Below, in pieces: positions 1 through 46,786 of a stretch of 46,786 nt of DNA. Below the pieces are notes generated by a model that saw only the letters and a program-made list of their open reading frames with translations, made no database searches and was not told the DNA's origin. Positions within the stretch are counted from its first letter, which is position 1; each line of letters opens with the position of its first letter. This DNA is from Marinifilaceae bacterium. Its GTDB lineage: Bacteria; Bacteroidota; Bacteroidia; Bacteroidales; Marinifilaceae. A program made the position numbers and the translations under genes. The stretch is taken from the NCBI GenBank assembly GCA_016936255.1, contig JAFGYE010000105.1, positions 1 through 46,786 of the forward strand. The letters run 5' to 3'.

Positions 1-71
1 ATTAAATTTTGACAGAGCCTAAATCGCTCTATAAAAATGAAAATTAAAAAATAGAATAAAACTCTAGGATA

Positions 72-452
72 TCAGGGGTCAAAACAGGTAGTAAGAAATA
101 AAATACCTAAAGCAATTAAAGAGATTACAATAGTGTATGACAAATTATAGAAGGTCTGTTCTAATAATTCGGCCCTATTCTTTTTATCTTTAATTTTTGT
201 TTTACTTTCCGTAAAGCTTAAGATTAAGACCAGAAGATTAAGGAATAACCCAATAAAAATGGATAGACAAACGGCAAAAATATTTATCATATCCGAGTTT
301 GGTTTTCCAATAGCGATAATGGCTATTATAGATCCTATTATTGGGTACAGGAAAAACTGTTGTTTGTCCTTCTTACTCAAACATTTATTTGGATATTGAA
401 TTGTTTGGTGATGCTTATCGAAAATTTCTTTAACATTTATTTTTGAAGACAT
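72..452 (-). CDS. small integral membrane protein, unknown function
   Basis: The 126-residue product has a charged cytoplasmic-looking N-terminus (about residues 1-32), then three hydrophobic segments at about 33-50, 55-80 and 102-123, with a Lys-rich loop (SFTESKTKIKDKKNRAE) between the second and third. It is the last gene of a three-gene minus-strand set, and its start lies 16 bp inside the end of the preceding reading frame, which implies translational coupling. Small membrane proteins paired with a roughly 330-residue soluble partner occur in many bacterial accessory loci, and two-component defence systems such as Kiwa have this architecture. I see no motif that identifies it as a member of any of them. 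That the ORF is real is well supported; the function is not known. Confidence 0.7.
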   Translation of the reverse strand: MSSKINVKEIFDKHHQTIQYPNKCLSKKDKQQFFLYPIIGSIIAIIAIGKPNSDMINIFAVCLSIFIGLFLNLLVLILSFTESKTKIKDKKNRAELLEQTFYNLSYTIVISLIALGILFLTTCFDP

Positions 453-1057
453 GATTCAATTATTTCGATGTTTAATTCTTCTAATAATTCCAAGGCATTT
501 TGATCAATTGAATCAAAATTGGAGTGTCCATCCGTGTCAATTTCAATTCTGATTTCATAATAGGGTCTAAATTTCATAGTATCCTGTAAATCAATGGTTC
601 GGGTTGCATTATTATAGGTTGAGTTTACCTTAATAGTGCATGCTTTTGAAAAACCAACTTCATCAAAGCCATCAAATGAGAAGAATCCTTGTGGATTTTC
701 ATCAAACATTTGGATAATTTTCTTTCTGGCATCGCCAACAATTTTCTGTTTTCCTTTTGCTTTAATTTTTAATTCAATCGAAAAATCATCTGTTTCATAT
801 CGCCCAAGTCCATATTTTTCAGCAATATCACCGGGTAATGAATTTCTTGTTATTTGAATTGAATTTAAATCTCCTTTCGTAACAATATTTTTAACAATTT
901 CATCATCTACATATTGTGAGAATGCAACAGTGTGTTTTTTAAAATTAGCATTAATAAATTTTCGAAGTACCGTCACAAAAACTTCTTTTATTCCGAAAGG
1001 ACCATCACGTTCCATTAAGAGGAATCCATCTTTTTTATTTTTTGGTAAGCATATCAT
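437..1057 (-). CDS. unknown soluble protein, C-terminal part of a frameshift-split gene
   Basis: This 206-residue frame starts at an ATG that overlaps the stop of the upstream frame by 4 bp (ATGA). It reads better as the second half of one longer protein: the frame is open upstream of its ATG, and that upstream peptide (VQKPFFFMICLPKNKKDGF) runs smoothly into LLMERDGPFGIKEVF, which looks like a buried beta-strand followed by a loop. Joined to the 1054-1425 frame by a -1 shift at the A7 run 1116-1122, the protein would be about 329 residues. There are no membrane segments, and I recognise no catalytic motif. A genuine separate gene using the ATGA overlap is the alternative. Confidence 0.6.
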   Translation of the reverse strand: MICLPKNKKDGFLLMERDGPFGIKEVFVTVLRKFINANFKKHTVAFSQYVDDEIVKNIVTKGDLNSIQITRNSLPGDIAEKYGLGRYETDDFSIELKIKAKGKQKIVGDARKKIIQMFDENPQGFFSFDGFDEVGFSKACTIKVNSTYNNATRTIDLQDTMKFRPYYEIRIEIDTDGHSNFDSIDQNALELLEELNIEIIESCLQK

Positions 1058-1425
1058 GAAGAAAAATGGCTTTTGAACAGCATGATTTCCCAGAATTGTA
1101 AATACTGGTTCTCCATTTTTTTATCGACATCAATTACATTTTCAATTTTGCCATATTTTCCTGTTACTATTTTTCCTGAAATGATTCTTAATTCGTCTCT
1201 AAGCCGATATTTAGTTTTGATTTTATCATCAATCTTTTCCTTATGGAATTTAATAATTCTTTTGCTGAATTTATCTTTGGGTAAAGTATCAACAAAATTT
1301 ACATAGTCTTTTTTTAATAAGGAGTAGAAGTCAATTCCATCTATGTTATTTAAGCTTACTTTTACATCCTTATTTCCTTGAGGGTGTATATGAAATTTGT
1401 GGATTTCGATATTTCTTTTTTCCAT
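1054..1425 (-). CDS. unknown soluble protein, N-terminal part of a frameshift-split gene
   Basis: This 123-residue frame begins MEKRNIEIHKFHIHPQGNKD and is charged and soluble. Its last about 18 codons after the A7 run (MENQYLQFWEIMLFKSHFSS) look like out-of-frame sequence, whereas the -1 frame over the same bases gives a plausible continuation into the downstream frame. It lies 62 bp after the coiled-coil gene at 1488-2819 and is probably cotranscribed with it. No family was recognised. It may be a real gene with programmed or transcriptional slippage, a pseudogene, or a homopolymer sequencing error. Confidence 0.6.
   Translation of the reverse strand: MEKRNIEIHKFHIHPQGNKDVKVSLNNIDGIDFYSLLKKDYVNFVDTLPKDKFSKRIIKFHKEKIDDKIKTKYRLRDELRIISGKIVTGKYGKIENVIDVDKKMENQYLQFWEIMLFKSHFSS
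1116..1122 (-). other. A7 homopolymer at the frameshift point
   Basis: On the minus strand the 0-frame codons are GAT AAA AAA ATG. Slipping back one base gives AAT GGA and opens the downstream frame. The -1 frame has a TAA at 1123-1121, so the shift has to happen at this run or within the next 22 codons before the 0-frame stop at 1054. One additional A (A8) would restore a single open frame of about 329 residues. Confidence 0.7.
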
Positions 1426-1487
1426 AATATAATGTGAGTCTTGATTAAAATATTAATGTAGAATGGGAGTTGATATTGATTGTGTAA

Positions 1488-2819
1488 TTATTCTAGTTTT
1501 GATGCCTTTATAATCTTCTCAGCCATCTCGACTAGATCTTTGAGTCCAGGAGTTGCTATCTTTTCTTCTTTTCCCTTTTCTCTCTTTCTTAGTGGATCTT
1601 TATGAATTTCTTCAAGTGCAGTTTTAATGTAATGGACATATTCCTCATTCCCTTCTGTTCCATTTTTCTTCAATTGTTCTGAGAAACCGACTATGGCTTT
1701 CGATAACACCATTTTATAGGCGTAATCTTCAATAATATTTTTCTGTTTTGTATATTGATTGGCACAAAACACGGCTCCAATAATTGGAAGTGGTAATAAT
1801 GAAATTCGACCAATGATAATCCCGATTTCATTTGAGGAATTTTCTAAAACCCAAAGGCCTAGAAGAATTGTCATTACAAGACAAATCATTGAGCCAGCTA
1901 TCCAACCTCCAAATATCCAATAGTTGTTCGCTTTTCCGTAATGCTCTTGAAAGGCAGCGCTTATACCTTCTGCCGTTTTGTAGTTTAAAGCCTTTTTTGC
2001 CGTGTTGATTAAGGCATTAGCTTCACTTATTATTGTTATTCTTTCTTTTTCATATTCTTGAAGCTTTTGGTTATTTTCTGTTGTTTTTTGTTCTAGTTCG
2101 TCTAGTCTTTTGTCTCTTTCTTGTATTTTGTTGGCAAAAGAGGTAATTAGTTTTTCATTTGATTTACATTCAGATAAAGAATCCGTAGATTTTCTGAAAT
2201 TTTCTTCAGAAGCCTCTTTAAGGCTTAAAATATCTTGGTTTGTTTCACCAAGTATTGCGACATTTTCAATTAGAGCATCTCTTTGTTGTTCAATCTCAGA
2301 TAATCCTATTTCGATTTTCTCTAAGTTTTCACTACTTGCTTCAAATTTTTCTTCAATTGCTGTTTTATTTACCTCAATCTCTTCTTGAATTTCTTTAATT
2401 CCAAAAAGCTCCTCTTGAACTTGTAATTTTAACTTTAATACTTCTTCAATTTCTTGTTCAAATTCGATTTGACGTTCGGAAAAACTTCTAACATTATAAT
2501 TTCTTAATAATACTTTTAAAGCTTCGAATTGAGCGATGTAATTTGCAGGATTATTAAAATGGGTATCTATTTTTGTTAAATATTGAATAATAGTGTTGCG
2601 TTCAGCATGGGTAGAAAATTTAACAAATTTATTAGGTCCTTTGGTTAAACATGAAATATCTGTTAGTAAAGCATCCACTCCTCCAAGAACTCCCTTAAAT
2701 GTGTATTCATTTTCGCCTCCGTATGTTGTTGTGGCATATTGGGATTTACTAATCGTTTTTATTTTTTCTCTAATATTGTCTCTTAATGTTCGAATCTGAG
2801 TAACAGTTCCTAGTTCCAT
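1488..2819 (-). CDS. coiled-coil protein with two C-terminal-half membrane segments
   Basis: The 443-residue product has three parts. Residues 1-115 form a helical head; residues about 115-275 are a long Glu/Lys/Gln-rich coiled coil; an NYKTAEGISAAFQEHYGKAN linker leads to two membrane segments at about 303-325 (WIFGGWIAGSMICLVMTILL) and about 333-352; and a charged helical tail follows. Long coiled coil plus two close membrane helices suggests a membrane-anchored sensor or scaffold. It is the first gene of the minus-strand trio ending at position 72, and low-GC accessory content around it suggests horizontal acquisition. I do not recognise a named family. Functions in phage defence or envelope organisation are both possible. 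Confidence 0.75.
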   Translation of the reverse strand: MELGTVTQIRTLRDNIREKIKTISKSQYATTTYGGENEYTFKGVLGGVDALLTDISCLTKGPNKFVKFSTHAERNTIIQYLTKIDTHFNNPANYIAQFEALKVLLRNYNVRSFSERQIEFEQEIEEVLKLKLQVQEELFGIKEIQEEIEVNKTAIEEKFEASSENLEKIEIGLSEIEQQRDALIENVAILGETNQDILSLKEASEENFRKSTDSLSECKSNEKLITSFANKIQERDKRLDELEQKTTENNQKLQEYEKERITIISEANALINTAKKALNYKTAEGISAAFQEHYGKANNYWIFGGWIAGSMICLVMTILLGLWVLENSSNEIGIIIGRISLLPLPIIGAVFCANQYTKQKNIIEDYAYKMVLSKAIVGFSEQLKKNGTEGNEEYVHYIKTALEEIHKDPLRKREKGKEEKIATPGLKDLVEMAEKIIKASKLE

Positions 2820-3480
2820 TGCATGTGAGGTTTAGAATTATTTATTATAATGTTTAAGTTTTAAAATTAGATTATTCATTTTACCTAGTTAAGAAACAAA
2901 ACCCGAAATCCCCCCTATATATGTAAAAAGCCACTAGTATTTCCTTAAGCGATCCCCAAGGTAAGCATAAAAATAAAAGTACAAGTACTTTTGTTTATTA
3001 GAATCAATCCTGATAACTATTTGCCGGTTAAATGGTAGTTTGTGCTTGTTGCGGGGCTTTTTGGCTTTGTTTGTGCAGGTGTAAATTAATTTGGTTCGCC
3101 AAATATATTTGTTAGTCAGCTAAAATTGGTTTTTTACTAAAGTTATTTCTTCTTTCTGTTTTTTTAATTATTTCGCCTCAGTTTAACCGTAAAAATAAAA
3201 TAAATGTATTTTTTTTTACCGTCAGCGAAAGCTGATGTTTACAGCATTTTCAGACATAATATTACATAGTAATTGGGCTGTATTTGAAAAAAACTTTGAT
3301 TGATATTTTTATTGTTCATTAATTTATTCATAACTTAGAAACTGTTTTGTTAAGGAGAATGACTCGGCCGAGGCATTTGTTTCACTAAAAGTAGGTTTAG
3401 AAGAAGTTGGGGTGAATGAAACCAGCAAGCATCATCAGTGAAGGGCATCAATTTTTGTTCAAACTGAGGAATGCCTATGT
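2820..3480. other. gene-free AT-rich interval
   Basis: About 660 bp with no convincing reading frame on either strand. It contains long T and A runs and a small hairpin at about 3219-3236 (TCAGC-GAAA-GCTGA, a GNRA-type tetraloop). It separates the accessory trio from the tandem repeat array. Nothing else was identified. Confidence 0.5.
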
Positions 3481-3484
3481 TTAA

Positions 3485-3890
3485 AGGCTTTTCGCAATGG
3501 CAATAGTGTAATTGCTTTGGTGGGGAGGTGTTTTAAGCATAACAATAGTGTCGTCTGCCGACTGCGAAGGCTGTTTTTTTATTGTCATAGTGTCATCGCT
3601 TTGGTGGGGAGGTGTTTTAAGCATAACAATAGTGTTGTTTGCTAACTGCGAAGGCTGTTTTTTTATTGTTATAGTGTCATCGCTTTGGGGGGGAGGTATC
3701 ATTGGCATAAAAAAGGTGGTTTTTACTGGTGCGGAGGCATGTTGTGCAGCAAGAAAGCTATCTCTCAGCAATGCGAAGGGGCTTTTGAAATGAAAATGGA
3801 GTCATCTGCCTGCTGCGAAGAGACTTCCGACATACTGATATATGCTTCGCTCCGGAGCGAAAGCATTATCGGCATAAAAATATAATGATG
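3485..3890. repeat. 84-bp tandem repeat array with about 42-bp half units
   Basis: The motif CTTTGGTGGGGAGG recurs at 3515 and 3599, and a diverged form starts at 3683, giving an exact 84-bp period. Each unit contains two related halves built on AATAGTGTCATC-type and CTGCGAAGGCT-type words; decayed copies continue to about 3890 and a partial half unit precedes 3515. Because 84 is divisible by 3, both strands stay open: the minus frame reads as a hydrophilic 28-residue repeat (KTPPHQSDDT / KKQPSQSADDT), the plus frame as a hydrophobic one. Neither has a convincing start, so I annotate it as a repeat and not as a gene. It sits directly upstream of the DUF6261 gene. Confidence 0.75.
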
Positions 3891-3978
3891 GGAGAAAAGC
3901 GAGGCAGGTACTGCTGATTCTTTACTGCTTTCGCCCATAGAATTGAAGGTTTTTTATCGAATTTTAAATTGTAAGAAA

Positions 3979-4716
3979 ATGAAAATTGAGGGTTTTAGTA
4001 AAAGTAGATTCAGAAATGCTGAATTTGTATCGCTTGGAAATGATGTAATTTCAATAACCAAATCGTATGATTGGGTAGGGCTGGGGATTCCTGGTTTTTA
4101 TACCCGGGTTGATGCCAGTTTGAATAATTTGGTGGTTCAGTTGAATAAATTGAACACGATAACGGAAACTGCCGGAGCAGGACTTGCCGACAAGCATTTT
4201 AATAACGCATGGAGGGCTTTAAAATACATTTGTTTGTGTTATGAGCTGCACCCGGATAAGAAAATGCACAAGGCCGCCGAAGTTTTAATCAATTTAAGTA
4301 AAACGCATGGCTACAACCTGCATCAGGAGAGTTTGCAGGAACAAAATGCAAAAGCAAAAATGTTTTTAGCCGATTGCGAAAATGTAGAGGAAGCAAAATT
4401 GGCAATACAGCAACTGGGTATTAAAGAGATTGTTGATAATGTGCAAATAGCCTTGGATGCGCTTGTTTTGATTCTTGATGAACGAAACAGTAAAAATGCG
4501 GATCAAAAACGCGAGAACGAAACGAAATTATTTCGTAGGAACCTTGCTGAAAGTTTAGATGGAATGTTTAAATATCTGGAAGCTATGTCGGGTTTAACTG
4601 CGGGTAGTGAACTGGATATCATGATTAAAAAAATTAATGAGTGCATTCTGAAATTGGAACTGTCGCAAAAGATAAGAAGCAACCGAAAATCGGAAGAGCT
4701 TAGCGAAACAGAATAG
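3979..4716 (+). CDS. DUF6261 family protein
   Basis: The 245-residue protein begins MKIEGFSKSRFRNAEFVSLG, the kind of opening I associate with DUF6261 proteins of Bacteroidota, and is all-helical, charged and without a signal peptide or membrane segment. The frame is open further upstream (a TTG at 3943), but the ATG at 3979, preceded by an AT-rich leader, gives the family-like N-terminus. Biochemical function is unknown. It is preceded by the 84-bp tandem array and followed by a strong terminator, so it is probably monocistronic. The family call is from recalled sequence character and not from a profile search. Confidence 0.65.
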   Translation: MKIEGFSKSRFRNAEFVSLGNDVISITKSYDWVGLGIPGFYTRVDASLNNLVVQLNKLNTITETAGAGLADKHFNNAWRALKYICLCYELHPDKKMHKAAEVLINLSKTHGYNLHQESLQEQNAKAKMFLADCENVEEAKLAIQQLGIKEIVDNVQIALDALVLILDERNSKNADQKRENETKLFRRNLAESLDGMFKYLEAMSGLTAGSELDIMIKKINECILKLELSQKIRSNRKSEELSETE

Positions 4717-4744
4717 ATTTTTTGGTTTTTTAATATTGCAATGT

Positions 4745-4784
4745 TCCCCCTTACAGATGGTTAGCTGTTGGGGGGATTTTTTTT
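4745..4784 (+). terminator. rho-independent terminator after the DUF6261 gene
   Basis: A stem of TCCCCC plus ACAG (4745-4756) pairs with CTGT plus GGGGGA (4765-4776) around an 8-nt loop and is followed by a run of T. Confidence 0.75.
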
Positions 4785-5231
4785 GAAATCACCTCAACTC
4801 CGGCTTTTTTTCCTCAAGGAGAAGGGAGTATTCTACATTCAAATTTTTTACATAAGGAAGCTGTGTTCTCCTCTCCAGAAGGAGAGGGATAGGGAGAGCT
4901 TCTTTGCATTGCGTTCTTTGTTATTGGAATTAACACCCTTTTCCCGACGTGTCGGGATCGGCACTTTGTTCACACTATTGTTTCAAATAGCGTTTACGAT
5001 CTTCACTGCGTTACGGTACCCTCAGGAAGGGAAGGTTCTGTTTGTGAACGATTCTCCCTTTTTAAGGGGAGATGTCCGTAGGACAGAGGGGTGTTTTATT
5101 TGACGTTTTGCATTTGATTATATGTTTGTTCACCCCTTCGCCTGTCGGCACTTCCCCTCAAGATGGGAAGGTTCTGTTTGTGAAGGTTTCTTCCTTTTTA
5201 AAGGGGAGATGTTCGAAGAACAAAGGAGCCA
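4785..5231. repeat. dispersed-repeat block with two copies of a roughly 75-bp unit
   Basis: Two imperfect copies of one unit lie at about 5019-5093 and about 5153-5228. Both contain GGGAAGGTTCTGTTTGTGAA, then a CC(C)TTTTTAA(A)GGGGAGATGT palindromic word and a GTCCGTAGGAC or TTCGAAGAA hairpin. The preceding part (about 4797-4900) carries related CTC/GAG-rich words and a CCCGACGTGTCGGG palindrome at about 4943. Such purine/pyrimidine palindromes resemble the dispersed intergenic repeats common in Bacteroidota genomes. The open frames here are by-products of the repeats. Confidence 0.6.
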
Positions 5232-5477
5232 CTATCTTTTGTGATGTATCTCATAAGTTTTTTTCACCACTTCACTATTCGATACCCCAATTTTGAAAAC
5301 TATTGCAAAGCCTATTAGAAATATGAGTAAAGTGATCGCAAAATTACGCCATGTTTTAGAGCTGCTATCGTAGGGGCCAGCCATTTCATCTGATAGTTTT
5401 CCTTTACAACCTTTAAAAAACCAAACAACAAAGGCTCCAACAAATTGGACTAAAAAATCAAAAAACAGGTTGTACAT
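5232..5477 (-). CDS. small membrane protein, unknown function
   Basis: The 81-residue protein has a hydrophobic N-terminal segment (about 3-21, LFFDFLVQFVGAFVVWFF), a polar middle with GPYDSSSKTWRN, and a second membrane segment (about 46-65). The predicted hairpin topology would place the middle on one side of the inner membrane. It follows the 178-residue membrane protein by 23 bp on the same strand, and the two probably form an operon. Its stop abuts the dispersed repeat. No family recognised. Confidence 0.6.
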   Translation of the reverse strand: MYNLFFDFLVQFVGAFVVWFFKGCKGKLSDEMAGPYDSSSKTWRNFAITLLIFLIGFAIVFKIGVSNSEVVKKTYEIHHKR

Positions 5478-5500
5478 TGGGGTGCTTGTATTTGTTGAGA

Positions 5501-6037
5501 CTAATTGATCTTCATATTAGGTATACCTTCTTCTATAGCAGTATTTTGTTCTTTGTCCTTCGTAATTTCCAAATACAAATCGTTGAATAGATACAAAAGG
5601 AATACAGTCAGCAGGTTTAAATAGATGTAATACTCTTTATCCGAAACATTCAACATGATTGTAAATGTTGATGTTATTCCAAGATCGAAATTGAAAAGAA
5701 AACCTTCTGTAAAATTAAAGCCAACATTAAATTTTGCTCCCGATACAAAGAAATACTTGTAGCCACCAAAAGCTATACTTACTAGTTGTAATATCTGCGA
5801 TACCATAGAAACGATTATTCCTGACCTGTACTCTTTTTTTAATAGTAAAGTTCCTGCTTTTAGTGAAAGTAAGTACAGTCCTATTGCAATAAATAAGATA
5901 AGGAGTAAGGGGCCGTTAATAGTTCCAGTTCGGAATAGTAAGACGGCAATTATATAGAATCCCACGATTGCACCAATAATTTGGTAAATGCCGAGGATTA
6001 AAAGAGTTGTTTCTGCAGATTTAATTCTGATTTTCAT
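5501..6037 (-). CDS. polytopic membrane protein, unknown function
   Basis: The 178-residue protein has about four to five hydrophobic segments (about 10-34, 43-66, 73-95, 117-133 and 136-152) and a short acidic tail. There are no charged residues within the segments that would suggest transport, and no recognisable motif. It is the first gene of a probable two-gene operon with the 81-residue membrane protein. The coding call rests on uninterrupted length and membrane-protein composition. Confidence 0.65.
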   Translation of the reverse strand: MKIRIKSAETTLLILGIYQIIGAIVGFYIIAVLLFRTGTINGPLLLILFIAIGLYLLSLKAGTLLLKKEYRSGIIVSMVSQILQLVSIAFGGYKYFFVSGAKFNVGFNFTEGFLFNFDLGITSTFTIMLNVSDKEYYIYLNLLTVFLLYLFNDLYLEITKDKEQNTAIEEGIPNMKIN

Positions 6038-6114
6038 AGGTTAATTTGTTGGGTGTTAAGAGTTGTATTTTATTCCTGTCTCGAAGCTTTTTTTTTTTTT
6101 TGATTTTAGCTGAC

Positions 6115-6969
6115 TTACAATTCCATTATCATTTCAAACTGTTTCCCGCTAACTAAAATTGAGTTTGATTTAAGAAACTCCGTAATCGACCCGCACTCTA
6201 TTTCCGCATTGATGCATTTTATGGAGTTGTGTTGATTCAATTTCACCATTTCTTTAAGAAGCAGGCTGCCAATGCCTTTTCGTCTGTGTATTGGTTCAAC
6301 AGCAATTTGGGTAATGTCGCCCGATTTAGCTTCAAAAATACCATAAGCCAATAGTTGCTCTTCCTTAAATACTCCCAGTAGAGTAAAATTATCCGGTTTT
6401 CTTGATATGGCTTCGAAACTATTTTGCCAGGATGGTATGAAGTCGCAGAATGAACTCTGTTTTTCGGCTTGCGATAAATCGATTGGCTTAAAAGCATAGG
6501 CAGGATTTAATTTCATGGAATCAACTTTTATGTCCTCATTTTTCTGAACGAAATAGTTGAACTCACGGCTCACGCAAAAGCCCAGCTTTTTATATACTGA
6601 TATTGCTTTTGTATTGTGCTGCAATACCTCCAGCAAGTACTGAAAAATACCCGCCTCTTTTAAAAATGGAATGGAGTAGTTGAATATTTTGCCGGCCAAT
6701 CCTTGTCCCCGATATTCTTTGACAGTTCCGGTTCCGGTATCGTAGGCCATTTTAGTTCCGTTAAAAGAACCGATTCCATTGCAGGTAAAAGCTACCAATT
6801 TATTGTCATCAAATGCGCCAAAAGATAGTTCGGGAAGGAATCCTCTGCGGTGCAGCATGGTTTTTAATTCCTCACTGTCTAATTGTATTTCATAATCGTT
6901 AAATGCCTGGCTAAAAGCTTCGAAAAGCTCAGGAAAACGAATTCCTGCCAAAGATTTTATTGTAATCAT
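6115..6969 (-). CDS. GNAT acetyltransferase with two tandem GNAT domains
   Basis: The 284-residue protein carries two GNAT folds. The first has the acetyl-CoA pyrophosphate-binding motif A as EYRGQGLAGKIFNYS (about residues 85-99); the second, near 225-240, has IHRRKGIGSLLLKEM. Both show the R/Q-x-x-G-x-G/A signature. GNAT enzymes transfer acetyl from acetyl-CoA to an amine, and fused pairs often keep one catalytic and one degenerate domain. Here both motifs look intact. The substrate cannot be read from the sequence. A poly-T tract lies just beyond the 3' end. Confidence 0.85.
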   Translation of the reverse strand: MITIKSLAGIRFPELFEAFSQAFNDYEIQLDSEELKTMLHRRGFLPELSFGAFDDNKLVAFTCNGIGSFNGTKMAYDTGTGTVKEYRGQGLAGKIFNYSIPFLKEAGIFQYLLEVLQHNTKAISVYKKLGFCVSREFNYFVQKNEDIKVDSMKLNPAYAFKPIDLSQAEKQSSFCDFIPSWQNSFEAISRKPDNFTLLGVFKEEQLLAYGIFEAKSGDITQIAVEPIHRRKGIGSLLLKEMVKLNQHNSIKCINAEIECGSITEFLKSNSILVSGKQFEMIMEL

Positions 6970-7184
6970 GATCAGCTAACTTGTTTTAAATGAAGTGTGA
7001 TTTCGAATTTATCAAAAGCTCTCTGATAAACAAAACGTGCAGTATAATTAATTGGTAAAATGGCTTGGTTGTTTCTAATTTGGATTTGTTATGAATATCT
7101 ATTTAAAGGATTGGATGTTATTTTCTATTGTACAAAGTGATAAAAAGCTGTAACTTAAGTTTTATTCACCTAAAACTGATTGTT

Positions 7185-7967
7185 ATGAAAAAAATACTAC
7201 TATTTGTTGTTATGGTATTGTTTTGCGGTGCAGGTATTGCACAGCAAGAGCGGTTTCTGGTTTTTGAATTCATGAAAGTTACTAATGATCAGGAAATGAA
7301 TTATTGGGAGACAGAAACTTTTTGGGAAAAAATACATGCTGAACGCCTTAAAAGCGGAGAAATTAAAGGTTGGGATTTATGGTCATTAAAACCTGGTGGA
7401 ACAGAGCAGGGCTATCAGTATGTAACGGTCACTATCTATGACGATCCGGTAAAAGCTTTATCGGATGGAGATGTGTGGAGTGCAGCAAAAAAAGCTTATC
7501 CTGCCATGTCGGATGAGGAATTAAGGAAAGCATTGCAGAATGGTGAGAAATCAAGAGAACTTAGTAAAAGAATGTTTTTAAAAGTAATTAAGACCACGGA
7601 CGATAATTTTAAAATGGATTTAGGAACTGTTATGCGGATGAATTTTATGGAGGCTGCCAAAGGTAAAATGGATGAGTATGAGAAGGCTGAAATAGATCTT
7701 TTTCTTCCAATGCATCAGGAAAGAGTAGAAGCCGGAAGTATGAGCCATTGGGCTTTGGCAAGAGTACTGATGCCTTCGGGCAGTAAAGTTCCGACTACTC
7801 ATATGACTTTTGATATGTTTAAAGATTATCTTCACTATTTTGATACTTATGGTCGTAATGAAGTATTTAATGTTGATGCCGAAACACAAATGAAAATAGA
7901 CGAAGCATTAAAAACAAGAGATTTGAATTGGACTTATTTGGGAACCTTGAAGAAAACTGTAAAATAG
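7185..7967 (+). CDS. secreted protein with two repeats of a small alpha/beta domain
   Basis: The start is the ATG at 7185, which gives a classic signal peptide (MKKILLFVVMVLFCGAGIAQ) cleaved near residue 19; the frame is open further upstream but would bury the signal. The mature protein of about 240 residues contains two internally similar halves: an FEFMKVTNDQEMNYWETE...HAERLKSGEIKGWDLW half and an RMNFMEAAKGKMDEYEKAE...HQERVEAGSMSHWALA half. This spacing (strand, long helix with H-x-E-R-x-x-x-G, strand with W) resembles duplicated ferredoxin-like dimeric alpha/beta-barrel domains. Function is unknown. It is monocistronic, followed by a strong terminator. Confidence 0.75.
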   Translation: MKKILLFVVMVLFCGAGIAQQERFLVFEFMKVTNDQEMNYWETETFWEKIHAERLKSGEIKGWDLWSLKPGGTEQGYQYVTVTIYDDPVKALSDGDVWSAAKKAYPAMSDEELRKALQNGEKSRELSKRMFLKVIKTTDDNFKMDLGTVMRMNFMEAAKGKMDEYEKAEIDLFLPMHQERVEAGSMSHWALARVLMPSGSKVPTTHMTFDMFKDYLHYFDTYGRNEVFNVDAETQMKIDEALKTRDLNWTYLGTLKKTVK

Positions 7968-7984
7968 ACGATTGTGCCATTAAT

Positions 7985-8018
7985 AAAAGAGGATAAGATT
8001 GCTTTCTTATCCTCTTTT
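7985..8018 (+). terminator. terminator with a perfect 13-bp stem
   Basis: AAAAGAGGATAAG at 7985-7997 and CTTATCCTCTTTT at 8006-8018 form a perfect 13-bp stem with an 8-nt loop. A/T flanks let it act in both directions between the convergent genes. Confidence 0.85.
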
Positions 8019-8059
8019 GTGTGATCAAAATTACTTGTGAACTAAAATTGTTTTCATCT

Positions 8060-8635
8060 TTAATTTGTATTCATTATTACATACCAGTCCCATTCGTTTG
8101 GATCTCCAGCACCAACACTGGGAGTGTAACGAAAAACACCGATTTTTTTACCACTTTTAAGATATCTTGATACAATTGATAAATGATTAACTGCATTCCA
8201 AATGGAATCAAGTGGATACTCAAGTCCCTCTTCCGGAAAAATGATTTGAAATTCATCATCATCAGGTTTTTCAACCGGAGTATTCAAAGTGGCAAACTGT
8301 GAAGGATAATAGAACCATTTTGGGAATTTTAAATGTCCGGTTCCATCCCAAACTATCGAACCATTAAAAATTACCTCATGGCCTGGTTCATAAAATAAAC
8401 TGATATTTCCAAAATCTCCCGGAGGATCGTAATCTACACCAATAGGAATAGTATCAGCATCTGAATATTCAGTATGCAGAAACAGTTCTGTACCTTGCTC
8501 AAATTCGTAACTGGTGTAGTCAACCTGCAGCAGCAATATGCTCTGCTTGTGTTCGCGAATGTAAACATAGTCCGAATCGTCTAAACAGCCCGTCATCAAA
8601 CCAAGTAATACAAAAAACATCCATCTCTTCATCAT
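8060..8635 (-). CDS. small lipoprotein, unknown function
   Basis: Starting at one of two adjacent ATGs (8635 or 8632), the protein opens MKRWMFFVLLGLMTGCLDDS: a short basic n-region, a hydrophobic core and a lipobox (LMTGC) with the lipidated Cys followed by Asp-Asp. An upstream in-frame ATG at 8668 would put charged residues and extra hydrophobics before the signal and is less likely. The mature domain of about 175 residues is beta-rich and Trp/Pro-rich, with no motif I recognise. It probably resides in the outer or inner membrane leaflet facing the periplasm. Confidence 0.65.
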   Translation of the reverse strand: MMKRWMFFVLLGLMTGCLDDSDYVYIREHKQSILLLQVDYTSYEFEQGTELFLHTEYSDADTIPIGVDYDPPGDFGNISLFYEPGHEVIFNGSIVWDGTGHLKFPKWFYYPSQFATLNTPVEKPDDDEFQIIFPEEGLEYPLDSIWNAVNHLSIVSRYLKSGKKIGVFRYTPSVGAGDPNEWDWYVIMNTN

Positions 8636-8761
8636 TACAAATTTTAAAATTATCAGTCTAATTGCCACAAAAATAATGCCTTAGTGTATTCATGTGTACT
8701 ACAATTTAGGCTCTTGTTTTTTTAATGATGAAGAGATTTGGACTTTCTTGCTTTCAGTATA

Positions 8762-9187
8762 TTAATATTTTACGCTCAGCTCAAGCACACTTCTTGTTTT
8801 AAGACCAAACAATGGTCTTAGAAAACCAATTCTCTTAATAAGTAATTCGTACAGTATAAAAGATCCTACCGTTGTAAAGGCGATAACCATAACGAATTTT
8901 GCGAAAACCGGCATCTCAAGAGGCAAAATAAGAACCGCAGCCAGAAACATAAATACCATGTGTAAAATATAGATAGGATAGGCTGCCTGACTTAGGTAGC
9001 TAAGTGCTTTACTTGGTTTGTTCAGGTATTTACAGGCAAAACCGAATACCGCAAAAATCCAGATGTTCGATTCAATTGATAGTAAGTAATTGGGTGTTTT
9101 AAGATCAAATGCCAACAGACGAACAAGATACAGGCCAAATGCAATGCTTACAAGTAACCATCTCCATTTTAGTAGGGTATTGTCTAT
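8762..9187 (-). pseudogene. acyltransferase-3 (OafA-like) C-terminal remnant
   Basis: The frame encodes the last three to four membrane helices of an acyltransferase family 3 protein, including the typical SYLSQAAYPIYILHMVFMFL segment near the C-terminus. The first ATG (9115) is internal: homologous-looking sequence (WRWLLVSIAFGLYLVRLL) continues upstream of it in frame to about 9187, where a TAG and unrelated sequence begin. A full-length enzyme is about 350-400 residues, so more than half, including the N-terminal catalytic His region, is missing. The break coincides with the start of another truncated gene on the opposite strand. Confidence 0.8.
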
Positions 9188-9188
9188 C

Positions 9189-9455
9189 TACCAAAATGCA
9201 AGTTTAGCCGTTTATTACGCACAAAAAGGTGATACAAAAAAAGCGATTGAACATTTGGACTTGTTTTCGAAAGGGAATAACTACCAGTATTGGTTTCTTC
9301 TTTTCTTCGAAATAGACCCGCTGGTTGATAATATTAAAGACCTTCCCGAATTCAAAAAAATTATGAAGAGGATGAAAACTACCTTCTGGAACGATCATAA
9401 GAAAATTAAGCTTTCTCTTGAAAAGAAGGAGTTGCTTTTAATACCAGTTCAGTAG
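9189..9455 (+). pseudogene. TPR-type protein C-terminal remnant
   Basis: From about 9189 the plus strand reads YQNASLAVYYAQKGDTKKAI, a TPR helix pair, then IDPLVDNIKDLPEFKKIMKR. That second motif is the typical last element of TPR-containing regulatory or adenylate-cyclase-like proteins (DPLxDxxRxxPxFxxLL). Upstream in the same frame is only antisense acyltransferase sequence, so any start there is spurious. The gene has lost its entire 5' portion at the same point where the minus-strand acyltransferase is cut. Confidence 0.75.
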
Positions 9456-9486
9456 TTTTTATTAGTTGTTTTACTCCTTTAAACAA

Positions 9487-9522
9487 CAATGCCTAAACTG
9501 ATTTTAATCGGTTTAAGCATTG
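9487..9522. terminator. bidirectional terminator
   Basis: CAATGCCTAAACTGAT (from 9487) pairs with ATCGGTTTAAGCATTG (to 9522), 16 bp with two wobble positions and a short TTTA loop. It lies between the TPR remnant and the convergent beta-galactosidase gene. Confidence 0.75.
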
Positions 9523-9547
9523 TGTTTTATTGATAATTAGGTGCCGG

Positions 9548-12691
<3,144 letters not shown>

Positions 12692-12937
12692 TCAACTAAA
12701 TAGGAATATGATAGCTTTCAATACTTACCTGTGGTGGCTGGTAAGTATGTAAAAGTAAGCCGTCCCGAATTTATTAAAAACAGCAGGATAAACAAAATAA
12801 TGAAGAAGCTAAAAAGCCGGAGACTAGTTCTAAAACACCATTTGTATTTAAGTTATGCAAAAATTGATTCTTATTGTTGTCAATTTTAATAAGATGTTTT
12901 GGGTCAAAACAGGTGCAGATTTAGTCTGCATCTACTC

Positions 12938-14248
12938 TTATTTCAATTGTGGGTTTTTTGCTTTTATAGAGAATATCAGAAGAACAAGGGCATAGGCAAC
13001 ACCGGCGTATCCGGCGAAGTTGTAACTTCCTGTTAACGTGAATATTCTACTGAAAAAAAGAGGGGCCATCGCACTCGAAAATACAATCAAGGACATTGAT
13101 AAACCGCTGATAGCGCCTAAATGTTTACGTCCGTAGAAACGGGGCCACGTAATTGCTACCAATACCGAATACAATCCACCCATAATACCATTTCCCACTA
13201 TTAATACATAGTAGCCAATTTCAGATCCTAAAATTGCAATCCCTAAACTTGATAACAAACATCCAAGTAGAAAAATAATCAGAAGCTTTTGCATTCTGAT
13301 GTAATCGCTAAGGATATTACCAAAAATCGCTGTTATAATTGAGATAATGGAAGCAGGTACAAATATACTCAACGCTTTTTGGTCGGAATATCCGCATGAC
13401 TCGAAAATGGATACCACATTAAAGGTGAAACCAGTAATAAAAAACGCGTTAAAACTTAAACCAAATGTAAACAACCAAAACACCCAGGTTTTTCTGGCTT
13501 CTTTTAGAGTATATTGCTTTTTAGTTTGAAATGTTGGATTGCTTTTGTGTTTGGGTTCAATAATTTTTCCGTCAGGGATTAAGCCACATTCTTCAGGATT
13601 ATCCCGGTAAAAGATAAATGCGAAAATAACAAACAGAAAAGTAAGTACTGCCAAAATCTGGTAGGTAATACTCCAGTTAAAGCGGGTAATAAGCAGTGCT
13701 ATAAAAAGTGGAGATACGGCAAATCCAAAAGATTGAATCGCACTGGAAAGACTATTTGCCAATCCTCTTCGCTGGTCGAACCATTTCATGATCAGGTTTC
13801 GTGAGGCCAAGGTTAGTACTCCTTGTCCCGAGAAGCGTAAGAAGAAAAATAATAGAGAGATCAGAATAAATGAAGCTGTTGAGAACTCGATGCTGACAAA
13901 GTTTGATAACGATCCTGATAAAAGATCAGAATAGGAAAATAGTATTAATGTTACGGCTAATCCTAAGGCAGCGATCATTGCTGTGAAGCGGGCACCAAAT
14001 TTATCGTAAATTTTACCTGCATATGTTAAGAAAAGAGAACTTGCCACAGTACCTATCAAATAGGCTGAACTTAATGCATCACGACTTAATTTCAACGAAT
14101 CGATTAAGTAATTGGTAAACACTGAAACACCCATTGTTTGCCCGGGAATACTACTGATTATACCTATGGTACCTGCAATCATACAAATCCATCCGTAAAA
14201 AAACGGGATTTTTGCCGGAGCAAATGGGAAGTTCGGATTTCTTTTCAA
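12938..14248 (-). CDS. MFS transporter, OFA (oxalate/formate antiporter-like) family
   Basis: The 436-residue protein has about 12 membrane segments with the MFS loop 2-3 motif as GKIYDKFGAR (about 78-87), the RNLIMKWFDQRRGLA loop of OFA proteins and a long charged central loop around residues 215-240. OFA members carry monocarboxylates or related anions; the substrate here is unknown. No ATG lies before the first membrane segment: the reading frame starts at TTG (14246-14248), giving MKRNPNFPFAPAKIPFFYGW, and the next ATG is inside helix 1. It is transcribed towards the beta-galactosidase gene with about 270 bp between them. Confidence 0.85.
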   Translation of the reverse strand: MKRNPNFPFAPAKIPFFYGWICMIAGTIGIISSIPGQTMGVSVFTNYLIDSLKLSRDALSSAYLIGTVASSLFLTYAGKIYDKFGARFTAMIAALGLAVTLILFSYSDLLSGSLSNFVSIEFSTASFILISLLFFFLRFSGQGVLTLASRNLIMKWFDQRRGLANSLSSAIQSFGFAVSPLFIALLITRFNWSITYQILAVLTFLFVIFAFIFYRDNPEECGLIPDGKIIEPKHKSNPTFQTKKQYTLKEARKTWVFWLFTFGLSFNAFFITGFTFNVVSIFESCGYSDQKALSIFVPASIISIITAIFGNILSDYIRMQKLLIIFLLGCLLSSLGIAILGSEIGYYVLIVGNGIMGGLYSVLVAITWPRFYGRKHLGAISGLSMSLIVFSSAMAPLFFSRIFTLTGSYNFAGYAGVAYALVLLIFSIKAKNPQLK

Positions 14249-14406
14249 ACCAAAAAATTTAAATAGATATAGTATGTATTCTTTTTGATAGTAGAGAATA
14301 CTTTTATGAGACTGTAAAAATAAGCATTTTGAATTTATATCTTATGTGATCTAATTTAAAATAATATTAAATGTTTTAGTGATAAATGTAAATACCTTTT
14401 AATCTT

Positions 14407-16323
14407 TTATTTGTTATTTGATGTTACCCATTCCAGAACATCACCAAATCGATAATTTTCCAAATAAGCAAAGTGTTTTTCCTGTTTCAGTTTTAAACGG
14501 GTGAAAATGGGCGTGTTTATGCCGCATAAAAATTTCGCGAGTAATTCATCAGTTAACTGATCACCAAATTTATTAATTGCAGTCTGACATACTTCCATAT
14601 AATTGTAGTCATGCAAGCGTTTCAGTTCATGTGATTTTGCAATTTTCACCGCCCCGGAATTGCATACGGAGCAATGTCCGCATTTTTCCCATTCGGGATA
14701 TTCTCCAAAATAGTTGGCCATATTTTTACTGATGCAGGTTTCCGATTCGAACAGACTTAGCATTTCCCGAATTCTGTTTACTTCAACTGTTTCTTTCTTT
14801 TTGAAACTGTCGTAAAGTTCTTGCGCCACTGTATCGATATCAAAATCAGGATTTGTTACGGCAAAAACATCAACCATTAGTTTGGCTTCCAAATTGATTA
14901 ATTTCTCAGCGTCGAAATATTCCAGAGCAGCAACAATTCTATTTCTATCTGTCGAATAATTTTGACTGATGGTATCAAAATTTACTGTGATCCATTTTCT
15001 GGCTTTTTCAGAATGATCGAAAATTGCCTGAATAAATTTCTTTCGTTCTCCTTGGAACTTTTCCACGATACTTTTTTCATCATTATTTAGGCTAAACCGA
15101 TAGTCTGCAAAGTAACTGTACTGAGGTTTTATAATTCCTCGTATCTCCATGTAAACCAGTAGGGTTTTGATTGGAAGAATACGTATATTACTATGTGCAG
15201 GAAGTGTATTTAACTTGACTTCCCAGCTTGTTTTAGCCTTTTTTATGCGACTGAGAATTTCTTTTATGCCTGATAGGGCAGGAGTGTCTCCAAATATGAA
15301 ATTCTCAAGCACATTCACATTGTCATGATTGGCCAAAACAATGCAATCTGATTTTTTCCCATCGCGGCCTGCCCGCCCAATTTCCTGAGAATAGTTTTCT
15401 GTCGATTTTGGAAGATCGTAATGAATAACGTAACGAATGTTCGATTTATCGATTCCCATTCCAAAAGCAATTGTTGCAACCACACAATTTACTTTACCGG
15501 CCATAAATTGATTTTGGATATCTTCGCGGTCTTCACTTTTCAATCCGGCATGATATGCTTTGGTTACTATTCCTTTTGAGGATAATATGCCTGCAACCAC
15601 CTCTGCTGTTTTTTGCTGTGTTACATACACAATTCCACATTCATTTTTCCGGGGAAGCAGTAATGAAAGCAATTTGTTGTTTTTCTCAGATTGAATAACA
15701 GGAATAACGTTTACATCTAAATTTGATCTGTAAAATCCCGTAATTGTAACATTTGACTTATCAACAGCAAACTTTTTAGTCATATCTTCGATAACTTTAG
15801 GAGTCGCAGTTGCAGTAAGCAAAAGCACTTGTTTGACCTGAAAAGTATCCTTGTAATCAGGAAGTTTTAAATAGTCTGGTCTGAAATTGTGTCCCCATTC
15901 AGAAATACAATGTGCTTCATCAATCACCATCAACGAAATTGGAATGTCTTTCAGAAATCTGCGAAAACGCTCATTTTTAAACCGTTCAACGGATATCATT
16001 AAAATTCTGTGTCGTTTGGCACGGATACCGTTCATGATATCCTGTTCTTCCTCTTTCGAGAGAGATGAATCGATTCGAACCGCAGATATATTTTTTGATT
16101 GAAGAAAATCAATTTGATCTTTTATCAAAGCCAGTAAAGGGGAAACCACCACTGTAAGTTCCGGAAGTTGGAGAGCAGGAAGTTGGTAACAAAGAGATTT
16201 ACCGGATCCGGTTGGGAAGATAGCTATTGCTGATTTTCCTTCCAGTATAGTAGTGATCACCTCTTTTTGTCCTGGTTTAAAATCAGAAAACCCAAAATTG
16301 TTTTGTAAAAGATTGTGTAACAT
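14407..16323 (-). CDS. recQ: RecQ-family ATP-dependent DNA helicase
   Basis: The 638-residue product from the ATG at 16323 (MLHNLLQNNFGFSDFKPGQK) matches RecQ; an upstream in-frame ATG would add a non-homologous hydrophobic stretch. Visible motifs are the Q-motif region FGFSDFKPGQ, Walker A FPTGSGKSLCYQ, DEAH followed by CISEWGHNFRPDY, motif IV-VI elements (AYHAGL, ATIAFGMGIDK, HYDLPKS, QEIGRAGRDG), then the RQC zinc site (C-x16-C-x2-C-x2-C, in MANYFGEYPEWEKCGHCSVC). A winged-helix region and a C-terminal extension follow. It unwinds 3'-5' during recombination and repair. It is divergent from the doxX-type gene. Confidence 0.95.
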   Translation of the reverse strand: MLHNLLQNNFGFSDFKPGQKEVITTILEGKSAIAIFPTGSGKSLCYQLPALQLPELTVVVSPLLALIKDQIDFLQSKNISAVRIDSSLSKEEEQDIMNGIRAKRHRILMISVERFKNERFRRFLKDIPISLMVIDEAHCISEWGHNFRPDYLKLPDYKDTFQVKQVLLLTATATPKVIEDMTKKFAVDKSNVTITGFYRSNLDVNVIPVIQSEKNNKLLSLLLPRKNECGIVYVTQQKTAEVVAGILSSKGIVTKAYHAGLKSEDREDIQNQFMAGKVNCVVATIAFGMGIDKSNIRYVIHYDLPKSTENYSQEIGRAGRDGKKSDCIVLANHDNVNVLENFIFGDTPALSGIKEILSRIKKAKTSWEVKLNTLPAHSNIRILPIKTLLVYMEIRGIIKPQYSYFADYRFSLNNDEKSIVEKFQGERKKFIQAIFDHSEKARKWITVNFDTISQNYSTDRNRIVAALEYFDAEKLINLEAKLMVDVFAVTNPDFDIDTVAQELYDSFKKKETVEVNRIREMLSLFESETCISKNMANYFGEYPEWEKCGHCSVCNSGAVKIAKSHELKRLHDYNYMEVCQTAINKFGDQLTDELLAKFLCGINTPIFTRLKLKQEKHFAYLENYRFGDVLEWVTSNNK

Positions 16324-16399
16324 ATTCTGCAATTGTATTTTGAAAAAAAAGTACATGAATACACACAAATTGTGCATTTATATCATGGATAAAAGCTCA

Positions 16400-16407
16400 T
16401 AGATTTG
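16400..16407 (+). promoter_or_regulatory. -7 box of the DoxX-family gene
   Basis: TAGATTTG matches the Bacteroidota -7 consensus TAnnTTTG and lies 37 bp before the start codon. No clear -33 partner is visible. Confidence 0.5.
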
Positions 16408-16444
16408 TAATGAATATCGAAATTAATCAAATAAAAATACATTT

Positions 16445-16843
16445 ATGGAAAATTTAGGAAAACTAATTTTACGACTATCAGTTGGTGGTTTGATGTTGTT
16501 TCATGGAGTGCAGAAATTATTGAGTGGTATTGGAGGAGTGAAATTTTTAATTGTTAAAGCAGGTTTGCCCGAAATGCTTTCCTACGGAGTTTATCTGGGT
16601 GAATTGATTGCGCCGGTTTTTTTATTATTAGGTATATACACAAGGGTTTCGGGTTTGATAATTGCTCTGACAATGTTGGTATCTATACCAGCAGCTTACC
16701 CCGATGGTATTTTTCATTTGAATGAATACGGAGGCTTGGCAATTGAATTAAATGCAATGTATTTATTTGGAGGGCTTGCTGTAATGTTTTTAGGATCAGG
16801 CAAATATAAACTAATTAAGCAAAATGGATTTTGGAAAGAATAA
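16445..16843 (+). CDS. DoxX family membrane protein
   Basis: The 132-residue protein shows the DoxX layout: LRLSVGGLMLFHGVQKLLSG in helix 1, a GLPEMLSYGVYLGELIAPVF loop and helix 2, then two further helices, with a conserved RVSGLIIAL segment. DoxX-like proteins are small inner-membrane proteins associated with redox or thiol stress in several bacteria. Placement next to ohrR and a glutathione synthetase gene fits that theme. The gene ends in a strong terminator, so it is transcribed separately from ohrR. Confidence 0.85.
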   Translation: MENLGKLILRLSVGGLMLFHGVQKLLSGIGGVKFLIVKAGLPEMLSYGVYLGELIAPVFLLLGIYTRVSGLIIALTMLVSIPAAYPDGIFHLNEYGGLAIELNAMYLFGGLAVMFLGSGKYKLIKQNGFWKE

Positions 16844-16859
16844 ACTAAATTGGTGAATC

Positions 16860-16905
16860 AAAAAATATAAGCTTGTATATTCAGACATACAAGCTTATAT
16901 TTTTT
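16860..16905. terminator. perfect 19-bp inverted repeat, terminator
   Basis: AAAAAATATAAGCTTGTAT (16860-16878) and its exact complement ATACAAGCTTATATTTTTT (16887-16905) flank an 8-nt loop. The trailing T6 makes it a terminator for the DoxX gene. Its right end overlaps the probable -33 box of ohrR. Confidence 0.8.
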
Positions 16906-16933
16906 GATCTTAACAGACAATTTCGTTAATTTG
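16903..16933 (+). promoter_or_regulatory. probable ohrR promoter
   Basis: TTTG at 16903-16906, a 19-bp spacer, then TTAATTTG at 16926-16933, one mismatch from TAnnTTTG. The start codon is 26 bp downstream. Confidence 0.5.
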
Positions 16934-16959
16934 CATCGCAAGCGATATAAATAAGAAAT

Positions 16960-17409
16960 ATGGACAATTTAGCCAACAAAGAGTTCAATCCTCTCAAACT
17001 TGAGAATCAATTATGCTTTACAATATATGCAGCCTCACGGCTCATGACAAGGCAATATCAGCCTTATCTCGATCAATTGGGAATTACCTATCCTCAGTAT
17101 TTGGTATTTCTGGTTTTATGGGAGAAAGACGGAATTGGAGTTAACGAAATTGGATGCAAATTGTATTTGAATACAAACACGTTAACGCCACTTTTGAAAC
17201 GTATGGAACAGCTTTCTTTTATTAAAAGAATAAAATGCTGCCAAGATGAACGAAAGGTTCTTATTTATCTTTCTGATAAAGGAAAGGATCTAAAAAATGA
17301 AGCAATAAATATACCCTTGGAAATGGCAAAATCACTTAACTGCAGTGTTGGGAAAGCAATGTGTTTGAAAAATGAATTGGAAATATTAATCAATCAAATG
17401 CTTAAATAG
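16960..17409 (+). CDS. ohrR: OhrR-type MarR-family peroxide-sensing repressor
   Basis: The 149-residue protein aligns by eye with OhrR: LENQLCFTIYAASRLMTRQY carries the peroxidatic Cys (C19, equivalent to C15 of the Bacillus protein), followed by LGITYPQYLVFLVLWE and the winged helix NTNTLTPLLKRMEQLSFIKR with the DERKVLIYLS wing. OhrR dimers repress organic-hydroperoxide resistance genes until the Cys is oxidised. No ohr gene lies in this window; likely targets nearby are its own gene, the DoxX gene and the downstream MATE/glutathione genes, which is inference. Confidence 0.9.
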   Translation: MDNLANKEFNPLKLENQLCFTIYAASRLMTRQYQPYLDQLGITYPQYLVFLVLWEKDGIGVNEIGCKLYLNTNTLTPLLKRMEQLSFIKRIKCCQDERKVLIYLSDKGKDLKNEAINIPLEMAKSLNCSVGKAMCLKNELEILINQMLK

Positions 17410-17483
17410 AGTTGGCTAGTATTTTTGAAATTACATTTGTTTTCAATTCATATTCTTTTGCACTTACACATGAAGTTTAGTAG

Positions 17484-18836
17484 ATGTTAAAATTCATCAC
17501 CAGTTTACTTAAAAGAGAACAAAAATATTCTGAAGTTGGGAAGAAGCTGCTCAAGCTTGCTTTTCCAATTATCGGCTCGTTTCTTTTGCAAATGACCTAC
17601 AATCTTACTGATATGATTTGGGTTGGATATTTGGGCAGTGGAGCCGTGGCTGCAGTTGGTTCTGCAGGGTTCTTTTTACATCTGGGTTGGGCCATGGCTT
17701 CGATCGTAACAGTAGGTGCAAATATAAAAATAGCACATTCAGTGGGTGCAGCAGATATGAAAGCTGCCGGCAGATATTCAACTGCTGGATTATGGGGAAT
17801 TGGTGGCATTGCCATTTTGTTCACCTCTGTTTTTTTAACCATTCCGGAACAGTTCATTGGTTTTTTTCAGATGAATGATGTTCAGGTTAATGAAATGGCC
17901 GTTTCATATTTACTAATAAGTTCCTTTGGGATTATTATCAGTTTCGTGAATCTGTTGTTCATCAGTATCTTTAATGCTCACGGTAAAACGAAAATCTCAT
18001 TTAAGGCTAGTATCATTGGAACCTTAATCAATATTGTTTTGGATCCTTTGCTAATTTTCACCTTTAAAATGGGGGTTGAAGGAGCTGCTATTGCCACGAT
18101 TATTGGCAGGTTGTCCAGTCTTGTATTTTTCTTATTTGTGTATCAAAAATTCGATACTATTTATTTTAAAGGGATATTGCCATACACAACAAAACTGAAA
18201 AACTTATTCGGAGTTGGATTGCCAGCAGCTATTCAGCGAATTTCATTTTCAGTAATTTATATTTTTCTTGCCAGAATCATTGCCGAATGGGGGCCAAATG
18301 CTATTGCAGTTCAGAAAATTGGTGTTCAAATCGAGTCAATCACATTTATGATTGTTGGAGGTATTATGCAGGCCGTTACCATTATGGTTGGGCATAGCTA
18401 CGGCGCAAAAAACATTACAGAGGTGCCCGATATTTATAAAGCGGGTATACGGATATCCTTAGCCGTAGGAGCTGTAACGACATTGATCTTTTTGTTTTTT
18501 CCTCAGACATTATTTTCCATTTTTGTTCCTGAGGCTGAAAGTATATCAATGGGTAAAGATTATTTGATGATATTGGCTGCATCTCAGTTGTTTATGTGTT
18601 TGGAAATGATTAGTGCCGGGGTTTTCAATGGTCTTGGAAAAACTAAAATATCTGCCGCGGTAAGTGTTATTTTCACTTCATTACGTTTACCGGGAGCCTA
18701 TTTTCTCGGCTTTTATACAATTTTGAGTTTAAACGGAGTCTGGTGGAGCATCACTGGAAGCAGCATATTAAAAGGCATAGTCCTTTACTTTTTATTACGA
18801 ACTTATTTTAAAAATAATACATTTGGTAAATTCTAA
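17484..18836 (+). CDS. MATE family efflux transporter
   Basis: The 450-residue protein has about 12 membrane helices in two similar halves. The N-half contains GKKLLKLAFPIIGSFLLQM and NLTDMIWVGYLGSGAVAAVG, the C-half GVGLPAAIQRISFSVIYIFL and the NGLGKTKISA repeat of the GHGKTKIS element in the first half. MATE proteins export cationic drugs or metabolites using sodium or proton gradients. It is followed after 5 bp by the glutathione synthetase gene, so the two are very probably cotranscribed. The substrate is unknown. Confidence 0.9.
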   Translation: MLKFITSLLKREQKYSEVGKKLLKLAFPIIGSFLLQMTYNLTDMIWVGYLGSGAVAAVGSAGFFLHLGWAMASIVTVGANIKIAHSVGAADMKAAGRYSTAGLWGIGGIAILFTSVFLTIPEQFIGFFQMNDVQVNEMAVSYLLISSFGIIISFVNLLFISIFNAHGKTKISFKASIIGTLINIVLDPLLIFTFKMGVEGAAIATIIGRLSSLVFFLFVYQKFDTIYFKGILPYTTKLKNLFGVGLPAAIQRISFSVIYIFLARIIAEWGPNAIAVQKIGVQIESITFMIVGGIMQAVTIMVGHSYGAKNITEVPDIYKAGIRISLAVGAVTTLIFLFFPQTLFSIFVPEAESISMGKDYLMILAASQLFMCLEMISAGVFNGLGKTKISAAVSVIFTSLRLPGAYFLGFYTILSLNGVWWSITGSSILKGIVLYFLLRTYFKNNTFGKF

Positions 18837-18841
18837 TATAT

Positions 18842-21154
18842 ATGAATCATCTTATTAATAATATCAATGAAGCCCTTCGTATAGAGGGGATTCGTGAGAG
18901 CTTGAAGAACGGGAAGTTTGGCATTGAAAAGGAAAATGTGAGAGTCGATTACACGGGTAAGATGGCAACAACACCACATCCGGGAATTTTGGGTGATAAA
19001 TTTCAGAATCCTTTTATTACAACTGATTTTTCGGAAAGTCAGGTGGAGATGATAACACCTCCTTTGCATAGTATTGCTGAAGTTCATGGTTTTTTAGAGA
19101 CTTTGCAGGATGTAATTTCTGAAAATTTAACCGATGAATTACTTTGGCCGCAAAGCTTACCTCCTTTATTGCCTCAGGAAGAAGAGATACCAATTGCTAA
19201 ATTCGGAGAGAAAGGAATTCATAAAGAGAAATACAGAGAGGAATTGGCCAACCGATATGGGAAGGAAAGACAGATGCTTTCCGGGATTCACTTTAATTTT
19301 TCTTTATCAGACAGGTTAGAGCGAAAGTTGAAAAAAGCGAATCATTGCAACAGCGATTTGGAAAGCTTTCGTGAGTCTGTTTACTTAAAAATGGTTCGGA
19401 ATTTTATGCGGTACCGATGGATGCTGATCTGGTTATTTGGCGAAAGCCCGATTTCTGATCCTTCTTTTAAAATGAAATCGTTAAAAACAGGAAAAAAGAG
19501 TTTCATGAGCTGTGGAAATGCGATTTCGATTCGAAACAGTTCCATGGGATATAGAAATATAGAAGAGTTTTATGTCGATTTTAACAGTCTGGAGGATTAT
19601 AAAAAATCTGTGTCTAACTTGATTCAAACAGGTAAAATATTGGCAGGAGAGGAGCTCTATCTTCCCATTCGGTTAAAATTTGATGAAAAGAGCAAAAAAA
19701 TATCACATCTGGAAGTACGTATTCTGGATTTAGATCCGTTTGAAAAATCGGGAGTATCTAAAAATAGATTGTATTTCACACATTTATTTCTGTTGTATTG
19801 CTTATTCACCGCCGAAAATGATAAGTACAATGAAGCAGTCCAAAAGGTGGCTGCCAATAATCAGGATTTGGTTGCATGTCATGGTTTGAATTCTGAGCTA
19901 ATGCTTATGAATTTTGATGGACAGGAAACTTGTGCAAAAAAGATGTTGAACGAATTATTTTCTGACATTACTGATTTTGCAAGAACAGCCGATTTAATTA
20001 ATGATTCTGATTATCAGGGATCTCTTGCTGAGATTTCAAATTTTATTGAAAATCCTGATCAGCGAACTTCATTTAAAGTAAAACAACGAATTGTAGAGGA
20101 GGGCTTCATTAATTTCCATTTGAACAAAGCTAAGCAGTACAAGGAAGAAAGTGAGATGAGTAGTTTTCGCTTTCATGGATTCGAAGATCTGGAATTGTCT
20201 TCTCAATTACTTATGAAGGCGGCTTTACGAAGAGGGGTGGAGTTTACTATATTGGACCGATGTGAAAATTTCATCAGTTTAAGCCAGGGAGATAAAACGG
20301 AATATGTAATGCAGGCTACCCGAACATCATTAGATAACTATTCAAGTGTTTTAATGATGGAGAATAAGCTGGTAACGAAGAAAATTCTTGAAAAAGGTGG
20401 AATTAGGGTTCCTGCCGGATTGGATTATCAGGATGCCAGACAAGCACGTTCTGATTTTGATTTGTTTGAAGGAAAAGGAATTGTAGTAAAACCTAAATCG
20501 ACAAATTTTGGCTTAGGAATTACCATTTTAAAAGAAAATAAAGACGAGGAGGTTTACAAAAGAGCTGTTGATATTGCTTTTGAACACGATGGAAGTATCC
20601 TTATTGAAGAGTTTATTTCGGGTAGGGAATTCCGATTCTTTGTAATAAACGATAAGGTGTGTGGTATTTTGCACAGGGTTCCGGCCAATGTAAAAGGGGA
20701 TGGTGAAAAATGCATTCGCGAGTTGGTTGAAATCAAAAATCAGGATCCCTTGCGTGGAAAAGGATATCGGACACCACTCGAAAAAATTCGATTGGAAGAG
20801 GCTGAAGAAATGTTCTTAAAAGAGCAAGGCTTAAGTTTCGAAAGTGTTCCAGGTAAAGATGAAGTTGTTTACCTAAGGGAGAATTCAAACATTAGTACCG
20901 GTGGCGATAGCATTGATTATACCGACGATATTCATCAGTCATACAAGGATATTGCAATAGAATCGTCAAAAGCGCTTGGTGTTCAGATTACAGGATTGGA
21001 TATGATGATTGAAGATGTAAATCAGCCGGCAACAAAAGATAATTACGCCATAATTGAAATGAATTTTAATCCGGCAATTCACATTCATTGTTACCCATAT
21101 ATAGGTAAAAACAGACAGTTAAATGAGAAAATTTTGGATTCATTGGGATTTTGA
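18842..21154 (+). CDS. gshF: bifunctional glutamate-cysteine ligase / glutathione synthetase
   Basis: The 770-residue protein is a GshAB fusion. Residues about 1-450 are a type I glutamate-cysteine ligase, with GKFGIEKENVRVDYTGKMA at the N-terminus and DFSESQVEMITPP. Residues about 480-770 are an ATP-grasp glutathione synthetase/D-Ala ligase-like domain, with VVKPKSTNFGLGITIL, HDGSILIEEFISGREFRFFV and a metal-binding IIEMNFNPAIHIHCYP. It makes gamma-glutamylcysteine and then glutathione in the cytosol from Glu, Cys and Gly with two ATP. The length matches the usual roughly 750. The order ohrR - MATE - gshF suggests a thiol/peroxide stress unit. Confidence 0.93.
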   Translation: MNHLINNINEALRIEGIRESLKNGKFGIEKENVRVDYTGKMATTPHPGILGDKFQNPFITTDFSESQVEMITPPLHSIAEVHGFLETLQDVISENLTDELLWPQSLPPLLPQEEEIPIAKFGEKGIHKEKYREELANRYGKERQMLSGIHFNFSLSDRLERKLKKANHCNSDLESFRESVYLKMVRNFMRYRWMLIWLFGESPISDPSFKMKSLKTGKKSFMSCGNAISIRNSSMGYRNIEEFYVDFNSLEDYKKSVSNLIQTGKILAGEELYLPIRLKFDEKSKKISHLEVRILDLDPFEKSGVSKNRLYFTHLFLLYCLFTAENDKYNEAVQKVAANNQDLVACHGLNSELMLMNFDGQETCAKKMLNELFSDITDFARTADLINDSDYQGSLAEISNFIENPDQRTSFKVKQRIVEEGFINFHLNKAKQYKEESEMSSFRFHGFEDLELSSQLLMKAALRRGVEFTILDRCENFISLSQGDKTEYVMQATRTSLDNYSSVLMMENKLVTKKILEKGGIRVPAGLDYQDARQARSDFDLFEGKGIVVKPKSTNFGLGITILKENKDEEVYKRAVDIAFEHDGSILIEEFISGREFRFFVINDKVCGILHRVPANVKGDGEKCIRELVEIKNQDPLRGKGYRTPLEKIRLEEAEEMFLKEQGLSFESVPGKDEVVYLRENSNISTGGDSIDYTDDIHQSYKDIAIESSKALGVQITGLDMMIEDVNQPATKDNYAIIEMNFNPAIHIHCYPYIGKNRQLNEKILDSLGF

Positions 21155-21246
21155 TATCATCTGAAAGAATTGAAATTATTGAGCTTATGTTGCAGGACAA
21201 TGTTATAGAATAGTTAATTTCCATAGCCTCAAACTGCAATTTATCT

Positions 21247-21254
21247 TATATTTG
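21247..21254 (+). promoter_or_regulatory. -7 box of the fumarase gene
   Basis: TATATTTG is an exact TAnnTTTG box 86 bp before the start codon. No -33 element was recognised. Confidence 0.5.
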
Positions 21255-21339
21255 TCTATGACTTTAATCGAGGTGGTAATATGTACTTTTTGATTATTGC
21301 CGATTGACTTATAAATACAAAATTTTAAAATACTATATC

Positions 21340-22944
21340 ATGTCCGATTTTCATTATCAGAAACCATTTCCGATAACAAAGGATACTACCAAGTATCGTT
21401 TGCTAACAACAGATTACGTTTCAACTGTTGAAGTTGATGGAAGAAAAATTTTAAAAGTAGATCCGAAAGGACTTGAAATGCTTTCGAAAGAGGCATTCTC
21501 AGATGTATCTTTTTACCTGCGTCCTGCTCATTTAAATAAATTGAAGACAATTCTTCAGGATAATGAAGCATCAGATAATGATCGTTTTGTAGCTCACACG
21601 ATGTTGTTGAATCAGGTGGTTGCTGCCGAAGGTGAATTGCCTACTTGTCAGGATACAGGAACTGCAATTGTTGTAGCAAAAAAAGGGGAAGATGTTTATA
21701 CCGGAGTTGATGATGCAGAGCACCTTTCTAAAGGAGTTTACGATACCTATCAGGAAAGAAATTTGAGATATTCTCAGGTGGTTCCTTTTTCTATGTTCGA
21801 AGAAAAAAATTCAGGAAACAACCTTCCTGCCCAAATTGATATTTACGCAAACAAAGGGAATACTTACGAATTTTTGTTTGTAACCAAAGGTGGCGGATCA
21901 GGAAACAAAACGTTCCTGTATCAGGAAACGAAAGCTCTATTAAACGAAAAGAATTTAACCACTTTTATAACAAATAAACTTCGTGATTTAGGAACTTCTG
22001 CTTGTCCTCCTTATCACTTGGCATTGGTGATTGGCGGCACTTCGGCCGAAGCAACTTTGGCGACTGTGAAGAAGGCTTCTGCCGGATATTACGATCATTT
22101 ACCAACAGAAGGTAACGAAGGTGGTCAGGCGTTCCGCGATTTGGAATGGGAGAAAAAAATAGAAGAGATTTGCCAAAAGAGTGAAATTGGAGCTCAGTTT
22201 GGTGGTAAATATTTTGTTCACGATGTTAAAGTAATTCGCTTGCCCCGTCACGCAGCATCTTGTCCGGTTGGTTTAGGTGTAAGTTGTAGTGCCGACCGTA
22301 ATGTGAAAGCGAAAATTACCGAAGACGGAATCTATTTGGAAGAATTGGAAAGAAATCCATTTCAGTATTTGCCAAAAGAAGCCCCGCATTTGAAGGATGC
22401 TGTTGAAATCAATTTGGATCAGCCAATGGCAGATATTTTGAAAGAATTGACCAAATATCCTATTAAAACAAGATTGAGTTTAACAGGAACTTTGATTGTT
22501 GCCCGTGACATTGCTCATGCCCAAATCAAACAAATGTTGGAGGAAGGAAAAGAAATGCCGGAGTATTTCAAAAATCATCCTGTATATTACGCCGGACCGG
22601 CAAAAACACCAAAAGGAATGCCTTCAGGAAGTTTCGGACCAACAACTGCCGGACGTATGGATTCTTATGTTGATCTTTTTCAGAAAGTTGGAGGTTCTAT
22701 GGTAATGGTAGCCAAAGGGAATCGTTACAAATCTGTAACCGATGCCTGTAAAGCAAATGGTGGATTTTACTTAGGATCAATTGGTGGCCCTGCAGCAGTA
22801 TTGGCGAAGAACAGCATTAAATCTATCGAGGTGATTGATTTTCCTGAATTAGGAATGGAAGCTGTTCGTAAAATCCGTGTGGAAAATTTCCCTGCATTTA
22901 TTATTGTTGATGATAAAGGAAACGACTTCTTTGCAAACATGTAA
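21340..22944 (+). CDS. fum: class I (iron-sulfur) fumarate hydratase
   Basis: The 534-residue enzyme starts at the ATG at 21340 ([20 protein letters not shown]); an upstream TTG is not needed. It is a fused alpha/beta class I fumarase: the N-domain carries [13 protein letters not shown] (C103), [12 protein letters not shown] and [16 protein letters not shown], and [13 protein letters not shown] gives the third cluster Cys. The C-domain contains [20 protein letters not shown]. It interconverts fumarate and malate with an oxygen-sensitive [4Fe-4S] cluster, in keeping with an anaerobe-type TCA or reductive branch. Monocistronic, with a -7 box upstream and a terminator behind. Confidence 0.95.
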
Positions 22945-22969
22945 ATTGAAGTTCTCAAACAAAAATATA

Positions 22970-22996
22970 GGGTGATCCATTGGATCACCCTTTTTT
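22970..22996. terminator. terminator between fumarase and arfB
   Basis: GGGTGATCC (22970-22978) pairs with GGATCACCC (22982-22990) around a 3-nt loop and is followed by T6. Confidence 0.85.
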
Positions 22997-23003
22997 AATA
23001 TCT

Positions 23004-23420
23004 CTATAATTCAGGCTTTTTTCTGCTTTCTTTTTTTTGTGCAAGAGCCTGTTTCTCTTCTAATCTTTTCTCTTTCGAAGCTCTTGTTGGTCTGGTTTTT
23101 TTTCTGGGTTTTACAGGAGTTAAAGCAATTTCAATCCATTGATAAAACTTTTGGATTGCTATTTCTTTATTTTGAACCTGAGAACGTTCTGTTTGAGCAG
23201 TTACCGATAGTATACCCAGATTATTGATATGATGATATAATTTTAGAAAGATGATTTCCTTTTCCTTTTTCGTCAATATCTCCGATTCGAAAACAGAAAA
23301 CCGAAGTTCAACTTTAGAATTTACTTTGTTCACATTTTGCCCGCCCGGACCACTACTCCTTGAAGTAATGAATTCCATTTCTTTTGTTAAATCTTTCGTG
23401 AATTTGAATTTAGCTTCCAT
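23004..23420 (-). CDS. arfB: ArfB-type peptidyl-tRNA hydrolase (ribosome rescue)
   Basis: From the ATG at 23420 the product is 138 residues (MEAKFKFTKDLTKEMEFITS). It has the class I release-factor domain with RSSGPGGQNVNKVNSKVELR containing the catalytic GGQ, and a basic C-terminal tail (KPRKKTRPTRASKEKRLEEK) that in ArfB/YaeJ enters the empty mRNA channel. It lacks the stop-codon recognition domains of RF1/RF2 and hydrolyses peptidyl-tRNA on stalled ribosomes. A further upstream ATG would add a hydrophobic extension overlapping its promoter. Length is as expected for ArfB. Confidence 0.9.
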   Translation of the reverse strand: MEAKFKFTKDLTKEMEFITSRSSGPGGQNVNKVNSKVELRFSVFESEILTKKEKEIIFLKLYHHINNLGILSVTAQTERSQVQNKEIAIQKFYQWIEIALTPVKPRKKTRPTRASKEKRLEEKQALAQKKESRKKPEL

Positions 23421-23427
23421 AATAAAG

Positions 23428-23460
23428 CAAATATAAGTCAAAAAAATATATCTGAACAAA
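23428..23460 (-). promoter_or_regulatory. arfB promoter, nearly leaderless
   Basis: On the minus strand TTTG (23460-23457), 21 bp, then TATATTTG (23435-23428) is a full Bacteroidota promoter. The ATG follows only 7 bp after the box, so the mRNA would have almost no leader. Confidence 0.6.
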
Positions 23461-23505
23461 CTAAATTTAATGTTGTTAGTTAATCAGCTAAAGGAAAGTA
23501 CATTG

Positions 23506-23539
23506 CATAAAAAAAATGCCACTTCGAAAAGTGACATTT
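23506..23539 (-). terminator. trpB terminator
   Basis: On the minus strand AAATGTCACTT pairs with AAGTGGCATTT (23514-23539, one G-U) around TTCG, followed by a T run. Confidence 0.8.
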
Positions 23540-23570
23540 GATTCTATTATAGAAATTTGTTTGGAGTAAT

Positions 23571-24773
23571 TTATTCGGGCAATCCGTACGTATCAACAAT
23601 AAAGTCGATGTCCTTATCGCCTCTGCCGCTTAGGTTCACCAAAATCGACTGTTTCGGATTTGCTTTTGCCAATTTCAAAGCATAAGCTACGGCATGTGCA
23701 CTTTCCAGCGCAGGAATAATTCCTTCTTCTCTACTCAATTCATAAAATGCATCAATACATTCTTTGTCCGTAATGTAGTGATATTCAGCTTTTTTCAGAT
23801 CTTTAAGCATGGAGTGCTCTGGACCAACACCAGGATAATCCAATCCACTGGCAACAGAATATACAGGATCGGGTTCTCCTTTTTCATCTTGAAGAAGATA
23901 GCATTTGAATCCATGGATCACACCAGGTTTGCCAAAAGTTAGAGTTGCTGCATGTTCTCCTTTATCAAAAGAACGACCCGCAGGTTCAACGCCGTGCAGT
24001 TTACATTCTTCATCTTCCAGAAAGGCCGAGAAAATTCCCATTGCATTACTTCCTCCACCAACACAAGCCACAATATTGTCCGGTAGTTCTCCGGTCATTT
24101 CCTGAAATTGGTCTTTTGCTTCAATTCCAACTACACGCTGAAATTCGCGAACCATCATTGGAAAAGGATGTGGTCCTACAACAGATCCAATGCAATAAAT
24201 TGTATTGACAGGATCTTGAAGGTAAGCCATAAATGCAGAATCAACTGCTTCTTTCAATGTCTTAAGTCCATGAGTTACCGGTACTACTGTTGCACCAAGA
24301 ATTTTCATTCTCACCACATTAGGATGTTCCTTTGCAATATCAACTTCTCCCATATGAATTTCACATTCCAATCCAAAATAGGCTGCGGCAGTGGCTAAAG
24401 CAACTCCATGCTGGCCGGCACCGGTTTCGGCTATCAGCTTTTTTTTGCCCATGTATTTGGCTAAAAGAGCTTCTCCCATGCAGTGGTTTAGCTTATGTGC
24501 ACCTGTATGATTCAGATCTTCACGTTTCAGATAAATTCGGCCACCATATTTATTGGACAGGCGGTTGCAAAAATAAACTGGAGTGGGACGACCTTGGAAG
24601 TGTTTGCGAATGCTTCTTAGTTCTGAGATAAATTCATGAGATTTACTAATTGAATAGTAGGCATCATTAATTTTCTTCATCTCTTCTTCTAAAACTTCAG
24701 GAATAAAACTTCCTCCGTATTGGCCAAAATTTCCTTTTTCGTCAGGATAGGCTTTAAAATAATTCGTTGACAT
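23571..24773 (-). CDS. trpB: tryptophan synthase beta chain
   Basis: The 400-residue PLP enzyme condenses indole with serine to give tryptophan. It shows the TrpB1-type sequence: [10 protein letters not shown] at the N-terminus, [13 protein letters not shown], the PLP lysine K94 in [11 protein letters not shown], catalytic E116 in AETGAGQHG, the phosphate loop GGGSNA (about 239-244) and SGRGDKD at the C-terminus. No trpA or other trp gene lies within the window, so it is an orphan copy here; it may be a salvage enzyme for exogenous indole, or the rest of the operon may be elsewhere. A long leader with a hairpin precedes it. Confidence 0.95.
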
Positions 24774-24843
24774 TTTAGTAAATATTTTGGTTAATGATAG
24801 TTTAATTTATTTTGAATTGTATGTGGTTCGCGAGTCAAAATAA

Positions 24844-24886
24844 AATAACCGGATCCATAAAGATGTATCTCCAGAGTCCGGTTATT
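24844..24886 (-). promoter_or_regulatory. hairpin in the trpB leader, candidate attenuator
   Basis: AATAACCGGA and TCCGGTTATT form a perfect 10-bp stem around a 23-nt loop. In the minus direction it is followed by a T-rich tract (TTATTTTATTTTG) and lies between the -7 box at 24993-25000 and the trpB start. The word CTGGAGAT occurs twice in this leader, once in the loop and once about 50 bp upstream, which could support alternative pairing. I found no Trp-rich leader peptide. Confidence 0.4.
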
Positions 24887-24992
24887 ATTTGTGTTGTTCA
24901 ATTTTTTTACATCTCCAGCCGGGAATACTATTGGAAAAGATTATAGATTACTCGCACCCCGATAAGAAATTGCCAAAATCAAACGACAAAAG

Positions 24993-25000
24993 CAAAGATA
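24993..25000 (-). promoter_or_regulatory. probable trpB -7 box
   Basis: TATCTTTG on the minus strand matches TAnnTTTG, leaving a 5' leader of about 210 nt. No -33 box recognised. Confidence 0.45.
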
Positions 25001-25145
25001 GAAAAATTAGTTTATTTGATTCGTACAGGATCTGTTCAAAATGATCCTGCAGTTCTAAATAGTGTTTGGGTAGATAATTTGCATTGCTATTGGGATGGGA
25101 TATTTGTAAATTGTGTAGAATCAATTCAAATAAGTTAAACCAAAA

Positions 25146-25922
25146 ATGGAGGTTGTGATGAATGAAATCAAAGTGTCCCCTAAAGATAGGGTAGCTTTTG
25201 TAAGTGGAGCTAACAGAGGAATTGGGAGAGCAATAACCATTGAGCTGCTCGATAAGGGTGCAAAAAAAGTGTATGCCGGAGTAAGAAACTTAAAATCCAT
25301 GGATGATCTTAAGCCTGAGTATGGGAGTCGTTTGGTTCCGATACTTTTGGACTTAAGGGATGATCGATCCATTATTAAAGCCACAAAATTAGCGAAGGAT
25401 GTTGAAATCTTAATTAACAATGCCGGTGTTTATGAATCCGGAGGATTCTGTTCGGATGAAACATTAGACAGTATGGCTATAAATTTTGAAGTAAATGTTT
25501 GGGGCTTGGTAAAGTTGACAGTGTCTTTAATAGATCGTTTAAAACAGAGGGAAATTGCTGCTATTGTCAATATTTCTTCGTTATTGGGCTTGGCAAGTAT
25601 GCCAATTGCTGGAGCATATTCTGCTTCGAAGGCTGCCGTTCATAGTATTACACAAGGCTTGCGTGGAGAACTATATTTGAATAATATTCTTGTTATGGGA
25701 GTATACCCTGGGCCTATTGATACTCGTATGACAAGAGATTTGGAAATAGAAAAAGATTTTCCTGTAAATGTAGCCAGAGAAATAGTTCAGGGATTAATAA
25801 ATGGTAAAGAATACGTGTTTCCGGATGTTATGTCGAAACAGGTTGGAGAATTGTATTTGACCGAGCCTATAACTGTCGAAAGACAATTCGCTCATTTTAT
25901 TTCTCAGGAAGAGGAAGTATAA
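25146..25922 (+). CDS. short-chain dehydrogenase/reductase (SDR)
   Basis: The 258-residue protein is a classical SDR: the cofactor loop reads SGANRGIGRAI (G-x-x-x-G-x-G), NNAG follows at about residues 90-93, the catalytic Ser is in VNISSLLG, and Tyr/Lys in AYSASKAAVHS. The absence of an acidic residue right after the second strand (YAGVRN) suggests NADP(H). The substrate cannot be inferred. It ends in a terminator, so it is separate from the DUF134 operon that follows. Confidence 0.88.
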   Translation: MEVVMNEIKVSPKDRVAFVSGANRGIGRAITIELLDKGAKKVYAGVRNLKSMDDLKPEYGSRLVPILLDLRDDRSIIKATKLAKDVEILINNAGVYESGGFCSDETLDSMAINFEVNVWGLVKLTVSLIDRLKQREIAAIVNISSLLGLASMPIAGAYSASKAAVHSITQGLRGELYLNNILVMGVYPGPIDTRMTRDLEIEKDFPVNVAREIVQGLINGKEYVFPDVMSKQVGELYLTEPITVERQFAHFISQEEEV

Positions 25923-25949
25923 GATTTGTAAGATCTAGAAATTTAACGG

Positions 25950-25972
25950 GGGGCTTCAGAGGCCTCTTTTTT
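25950..25972 (+). terminator. terminator after the SDR gene
   Basis: GGGGC (25950-25954) pairs with GCCTC (25962-25966) around a 7-nt loop, followed by T6. Confidence 0.6.
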
Positions 25973-26005
25973 GTTATATAGCTTTGTTAGTAAAGGCCGG
26001 TAATA

Positions 26006-26037
26006 TTTGTATAATGAGAATATTCTCATTATATTTG
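26006..26037 (+). promoter_or_regulatory. promoter of the ORP-like operon with embedded palindromic operator
   Basis: TTTG at 26006-26009, a 20-bp spacer and TATATTTG at 26030-26037 form a complete promoter 16 bp before the DUF134 start codon. The spacer is almost filled by a perfect 22-bp palindrome (26011-26032, core TGAGAATATTCTCA) that runs into the first bases of the -7 box. A protein bound there would block RNA polymerase, so this is a likely repressor operator, perhaps for DUF134 itself or for a metal or redox regulator. Confidence 0.75.
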
Positions 26038-26053
26038 TTGAAAATAAATCCCT

Positions 26054-26458
26054 ATGCCAAGAAAAATCAGATTGCGAAAAGTTGTGGAACCACCAAGATT
26101 TAAGGGTTACAGACCTTTTGGTGTAAATTCTAAGAGTCGGAAATCAATTGATTTGCTTTATGAAGAATATGAAGCATTGAAGTTAGCAGATTACGATTTG
26201 TTGAAACATGATGAAGCTGCTGGTTTAATGGGCATATCGAGGCCGACTTTTGCGAGAATCTACGAAAGTGCCCGAAGAAAAATTGCTGCAGCATTGGTAG
26301 AAGCAAAGGAAATAAGAACTGTTTTTGGGAATGCAGTTATGGATAATAATTGGTATTTGTGTTCAAAATGCAATGCAAGATTTAATATTCCGGAAACTAT
26401 GGACAAAGAAATTTGTCCGGCTTGTAATTCCAAACACATCGAATTAATTAATAAATAA
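26054..26458 (+). CDS. DUF134 family DNA-binding protein
   Basis: The 134-residue protein begins MPRKIRLRKVVEPPRFKGYR and contains LLYEEYEALKLADYDLLKHD, then a sigma-70 region 4-like helix-turn-helix (DEAAGLMGISRPTFARIYES), all typical of DUF134. It has an added C-terminal zinc ribbon: C-x2-C in YLCSKCNARF and C-x2-C in EICPACNSKH. DUF134 proteins often head operons of NifX-like and MinD-like proteins, so it is probably the local transcriptional regulator. First gene of the operon; 4 bp separate it from the next. Confidence 0.9.
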   Translation: MPRKIRLRKVVEPPRFKGYRPFGVNSKSRKSIDLLYEEYEALKLADYDLLKHDEAAGLMGISRPTFARIYESARRKIAAALVEAKEIRTVFGNAVMDNNWYLCSKCNARFNIPETMDKEICPACNSKHIELINK

Positions 26459-26462
26459 GAAT

Positions 26463-26780
26463 ATGAAGACAATTATTACATCAACGGGAAATCAATTGAA
26501 TTCAATTTTTGATTTGCGGTTTGGAAGAGCAGGTTGGTTTTGTTTGTATGATGATCAATCAGGAGAAATTAGTTTCATCGAGAATGAAAATATCAACTCG
26601 CAAAGTGGAGCAGGAACCAAAACTGTTGAAAAGGTGGTCGAACTGGGTGCTCAAAAAGTAATTTCAGGTGATTTTGGGCCTAAAGCAAAAGAATTGCTTG
26701 AAAAGTTCAATATTCAAATGGTGTTGCTGCAAGATGATAATAGCACAGTGCAGCACATTATAGACAAATTGAAATCTTAA
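26463..26780 (+). CDS. NifX/NifB-family (dinitrogenase FeMo-cofactor-like) protein
   Basis: The 105-residue protein has the small alpha/beta cofactor-binding fold of the NifX/NafY/Orp family: an N-terminal ITSTGNQLNSIFDLRFGRAG strand-loop, then GAGTKTVEKVVELGAQKVIS and GPKAKELLEKFNIQM. Relatives carry Fe-Mo or Mo-Cu clusters; in Desulfovibrio the Orange Protein is such a member. No Cys-rich site is visible. It sits second in the operon between DUF134 and the DUF5320 genes. Confidence 0.88.
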   Translation: MKTIITSTGNQLNSIFDLRFGRAGWFCLYDDQSGEISFIENENINSQSGAGTKTVEKVVELGAQKVISGDFGPKAKELLEKFNIQMVLLQDDNSTVQHIIDKLKS

Positions 26781-26791
26781 AATAAAATGTT

Positions 26792-26977
26792 ATGCCACAT
26801 TTGGATGGAAAAGGACCCGAAGGAGAAGGTTCAAAATCGGGAAGAGGACTAGGACAGTGTTCTGAATCTGACCAAAACATTCTATTGGAGAAGTTAGGGA
26901 AAGGTTTAGGTTTGAAACGAAAAAGTGGTTGTGGTAAAGGGCAGGGAAAAAGATTGAAAAGTAGTAAATCAATTTAA
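26792..26977 (+). CDS. DUF5320-like small glycine-rich protein
   Basis: The 61-residue protein has the DUF5320 opening (MPHLDGKGPEGEGSKSGRGL followed by GQC) and a Gly/Lys-rich, basic C-terminal part with one further Cys (KSGCGKGQGK). DUF5320 proteins accompany NifX-like and MinD-ATPase genes in anaerobes; their function is unknown. It is shorter than many members, with no coiled-coil extension. It lies 11 bp after the NifX-like gene. Confidence 0.8.
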   Translation: MPHLDGKGPEGEGSKSGRGLGQCSESDQNILLEKLGKGLGLKRKSGCGKGQGKRLKSSKSI

Positions 26978-26991
26978 AAAAGGAGGTTGAA

Positions 26992-27195
26992 ATGCCAGGT
27001 TTAGATCGAAGTGGTCCGGAGGGAAAAGGTGCCCGAACCGGAAGAGGAATGGGGCGTTGTAACAGCAACAAGAAAATGTACAGTGAGACTGAATTTAAGG
27101 ATGAAACCATTGAAAGAGGCAAAGGACAAGGATTTGGTCTTGGACGAGGACGTGCCGGAAGACTAAGACTTCGCCGAAGGAAAATAAATGATTAG
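26992..27195 (+). CDS. second DUF5320-like small protein
   Basis: The 67-residue protein is a paralogue of the preceding gene (MPGLDRSGPEGKGARTGRGM then GRC) and ends in a very basic GRGRAGRLRLRRRK tail. It has a clear ribosome-binding site (AGGAGG about 6 bp before the ATG), unusual in this phylum. It probably arose by tandem duplication. Function unknown. Confidence 0.8.
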   Translation: MPGLDRSGPEGKGARTGRGMGRCNSNKKMYSETEFKDETIERGKGQGFGLGRGRAGRLRLRRRKIND

Positions 27196-27566
27196 ATATT
27201 TATTCCTTGGTTTCATAAAAAATGCATCCTGATTAGTAAGAGGCATAAGGGTCTTGTTGATTTTATTCTTCTTGAATAATATCAATAGCTCTTGTGCTGT
27301 ATCTGATACAAAGAATAAAATAGTATTCCCTCTTGTTTGGGATTGATCAATTGAAATAAAATATTATATGAAACGTCCATGACAGGCAATTGTGACACAA
27401 AGAGGCATGATTATCGGTTCATGGCAATCCCGAAGGTTTTCGGGATCATATGGAAAAAACTTAAAATTATTAACAGATGAAACACCTATGTAAAAGGCTT
27501 TACACAAAGGAAGATGATTGCAATTTGGGTGTTCCATGTGACAAATAAAAATCAAATTATAAACAC
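27196..27566. other. intra-operon gap with hairpin and a degenerate repeat
   Basis: 371 bp between the second DUF5320 gene and the next NifX-like gene. It holds a hairpin ATCCCGAA-GGTT-TTCGGGAT (27427-27446) and two related stretches around 27394-27425 and 27503-27540 sharing ACACAAAG and ATGATT words. The minus strand across both (27364-27537) could encode a 57-residue Cys/His-rich peptide, see the findings. No confident gene. Confidence 0.45.
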
Positions 27567-27905
27567 ATGAAAAAGAAAATTGCAATTCCGGTTAAAGATG
27601 GGATTTTGGATGGACATTTTGGCCATTGTTCGCATTTTGCATTGCTTGATGTAATGGATAAAGCTATTGTTACAGAAGAATTAGTGGCTGCACCACCACA
27701 TGAACCAGGTTTGTTGCCTCCATTCTTAGCTGACTTAGGGGTTACTGATGTAATTGCCGGAGGAATGGGAAACAGAGCCATACAAATTTTTAATCAACAC
27801 AATGTAAATGTATTTGTTGGAGCACCTCAATTAGATGCTAAAGAATTGGTAAAAGGATTTTTGGATGAAAGTTTAAGCTTTACAGCTAACTATTGCGACC
27901 ACTAA
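27567..27905 (+). CDS. NifX/NifB-family protein, second copy
   Basis: The 112-residue protein has the same fold family as the first copy but a more canonical sequence: IAIPVKDGILDGHFGHCSHF, then LPPFLADLGVTDVIAGGMGN and IFNQHNVNVFVGAP. The GHFGHC segment places a Cys and two His near the predicted cofactor loop, and a C-terminal C-x-H (NYCDH) is present. It may carry or deliver a metal-sulfur cluster. It starts a tightly spaced gene group with the DUF89 gene 2 bp behind. Confidence 0.9.
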   Translation: MKKKIAIPVKDGILDGHFGHCSHFALLDVMDKAIVTEELVAAPPHEPGLLPPFLADLGVTDVIAGGMGNRAIQIFNQHNVNVFVGAPQLDAKELVKGFLDESLSFTANYCDH

Positions 27906-27907
27906 AT

Positions 27908-28774
27908 ATGGATAACAGGTGTTTGACTTGCCATTCCAAAACGGTGGATTTACTAATTGACAAATTTAATCTTCAGGGGGAAGTCGCAGGTAATTTTTCC
28001 TCTGAAGTAAATCATTTACTAACAAATTGTAAGCACCTCTCAAATCCTTATCTGGCGTTGCTAATTCATCGTTTGGCGAAAAAGAAAATACAAAATGATG
28101 ATTTGTACCGTGAGGAGAAGAAACATGCCAATTCAATTTTGTATTCGCAATATAAAAAATGGGTTGCATTTGTGAATGAAAATGATGAATCACTGCATAT
28201 TGCCGCAAAATTAGCTGTTGTTGGCAATATTGTTGATTATGGAGCACATAGTGTACCAGCCGATATTCCAGCTAAAATAGAAGAATTACTGGCTCTTGAT
28301 TTTGCTTTGGACGATAGGGATGAGATGTTTGCTGAAATAGAAAAAGCAGAATCGGTTTTGTATTTAGGCGATAATGCAGGCGAAATAGTTTTCGATAAGC
28401 TTTTTATTCAACATCTGAATCATCCCAACTTAACTTATGTAGTTCGGGGAAATCCGATTATTAATGATGTGACTCTTGAGGATGCTGAACAAGTAGGAAT
28501 GCAGGATGTTTGCAGGGTGATATCGAATGGTCATGATGCACCTTCAACCTTAGTGGATAATTGTTCAGAGGAATTTCAGGAACTGTATACAAATGCGGCT
28601 GTTGTGATTTCTAAAGGACAGGGAAATTTTGAAGGTTTGCTAAATGAAAAAAGAAAATCACTTTATTTTATGCTGATGGCAAAATGTGATATAATGGCTG
28701 AGATGTTGGGTGTGAATAAGGGAGATTTGATCATTACAAAAAAGCAGGAGGGGAGTTTATGGCGTTTAAAATAG
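27908..28774 (+). CDS. DUF89/ARMT1-family protein (damage-control phosphatase-like)
   Basis: The 288-residue product starts at the ATG at 27908 (MDNRCLTCHSKTVDLLIDKF), two bases behind the previous stop. It shows DUF89 hallmarks of the AF1104-type bacterial/archaeal subgroup: an N-terminal C-x2-C, LYLGDNAGEIVFDKLF with the metal-binding Asp-Asn, VVRGNPIINDVTLEDAEQVG and ISKGQGNFEGL. Characterised relatives are metal-dependent phosphatases that act on damaged phosphometabolites. The role in a metal-cluster operon is unknown. Its 3' end overlaps the next ATPase gene by 16 bp. Confidence 0.85.
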   Translation: MDNRCLTCHSKTVDLLIDKFNLQGEVAGNFSSEVNHLLTNCKHLSNPYLALLIHRLAKKKIQNDDLYREEKKHANSILYSQYKKWVAFVNENDESLHIAAKLAVVGNIVDYGAHSVPADIPAKIEELLALDFALDDRDEMFAEIEKAESVLYLGDNAGEIVFDKLFIQHLNHPNLTYVVRGNPIINDVTLEDAEQVGMQDVCRVISNGHDAPSTLVDNCSEEFQELYTNAAVVISKGQGNFEGLLNEKRKSLYFMLMAKCDIMAEMLGVNKGDLIITKKQEGSLWRLK

Positions 28775-29625
28775 CCGTTGCAAGTGGCAAAGGAGGAACA
28801 GGCAAAACAACTTTTGCTGTTAATTTATTTTCTTCCATCAATGAGCATTGGACAAGAAGTGTACAGTTGGTTGACTGCGATGTGGAAGAGCCGAATGACC
28901 TTTTGTTTTTTCGGAATTTCTCGGTTAAGAGCGAGAAATTATCAGAGCAGGTGATTCCAAAAATAGACACTTCGAAATGTACATTTTGCAAAAAATGTGA
29001 GGAATATTGTGAATTCAATGCAATTGTAATGATTCCCTCAATGCAGTATGCTGTTGTAAATAAGGATTTGTGTCATTCTTGTGGTGCTTGTTTTGTGGCC
29101 TGTCAGTTTGATGCTATTCACGAAACCAAAAATGCTATTGGAACCGTGACCAATTACAATATTGGTAATAATTTGAGTCTGATGGAAGGCAATTTGCGGG
29201 TTGGTTCTCCATTGCAGACTATGTTGATTAAGGATTTAAAGAAGAACTTAGTTGGTGAACATGATATTCTGATTTACGATGCACCACCTGGTACAAGTTG
29301 TCCGGTTGTTGAGACCATTTCGGATGCCGATTTTGTGATTTTAGTGACTGAGCCAACTCCATTCGGAGTATATGACTTAAAGCTTACTGTTGATTTATTG
29401 CGTGAGGTGAATAAACCTTTTGGTGTTTTTGTAAACAAAGCCGGATTAGGAGATTCTGAAGTGTATGAGTTTCTGAAGGCAGAAAATATTGACTTGTTGG
29501 GTGAAATTCCTTTTAGTAAAGAGTATGCAGGTTTGTATGCAAAAGGGAAAATTGTGAGCTGTGTTCCCCTTCAATTCGCGAAGGAGTATCGCAAGGTGGT
29601 TGAGTATTTGAAGAAATTGAATTAA
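28759..29625 (+). CDS. MinD/Mrp-type ATPase with inserted 2[4Fe-4S] ferredoxin domain (first)
   Basis: The 288-residue protein begins with a deviant Walker A, ASGKGGTGKTTFAVNLF, and keeps the VDCDVEEPN and YDAPPGTSCP switch motifs of MinD/Mrp ATPases. Between about residues 60 and 115 lies an inserted ferredoxin domain with two C-x2-C-x2-C-x3-C sites (KCTFCKKCEEYCEF and LCHSCGACFVACQF). Paired genes like this accompany Orange Protein/NifX-like genes and may move or load metal-sulfur cofactors with ATP. Cytosolic. The start overlaps the DUF89 gene. Confidence 0.92.
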   Translation: MAFKIAVASGKGGTGKTTFAVNLFSSINEHWTRSVQLVDCDVEEPNDLLFFRNFSVKSEKLSEQVIPKIDTSKCTFCKKCEEYCEFNAIVMIPSMQYAVVNKDLCHSCGACFVACQFDAIHETKNAIGTVTNYNIGNNLSLMEGNLRVGSPLQTMLIKDLKKNLVGEHDILIYDAPPGTSCPVVETISDADFVILVTEPTPFGVYDLKLTVDLLREVNKPFGVFVNKAGLGDSEVYEFLKAENIDLLGEIPFSKEYAGLYAKGKIVSCVPLQFAKEYRKVVEYLKKLN

Positions 29626-29626
29626 T

Positions 29627-30514
29627 ATGAAGGATATAACTATTCTTAGTGGTAAAGGGGGAACAGGAAAAACCAGTATTACAGCAGCTTTGGCTTCGGT
29701 GATTAAAAATACTGTTTTTGTAGATGCTGATGTTGATGCAGCTGATCTTCACATTATTTTTCAACCGGAAAATAAAGAGACGCATGTGTTCGAGGGAGCT
29801 TGGGTTGCTTCTATTGATACCAATTTATGTACCAATTGTGGTCTTTGCAGACAGCATTGCAAATTTGAAGCTATCCATTTTAAACCGGGTGGAGGCTTAC
29901 GTATCGATGCTTTTGCATGTGAAGGTTGTCGTCTTTGTGAACGTATTTGTCCTGCAGGAGCAATCAGTTCAGAGCGAAGCCGCAACAATCATTGGTTTGT
30001 GTCCGATACGCGTTTTGGATCATTGGTTCATGCTAAAATGGGACCGGGTGAGGAAAATTCGGGTAAATTAGTCACTCAAATTCGAAAAAGCGCTAAGAAA
30101 ATTGCCATAGAAACAAATGCTGAATTTATTTTAAATGATGGGCCTCCGGGAATCGGCTGTGCGGCAATTGCGTCTATTACCGGAACCGATGCAGTAATTT
30201 TGGTTACAGAGCCCAGCAAATCAGGATTTCATGATTTAGTGCGTTTGGTAGAGTTGGTGCAGTCGTTCCAAATACCGATGTATGCTCTAATCAATAAATA
30301 TGATATCAATTTAGAAATTTCCATGCAAATGGAAAGCTTTTTTACCACACAGGGAATTACGCTGATGGGCAAACTGCCTTTTTCCGAAGAGGTAGTTTAC
30401 TCGATGGTAGAGAAAAAAACAATTTTGGAGTACAATAAAGATTCGGAAATTGGCAACGCACTATTAGAACTTTGGAAGAAAGTTGATGTTTCCGAACTAA
30501 AAATTGAACAATGA
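29627..30514 (+). CDS. MinD/Mrp-type ATPase with inserted 2[4Fe-4S] ferredoxin domain (second)
   Basis: The 295-residue paralogue starts one base after the previous stop, with Walker A LSGKGGTGKTSITAALA, switch motifs VDADVDAADLH and NDGPPGIGC, and a ferredoxin insert (LCTNCGLCRQHCKF and ACEGCRLCERICPA). The two ATPases probably form a heterodimer, as proposed for ORP-type clusters. The last 4 bp overlap the start of the thioesterase gene (ATGA). Confidence 0.92.
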   Translation: MKDITILSGKGGTGKTSITAALASVIKNTVFVDADVDAADLHIIFQPENKETHVFEGAWVASIDTNLCTNCGLCRQHCKFEAIHFKPGGGLRIDAFACEGCRLCERICPAGAISSERSRNNHWFVSDTRFGSLVHAKMGPGEENSGKLVTQIRKSAKKIAIETNAEFILNDGPPGIGCAAIASITGTDAVILVTEPSKSGFHDLVRLVELVQSFQIPMYALINKYDINLEISMQMESFFTTQGITLMGKLPFSEEVVYSMVEKKTILEYNKDSEIGNALLELWKKVDVSELKIEQ

Positions 30515-30927
30515 TTATTGGTGAATATAAAATACGGCCAAGATACAACGAGGTCGATCAAATGGGATATGTGTATCATGCCAATTACGTCAATTATTGT
30601 CATCAGGCCAGAACGGAACTGTTGCGCCAATTCGGCATAAACGACAAGGTGTTAGAGGATAATAATATTATGCTTCCTGTAATTGAAATGAATTTAAGAT
30701 ATTTAAAACCGACAGGCTATGATGAAGAATTAACGGTTCGAACCAAAATAAAGGAATTGCCCAAGGTTCGTTTCAAATTTGAGTTCGAATTTGAAAACGG
30801 AAAAGGAGAAAAGACATGTACTGCAACATCTACGGTGGTTTTTGTGGATAGTAAAACCCGAAAACCACATCAAGTTCCTGACATGGTTGTGAGTGCCCTG
30901 CAAAACGAATTTCAATTAGTAGTTTAG
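30511..30927 (+). CDS. acyl-CoA thioesterase, hot-dog fold (YbgC/4HBT family)
   Basis: The 138-residue protein has the 4HBT motif RYNEVDQMGYVYHANYVNYC, with the catalytic Asp and the D-x-x-G-x-x-x-H-x-x-Y pattern, then LRYLKPTGYDEELTVRTKI. It hydrolyses short acyl-CoA thioesters in the cytosol. Its 4-bp overlap with the second ATPase puts it in the same transcript, though a functional link to metal-cluster assembly is not obvious. A strong terminator follows. Confidence 0.88.
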   Translation: MIIGEYKIRPRYNEVDQMGYVYHANYVNYCHQARTELLRQFGINDKVLEDNNIMLPVIEMNLRYLKPTGYDEELTVRTKIKELPKVRFKFEFEFENGKGEKTCTATSTVVFVDSKTRKPHQVPDMVVSALQNEFQLVV

Positions 30928-30957
30928 TTTTTATGTTTTTTTAGGGGATTGAACATG

Positions 30958-31000
30958 AAAAAACCGGACTTTAGGAGGAATACCTATTGTCCGGTTTTAT
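30958..31000. terminator. bidirectional terminator between thioesterase and SulP
   Basis: AAAACCGGAC (30960-30969) pairs with GTCCGGTTTT (30989-30998); an inner TAGG/CCTA can extend the stem. A and T runs flank both sides of the convergent gene ends. Confidence 0.85.
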
Positions 31001-31021
31001 TTTTAAACAGTTTCTTACCAA

Positions 31022-32650
31022 CTATAGTAATTTTTTAGCAGCTTCAACTGCATCATCAAAATTGTCGAAGATATTTTCTTCGTTTATTAAGTGATGAATT
31101 TCGCTTTTTAGTAAATCGCCCATTACTTCCGAATTTACTCCGGATAAAATCACCTTTGTTTTTCTATTCTCCAGATCTTTAATGATTTCGGTGAAATTTC
31201 GAACTCCGGTGTTATCAATAAAGGGAACGTGCCGCATTCGAATGATAAGAACTGATGTAGAACTTTTCAGGTTACGAAGGGTTTCCTGATATCTTTTGGC
31301 CGCAGCAAAAAAGAACGGTCCGCTAATTTCATATATCTCAATTTCTTTAGGGATTTGATTGTAATTCTGTATTTCATCCGATTCCGATTCGTGTTGAAAA
31401 ACCCCATTGATTTTTGACATTCGATACATGAAGATTAAGGATGACAGTACGATTCCCATTTCGATGGCGATGGTTAAATCAACCAAGACGGTTAAGAAGA
31501 AGGTCGTGAGTAAAACGATAATATCGAATCTTGAACCTTTAAGGATAGATTTGAAAGATCTCCATTCACTCATGTTATAGGAAACAACAATCAATATACC
31601 TGCCAGACACGACATTGGAATTAATTTTGCCCATTGTCCAAACACCAACATGATTAATAGAAGAGTAAGTGCATGAATTATTCCCGCAACAGGTGTGCGT
31701 CCACCATTTTTAACATTGGTTGCAGTTCTTGCAATAGCTCCTGTTGCTGGAATACCTCCGAAAATAGGAGAGAAGATATTGGCAATTCCCTGAGCAATCA
31801 ACTCTGTATTGGACCGATGATTTCCTCCAATCATACCATCGGCAACTACTGCGGATAGCAAAGACTCGATCGCGCCCAAAATTGCAATGGTAATAGCAGG
31901 TTGAAAGTAATTTGGAAGATTGGTCCAGTCGATAGTTGGAACCGAGAAACTAAACGAATTGGGGATGCTTCCATATACCGATTCGATGGTTTCAACCGGC
32001 ATGTCTAAAACCTGCACAAGTGCAGTCATTGTAATAATTGCAATAAATGATCCTGGTATTTTAGGGATCAATTTGCCAGCGAACAAGGTCAATAGAATTG
32101 TGCCCCCGCTAATCGCGATAGCATGGATATTGAAACTGGAAATATTAGAGAAATAACAAGCCCATTTTCCAATAAATTCAGATGGTATTTCTGCTGCATT
32201 TAAGCCAAAGGCGGCTTTAATTTGAGTCGAAAAAATAACCAGGGCTATACCCGAAGTAAAACCAACAATTAATGGGTGGGGAATGAATTTTAAAACTGCT
32301 CCCAGACGCAATACACCAAAAAGTACCAGAAAAATACCTGCTAAAAATGTAGAGATCATTAAACCATCAATGCCATACTGGCTGACAATACCGTAAACAA
32401 TTACAATAAAAGCTCCGGTAGGTCCACCAATTTGAACACGGCTGCCACCCAATAAGGAAATGATAAATCCGGCAAGGATAGCTGTAATCAAGCCCTTTTC
32501 AGGCGAAACACCCGATGCAACAGCAAATGCAATGGCTAAAGGAAGAGCAACGATACCTACAATAATTCCTGCAAACAAATCTTTTTGAAAAGCCCGGACA
32601 TTGTAGCCTTTTAGGACAGAGAATAATTTAGGTCTGAAATTATATTTCAT
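31022..32650 (-). CDS. SulP family anion transporter with STAS domain
   Basis: The 542-residue protein has the SulP membrane domain (about residues 1-410; DLFAGIIVGIVALPLAIAFA, ASGVSPEKGLITAILAGFI, GGSRVQIGGPTGAF) and a cytosolic STAS domain (about 435-540) with VLIIRMRHVPFIDNTGVRNF. SulP members move sulfate, bicarbonate or other anions across the inner membrane. The substrate is not decidable; both sulfate and bicarbonate are plausible. It appears monocistronic, from a recognisable promoter about 200 bp upstream. Confidence 0.92.
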   Translation of the reverse strand: MKYNFRPKLFSVLKGYNVRAFQKDLFAGIIVGIVALPLAIAFAVASGVSPEKGLITAILAGFIISLLGGSRVQIGGPTGAFIVIVYGIVSQYGIDGLMISTFLAGIFLVLFGVLRLGAVLKFIPHPLIVGFTSGIALVIFSTQIKAAFGLNAAEIPSEFIGKWACYFSNISSFNIHAIAISGGTILLTLFAGKLIPKIPGSFIAIITMTALVQVLDMPVETIESVYGSIPNSFSFSVPTIDWTNLPNYFQPAITIAILGAIESLLSAVVADGMIGGNHRSNTELIAQGIANIFSPIFGGIPATGAIARTATNVKNGGRTPVAGIIHALTLLLIMLVFGQWAKLIPMSCLAGILIVVSYNMSEWRSFKSILKGSRFDIIVLLTTFFLTVLVDLTIAIEMGIVLSSLIFMYRMSKINGVFQHESESDEIQNYNQIPKEIEIYEISGPFFFAAAKRYQETLRNLKSSTSVLIIRMRHVPFIDNTGVRNFTEIIKDLENRKTKVILSGVNSEVMGDLLKSEIHHLINEENIFDNFDDAVEAAKKLL

Positions 32651-32861
32651 CTGTTTGTAATTTGATTTTGATTATCCTCCCAATAAGCATCAAAAGGAAA
32701 CGGCTATATAAATATTATTTCGTATAAAAATAATAGTTGACTGCAGGCTTCATCTTTGTCAAATTAACAAAAATTGAAGCGGGCTACAAGCCTTCATATA
32801 CCATTGAAACCCTTACTGGATATAACACATTGAACTAAATTCCTTTTGGGATAGTTCTTTT

Positions 32862-32892
32862 CAAATATAGCTATTATCCTTTTTAAAGCAAC
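32862..32892 (-). promoter_or_regulatory. probable SulP-gene promoter
   Basis: On the minus strand GTTG (32892-32889), 19 bp, then TATATTTG (32869-32862). It leaves a leader of about 205 nt before the SulP start. Confidence 0.6.
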
Positions 32893-33405
32893 ATTGTAAT
32901 GCCTTTCGTTCTTAGTGTATAAATTATTTTATAATGTGAATAAAAAAAGGATTTACCAATGTTGAATATCGACTATTATACCATTTTGACAATCAATTTC
33001 AGGTTGGCGCATATAGGATGATCTTATTTCGTCGATTTTCTATTCAAATACCAATTGGGATTATAGTTGTTTGGGAATCTTATAATGTGGTGAAAAAAAA
33101 ACGGAATTCAAGTACCAATGCGCGGACAAAGCAAGAGCATCTTAAAAATTACCTTCGTTGTGCAGTTGTCCCTTGTAATTCATTTGGGACGTTTACCGGA
33201 GCAGTTAACGAAGATGAAATGAAACGAATACCTTGTGGTTTAGGTGAACAACACTAAATCACTTTCGCGCAGCGGTTTTAACCACATGGTGCATGAGCTC
33301 ACGTATTAAGGATTATCCAATAAGAATAAAAAAGCCTTGCCTTGCCTTTGTTAAAGAAGGATACGAAGCTGTCGGTTATCTTTAAACCGGTATGGATTAA
33401 AGGAA
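32893..33405. other. gene-free interval
   Basis: About 510 bp with only short frames; the longest (33018-33257, plus) has no homologous character. No hairpin with a T run and no RNA gene was recognised. A GCGCAGCGGTTTTAACCACA stretch around 33267 is slightly GC-richer than the surroundings. Confidence 0.4.
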
Positions 33406-34182
33406 TTATTTCGAGCTTCCACTTTTCAGCCGCAACGCATTGTACTTTCTATTGTGTGCAGTTTTTTTTCTTTTCTTAAGAATTAATCTAAATTTAAAAT
33501 CATCATAAAATAAGGTCATTAATAAAATTACTGCACCAAAAATCAATGTGTTTAATTTTAAATTAATTCTCGTAAATAGAAAGCCTCCAATTAATCCACC
33601 CAGAAAGAAACAAGAAATAATATAAACCCGAAGTTTTATTGTTGCTTTAATTTTTTCTCTGTGAGGATGTGATTTAGGAAAAAACAATTGAGAAAGTTCA
33701 ATACCTAAATCGGTAAAAAGTCCGGTTAAATGTGTTGTCCGCACTATCGCATTTGATATTTTAGTCACATATGAATTTTGAAGTCCCATAGCAAATAGTA
33801 ACATACATGCAATCAGGTCAGGATGCAGAAGATTCTCAAAGTTGCTAAATGCAGCAATAGTTATTAAAATTAATGATTCTATTGATGTTGGTAAAACATA
33901 AACATTAAGTCTTTTGGTTTCCCTAAATTTTTCGATAAGAAAACTAGATGAAAAAGAACCAAAAAGAAACGAAAATAGATACAGGAAATAGATAGCACCT
34001 TTCCCAAATTCGAAATTTGCAACATCATAAATAAAAAGAGCAAAATGTCCTGTCACATTTGTCGTGAATTGTTTTATAGATAAGAATCCTGTCACATTAA
34101 CAACTCCAGCAACAAAAGACAAAACAATAGCAATTTGCAGATTATGCTCTAAAGTTCTGCTTTTGCCCTGATGTCTAAACAT
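33406..34182 (-). CDS. DUF1275 (YoaK) family membrane protein
   Basis: The 258-residue protein has about six membrane segments and DUF1275 signatures: AGVVNVTGFLSIKQFTTNVTGHF near the start and GLQNSYVTKISNAIVRTTHL with the following TGLFTDLGIEL. It has a basic C-terminal tail (KKRKKTAHNRKYNALRLKSG). The family is an uncharacterised inner-membrane group, proposed transporters. Monocistronic by position. The quoted motifs are clear; the function is not. Confidence 0.85.
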   Translation of the reverse strand: MFRHQGKSRTLEHNLQIAIVLSFVAGVVNVTGFLSIKQFTTNVTGHFALFIYDVANFEFGKGAIYFLYLFSFLFGSFSSSFLIEKFRETKRLNVYVLPTSIESLILITIAAFSNFENLLHPDLIACMLLFAMGLQNSYVTKISNAIVRTTHLTGLFTDLGIELSQLFFPKSHPHREKIKATIKLRVYIISCFFLGGLIGGFLFTRINLKLNTLIFGAVILLMTLFYDDFKFRLILKKRKKTAHNRKYNALRLKSGSSK

Positions 34183-34700
34183 TTATTTTCATTTTATTCA
34201 TTCTTTAAATCCTGATTGATGTTGTTGCAAAACAAACATTTCCAGGTGAATACATCTGCTAATTTCATTCCCAATCGACTGCTATATTTACACGGAAAAC
34301 ATTCACTCTGGAAGTTAGAACTGTGGCATATGGTGGATTGAACACAACTGTCGAATTAGGAAACGCAATAGTTGTGGTTCGATTTGTTACTGTTTTTTTA
34401 ATGAAGTTGCAAAAGTAATGCATATTGGTTCCCGTTATCCTTCAACAGGGCACTATTTTTATAAAAAATGATACAAATTTTATATTTGTTTTTTTTGGTA
34501 AAATAAATACCGGGAATAACAATACACAGCTCAAGTTTTAGTGCATAAATAAATTGTATTTTTGTCCGGATTTTAAAATGACAATCATCGGATAGCAGTG
34601 AATAGTGAACTGTGGTTGGTGTACAGAGAAAAATAAAACATTTGGACGAAGAGCACCGATGCTAATTCGAAATAATCATTTAGAACAGAAATAAAAGAAC
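34183..34700. other. intergenic region with a probable -7 box
   Basis: 518 bp between divergent genes with no convincing frame. TATTTTTG at 34557-34564 matches TAnnTTTG and could drive the exporter gene, leaving a leader of about 130 nt. No other feature seen. Confidence 0.4.
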
Positions 34701-35936
34701 ATGCAGGTTCCCGGAAAATATAAATTCATAGTGCAGTTGGGTAAGGCCTTGCATACCTATGGCGTACCCTCCTATAAATCGCAGATTTATCTGACAGAGA
34801 TTTCGGAAAAGAAAGGGATTAAGGGTAGTTTTATGGATACACCAACCTGGATCAACTATGTGTTTTACGAAGAGGAGGAACAAACCTACAATTACGTAGA
34901 GTGTGTGCCACCAGGGGAATTGAATTTGGGTGCTTTGTCGCGGATTGTTGAAATCACTAACGATGTTCTTTCAAATAAAAGCAGTTTTGAAGAAGCAAAA
35001 AATGCGATGGAGCGATTAAAAACAGCGCCTTTTGCTTATGGTAAACTAACCGAATTGGCCGCTTTTATTCTATCGGCGGGGGCATTTAGCATGATATTGG
35101 ATACCAGTTGGGCATCTGCAATTACCGCATCTTTTATTGGAGCAGTAATTTATGGCATCACTCTTTTGGCTCATAAATCGGGATACATCCGCAGTGCCTT
35201 GGAGTCACTAATAGCCTTTGTGGCTACTCTGATAACCGGTTTATTGTCTATGCAATTTGAACAGATCAATATTTCCATGACCATACTTGCATCCATTATT
35301 GTGTTTATTCCCGGATTATCGATTACTACTGCATTGGAAGAGATCACTTCCCGAAGTTTGGTGTCGGGGACGGCCAAATTGTTCGACGCCTTGGTATCGC
35401 TTTTTAAGCAGTTTTTTGGTGTTGTTTTGGGTCTGGCAATTCTTCCTTTGTTTGTTGACCTGCAACCTAATAATGTAATAAATGATGTGCCCGAATGGCT
35501 CGACTACTTTGCCATCGTAATTTTGGCCTTGAGTCTTTCGGTGGTGTTTAAAGTGCGGACAAGAGATTTGCTGTATTGTGTAATTGCTGGATTTATCAGC
35601 TTTTATACCACTACACTTTTCGATTTTACAGGAATTTTAGTCAGCATATTCATCGGGACTATCGTGGCAGTGAGTATCAGCAAGTTGTTTGGTAAAATAA
35701 CACGATCGCCGCAGTTGGTGTTTTTAATACCGGGAATTGTGATGCTTGTTCCCGGAAGCAAAGCATTTATCGGCTTAAGTAGTGTGTTTTTAGATGCACC
35801 GGGAGCGCAAAACAACATGGGTGCACAGGTGCTTTATATTTTTATGGGGCTTATTGGCGGCTTAATCTTTTCAGGTAGTTTTATGGATCGCAACATCAAA
35901 AAAGCTTCTTCGAAAAGCATGTTGTCCGGGCAATAA
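34701..35936 (+). CDS. threonine/serine exporter family protein (ThrE-like, fused YjjP/YjjB)
   Basis: The 411-residue protein joins a DUF1212/ThrE N-domain (about 1-255; FIVQLGKALHTYGVPSYKSQ, PPGELNLGALSRIVEI, then five membrane helices) to a DUF3815/ThrE_2 C-domain (about 270-405; LLYCVIAGFISFYT, FLIPGIVMLVPGSKAF). In Enterobacteria these are the separate proteins YjjP and YjjB, which export succinate; in Corynebacterium ThrE exports threonine. Which is the substrate here is unknown. Inner membrane. Confidence 0.9.
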   Translation: MQVPGKYKFIVQLGKALHTYGVPSYKSQIYLTEISEKKGIKGSFMDTPTWINYVFYEEEEQTYNYVECVPPGELNLGALSRIVEITNDVLSNKSSFEEAKNAMERLKTAPFAYGKLTELAAFILSAGAFSMILDTSWASAITASFIGAVIYGITLLAHKSGYIRSALESLIAFVATLITGLLSMQFEQINISMTILASIIVFIPGLSITTALEEITSRSLVSGTAKLFDALVSLFKQFFGVVLGLAILPLFVDLQPNNVINDVPEWLDYFAIVILALSLSVVFKVRTRDLLYCVIAGFISFYTTTLFDFTGILVSIFIGTIVAVSISKLFGKITRSPQLVFLIPGIVMLVPGSKAFIGLSSVFLDAPGAQNNMGAQVLYIFMGLIGGLIFSGSFMDRNIKKASSKSMLSGQ

Positions 35937-35989
35937 ATATTTCAACTGATGTGATTACAGACAGACAAATATCATCTTAGTGGATTTGA

Positions 35990-35997
35990 TATATTTG
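35990..35997 (+). promoter_or_regulatory. -7 box before the Cys-cluster gene
   Basis: TATATTTG is an exact TAnnTTTG match 87 bp before the start codon; no -33 box recognised. Confidence 0.45.
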
Positions 35998-36084
35998 TGA
36001 TTTTAAAATCCTGTTTTAACAATTTGGACGCCGATTAATCACGGAGTTGTTTTTAAGTGTAAAATCAAAAAAGAATCAACAATA

Positions 36085-36945
36085 ATGCAGACAAATAAAC
36101 TGAATATTCAAAATATATTGCCTCTCACCTGTGCCCGGATCGGAGCTTGCTGCCATGGCAACCAAGTGTTGCTTAATCCATGGGAGTTGATGTGTTTGGC
36201 CAGAGAGAAAAAAATTACACCAAGGGAATTTCGGGACCTTTACTGTGAGTTCGGCGGAATTCGTTTGCACTTCAACGGAAAAGCAGGATGGGGAGAGAAG
36301 CAGGCCTGCTCTCAATATGTCGATGATTTTGGATGCAGTGTTCATCTGGGACGTCCGCTGGCTTGTCGGTTATATCCACTAGGTCGGCAAATACAAAATA
36401 ATGAAGTTCACTATATGTTTCAGGGAGATCAATTTCCTTGTTTGGAAAAATGTCCTGAAGTTATCAATTTACCTCAAATGAGTGTTGGGGAATATCTTAA
36501 CGGACAGATAACGGATCAATTCGAAAAGGCTCAGGATCAATATTTAGAAATAATGCAAAATATAGCTGATATTGCATTTGAACTGCTTCTTGATACTGGA
36601 CTGGCAGAATCCGGCGATAAGGAAACATTGCCGCTATGGAGAAAAATGGGCAATGAGCTTCCGGAAGTATTAGCAGAAAGAATAGGACAGGAGTGGATTG
36701 ATTGTTTGATGATTCCTGAAATTTCTGATGAGGATCCTATTGCATTTACTCAAAAACACAATGATTTACTTCAGTCAAAAGCGCAGAAACAATTTGGAAC
36801 CCTGCAAACAAATCAGGAATTACATGAAGCTTCTGTCCTAATGATGGGCGTTGCATTGCATTTTGCCCGTGGTATAGGTGCTGATCCAAAGATTCTTGCT
36901 GAACATTGGATCGGCATTGCAAAGAATCACGGCGCTCAGGAATAG
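36085..36945 (+). CDS. YkgJ-family cysteine cluster protein
   Basis: The 286-residue protein carries the YkgJ CxxxCC-type cluster near its N-terminus: CARIGACCHGNQVLLNPWEL, then ACSQYVDDFGCSVHLGRPLA followed by CRLYPLG and later CLEKCP. Family members are thought to bind zinc or an Fe-S centre; none is well characterised. The roughly 170-residue C-terminal part is helical and acidic with no known motif, making it longer than typical YkgJ proteins of about 110-230 residues. Probably cytosolic. Monocistronic. Confidence 0.8.
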   Translation: MQTNKLNIQNILPLTCARIGACCHGNQVLLNPWELMCLAREKKITPREFRDLYCEFGGIRLHFNGKAGWGEKQACSQYVDDFGCSVHLGRPLACRLYPLGRQIQNNEVHYMFQGDQFPCLEKCPEVINLPQMSVGEYLNGQITDQFEKAQDQYLEIMQNIADIAFELLLDTGLAESGDKETLPLWRKMGNELPEVLAERIGQEWIDCLMIPEISDEDPIAFTQKHNDLLQSKAQKQFGTLQTNQELHEASVLMMGVALHFARGIGADPKILAEHWIGIAKNHGAQE

Positions 36946-37144
36946 TATCTGTGACAAAAGACCTGGTTTGAACTTACCATATATAAAGTAACCGAAAAAG
37001 GTCATTATCACAGAAATGGTCTTTTTTTTTTTAATAAAAACCAAATGTCTATTTTAATGAAGCGGTTTAAAAAGAGCGGGAATCGTTGTTTTTTTACCGC
37101 CGGTGAATTGTATCTTCGACCTGAAAAACCGTAAAATTGAGCCG

Positions 37145-37330
37145 ATGTATCCTTATCACAACAAAATAAAACAACGCATTAAGAACAAGGAATTGGAACG
37201 TTATGAATATGTAGCGAAATACAAAAATATTTCTCCATGTTTGCTGCTTTACTTTTCTACCGAGCCCAAAATCAGACCCATACGGGAACATCGTTTCAAA
37301 GAGTATGAAGCTATTTTCAGTACATTTTAA
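37145..37330 (+). CDS. conserved small protein, 61 residues
   Basis: The protein opens MYPYHNKIKQRIKNKELERY and ends with a TEPKIRPIREHRFKEYEAI motif. I recognise this pattern (M-x-P-Y-x-N-x-I-x-x-R-I-x-N-x-E-L ... R-P-I-R-x-H) from small uncharacterised Bacteroidota proteins. It is very basic and without a signal or membrane segment. The ATG at 37145 is preferred to an upstream in-frame ATG at 37103 because it gives the family-like N-terminus. A hairpin terminator lies about 110 bp downstream. Confidence 0.6.
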   Translation: MYPYHNKIKQRIKNKELERYEYVAKYKNISPCLLLYFSTEPKIRPIREHRFKEYEAIFSTF

Positions 37331-37437
37331 GATAAAAACAGGGCGGAATTACAAAGTCAGGCGACAAATGGATCGTTCTGCTTTTTCTGAATCTGCAAAA
37401 AGTAATAGGAGTGATTTATTCTTGAATCTCTCCCAAT

Positions 37438-37461
37438 CCGCCGTTTGGCGGGGCTATTTTT
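37438..37461 (+). terminator. probable terminator after the 61-residue gene
   Basis: CCGCC-GTTT-GGCGG at 37438-37451, followed by GGCTATTTTT. Confidence 0.55.
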
Positions 37462-37996
37462 ATGCATGCTGCTGCAAAGTTCTTTTTGGGAAATTTAGGG
37501 GTGAAAAGATAAAGCAGACATGATATTGTTCCTTATTCTTAACAGTTTGTTCCCTGATGTTTTTTTGTACTCAAGAAGGAAGAGCAATTTTGTGAAAGCC
37601 CCTAATCAAACAGACAGTGATTGCTTACTTTAGAATCGGGAGCAGTCGGGTTAAAACTTTCAGCAGCTGATGTCTTGCGGTATATGTTGAATAATACTTG
37701 TTAAGCATTAAAAATTAAGGGGAAAGTGAATCTTTTACTCTAAAAAATTCCTACTTTTGGTTTTAGAAAATAGACCAAATGATTATTCTGCAAGCTTTAA
37801 CACATTCATATCGTCGTCTATTCAATTGCCTGATGTACTACGATCGGACAATTTAATCGATATCACTTGTTTCCATATCCGGAACAGGCAGATTCCTCAC
37901 ACACTACATTTACACTTTTTTATTTGCGGATTGGTTCGCGGATAAAGATGTATCAGATACCCAACTTTAGTTTTTGAACCCAAAAATTAATAACAA
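37462..37996. other. upstream region of hypD
   Basis: 535 bp without a convincing gene. TACTTTTG at 37752-37759 matches TAnnTTTG and would leave a leader of about 230 nt. No palindromic operator or riboswitch was recognised in that leader. Confidence 0.4.
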
Positions 37997-40450
37997 ATGA
38001 ATTCAAATAATCTACATAAAACTCCTGAGCGTGCGCCTCGTTCAGAAAGCAATTTTAGCAATGCTCATTCTTCTGATTCTCATGCAGGCATGAGCGAACG
38101 CATTCAAAATTTACGCAAAATAAGTGTTGATACAGAGCCATCGCTTGATATCGAAAGAGCTTTGATCGAAACCGCTTTTTACAAAGAAAACAATGGGAAG
38201 TATTCCATTCCCATGATGCGGGCATTGACCTTCATGGAAATTTGTAAAAAGAAAACAATTTATTTGGGTGAAGGGGAATTGATCGTAGGAGAACGTGGCC
38301 CATCTCCAAAATGTGTACCTACTTTTCCTGAGTTGACCTGCCATAGTGTTGACGATTTAAATGTATTGAATACCCGTGACTTGCAGCGCTATACCATATC
38401 GAAGGAAGATATTGACACTTATGCTCGTGAGGTAATTCCATACTGGGAAGGCCGCACCATGCGCGAACGCATTTTTAACTACGTACCCCAAGAGTGGAGT
38501 GCGGCTTACGAAGCAGGTTTGTTTACCGAATTTATGGAACAGCGTGCTCCTGGCCACACCACTTTAGATGGCAAGATTTACCAAAAAGGATTGCTTGATT
38601 TTAAAAAAGACATTCAGGCCCACATCGAGCGGTTGGATTTTATGAATGATGAGGAGGCCACTGACAAGCTGGAAGAACTGAAAGCCATGGCCGTTTCCTG
38701 TGATGCTGCGATTCTGTTTGCAGAACGCCATGCCGATTTAGCCGAAGAACAGGCAAAAACAGAAAAAGATGCCAAAAGACTTGCCGAGCTGAACAATATT
38801 GCGGCAGTCTGTCGGTGGGTACCGGCTCATGCACCCCGGAATTTTCACGAAGCCATACAAATGTATTGGTTCATGCATCTTGGAACCATCACCGAGCTGA
38901 ATGGATGGGATGCCATGAATCCCGGGCATTTTGATCAGCATCTGGAACCTTTCTACAACAGGGAAACGGAAGCCGGAGACTTATCCCGTGAGGAGGCAAA
39001 GGAATTATTGAGTTGTTTCTGGATTAAAGTAAACAATCATCCTGCACCGCCCAAAGTGGGAATTACAGCACGCGAAAGCGGCACCTATAACGATTTTACG
39101 AACATCAATATTGGAGGAGTCCGCAGAGACGGTTCCGATGGTGTTAGCGGGGTTTCTTATCTGATGCTGGAGATTATTGAAGACCTGCATATTCTGCAGC
39201 CGGGAAGTTCCATTCATGTTAGTACACGTACTCCTGATCGTTTTTTAAAAGAGGGTTGTAAGGTGATTCGTCAGGGACACGGTTATCCTTCTGTTTTCAA
39301 TCCCGATGTGTATGTCATGGAATTGCTTCGTCAGGGAAAGTCATTGGAAGATGCGCGCGAAGGCGGTTGCAGCGGTTGTATCGAAGTAGGAGCTTTTGGG
39401 AAAGAAGCCTATGTTTTAACCGGTTATCTGAATGTTCCAAAGATTTTAGAGGTAAGCTTAAATAATGGTATTAATCCCGTAACCGGTAAAATGGCTGGAA
39501 TTCAAACCGGCGATCCCCGCAATTTTAAAAACTTTGAAGAATTGTACGAAGCATTCCTGAAACAGCTGAATTTTGTGGTGGATCAGAAAGTCAGGGTAAG
39601 TAATTATATCGACCGCATGTTTGCCAAATATGCACCGGCACCATTATTATCGGTACTAACGGACGATTGCATTGCCCGGGGAAGGGATTATTATAATGCC
39701 GGACCACGATACAACACAAACTATATTCAATGTACAGGTTTGGGAACCATTACCGATAGTTTGGCAACACTGAAAAAACACGTGTTTGAGTCGAAAAATT
39801 TTACAATGGATGCAATCATAGAGGCTGTGGCTAAAAATTTCGAAGGGGAAGAAATTCTTCGTCAGACCATACTCAATAAAACACCCTTTTTTGGAAATGA
39901 CGATGAATACGCTGATAGCATTGCAGTGCGTGTTTATAACGATTTATTGGAAGCCATTGATGGGAAACCCAATACAAAAGGAGAAACATATCATCTGAAC
40001 ATGCTTTCGACTACCTGTCATGTGTATTTTGGCAAAGTAATGGGAGCTACTCCTAACGGACGTTTGGCCGGGAAATCTATTTCCGATGGAACTTCTCCTT
40101 CGCATGGCAGCGATGTTAACGGACCTTCGGCAGTGATTCGTTCCCTGACAAAAATTGATCAGACCAAATCGGGTGGAACTTTATTGAATCAGCGTTTTCT
40201 TCCAAGTTTACTGAAAAGGGATGAAGACATTAATAAGCTGAGCAAGCTGATCCGGAGCTACTTTTCATTGGGTGGTCATCACATTCAATTTAATATTGTT
40301 GATTCAGCAACTTTGCTGGCGGCTCAGGCTTGTCCGGAAGATTACAAAGACTTGTTGGTACGTATGGCCGGTTACAGTGATTACTTCAACGATATGAATC
40401 CCGATTTACAGCAGGAAGTGATCGATCGTACTGAAAATGAATCGTTTTAA
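37997..40450 (+). CDS. hypD: trans-4-hydroxy-L-proline dehydratase, glycyl-radical enzyme
   Basis: The 817-residue glycyl-radical enzyme has the radical Gly at G792 (RMAGYSDYF), the thiyl Cys at C461 and the acid/base at E463 (GGCSGCIEVG). The Cys-Gly spacing of 331 equals that of the Clostridioides difficile enzyme (C434, G765). At the same +27 offset H187, D305, S361, D366, F367, Y477 and T672 correspond to H160, D278, S334, D339, F340, Y450 and T645, the active-site residues I recall for HypD. It dehydrates trans-4-hydroxyproline to pyrroline-5-carboxylate; that product is normally reduced to proline by ProC, which is not in this window. A Ser/His-rich N-terminal extension of about 27 residues is unusual. 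Strictly anaerobic cytosolic enzyme. Confidence 0.9.
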   Translation: MNSNNLHKTPERAPRSESNFSNAHSSDSHAGMSERIQNLRKISVDTEPSLDIERALIETAFYKENNGKYSIPMMRALTFMEICKKKTIYLGEGELIVGERGPSPKCVPTFPELTCHSVDDLNVLNTRDLQRYTISKEDIDTYAREVIPYWEGRTMRERIFNYVPQEWSAAYEAGLFTEFMEQRAPGHTTLDGKIYQKGLLDFKKDIQAHIERLDFMNDEEATDKLEELKAMAVSCDAAILFAERHADLAEEQAKTEKDAKRLAELNNIAAVCRWVPAHAPRNFHEAIQMYWFMHLGTITELNGWDAMNPGHFDQHLEPFYNRETEAGDLSREEAKELLSCFWIKVNNHPAPPKVGITARESGTYNDFTNINIGGVRRDGSDGVSGVSYLMLEIIEDLHILQPGSSIHVSTRTPDRFLKEGCKVIRQGHGYPSVFNPDVYVMELLRQGKSLEDAREGGCSGCIEVGAFGKEAYVLTGYLNVPKILEVSLNNGINPVTGKMAGIQTGDPRNFKNFEELYEAFLKQLNFVVDQKVRVSNYIDRMFAKYAPAPLLSVLTDDCIARGRDYYNAGPRYNTNYIQCTGLGTITDSLATLKKHVFESKNFTMDAIIEAVAKNFEGEEILRQTILNKTPFFGNDDEYADSIAVRVYNDLLEAIDGKPNTKGETYHLNMLSTTCHVYFGKVMGATPNGRLAGKSISDGTSPSHGSDVNGPSAVIRSLTKIDQTKSGGTLLNQRFLPSLLKRDEDINKLSKLIRSYFSLGGHHIQFNIVDSATLLAAQACPEDYKDLLVRMAGYSDYFNDMNPDLQQEVIDRTENESF

Positions 40451-40460
40451 ATCTTTTTAA

Positions 40461-41369
40461 ATGGGAAAAGGACTGATTTTCGATATTAAAAGATACGCTA
40501 TTAATGATGGGCCCGGCATTCGGGTAACTATTTTCTTTAAAGGCTGCCCTTTGTCCTGCGTTTGGTGTCATAATCCGGAAAGTATTTTGGATTACGCGCA
40601 GAAGATGTACACAGCTTCGAAATGTATCGGAGCTGTAAAATGTACAGAGGTTTGTCCGAATGATGCGCTGACTTTAACCAGAAATGGGATTGAGACAGAT
40701 GTTGAATTGTGTAATCTTTGCGGAAAGTGTGCAGAGGTTTGTCCAACAAAGGCCATCGAAATGTCGGGGAAGGAATACAGTACGGCTGATTTGATGAAAA
40801 TTATTGAAAGGGAAACCGTTTTCTTTGATCATTCCCAAGGTGGAGTGACTTTTTCAGGAGGAGAACCTTTGATGCATTTTCAAAAACTGATTGAACTGCT
40901 GGATAATTGCGGTAAAAAGGACATTCACCGGGTAGTGGATACTACATTATTTGCGAATACGGATGTTGTTCTTGATGTGGCCAAACGAACTGAATTATTT
41001 TTGGTTGATCTGAAAGCCTGGGATTCTGAAGTGCACCAAAAATATACCGGAGTTCCCAACGGGCAAATTCTTAAAAACATAAAGCTCCTGGCAGAAATGG
41101 GTAAGGATTTTATCATTCGCATCCCTTTTATCGATGGAGTGAATGCCGACGAACTAACACTAAGAAAAGAAGCGGAATTTTTATCCTCTATTCCATGGGA
41201 ACGAAAAGAAGTGAATCTGCTGCTTTATCATGACATTGCAAAAGGCAAACACCAAAAACTCGGTTCTGCTTACAAAGCAGAGGAACTGGCGACACCTTCC
41301 GATGAAATGGTACAATTCGCTCAAGCTATTTTTGCCGAAAAAGGCATAAGCGCCACTGTTGGTGGCTAA
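40461..41369 (+). CDS. hypE: glycyl-radical enzyme activating enzyme (radical SAM)
   Basis: The 302-residue protein starts 10 bp after hypD. It has the radical-SAM C-x3-C-x2-C (C29, C33, C36 in GCPLSCVWCHNPES), an inserted ferredoxin domain with two clusters (KCTEVCPNDA and LCNLCGKCAEVCPTKA), the SAM-binding GGVTFSGGEPL and DLKAWDSEVHQKYTGVPNG. It generates the glycyl radical on HypD using SAM and reduced iron-sulfur clusters. The pair is a textbook enzyme/activase operon, closed by a terminator. Confidence 0.93.
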   Translation: MGKGLIFDIKRYAINDGPGIRVTIFFKGCPLSCVWCHNPESILDYAQKMYTASKCIGAVKCTEVCPNDALTLTRNGIETDVELCNLCGKCAEVCPTKAIEMSGKEYSTADLMKIIERETVFFDHSQGGVTFSGGEPLMHFQKLIELLDNCGKKDIHRVVDTTLFANTDVVLDVAKRTELFLVDLKAWDSEVHQKYTGVPNGQILKNIKLLAEMGKDFIIRIPFIDGVNADELTLRKEAEFLSSIPWERKEVNLLLYHDIAKGKHQKLGSAYKAEELATPSDEMVQFAQAIFAEKGISATVGG

Positions 41370-41401
41370 TCGTAATTTACTAAAACATTCAATGAAACAG
41401 A

Positions 41402-41428
41402 AGATGCACATACGTGCATCTTTTTTTA
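41402..41428 (+). terminator. terminator of the hypDE operon
   Basis: AGATGCAC-ATAC-GTGCATCT (41402-41421) is a perfect 8-bp stem followed by a T run. Confidence 0.85.
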
Positions 41429-41464
41429 TATGTATGGGTGCTTTATATGTATGGGTGCTTTATA

Positions 41465-41667
41465 TGTTTAAATCTGCGAACGGTTCTGCGTGCTTTACGG
41501 TACCTGAAAATACCGAATATTTATGGTTGGTTGTAAGTGGAGCACCCACCGAACATTGGCCGGTTGTTTTTAACTGGGGAGCATCAGATGATGACAGCAA
41601 GGAGGAGCAATGGCCTTATCAGATTAAATTATCGGGAACCGCTCCTGACAGTTCTGAAATAAGCTAA
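41465..41667 (+). pseudogene. C-terminal remnant of a large secreted protein (DUF6055/DUF4859-like)
   Basis: The in-frame peptide ACFTVPENTEYLWLVVSGAP followed by TEHWP and EEQWPYQIKLSGT resembles the last beta-rich segment of large secreted Bacteroidota proteins. It ends in a normal stop. Everything upstream in frame is the hypDE terminator and a 17-bp direct repeat (TATGTATGGGTGCTTTA twice, 41430-41470), so no start can exist and the body of the gene is gone. Family assignment is tentative. Confidence 0.5.
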
Positions 41668-41803
41668 ACGATGCTGTTTTTCAGCGAAAAAATGCCTGCA
41701 GCCTGCATAAAGTCAAAAGCGGTCAATTGAACCATAGCTGATTCTTAACAATTCATGCTTCATTGCGTTTGGATTTATTGCGATATTTTCAATAAATTTA
41801 GAT

Positions 41804-42787
41804 ATGCGTGAAAATGATAAGATAATAAAATTAATTGTTCAGCGGAGAATCGTACTTTTTTCGGTGCTGATTTTTGCTGCAAAAACGGGAGCCTATTTCC
41901 TAACCAATTCTGTTGGGATTTTAACGGATGCCCTGGAAAGTACTGTAAATGTAATGACTGGTTTTATCAGTCTTTACAGCATAAGTGTTGCTCTAAAACC
42001 ACGCGATATCGATCATCCGTTTGGTCATGGTAAAATTGAATCAATATCGGCTTCAATTGAAGGGATATTGATTGTGCTGGCTGGTCTGGTCATTATTTTT
42101 GAGGCGGTTAAACGTTTATTCTATCCGCGTGAAATAGAACAGTTGGATGTTGGAATTTTGATTGTCGCTCTGGCTGGTTTACTAAATTACATATTGGGAT
42201 ATTTTAGCATTAAAACCGGAGAAAAGCATCAGTCAATTGCTTTGGTTGCCGGCGGAAAGCACTTGCAGTCGGATACTTATTCTACCATAGGATTGGTTGT
42301 TGGTTTGGTTTTGTTATTGCTGACCCAAAAAGCATGGCTGGATAGTGCCATTGCCATGCTGTTTGGATCGATCATTATTTATACCGGGTATAAAATTTTA
42401 AAAGAGACCACATCGAATTTAATGGATGAGGCTGATTTTAACTTGTTGAAAGATATCAGTAAAATTCTGTGGGAAAACAGGAATGAAAACTGGATTGATG
42501 TAAGCAATCTGAAATTGCTAAAATATGGTGACAGGTATCATATTGATTGTGACCTGACGCTGCCTTGGTACATGAATATTGCGGATGCTCATAAAGAAGG
42601 GGATTTTGTAATGCAGAAGATTTCAGAGCATTATCCTTATCCAATTGATTTCACTATTCATACCGATGCCTGTACCAGAGAATTGTGCAGGCATTGCTCC
42701 ATTTCCGATTGTAAATTCCGCGCTTATTCTTTTGAAAATGAAACCGTCTGGACTGTAGAAAATACAATTAAACAGGAAGTTTCCTAA
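41804..42787 (+). CDS. cation diffusion facilitator (CDF) family metal transporter
   Basis: The 327-residue protein has six membrane helices, the CDF motif DHPFGHGKIESISASIEG and a cytosolic C-terminal domain. The transport site A, which in FieF is D45/D49/H153/D157, reads E45/N49 (TDALESTVNV) and H153/D157 (GKHLQSDTYS) at the same residue numbers. The C-terminal tail has a cysteine cluster (DACTRELCRHCSISDC), probably another metal site. CDFs exchange Zn, Fe, Mn or similar ions for protons across the inner membrane. The altered site suggests a different preferred ion. Confidence 0.88.
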   Translation: MRENDKIIKLIVQRRIVLFSVLIFAAKTGAYFLTNSVGILTDALESTVNVMTGFISLYSISVALKPRDIDHPFGHGKIESISASIEGILIVLAGLVIIFEAVKRLFYPREIEQLDVGILIVALAGLLNYILGYFSIKTGEKHQSIALVAGGKHLQSDTYSTIGLVVGLVLLLLTQKAWLDSAIAMLFGSIIIYTGYKILKETTSNLMDEADFNLLKDISKILWENRNENWIDVSNLKLLKYGDRYHIDCDLTLPWYMNIADAHKEGDFVMQKISEHYPYPIDFTIHTDACTRELCRHCSISDCKFRAYSFENETVWTVENTIKQEVS

Positions 42788-42810
42788 TTTTAACAAATAA
42801 CATTCCTATT

Positions 42811-43239
42811 ATGAGAATCTGGTCAATACACCCAAAATATTTGGATACGAAAGGATTGCTTGCGCTCTGGAGAGAAACACTGCTGGCTAAAAATGTTTTG
42901 GAGGGCAAAACAAAAGGCTATAAAAACCATCCGCAATTAACACGATTTAAAAATTCCGGCAATTCACTTCATGGCATCAATCAGTATTTGGAAGCTGTGT
43001 ACGAAGAATCGTGCAGCCGGGGTTATCATTTTAACAAAGAGAAGTTCGATTTGTATGAGGAGCCGGCAAGTTTGACGGTAACAGGCGGACAAATAGAATT
43101 TGAAATAAAACATCTGTTAAAGAAACTGGAACAGCGGGATAAAGAAAGATATTTTAAATTGCTGGAAGAAACCAGTGTTGAAATCCATCCGCTTTTCAAG
43201 CTAATTGAAGGTGGTATTGAGGAATGGGAAATTGTATAA
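42811..43239 (+). CDS. pyrimidine dimer DNA glycosylase / endonuclease V family
   Basis: The 142-residue protein begins MRIWSIHPKYLDTKGLLALW, with RETLLAKNVLEGKTKGYKNH and HPQLTRFK, matching the Pyr_excise family (T4 endonuclease V-like folds). The family excises UV pyrimidine dimers, and many bacterial members are uncharacterised. The C-terminal half is helical and Glu/Lys-rich. It lies 23 bp behind the CDF gene and is probably cotranscribed with it. A palindromic terminator follows. Confidence 0.8.
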   Translation: MRIWSIHPKYLDTKGLLALWRETLLAKNVLEGKTKGYKNHPQLTRFKNSGNSLHGINQYLEAVYEESCSRGYHFNKEKFDLYEEPASLTVTGGQIEFEIKHLLKKLEQRDKERYFKLLEETSVEIHPLFKLIEGGIEEWEIV

Positions 43240-43286
43240 AATATTGGAAGAAAACATCCTGGCATAAACAAGCATTCCCATCAAAA

Positions 43287-43320
43287 AACAAAGGCAGCTC
43301 CGCGCGGAACTGCCTTTGTT
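43287..43320. terminator. bidirectional terminator
   Basis: AACAAAGGCAG (43287-43297) and CTGCCTTTGTT (43310-43320) form a perfect 11-bp stem, with an inner CCGCGCGG extension and one mismatch. It separates the convergent glycosylase and PepF genes. Confidence 0.85.
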
Positions 43321-43339
43321 TATATATTTCGGAATAGAT

Positions 43340-45244
43340 TTAATTCTTCATCTTTTCAATTTCGATTGCCAATTGATCAACCAGTTTATCCAATTGATTG
43401 ATTACGGCCAGCATAGCTTCCGGCTGCGATAAATCAACACCTGCTTTTTTCAATTGCTCCATTGGAAAATCATTACCTCCCGATTGCAGAAGGGTAGTGT
43501 ATCTTTTCAAGGCTTCCTGTTTTTCAGTTTTGCTTCCCTCGGTAACATCTTTGTACAATTTAGCCGACGATGCAAAACAAGTCGCATATTGGTAAACGTA
43601 GTAAGGAGAGTTGTAAAAGTGAGGAATTCTTGTCCATGGATAGTTTGAATACTGTGTTTTCTCCGAAACGTCCCCATAATACTGGTCCGCAATTTCGCCC
43701 CAGGTATTTGTTAGGATTTCAGCGTTAACAGGCTGTCCCTGTTCAACCATTGTATGAACCTGATATTCGTAATCAGCAAACATGGTTTGTGCAAAAAAGG
43801 TACCTATAATTCCTTCAATAGACTGAGTCAGCAGAGCAATGCGCTCCTTTGGATCCTTGGTTGTTTCCATCATATGATCCAGTAAGAGGCGTTCGTTAAA
43901 AGTAGATGCAACTTCAGCCACAAATATTGTATAATTCGAAGTGGTGAACGGCTGTGTTTCGTTCGACAGGGTAGTGTGCATGGTATGACCCAACTCATGA
44001 GCCAGGGTGAAAACATACTCAAGTGTTTCGTCGTAATTCAACAGCATGTATGGATGCACGCCGTAAACACCTGACGAAAATGCTCCGGAACGTTTGCCGG
44101 GATTCTCATAAACATCCAGCCAGCCGCTGGCAGTTGCTGTTTTTAATTTTTCCTGATATTCTTTTCCCAAAGGCAAAACTGACTCAGTTACAATTTTAAC
44201 GGCTTCATCGTAGGGGTATTTCTTGTCGAAATCAACCAAGCTGATTGAACCATCGAAACCATAGTATTTTTCCAGACCCAATACTTTTTTACGAAGTTTG
44301 TAATATTTCTGAACAGGTGCCGTATTTTCTTTTACCGTTTTAATCAGGTTCAAATACACATCTTTCGGAATGTTGTTGCCTTCCAGGGAAGCATCCAGAC
44401 ACGATTCGTAATTTCGGGCCCGGGCATTTGCCCATTCCGATTGAATGATTCCGTTGTAGATGGCCGCATAAGTGTTTTTATTCTTGTAGTAAACATCGTA
44501 AAGGGCTTCGTAAGCCTTTCTACGGTCTGCCTGATTTTTGTTGTTGGTAGTAATTTGAGAGTACATTCCCGGTGTTACCGTCACTTTCGAACCATCCGAC
44601 AGTTCCACTTCCTGAAACTCGATATCGGTGGTTGATAAAGCTGAAAATACCGATCCGGCAGTTCCCGATACCTGAGAGTAATAGGAGACCATTTTTCCCA
44701 ATTCTTCATTCAGAACATGCTTTTGCAAACGGTACATATCCATTAATTCGAATTCGTAAACTTTTAAACCTTTGTTTTCAGCAAGCCATTGTTTCATGGT
44801 GGCTTCCGGAATTGCAATCATTTCCGGCGAAATCCATGCAGTTACCGGTCCGAAACCGGCAAACAAAAGTCCCACTTTCTGCAGTTTTGCCTGCAATTCC
44901 ATATTTCGTGTATCAACAGTGCTTTGGAACGAAACAAACTGATAAACCTTATAGGCTTTTTTCATCAGGTTCTCTTGCGCAGTCATTAACTTTAGCAGGT
45001 TCTCAGAACTTTCGCCAAGCGTTCCTTTGCAGGATAGAATTTCCTCCATGTCAACCGAAATTGCCTTAAAATCAGCTTCCCAGGCCTCCCAGTTTTCATA
45101 GATATCCGAGAAATTCCATTTGTACTTTTCCGGTATTTCTTCTCTGCTTTTGTAATTCACCTGTGCGCTGGCCTGCAAACACAGTGCAGTGGCAAAAGCG
45201 GCTATAAGGAATCCTTTCCCTACTTGTTTAAAATTCATTTTCAT
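43340..45244 (-). CDS. pepF: oligoendopeptidase F, M3 family metallopeptidase, secreted
   Basis: The 634-residue protein has the M3 zinc motif HELGHTMH at about residues 413-420 and the second Glu in the VAEVASTFNE helix, followed by the family's QTMFADYEYQVH and YPWTRIPHFYNSPYYVYQYA substrate-pocket segments. Unlike the cytosolic Gram-positive enzymes it begins with a signal peptide (GFLIAAFATALCLQASAQ), so it cleaves short peptides in the periplasm. Length matches the roughly 600 residues of PepF plus the signal. Start at the first ATG (45244) or the second, two codons later. Confidence 0.93.
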   Translation of the reverse strand: MKMNFKQVGKGFLIAAFATALCLQASAQVNYKSREEIPEKYKWNFSDIYENWEAWEADFKAISVDMEEILSCKGTLGESSENLLKLMTAQENLMKKAYKVYQFVSFQSTVDTRNMELQAKLQKVGLLFAGFGPVTAWISPEMIAIPEATMKQWLAENKGLKVYEFELMDMYRLQKHVLNEELGKMVSYYSQVSGTAGSVFSALSTTDIEFQEVELSDGSKVTVTPGMYSQITTNNKNQADRRKAYEALYDVYYKNKNTYAAIYNGIIQSEWANARARNYESCLDASLEGNNIPKDVYLNLIKTVKENTAPVQKYYKLRKKVLGLEKYYGFDGSISLVDFDKKYPYDEAVKIVTESVLPLGKEYQEKLKTATASGWLDVYENPGKRSGAFSSGVYGVHPYMLLNYDETLEYVFTLAHELGHTMHTTLSNETQPFTTSNYTIFVAEVASTFNERLLLDHMMETTKDPKERIALLTQSIEGIIGTFFAQTMFADYEYQVHTMVEQGQPVNAEILTNTWGEIADQYYGDVSEKTQYSNYPWTRIPHFYNSPYYVYQYATCFASSAKLYKDVTEGSKTEKQEALKRYTTLLQSGGNDFPMEQLKKAGVDLSQPEAMLAVINQLDKLVDQLAIEIEKMKN

Positions 45245-45290
45245 TGTCCTTTATTAATGTTAGTTGAATAGATATTTGATGCTAAAGAAA

Positions 45291-45298
45291 CAAATATA
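45291..45298 (-). promoter_or_regulatory. pepF -7 box
   Basis: TATATTTG on the minus strand, an exact TAnnTTTG match 46 bp before the start codon. Confidence 0.55.
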
Positions 45299-45710
45299 AA
45301 ATGATGGGAGCATATTGACTTAATTTTTTCGATGTAAGACAGTAAAATCAGGATGTATGTGGAAAATAAAAGAGCAAAAACTTATTGTTTCGGGAAGGAA
45401 TTCAATGCAGTTACAACGGAGTAGGATAGAGATATCATTGAGGCAATATTATAAGTCAGCACATCAAAGATACATGAATGATTTATCATTTTAAATCAGG
45501 GAATCATTAGTGCATGTTCCTGTAAGAAAATCTCCATGGTGCTTGTTTTCAGGCAACTGCCAACATAAAATAGCAATTGCAGAAGGAGTGAAATGATGCT
45601 AAAGCAAAACAATGGGAATATTTTAGTTACAGTTGGCTAAAGCCAAACTGCAATAGATAAAAAATACAAAGCATTTATTGATAAGAGCAGAAAAGCTCAG
45701 CATCCATTGC
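45299..45710. other. gene-free interval before the RAYT element
   Basis: About 410 bp, AT-rich, with no convincing frame, hairpin or RNA gene. It separates pepF from the repeat element. Confidence 0.4.
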
Positions 45711-45807
45711 GGCTACGCTCCTTTTTTTTAGGAGCCTTAGCTCCAACATCTACGCAGGATTTTCATGCCAGAGATAAAACAGGGGCGCAGCCCTGATGTC
45801 TTCGTAG
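45711..45807. repeat. left direct repeat with REP hairpins
   Basis: It contains GGAGCCTTAGCTCC (45731-45744) and AGGGGCGCAGCCCT (45781-45794) joined by a conserved linker (ACATCTACGCAGGATTTTCA and onward). The same string recurs at 46688-46786. Another hairpin of the class, AGGGGCGTTAGCCCT, lies just after it at 45824-45838. Confidence 0.8.
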
Positions 45808-45848
45808 CACGCACCGATCCAATAGGGGCGTTAGCCCTGTAATCTTCT

Positions 45849-46310
45849 CTAATTGTACCATTCAAATAAATATTTAGGGTTGTAATTCACGTCAAATTTT
45901 TCCAACAACAATAAATATTCTTCTTTAAATGATTGTTTTTTATGGTGTTCCGCTTGGTTCAATACATATTTTACCACATTATCGATATGCGATTTAGAAT
46001 AGGTAAAGGCTCCAAAACCATCTTGCCAGGAAAATTTTCCGGGAATGTATTTTTTTTCGTTCAACCATTTGGAAGAACCCGATTTTACCTGCTCCATTAA
46101 TTTTGATGGGGAAATAGTTGGATGCATTCCAATAAAAATGTGTGTATGATCGGGATTGCAATAGATGGCATAGGTTTTACATTTTTGGTTGGTAACAATG
46201 CCACAGATTACTTTTTCTAATTCATCTCTGAACCGTTCTTTGATTAGGTTTTCACGCCCTTTAACCGAAAAAACGAATTGGGTATATAATTGGGTGTATG
46301 TATTTGCCAT
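45849..46310 (-). CDS. REP-associated tyrosine transposase (RAYT), IS200-type
   Basis: The 153-residue Y1 transposase has the HUH metal motif as H55-T56-H57 (CNPDHTHIFIGMHP) and the catalytic Tyr Y115 (NVVKYVLNQAEHHKK), after the family's FSWQDGFGAFTYSKSHID segment. It would cut single-stranded DNA at REP-type hairpins. The length and intact motifs suggest an active protein. It is surrounded by REP hairpins rather than bounded by IS-type ends, which argues for RAYT function. Its 5' region is duplicated in the array upstream. Confidence 0.88.
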   Translation of the reverse strand: MANTYTQLYTQFVFSVKGRENLIKERFRDELEKVICGIVTNQKCKTYAIYCNPDHTHIFIGMHPTISPSKLMEQVKSGSSKWLNEKKYIPGKFSWQDGFGAFTYSKSHIDNVVKYVLNQAEHHKKQSFKEEYLLLLEKFDVNYNPKYLFEWYN

Positions 46311-46706
46311 ATTTGTTTCTTTAAGATGTCAGGGCTACGCCCTTTTTTTCTTTTAATTTATTCATTTTCTACGAAGATACATGGGCTACGCCCCTGAAAC
46401 TGTATTTTGCCATATTTGTTTCTTTACGATGTCAGGGCTACGTCCTTTTTTCTTGTAATTTACTCATTTTCTACGAAGATGCATGGGCTACGCCCCAGAA
46501 ACTGTATTTGCCATATTTGTTTTTTAAGATGTCAGGGCTACGCCCTTTTTTTTCTTGTCATTATTCATTTTCTACGAAGATGCATGGGCTACGCTCCTGA
46601 AACTGTATTTGCCATATTTGTTTTTTAAGATGTCAGGGCTACGCCCTTTTTTTCTTTTAATTTATTCATTTTCTACGAAGATACATGGGCTACGCCCCTT
46701 TTTTTT
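46306..46706. repeat. four-unit tandem REP array, 101-103-bp period
   Basis: The word GCCATATTTGT recurs at 46306, 46409, 46510 and 46611. Each unit holds two REP hairpins (AGGGCTACGCCCT and TGGGCTACGCCC) and one copy of the transposase start region. On the minus strand units 2-4 therefore carry an ATG-GCA-AA(T) copy that runs into a stop after 8 to 15 codons, giving three decoy starts upstream of the real gene. Confidence 0.85.
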
Positions 46707-46786
46707 TAGGAGCCTTAGCTCCAACATCTACGCAGGATTTTCATGCCAGAGATAAAACAGGGGCGCAGCCCTGATATCTTCGCAAC
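46688..46786. repeat. right direct repeat with REP hairpins
   Basis: Near-identical to 45711-45807, with GGAGCCTTAGCTCC and a GGGGCGCAGCCC hairpin. It runs to the end of the window, so its true end is unknown. Confidence 0.8.

Follow-up and report, generated by a model that had tools for sequence, protein, structure and literature searches.

A nine-gene operon of two NifX-type proteins and paired ferredoxin–MinD ATPases in a Marinifilaceae bacterium, with a proposed DUF134 autoregulator, probably handles metal–sulfur clusters

The window, which is the whole stretch of 46,786 nucleotides analysed from a Marinifilaceae bacterium, contains nine genes at 26054–30927 that all read in the same (+) direction. 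In order these encode a DUF134 protein, a NifX-type protein (NifX-1), two DUF5320 proteins (a and b), a second NifX-type protein (NifX-2), a DUF89 protein, two ferredoxin–MinD ATPases (MinD-1 and MinD-2) and a thioesterase. An earlier note had described two NifX and two DUF5320 proteins, paired ferredoxin–MinD ATPases, a DUF89 protein and a thioesterase, and each was confirmed, every Pfam family named exceeding its cut-off and the thioesterase matching TIGR00051. The overlaps of 16 and 4 bp that it reported are exact, and lie between DUF89 and MinD-1 (28759–28774) and between MinD-2 and the thioesterase (30511–30514), respectively. The ORF that opens the interval was absent from that description; it encodes DUF134, and is the most informative gene of the operon.

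DUF134 (UPF0251; 26054–26458, +) is a helix–turn–helix (HTH) protein with a C-terminal CxxC-CxxC ribbon and a member of PF02001 (69.7 bits, over the cut-off). The four cysteines of the ribbon are kept in 71 of the 78 DUF134 homologues that have the HTH motif, and may sense metal or redox. Upstream of the gene lies a perfect 24-bp palindrome (26010–26033) with a 14-bp core (26015–26028), which is the proposed DUF134 operator. It fills the 20-nt spacer between a candidate −33 element, TTTG (26006–26009, +), and a −7 element, TATATTTG (26030–26037, +), which conforms to TAnnTTTG and begins 1 nt past the operator core. PMC7366714 gives TTTG/TAnnTTTG as the sigma-ABfr consensus. A 24-bp palindrome was found in none of 100 shuffles, and the exact core occurs once in the 4.7-Mb assembly. 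Across 10 aligned upstream regions the core is invariant and the TTTG element nearly so, and the flanks diverge.

A wider form of the motif, TGARMATATKYTCA, was defined once the first loci had been inspected. With up to one mismatch, 58 of 79 loci have it at the DUF134 start (it is absent in 21), with 67 matches in 43,450 nominal bp around these starts against 29 in 1,735,069 bp elsewhere. A test set of 36 further loci, none of them used in defining the motif, was drawn from 26 of the 32 genomes that have DUF134 and lack the ATPase pair, together with DUF134 genes lying away from the pair in 10 pair-positive genomes. Here the motif was found in 19 loci (17 were without it at up to one mismatch; control mean 0.09, maximum 2), and 20 matches fell in 14,400 bp compared with 7 in 298,774 bp elsewhere. 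TAnnTTTG follows the core by exactly 1 nt in 52 of the 85 unique operator sites (reduced from 88). The loci with the motif are mostly from Bacteroidota; in other phyla only 6 of 30 DUF134 loci have it, the other 24 lacking it at up to one mismatch. Based on this recurrence at the gene's own promoter, DUF134 is proposed to be an autorepressor that binds the palindrome. A Fur-type box is an improbable reading of the palindrome, as the motif recurs specifically at DUF134. The recognition-helix residue and the operator dialect each change about three times on the tree, and the link between the two is confounded with descent; co-variation independent of phylogeny is not claimed because only one independent pair falls on supported branches. 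Among the open-access papers listed, no function or operator was found for DUF134 and no functional study for DUF134 or DUF5320; an apparent mention in PMC10434189 is of DUF1349, and PMC7565180 contains each of the two names once.

Both NifX proteins belong to PF02579, and their conservation was scored on score-filtered subsets of sequences. NifX-1 (26463–26780, +) is of the ORP (Orp8) type and matches the solved ORP structure 2wfb (E 1.4e-6, 31.8 bits), with 1rdu and 1eo1 scoring higher. Among 85 sequences of at least 95 bits no Cys or His is conserved at the 80% level, and Arg19 and Arg22 are invariant. NifX-2 (27567–27905, +) resembles the C-terminal (Di-Nase) domain of MrpORP, aligning to positions 264–364 of the 365 in the NF041136 profile with 115.6 bits, which is below the whole-protein cut-off of 450; 2wfb is missing from its listed structure matches. 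H17, H20, C21, H45, C110 and H112 are conserved at 93–99% in 80 sequences of at least 90 bits. Between the NifX genes lie DUF5320 a (26792–26977, +), a Gly-rich protein with Cys in an N-terminal motif, and DUF5320 b (26992–27195, +), both over the PF17253 cut-off. The leader of NifX-2 (27366–27566, +) consists of two degenerate copies of a unit of about 105 bp that Tandem Repeats Finder did not call, and the copy number, by eye, varies among members of the genus. A riboswitch was rejected for this leader, the sole Rfam match being at chance level (E 0.55) and elsewhere.

DUF89 (27908–28774, +; PF01937, 194 bits) is an ARMT1-like protein with an N-terminal CxxC, and a TTG at 27893 is a possible alternative start. 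The residues of its GD-N-GE, ND and KGQGN motifs, which we take to form the metal and catalytic site, are invariant in 15 of 15 sequences. Its solved relatives are 2g8l and 2ffj, and it scores below both NCBIfam equivalog cut-offs. As in the damage-control phosphatases of the DUF89/ARMT1 family, described as metal-dependent in PMC8669784, phosphatase activity is predicted. The final gene (30511–30927, +) encodes a YbgC/FadM-type hot-dog thioesterase (TIGR00051, 97.9 bits, over the cut-off).

MinD-1 (28759–29625, +) and MinD-2 (29627–30514, +) are adjacent MinD/NUBPL-type ATPases, each with two 4Fe–4S ferredoxin (Fer4) stretches and a switch-II cysteine (Cys181 and Cys178). The eight ferredoxin cysteines and the switch-II cysteine are kept in 15 of 15 sequences for each ATPase. 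Among proteins of 230–420 residues, a switch-II Cys was counted in 261 of 276 ferredoxin–MinD proteins, whereas 50 of 52 Mrp-like proteins have Asp there; the 15 counted as non-Cys comprise 13 without a regex match, one Tyr and one Gly, and at least one of them (MinD-1 of locus L114) does have the cysteine. This conservation suggests ATP-gated cluster or electron transfer. An AlphaFold2 model of MinD-1 (mean pLDDT 91.5) has a C-terminal helix (271–287). The ATPases share the deviant Walker A fold of NifH and BchL, and 2ynm and 6uyk (protochlorophyllide reductase L) are among the 50 Foldseek matches listed, of which none was recognised as NifH. The switch-II Cys lies at the same offset from Asp as in six NifH sequences, and we equate it with the NifH cluster ligand by motif. 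This equivalence is a motif argument because hhalign against NifH was weak overall and gave no trustworthy residue match. Unlike NifH and BchL, the ATPases have an inserted ferredoxin domain, and inspection by eye showed nothing that corresponds to the second cluster Cys of NifH.

The conservation of the gene neighbourhood, a check proposed in the earlier note, was examined in 53 loci around ATPase matches. These are 52 order-sample loci, from 50 of the 54 other cluster-bearing genomes (G201, G224, G309 and G325 being left out), and one class-sample locus; the ferredoxin–MinD pair is present in 51. The pair is also present at every one of 31 loci named as Bacteroidota, one of which is labelled Chlorobiota, and at 43 of 49 loci whose phylum is a different one or is not stated. 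The neighbour counts are lower bounds because many loci end at contig ends, the set of loci is without D. vulgaris, and within the 141-locus set the second-ATPase stretch is identical between L068 and L148, between L064 and L128, and between the window and L098. By record labels the ATPase family extends through Bacteroidota, Desulfobacterota, Omnitrophota, Planctomycetota and Chloroflexota to one methanogen. Each of the 51 order and class loci with the pair has a same-strand NifX gene no more than 6 kb away, so the grouping is not due to chance; the pair is without a NifX gene in reach in none of these, in 1 of the 31 Bacteroidota loci and in 5 of the 43 others. Only 6 of those 43 have DUF134 within 6 kb of the pair. 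Clusters without the ATPases, or consistently without NifX, had been named as evidence against the system. The second pattern is not seen, but the first is: of 36 DUF134 loci away from the pair, 25 have NifX within 3 kb and none has the pair (5–10 kb examined), and therefore DUF134–NifX modules without the ATPases exist. At one of the 36 (L273, in G201) an assembly break may hide the pair on another contig. DUF89 is found in 16 of the 51 order and class loci and the thioesterase in 12, the latter also near the pair in 8 of 8 loci of the genus, 6 of 31 Bacteroidota loci and 0 of 43 others; in this set it is near the pair only in Bacteroidota. These counts do not bear out the suggestion that the two are defining partners, and they were rejected as core parts; they are optional modules.

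The claimed likeness to the Orange Protein (ORP) clusters of sulfate reducers has support in the sequences. The D. vulgaris ORP complex comprises Orp3, Orp4, Orp5, Orp8 and Orp9/MrpORP, and PMC6345978 describes co-purification of Orp3, Orp4 and Orp8, which obtain Fe–S from MrpORP. The operon similarly encodes an ORP-like NifX protein, a second NifX domain corresponding to the MrpORP tail, and paired MinD ATPases with two 4Fe–4S motifs each; the latter were compared with DVU2103/DVU2104 by motif and description, and fit the account of Orp3/Orp4 in that paper. MrpORP also adjoins some related ATPase pairs in other phyla. Of the 43 loci whose phylum is a different one or is not stated, 24 have an Mrp-like ATPase no more than 6 kb from the pair; of 8 Mrp-like proteins scanned, 3 score above the curated cut-off for MrpORP and 5 match the Mrp part only, and in an intermediate arrangement (L161 and L184) the Mrp half and NifX-2 are adjoining genes. 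Unlike D. vulgaris, the present genome has no fused MrpORP (Orp9) over the 450-bit cut-off; its best match (245 bits) is an Mrp half on contig C15, and the tail stands alone as NifX-2. The D. vulgaris orp genes are arranged in two divergent operons controlled by the sigma-54 regulator DVU2106, according to PMC3897727, whereas here a single direction of transcription, sigma-ABfr-type boxes, DUF134 and a promoter-spacer operator take their place. The DUF5320, DUF89 and thioesterase genes are a further difference.

The gene set is common to many oxygen-avoiding microbes and probably handles metal–sulfur clusters. Built on the gene content, conservation, operator placement and conserved residues read from the DNA, the explanation that we favour, with modest confidence, is that the operon encodes a nitrogenase-independent ORP-type system that would bind and move a metal–sulfur cluster in anaerobes, with DUF134 as its dedicated regulator. 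We infer repression in preference to activation, and likewise the signal, dimer formation, the bridging cluster, which way transfer runs and which metals the cluster contains. A DUF134 dimer would bind TGARMATATKYTCA between the −33 and −7 elements and block the main sigma factor, and the operon would therefore be repressed; the four-Cys ribbon probably senses metal, Fe–S or redox state. NifX-1 would hold the cluster non-covalently, as ORP does, and NifX-2, as a stand-alone MrpORP tail, would bind iron–sulfur through its Cys/His ligands and act as donor. The ATPases would form a heterodimer coupling ATP hydrolysis to the transfer of electrons or clusters, each switch-II Cys being placed to bind a bridging cluster, and DUF89 and the thioesterase would be optional accessory enzymes. 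A more specific form is put forward tentatively, and we doubt it more than we trust it: the pair may be a nitrogenase-reductase-like ATP-driven heterodimer working without nitrogenase, in which the switch-II cysteines help to hold a bridging 4Fe–4S cluster fed by two ferredoxin domains and pass electrons or clusters to the metal–sulfur cluster of NifX-1, all switched by DUF134, a member of a widespread but little-studied regulator family, through the operator inside the promoter as the ribbon responds to that state of metal or redox. If true, a large multi-phylum family would gain a mechanism. A defined operator with a dedicated regulator offers a way into the physiological role of ORP.

A response to iron limitation or sulfide stress, with the complex rebuilding or storing ordinary Fe–S clusters as generic cargo, is less probable, though it retains a real chance; it has the same anatomy as the favoured explanation. 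In PMC5701242, Ddes_1864–1867 (NifX, MinD-type, 4Fe–4S, NifX) are repressed with feo and flavodoxin genes, and in PMC10533852, Dde_3197–3199 change together with feoA and flavodoxin, homology being by annotation only in both; this link to iron counts for the favoured explanation as well. PMC6345978 adds that the MrpORP Di-Nase domain binds a 3Fe–4S cluster and that MrpORP feeds aconitase. Generic cargo fits poorly with NifX-1, however, which has no Cys/His ligand at 80% conservation. It matches ORP, and relatives of ORP are reported in the same paper to hold a Mo–Cu–S cluster non-covalently.

It is unlikely that DUF134 instead activates the operon through MerR-like distortion of the spacer, the remainder being unchanged. 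The operator does sit in the −33/−7 spacer, and MerR-type activators also bind there. However, 20 nt is already the usual spacer for a sigma-ABfr-type promoter, so no correction is needed, and the DUF134 HTH is presumably sigma-like rather than of the MerR fold.

More doubtful still is a role in pole or septum positioning, the original proposal for the ORP complex of D. vulgaris, in which the MinD-like pair would place the division complex with the NifX proteins as auxiliaries. The MinD/ParA fold and the C-terminal helix of the MinD-1 model are in keeping with this. The Foldseek matches, headed by 5tvk (a Borrelia plasmid partition protein), 1g3q and 1ion (archaeal MinD), are plain MinD/ParA-type ATPases (TM 0.5–0.6) and give a reductase no preference among the possible roles, and a putative cell-division role and polar MrpORP localisation are cited in PMC6345978. 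Positioning alone, however, would not need the conserved ferredoxin and switch-II cysteines, and division families are absent among ten recurring neighbours scanned, which include a CGGC protein, CobO, a Cys/Met PLP enzyme and an Mrp-type iron-transfer NTPase.

The absence of a nitrogenase gene, from which the earlier note concluded that the cofactor goes elsewhere, holds for the window but fails for the genome, since contig C92 has a nif cluster with four PF00148 genes, NifH (by motif) and a NifB-like radical-SAM/NifX protein. The conclusion stands on other grounds because 47 of the 55 cluster-bearing genomes of the order sample are without PF00148 (scored at E ≤ 1e-30). The apparent Desulfovibrio homologues are labelled nitrogen fixation or FeMo-cofactor genes in PMC5701242 and PMC10533852, and the cluster shows why such a label can mislead. 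A role for the NifX proteins as carriers of FeMo-co or its precursors, serving the nitrogenase of contig C92 in the manner of the Nif carriers NifX, NafY and NifY, was rejected as very improbable despite the nif cluster and the FeMo-co carrier fold of PF02579, as the two clusters lie on separate contigs, only 8 of the 55 genomes have PF00148, and 5 of the 13 PF00148 genomes lack the cluster (Fisher p 0.07).

The operon consists of nine genes, all on the + strand, that span positions 26054-30927 of the window. According to Pfam and NCBIfam these encode, in order, a DUF134 protein, a NifX protein (NifX-1, 26463-26780), two DUF5320 proteins, a second NifX protein (NifX-2, 27567-27905), a DUF89/ARMT1 protein, two MinD/NUBPL-type ATPases (28759-29625 and 29627-30514), each with two Fer4 stretches, and a YbgC/FadM thioesterase. 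The 16-bp and 4-bp overlaps reported in an earlier note on this DNA are exact; the first is that of DUF89 into the first ATPase and the second that of the second ATPase into the thioesterase. DUF89 has two candidate starts, ATG 27908, which leaves no overlap with NifX-2, and TTG 27893. The gap 5′ of NifX-2 (27366-27566) contains two degenerate copies of a unit of ~105 bp, of which members of the genus have, by eye, zero, one or two copies. Tandem Repeats Finder makes no call for this repeat and an Rfam search of the region gave no credible match.

The operon is well conserved and is of the Orange Protein (ORP) type. NifX-1 matches the structures 1rdu, MTH1175 (1eo1) and the ORP of D. gigas (2wfb), and NifX-2 matches PH0822 (2yx6), 1t3v and 1o13. 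The best match of NifX-2 is to positions 264-364 of the model for MrpORP, a fused Mrp and ORP-like (Di-Nase) protein. Among eight Mrp-like proteins sampled from loci with the ATPase pair, three score over the curated cut-off for MrpORP, whereas the other five match the Mrp part alone; in two of the fetched loci (L161 and L184) NifX-2 adjoins a gene for the Mrp half, forming a split MrpORP. In D. vulgaris, Orp3 and Orp4 are described as containing two 4Fe-4S motifs each, Orp8 co-purifies with both, MrpORP supplies these with Fe-S, and its Di-Nase domain binds a 3Fe-4S cluster (PMC6345978). The NifX matches, the Mrp-like neighbours and these published features argue for the ORP-like logic that the earlier note had proposed. 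The D. vulgaris complex, whose proteins were compared by description, differs in that MrpORP is fused there, whereas this genome has no fused MrpORP, and in the sigma-54 arrangement described for it (PMC3897727), which is absent here.

The two NifX proteins contrast in their Cys/His conservation. NifX-1 has no Cys or His at ≥80% conservation and its R19 and R22 are invariant (85 sequences), whereas NifX-2 keeps H17, H20, C21, H45, C110 and H112 at 93-99% (80 sequences). From this contrast we infer that NifX-1 would hold an anionic cluster non-covalently and that NifX-2 would carry Cys/His-bound Fe-S.

The eight ferredoxin cysteines are invariant in 15/15 aligned sequences of each ATPase, as is one extra cysteine located seven residues past the switch-II Asp. 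Across all loci this switch-II Cys is found in 261 of 276 ferredoxin-MinD proteins, whereas 50 of 52 Mrp-like proteins without ferredoxin motifs have Asp at the position. The residue thereby sets the ferredoxin-MinD proteins apart from the Mrp-like ones, which is one of the two strongest new points. Six NifH sequences have a Cys at the matching offset, a likeness by motif offset, since aligning whole profiles gave no usable match to NifH; the NifH residue is presumably C132, a cluster ligand. A cluster may bridge the two ATPases. The AlphaFold2 model of the first ATPase has a mean pLDDT of 91.5 and a pTM of 0.85. Among the 50 Foldseek matches listed for it, a plasmid partition protein from Borrelia and archaeal MinD come first, and others are ATPase-type HypB, ApbC, Cfd1 and protochlorophyllide-reductase L proteins, with query TM-scores of 0.5-0.6 and rmsd mostly >10.

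With the first ATPase as query, and counting its own genome, the protein is present in 8/9 genus genomes, 55/149 of the order sample and 2/198 of the class sample. Scanning the alignment of the second ATPase against named genomes gave at least 80 loci; titles among the best 80, which were kept, include Bacteroidota, Desulfobacterota groups, Omnitrophota, Planctomycetota, Chloroflexi, Spirochaetes, Methanohalophilus, a Bathyarchaeon and others. The gene-neighbourhood comparison across Bacteroidota suggested in the earlier note was run by counting genes on the same strand within 6 kb of the ferredoxin-MinD pair, a few loci being duplicates of one another. The order sample, with one class locus added, has 51 pairs in its 53 loci; NifX lies beside 51/51 of these, followed by DUF134 (41), DUF5320 (39), DUF89 (16), Mrp-like proteins (14) and the thioesterase (12). 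The eight genus loci have NifX, DUF134, DUF5320 and the thioesterase in 8/8 each and DUF89 in 7/8. Named Bacteroidota, with the pair in 31/31 loci, give NifX 30/31, DUF134 20, DUF5320 20, DUF89 13, Mrp-like 10 and thioesterase 6, and other or unstated phyla, with a pair in 43/49 loci, give NifX 38, Mrp-like 24, DUF5320 18, DUF89 8, DUF134 6 and thioesterase 0. These counts identify NifX and the ATPase pair as the core of the cluster; DUF134 and DUF5320 are its frequent partners, chiefly in Bacteroidota, and DUF89 and the thioesterase, previously put forward as partners, are optional.

The association of DUF89 with the cluster is real, yet not obligatory. PF01937 occurs in 28/55 cluster-bearing genomes of the order sample against 7/94 others (Fisher p 3e-9), DUF89 and the first ATPase are at most 10 kb apart in 18/35 of the DUF89-bearing genomes of that sample, and in one genus member (L104) NifX-2 adjoins the ATPase with no DUF89 in between. 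DUF89 is apparently broken by internal stops in one relative (L073:4827-5716) and shortened in another (L063:6034-6354), which fits an optional module. Other neighbours recur among the relatives. A Gly-rich protein of ~73 aa with a CxxC ribbon lies ~0.7 kb (median) 5′ of an ATPase in 12 loci (e.g. L097:5323-5544), and the single member scanned had no Pfam match. Order-sample loci, L076 and L117 among them, also carry a CGGC-domain protein, a CobO adenosyltransferase, a metallo-beta-lactamase-fold protein, a Cys/Met PLP enzyme, a pyridine nucleotide-disulphide oxidoreductase, a TrmO-like protein and a radical-SAM protein.

The absence of a nitrogenase gene, from which it had been argued that the cofactor goes elsewhere, holds for the window and fails for the genome. 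Another contig (C92) contains a nif cluster (L202, C92 74121-84569) with four PF00148 genes, a NifH identified by motif, a NifB-like protein with a PF02579 match and, judged by eye, two P-II-like genes, a small ferredoxin-like protein and the start of a homocitrate-synthase-like gene. The conclusion itself is upheld on other grounds: PF00148 at E ≤1e-30 occurs in just 8/55 cluster-bearing genomes of the order sample (5/94 others; p 0.07). The cluster therefore has no fixed link to nitrogenase.

A perfect 24-bp palindrome (26010-26033) lies 20 bp 5′ of the DUF134 start, and 100 shuffles of the window gave no match, even allowing 3 mismatches. In the 4.7-Mb assembly the 14-bp core of the palindrome is matched exactly at a single place and with one mismatch at ten others. 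Palindromes of the same type lie upstream of many other DUF134 genes. The motif TGARMATATKYTCA, searched with ≤1 mismatch, is present in 58/79 DUF134-bearing loci and gives 67 matches near DUF134 starts (43,450 nominal bp) against 29 in 1,735,069 bp elsewhere. Of five exact matches away from DUF134 starts, three (L105, L108 and L110) are at the head of clusters in which DUF134 was looked for and not found; a fourth (L114) is 0.3 kb 5′ of the first ATPase in a cluster whose DUF134 lies 3′ of the pair. In 36 loci outside the set used to write the motif it is found in 19/36, with 20 matches over 14,400 bp compared with 7 over 298,774 bp, whereas 100 shuffled palindromes of equal make-up hit a mean of 0.09 and a maximum of 2 of those loci. 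DUF134 loci in genomes of other phyla have it in 6/30, a raw count, the shuffled control covering the 36 loci above. This candidate operator is the other of the two strongest new points.

In 52/85 unique sites a TAnnTTTG sequence lies exactly 1 nt past the core (next-commonest offset: 6). On the other side, TTG stands 5 nt ahead of the core in 28 of the 85 sites and 3 nt ahead in 17. These boxes correspond to the -7 and -33 elements described for the Bacteroides main sigma factor (PMC7366714). Repression is the simplest reading of the putative operator, because a DUF134 protein bound at the palindrome would cover the promoter. In ten aligned upstream regions (eight from the genus and two from relatives) the core is invariant and the flanks diverge, and two sites lie 26 bp apart in six loci (L061, L063, L067, L129, L137 and L192). 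A C-terminal CxxC-CxxC ribbon, kept in 71/78 DUF134 proteins, is likely to be the sensor. Two operator dialects track a recognition-helix residue (Ala, 30/31 rows; Thr, Ser, Gly or His in place of Ala, 42/43 rows), an association mostly explained by descent, since on the tree 3 changes of dialect suffice, and likewise 3 of the helix residue. Among the listed papers of an open-access library we found none that assigns a function to DUF134. In the 36 loci outside the motif-writing set (L238-L273) the DUF134 gene lies apart from the ATPase pair, which is in 0/36 within the fetched stretch; NifX is within 3 kb in 25/36 and, as given above, the candidate operator is present in 19/36, which would point to a wider DUF134-NifX regulon.

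Iron supply is suggested as the signal by co-regulation in Desulfovibrio, that is, in other organisms matched by annotation, not alignment. In D. desulfuricans the genes Ddes_1864-1867 bear the annotations NifX, cobyrinate synthase (a MinD-type name), 4Fe-4S and NifX; like feoA, feoB-like genes and flavodoxin genes, they are described as repressed with nitrate (PMC5701242); the ‘nitrogen fixation’ cluster mentioned by these authors is probably the same four genes. Similarly, D. alaskensis Dde_3197-3199 are described as changing jointly with feoA and flavodoxin (PMC10533852). Elsewhere in the window, a glycyl-radical enzyme (37997-41369) scores 1180.6 bits, over the curated cut-off of 1100 for trans-4-hydroxy-L-proline dehydratase, and the activase that comes after it scores best with the model belonging to the same dehydratase, though below cut-off (330 vs 425). 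A GshF-like glutamate-cysteine ligase (18842-21154), which has an ATP-grasp domain, follows DoxX, MarR and MATE genes.
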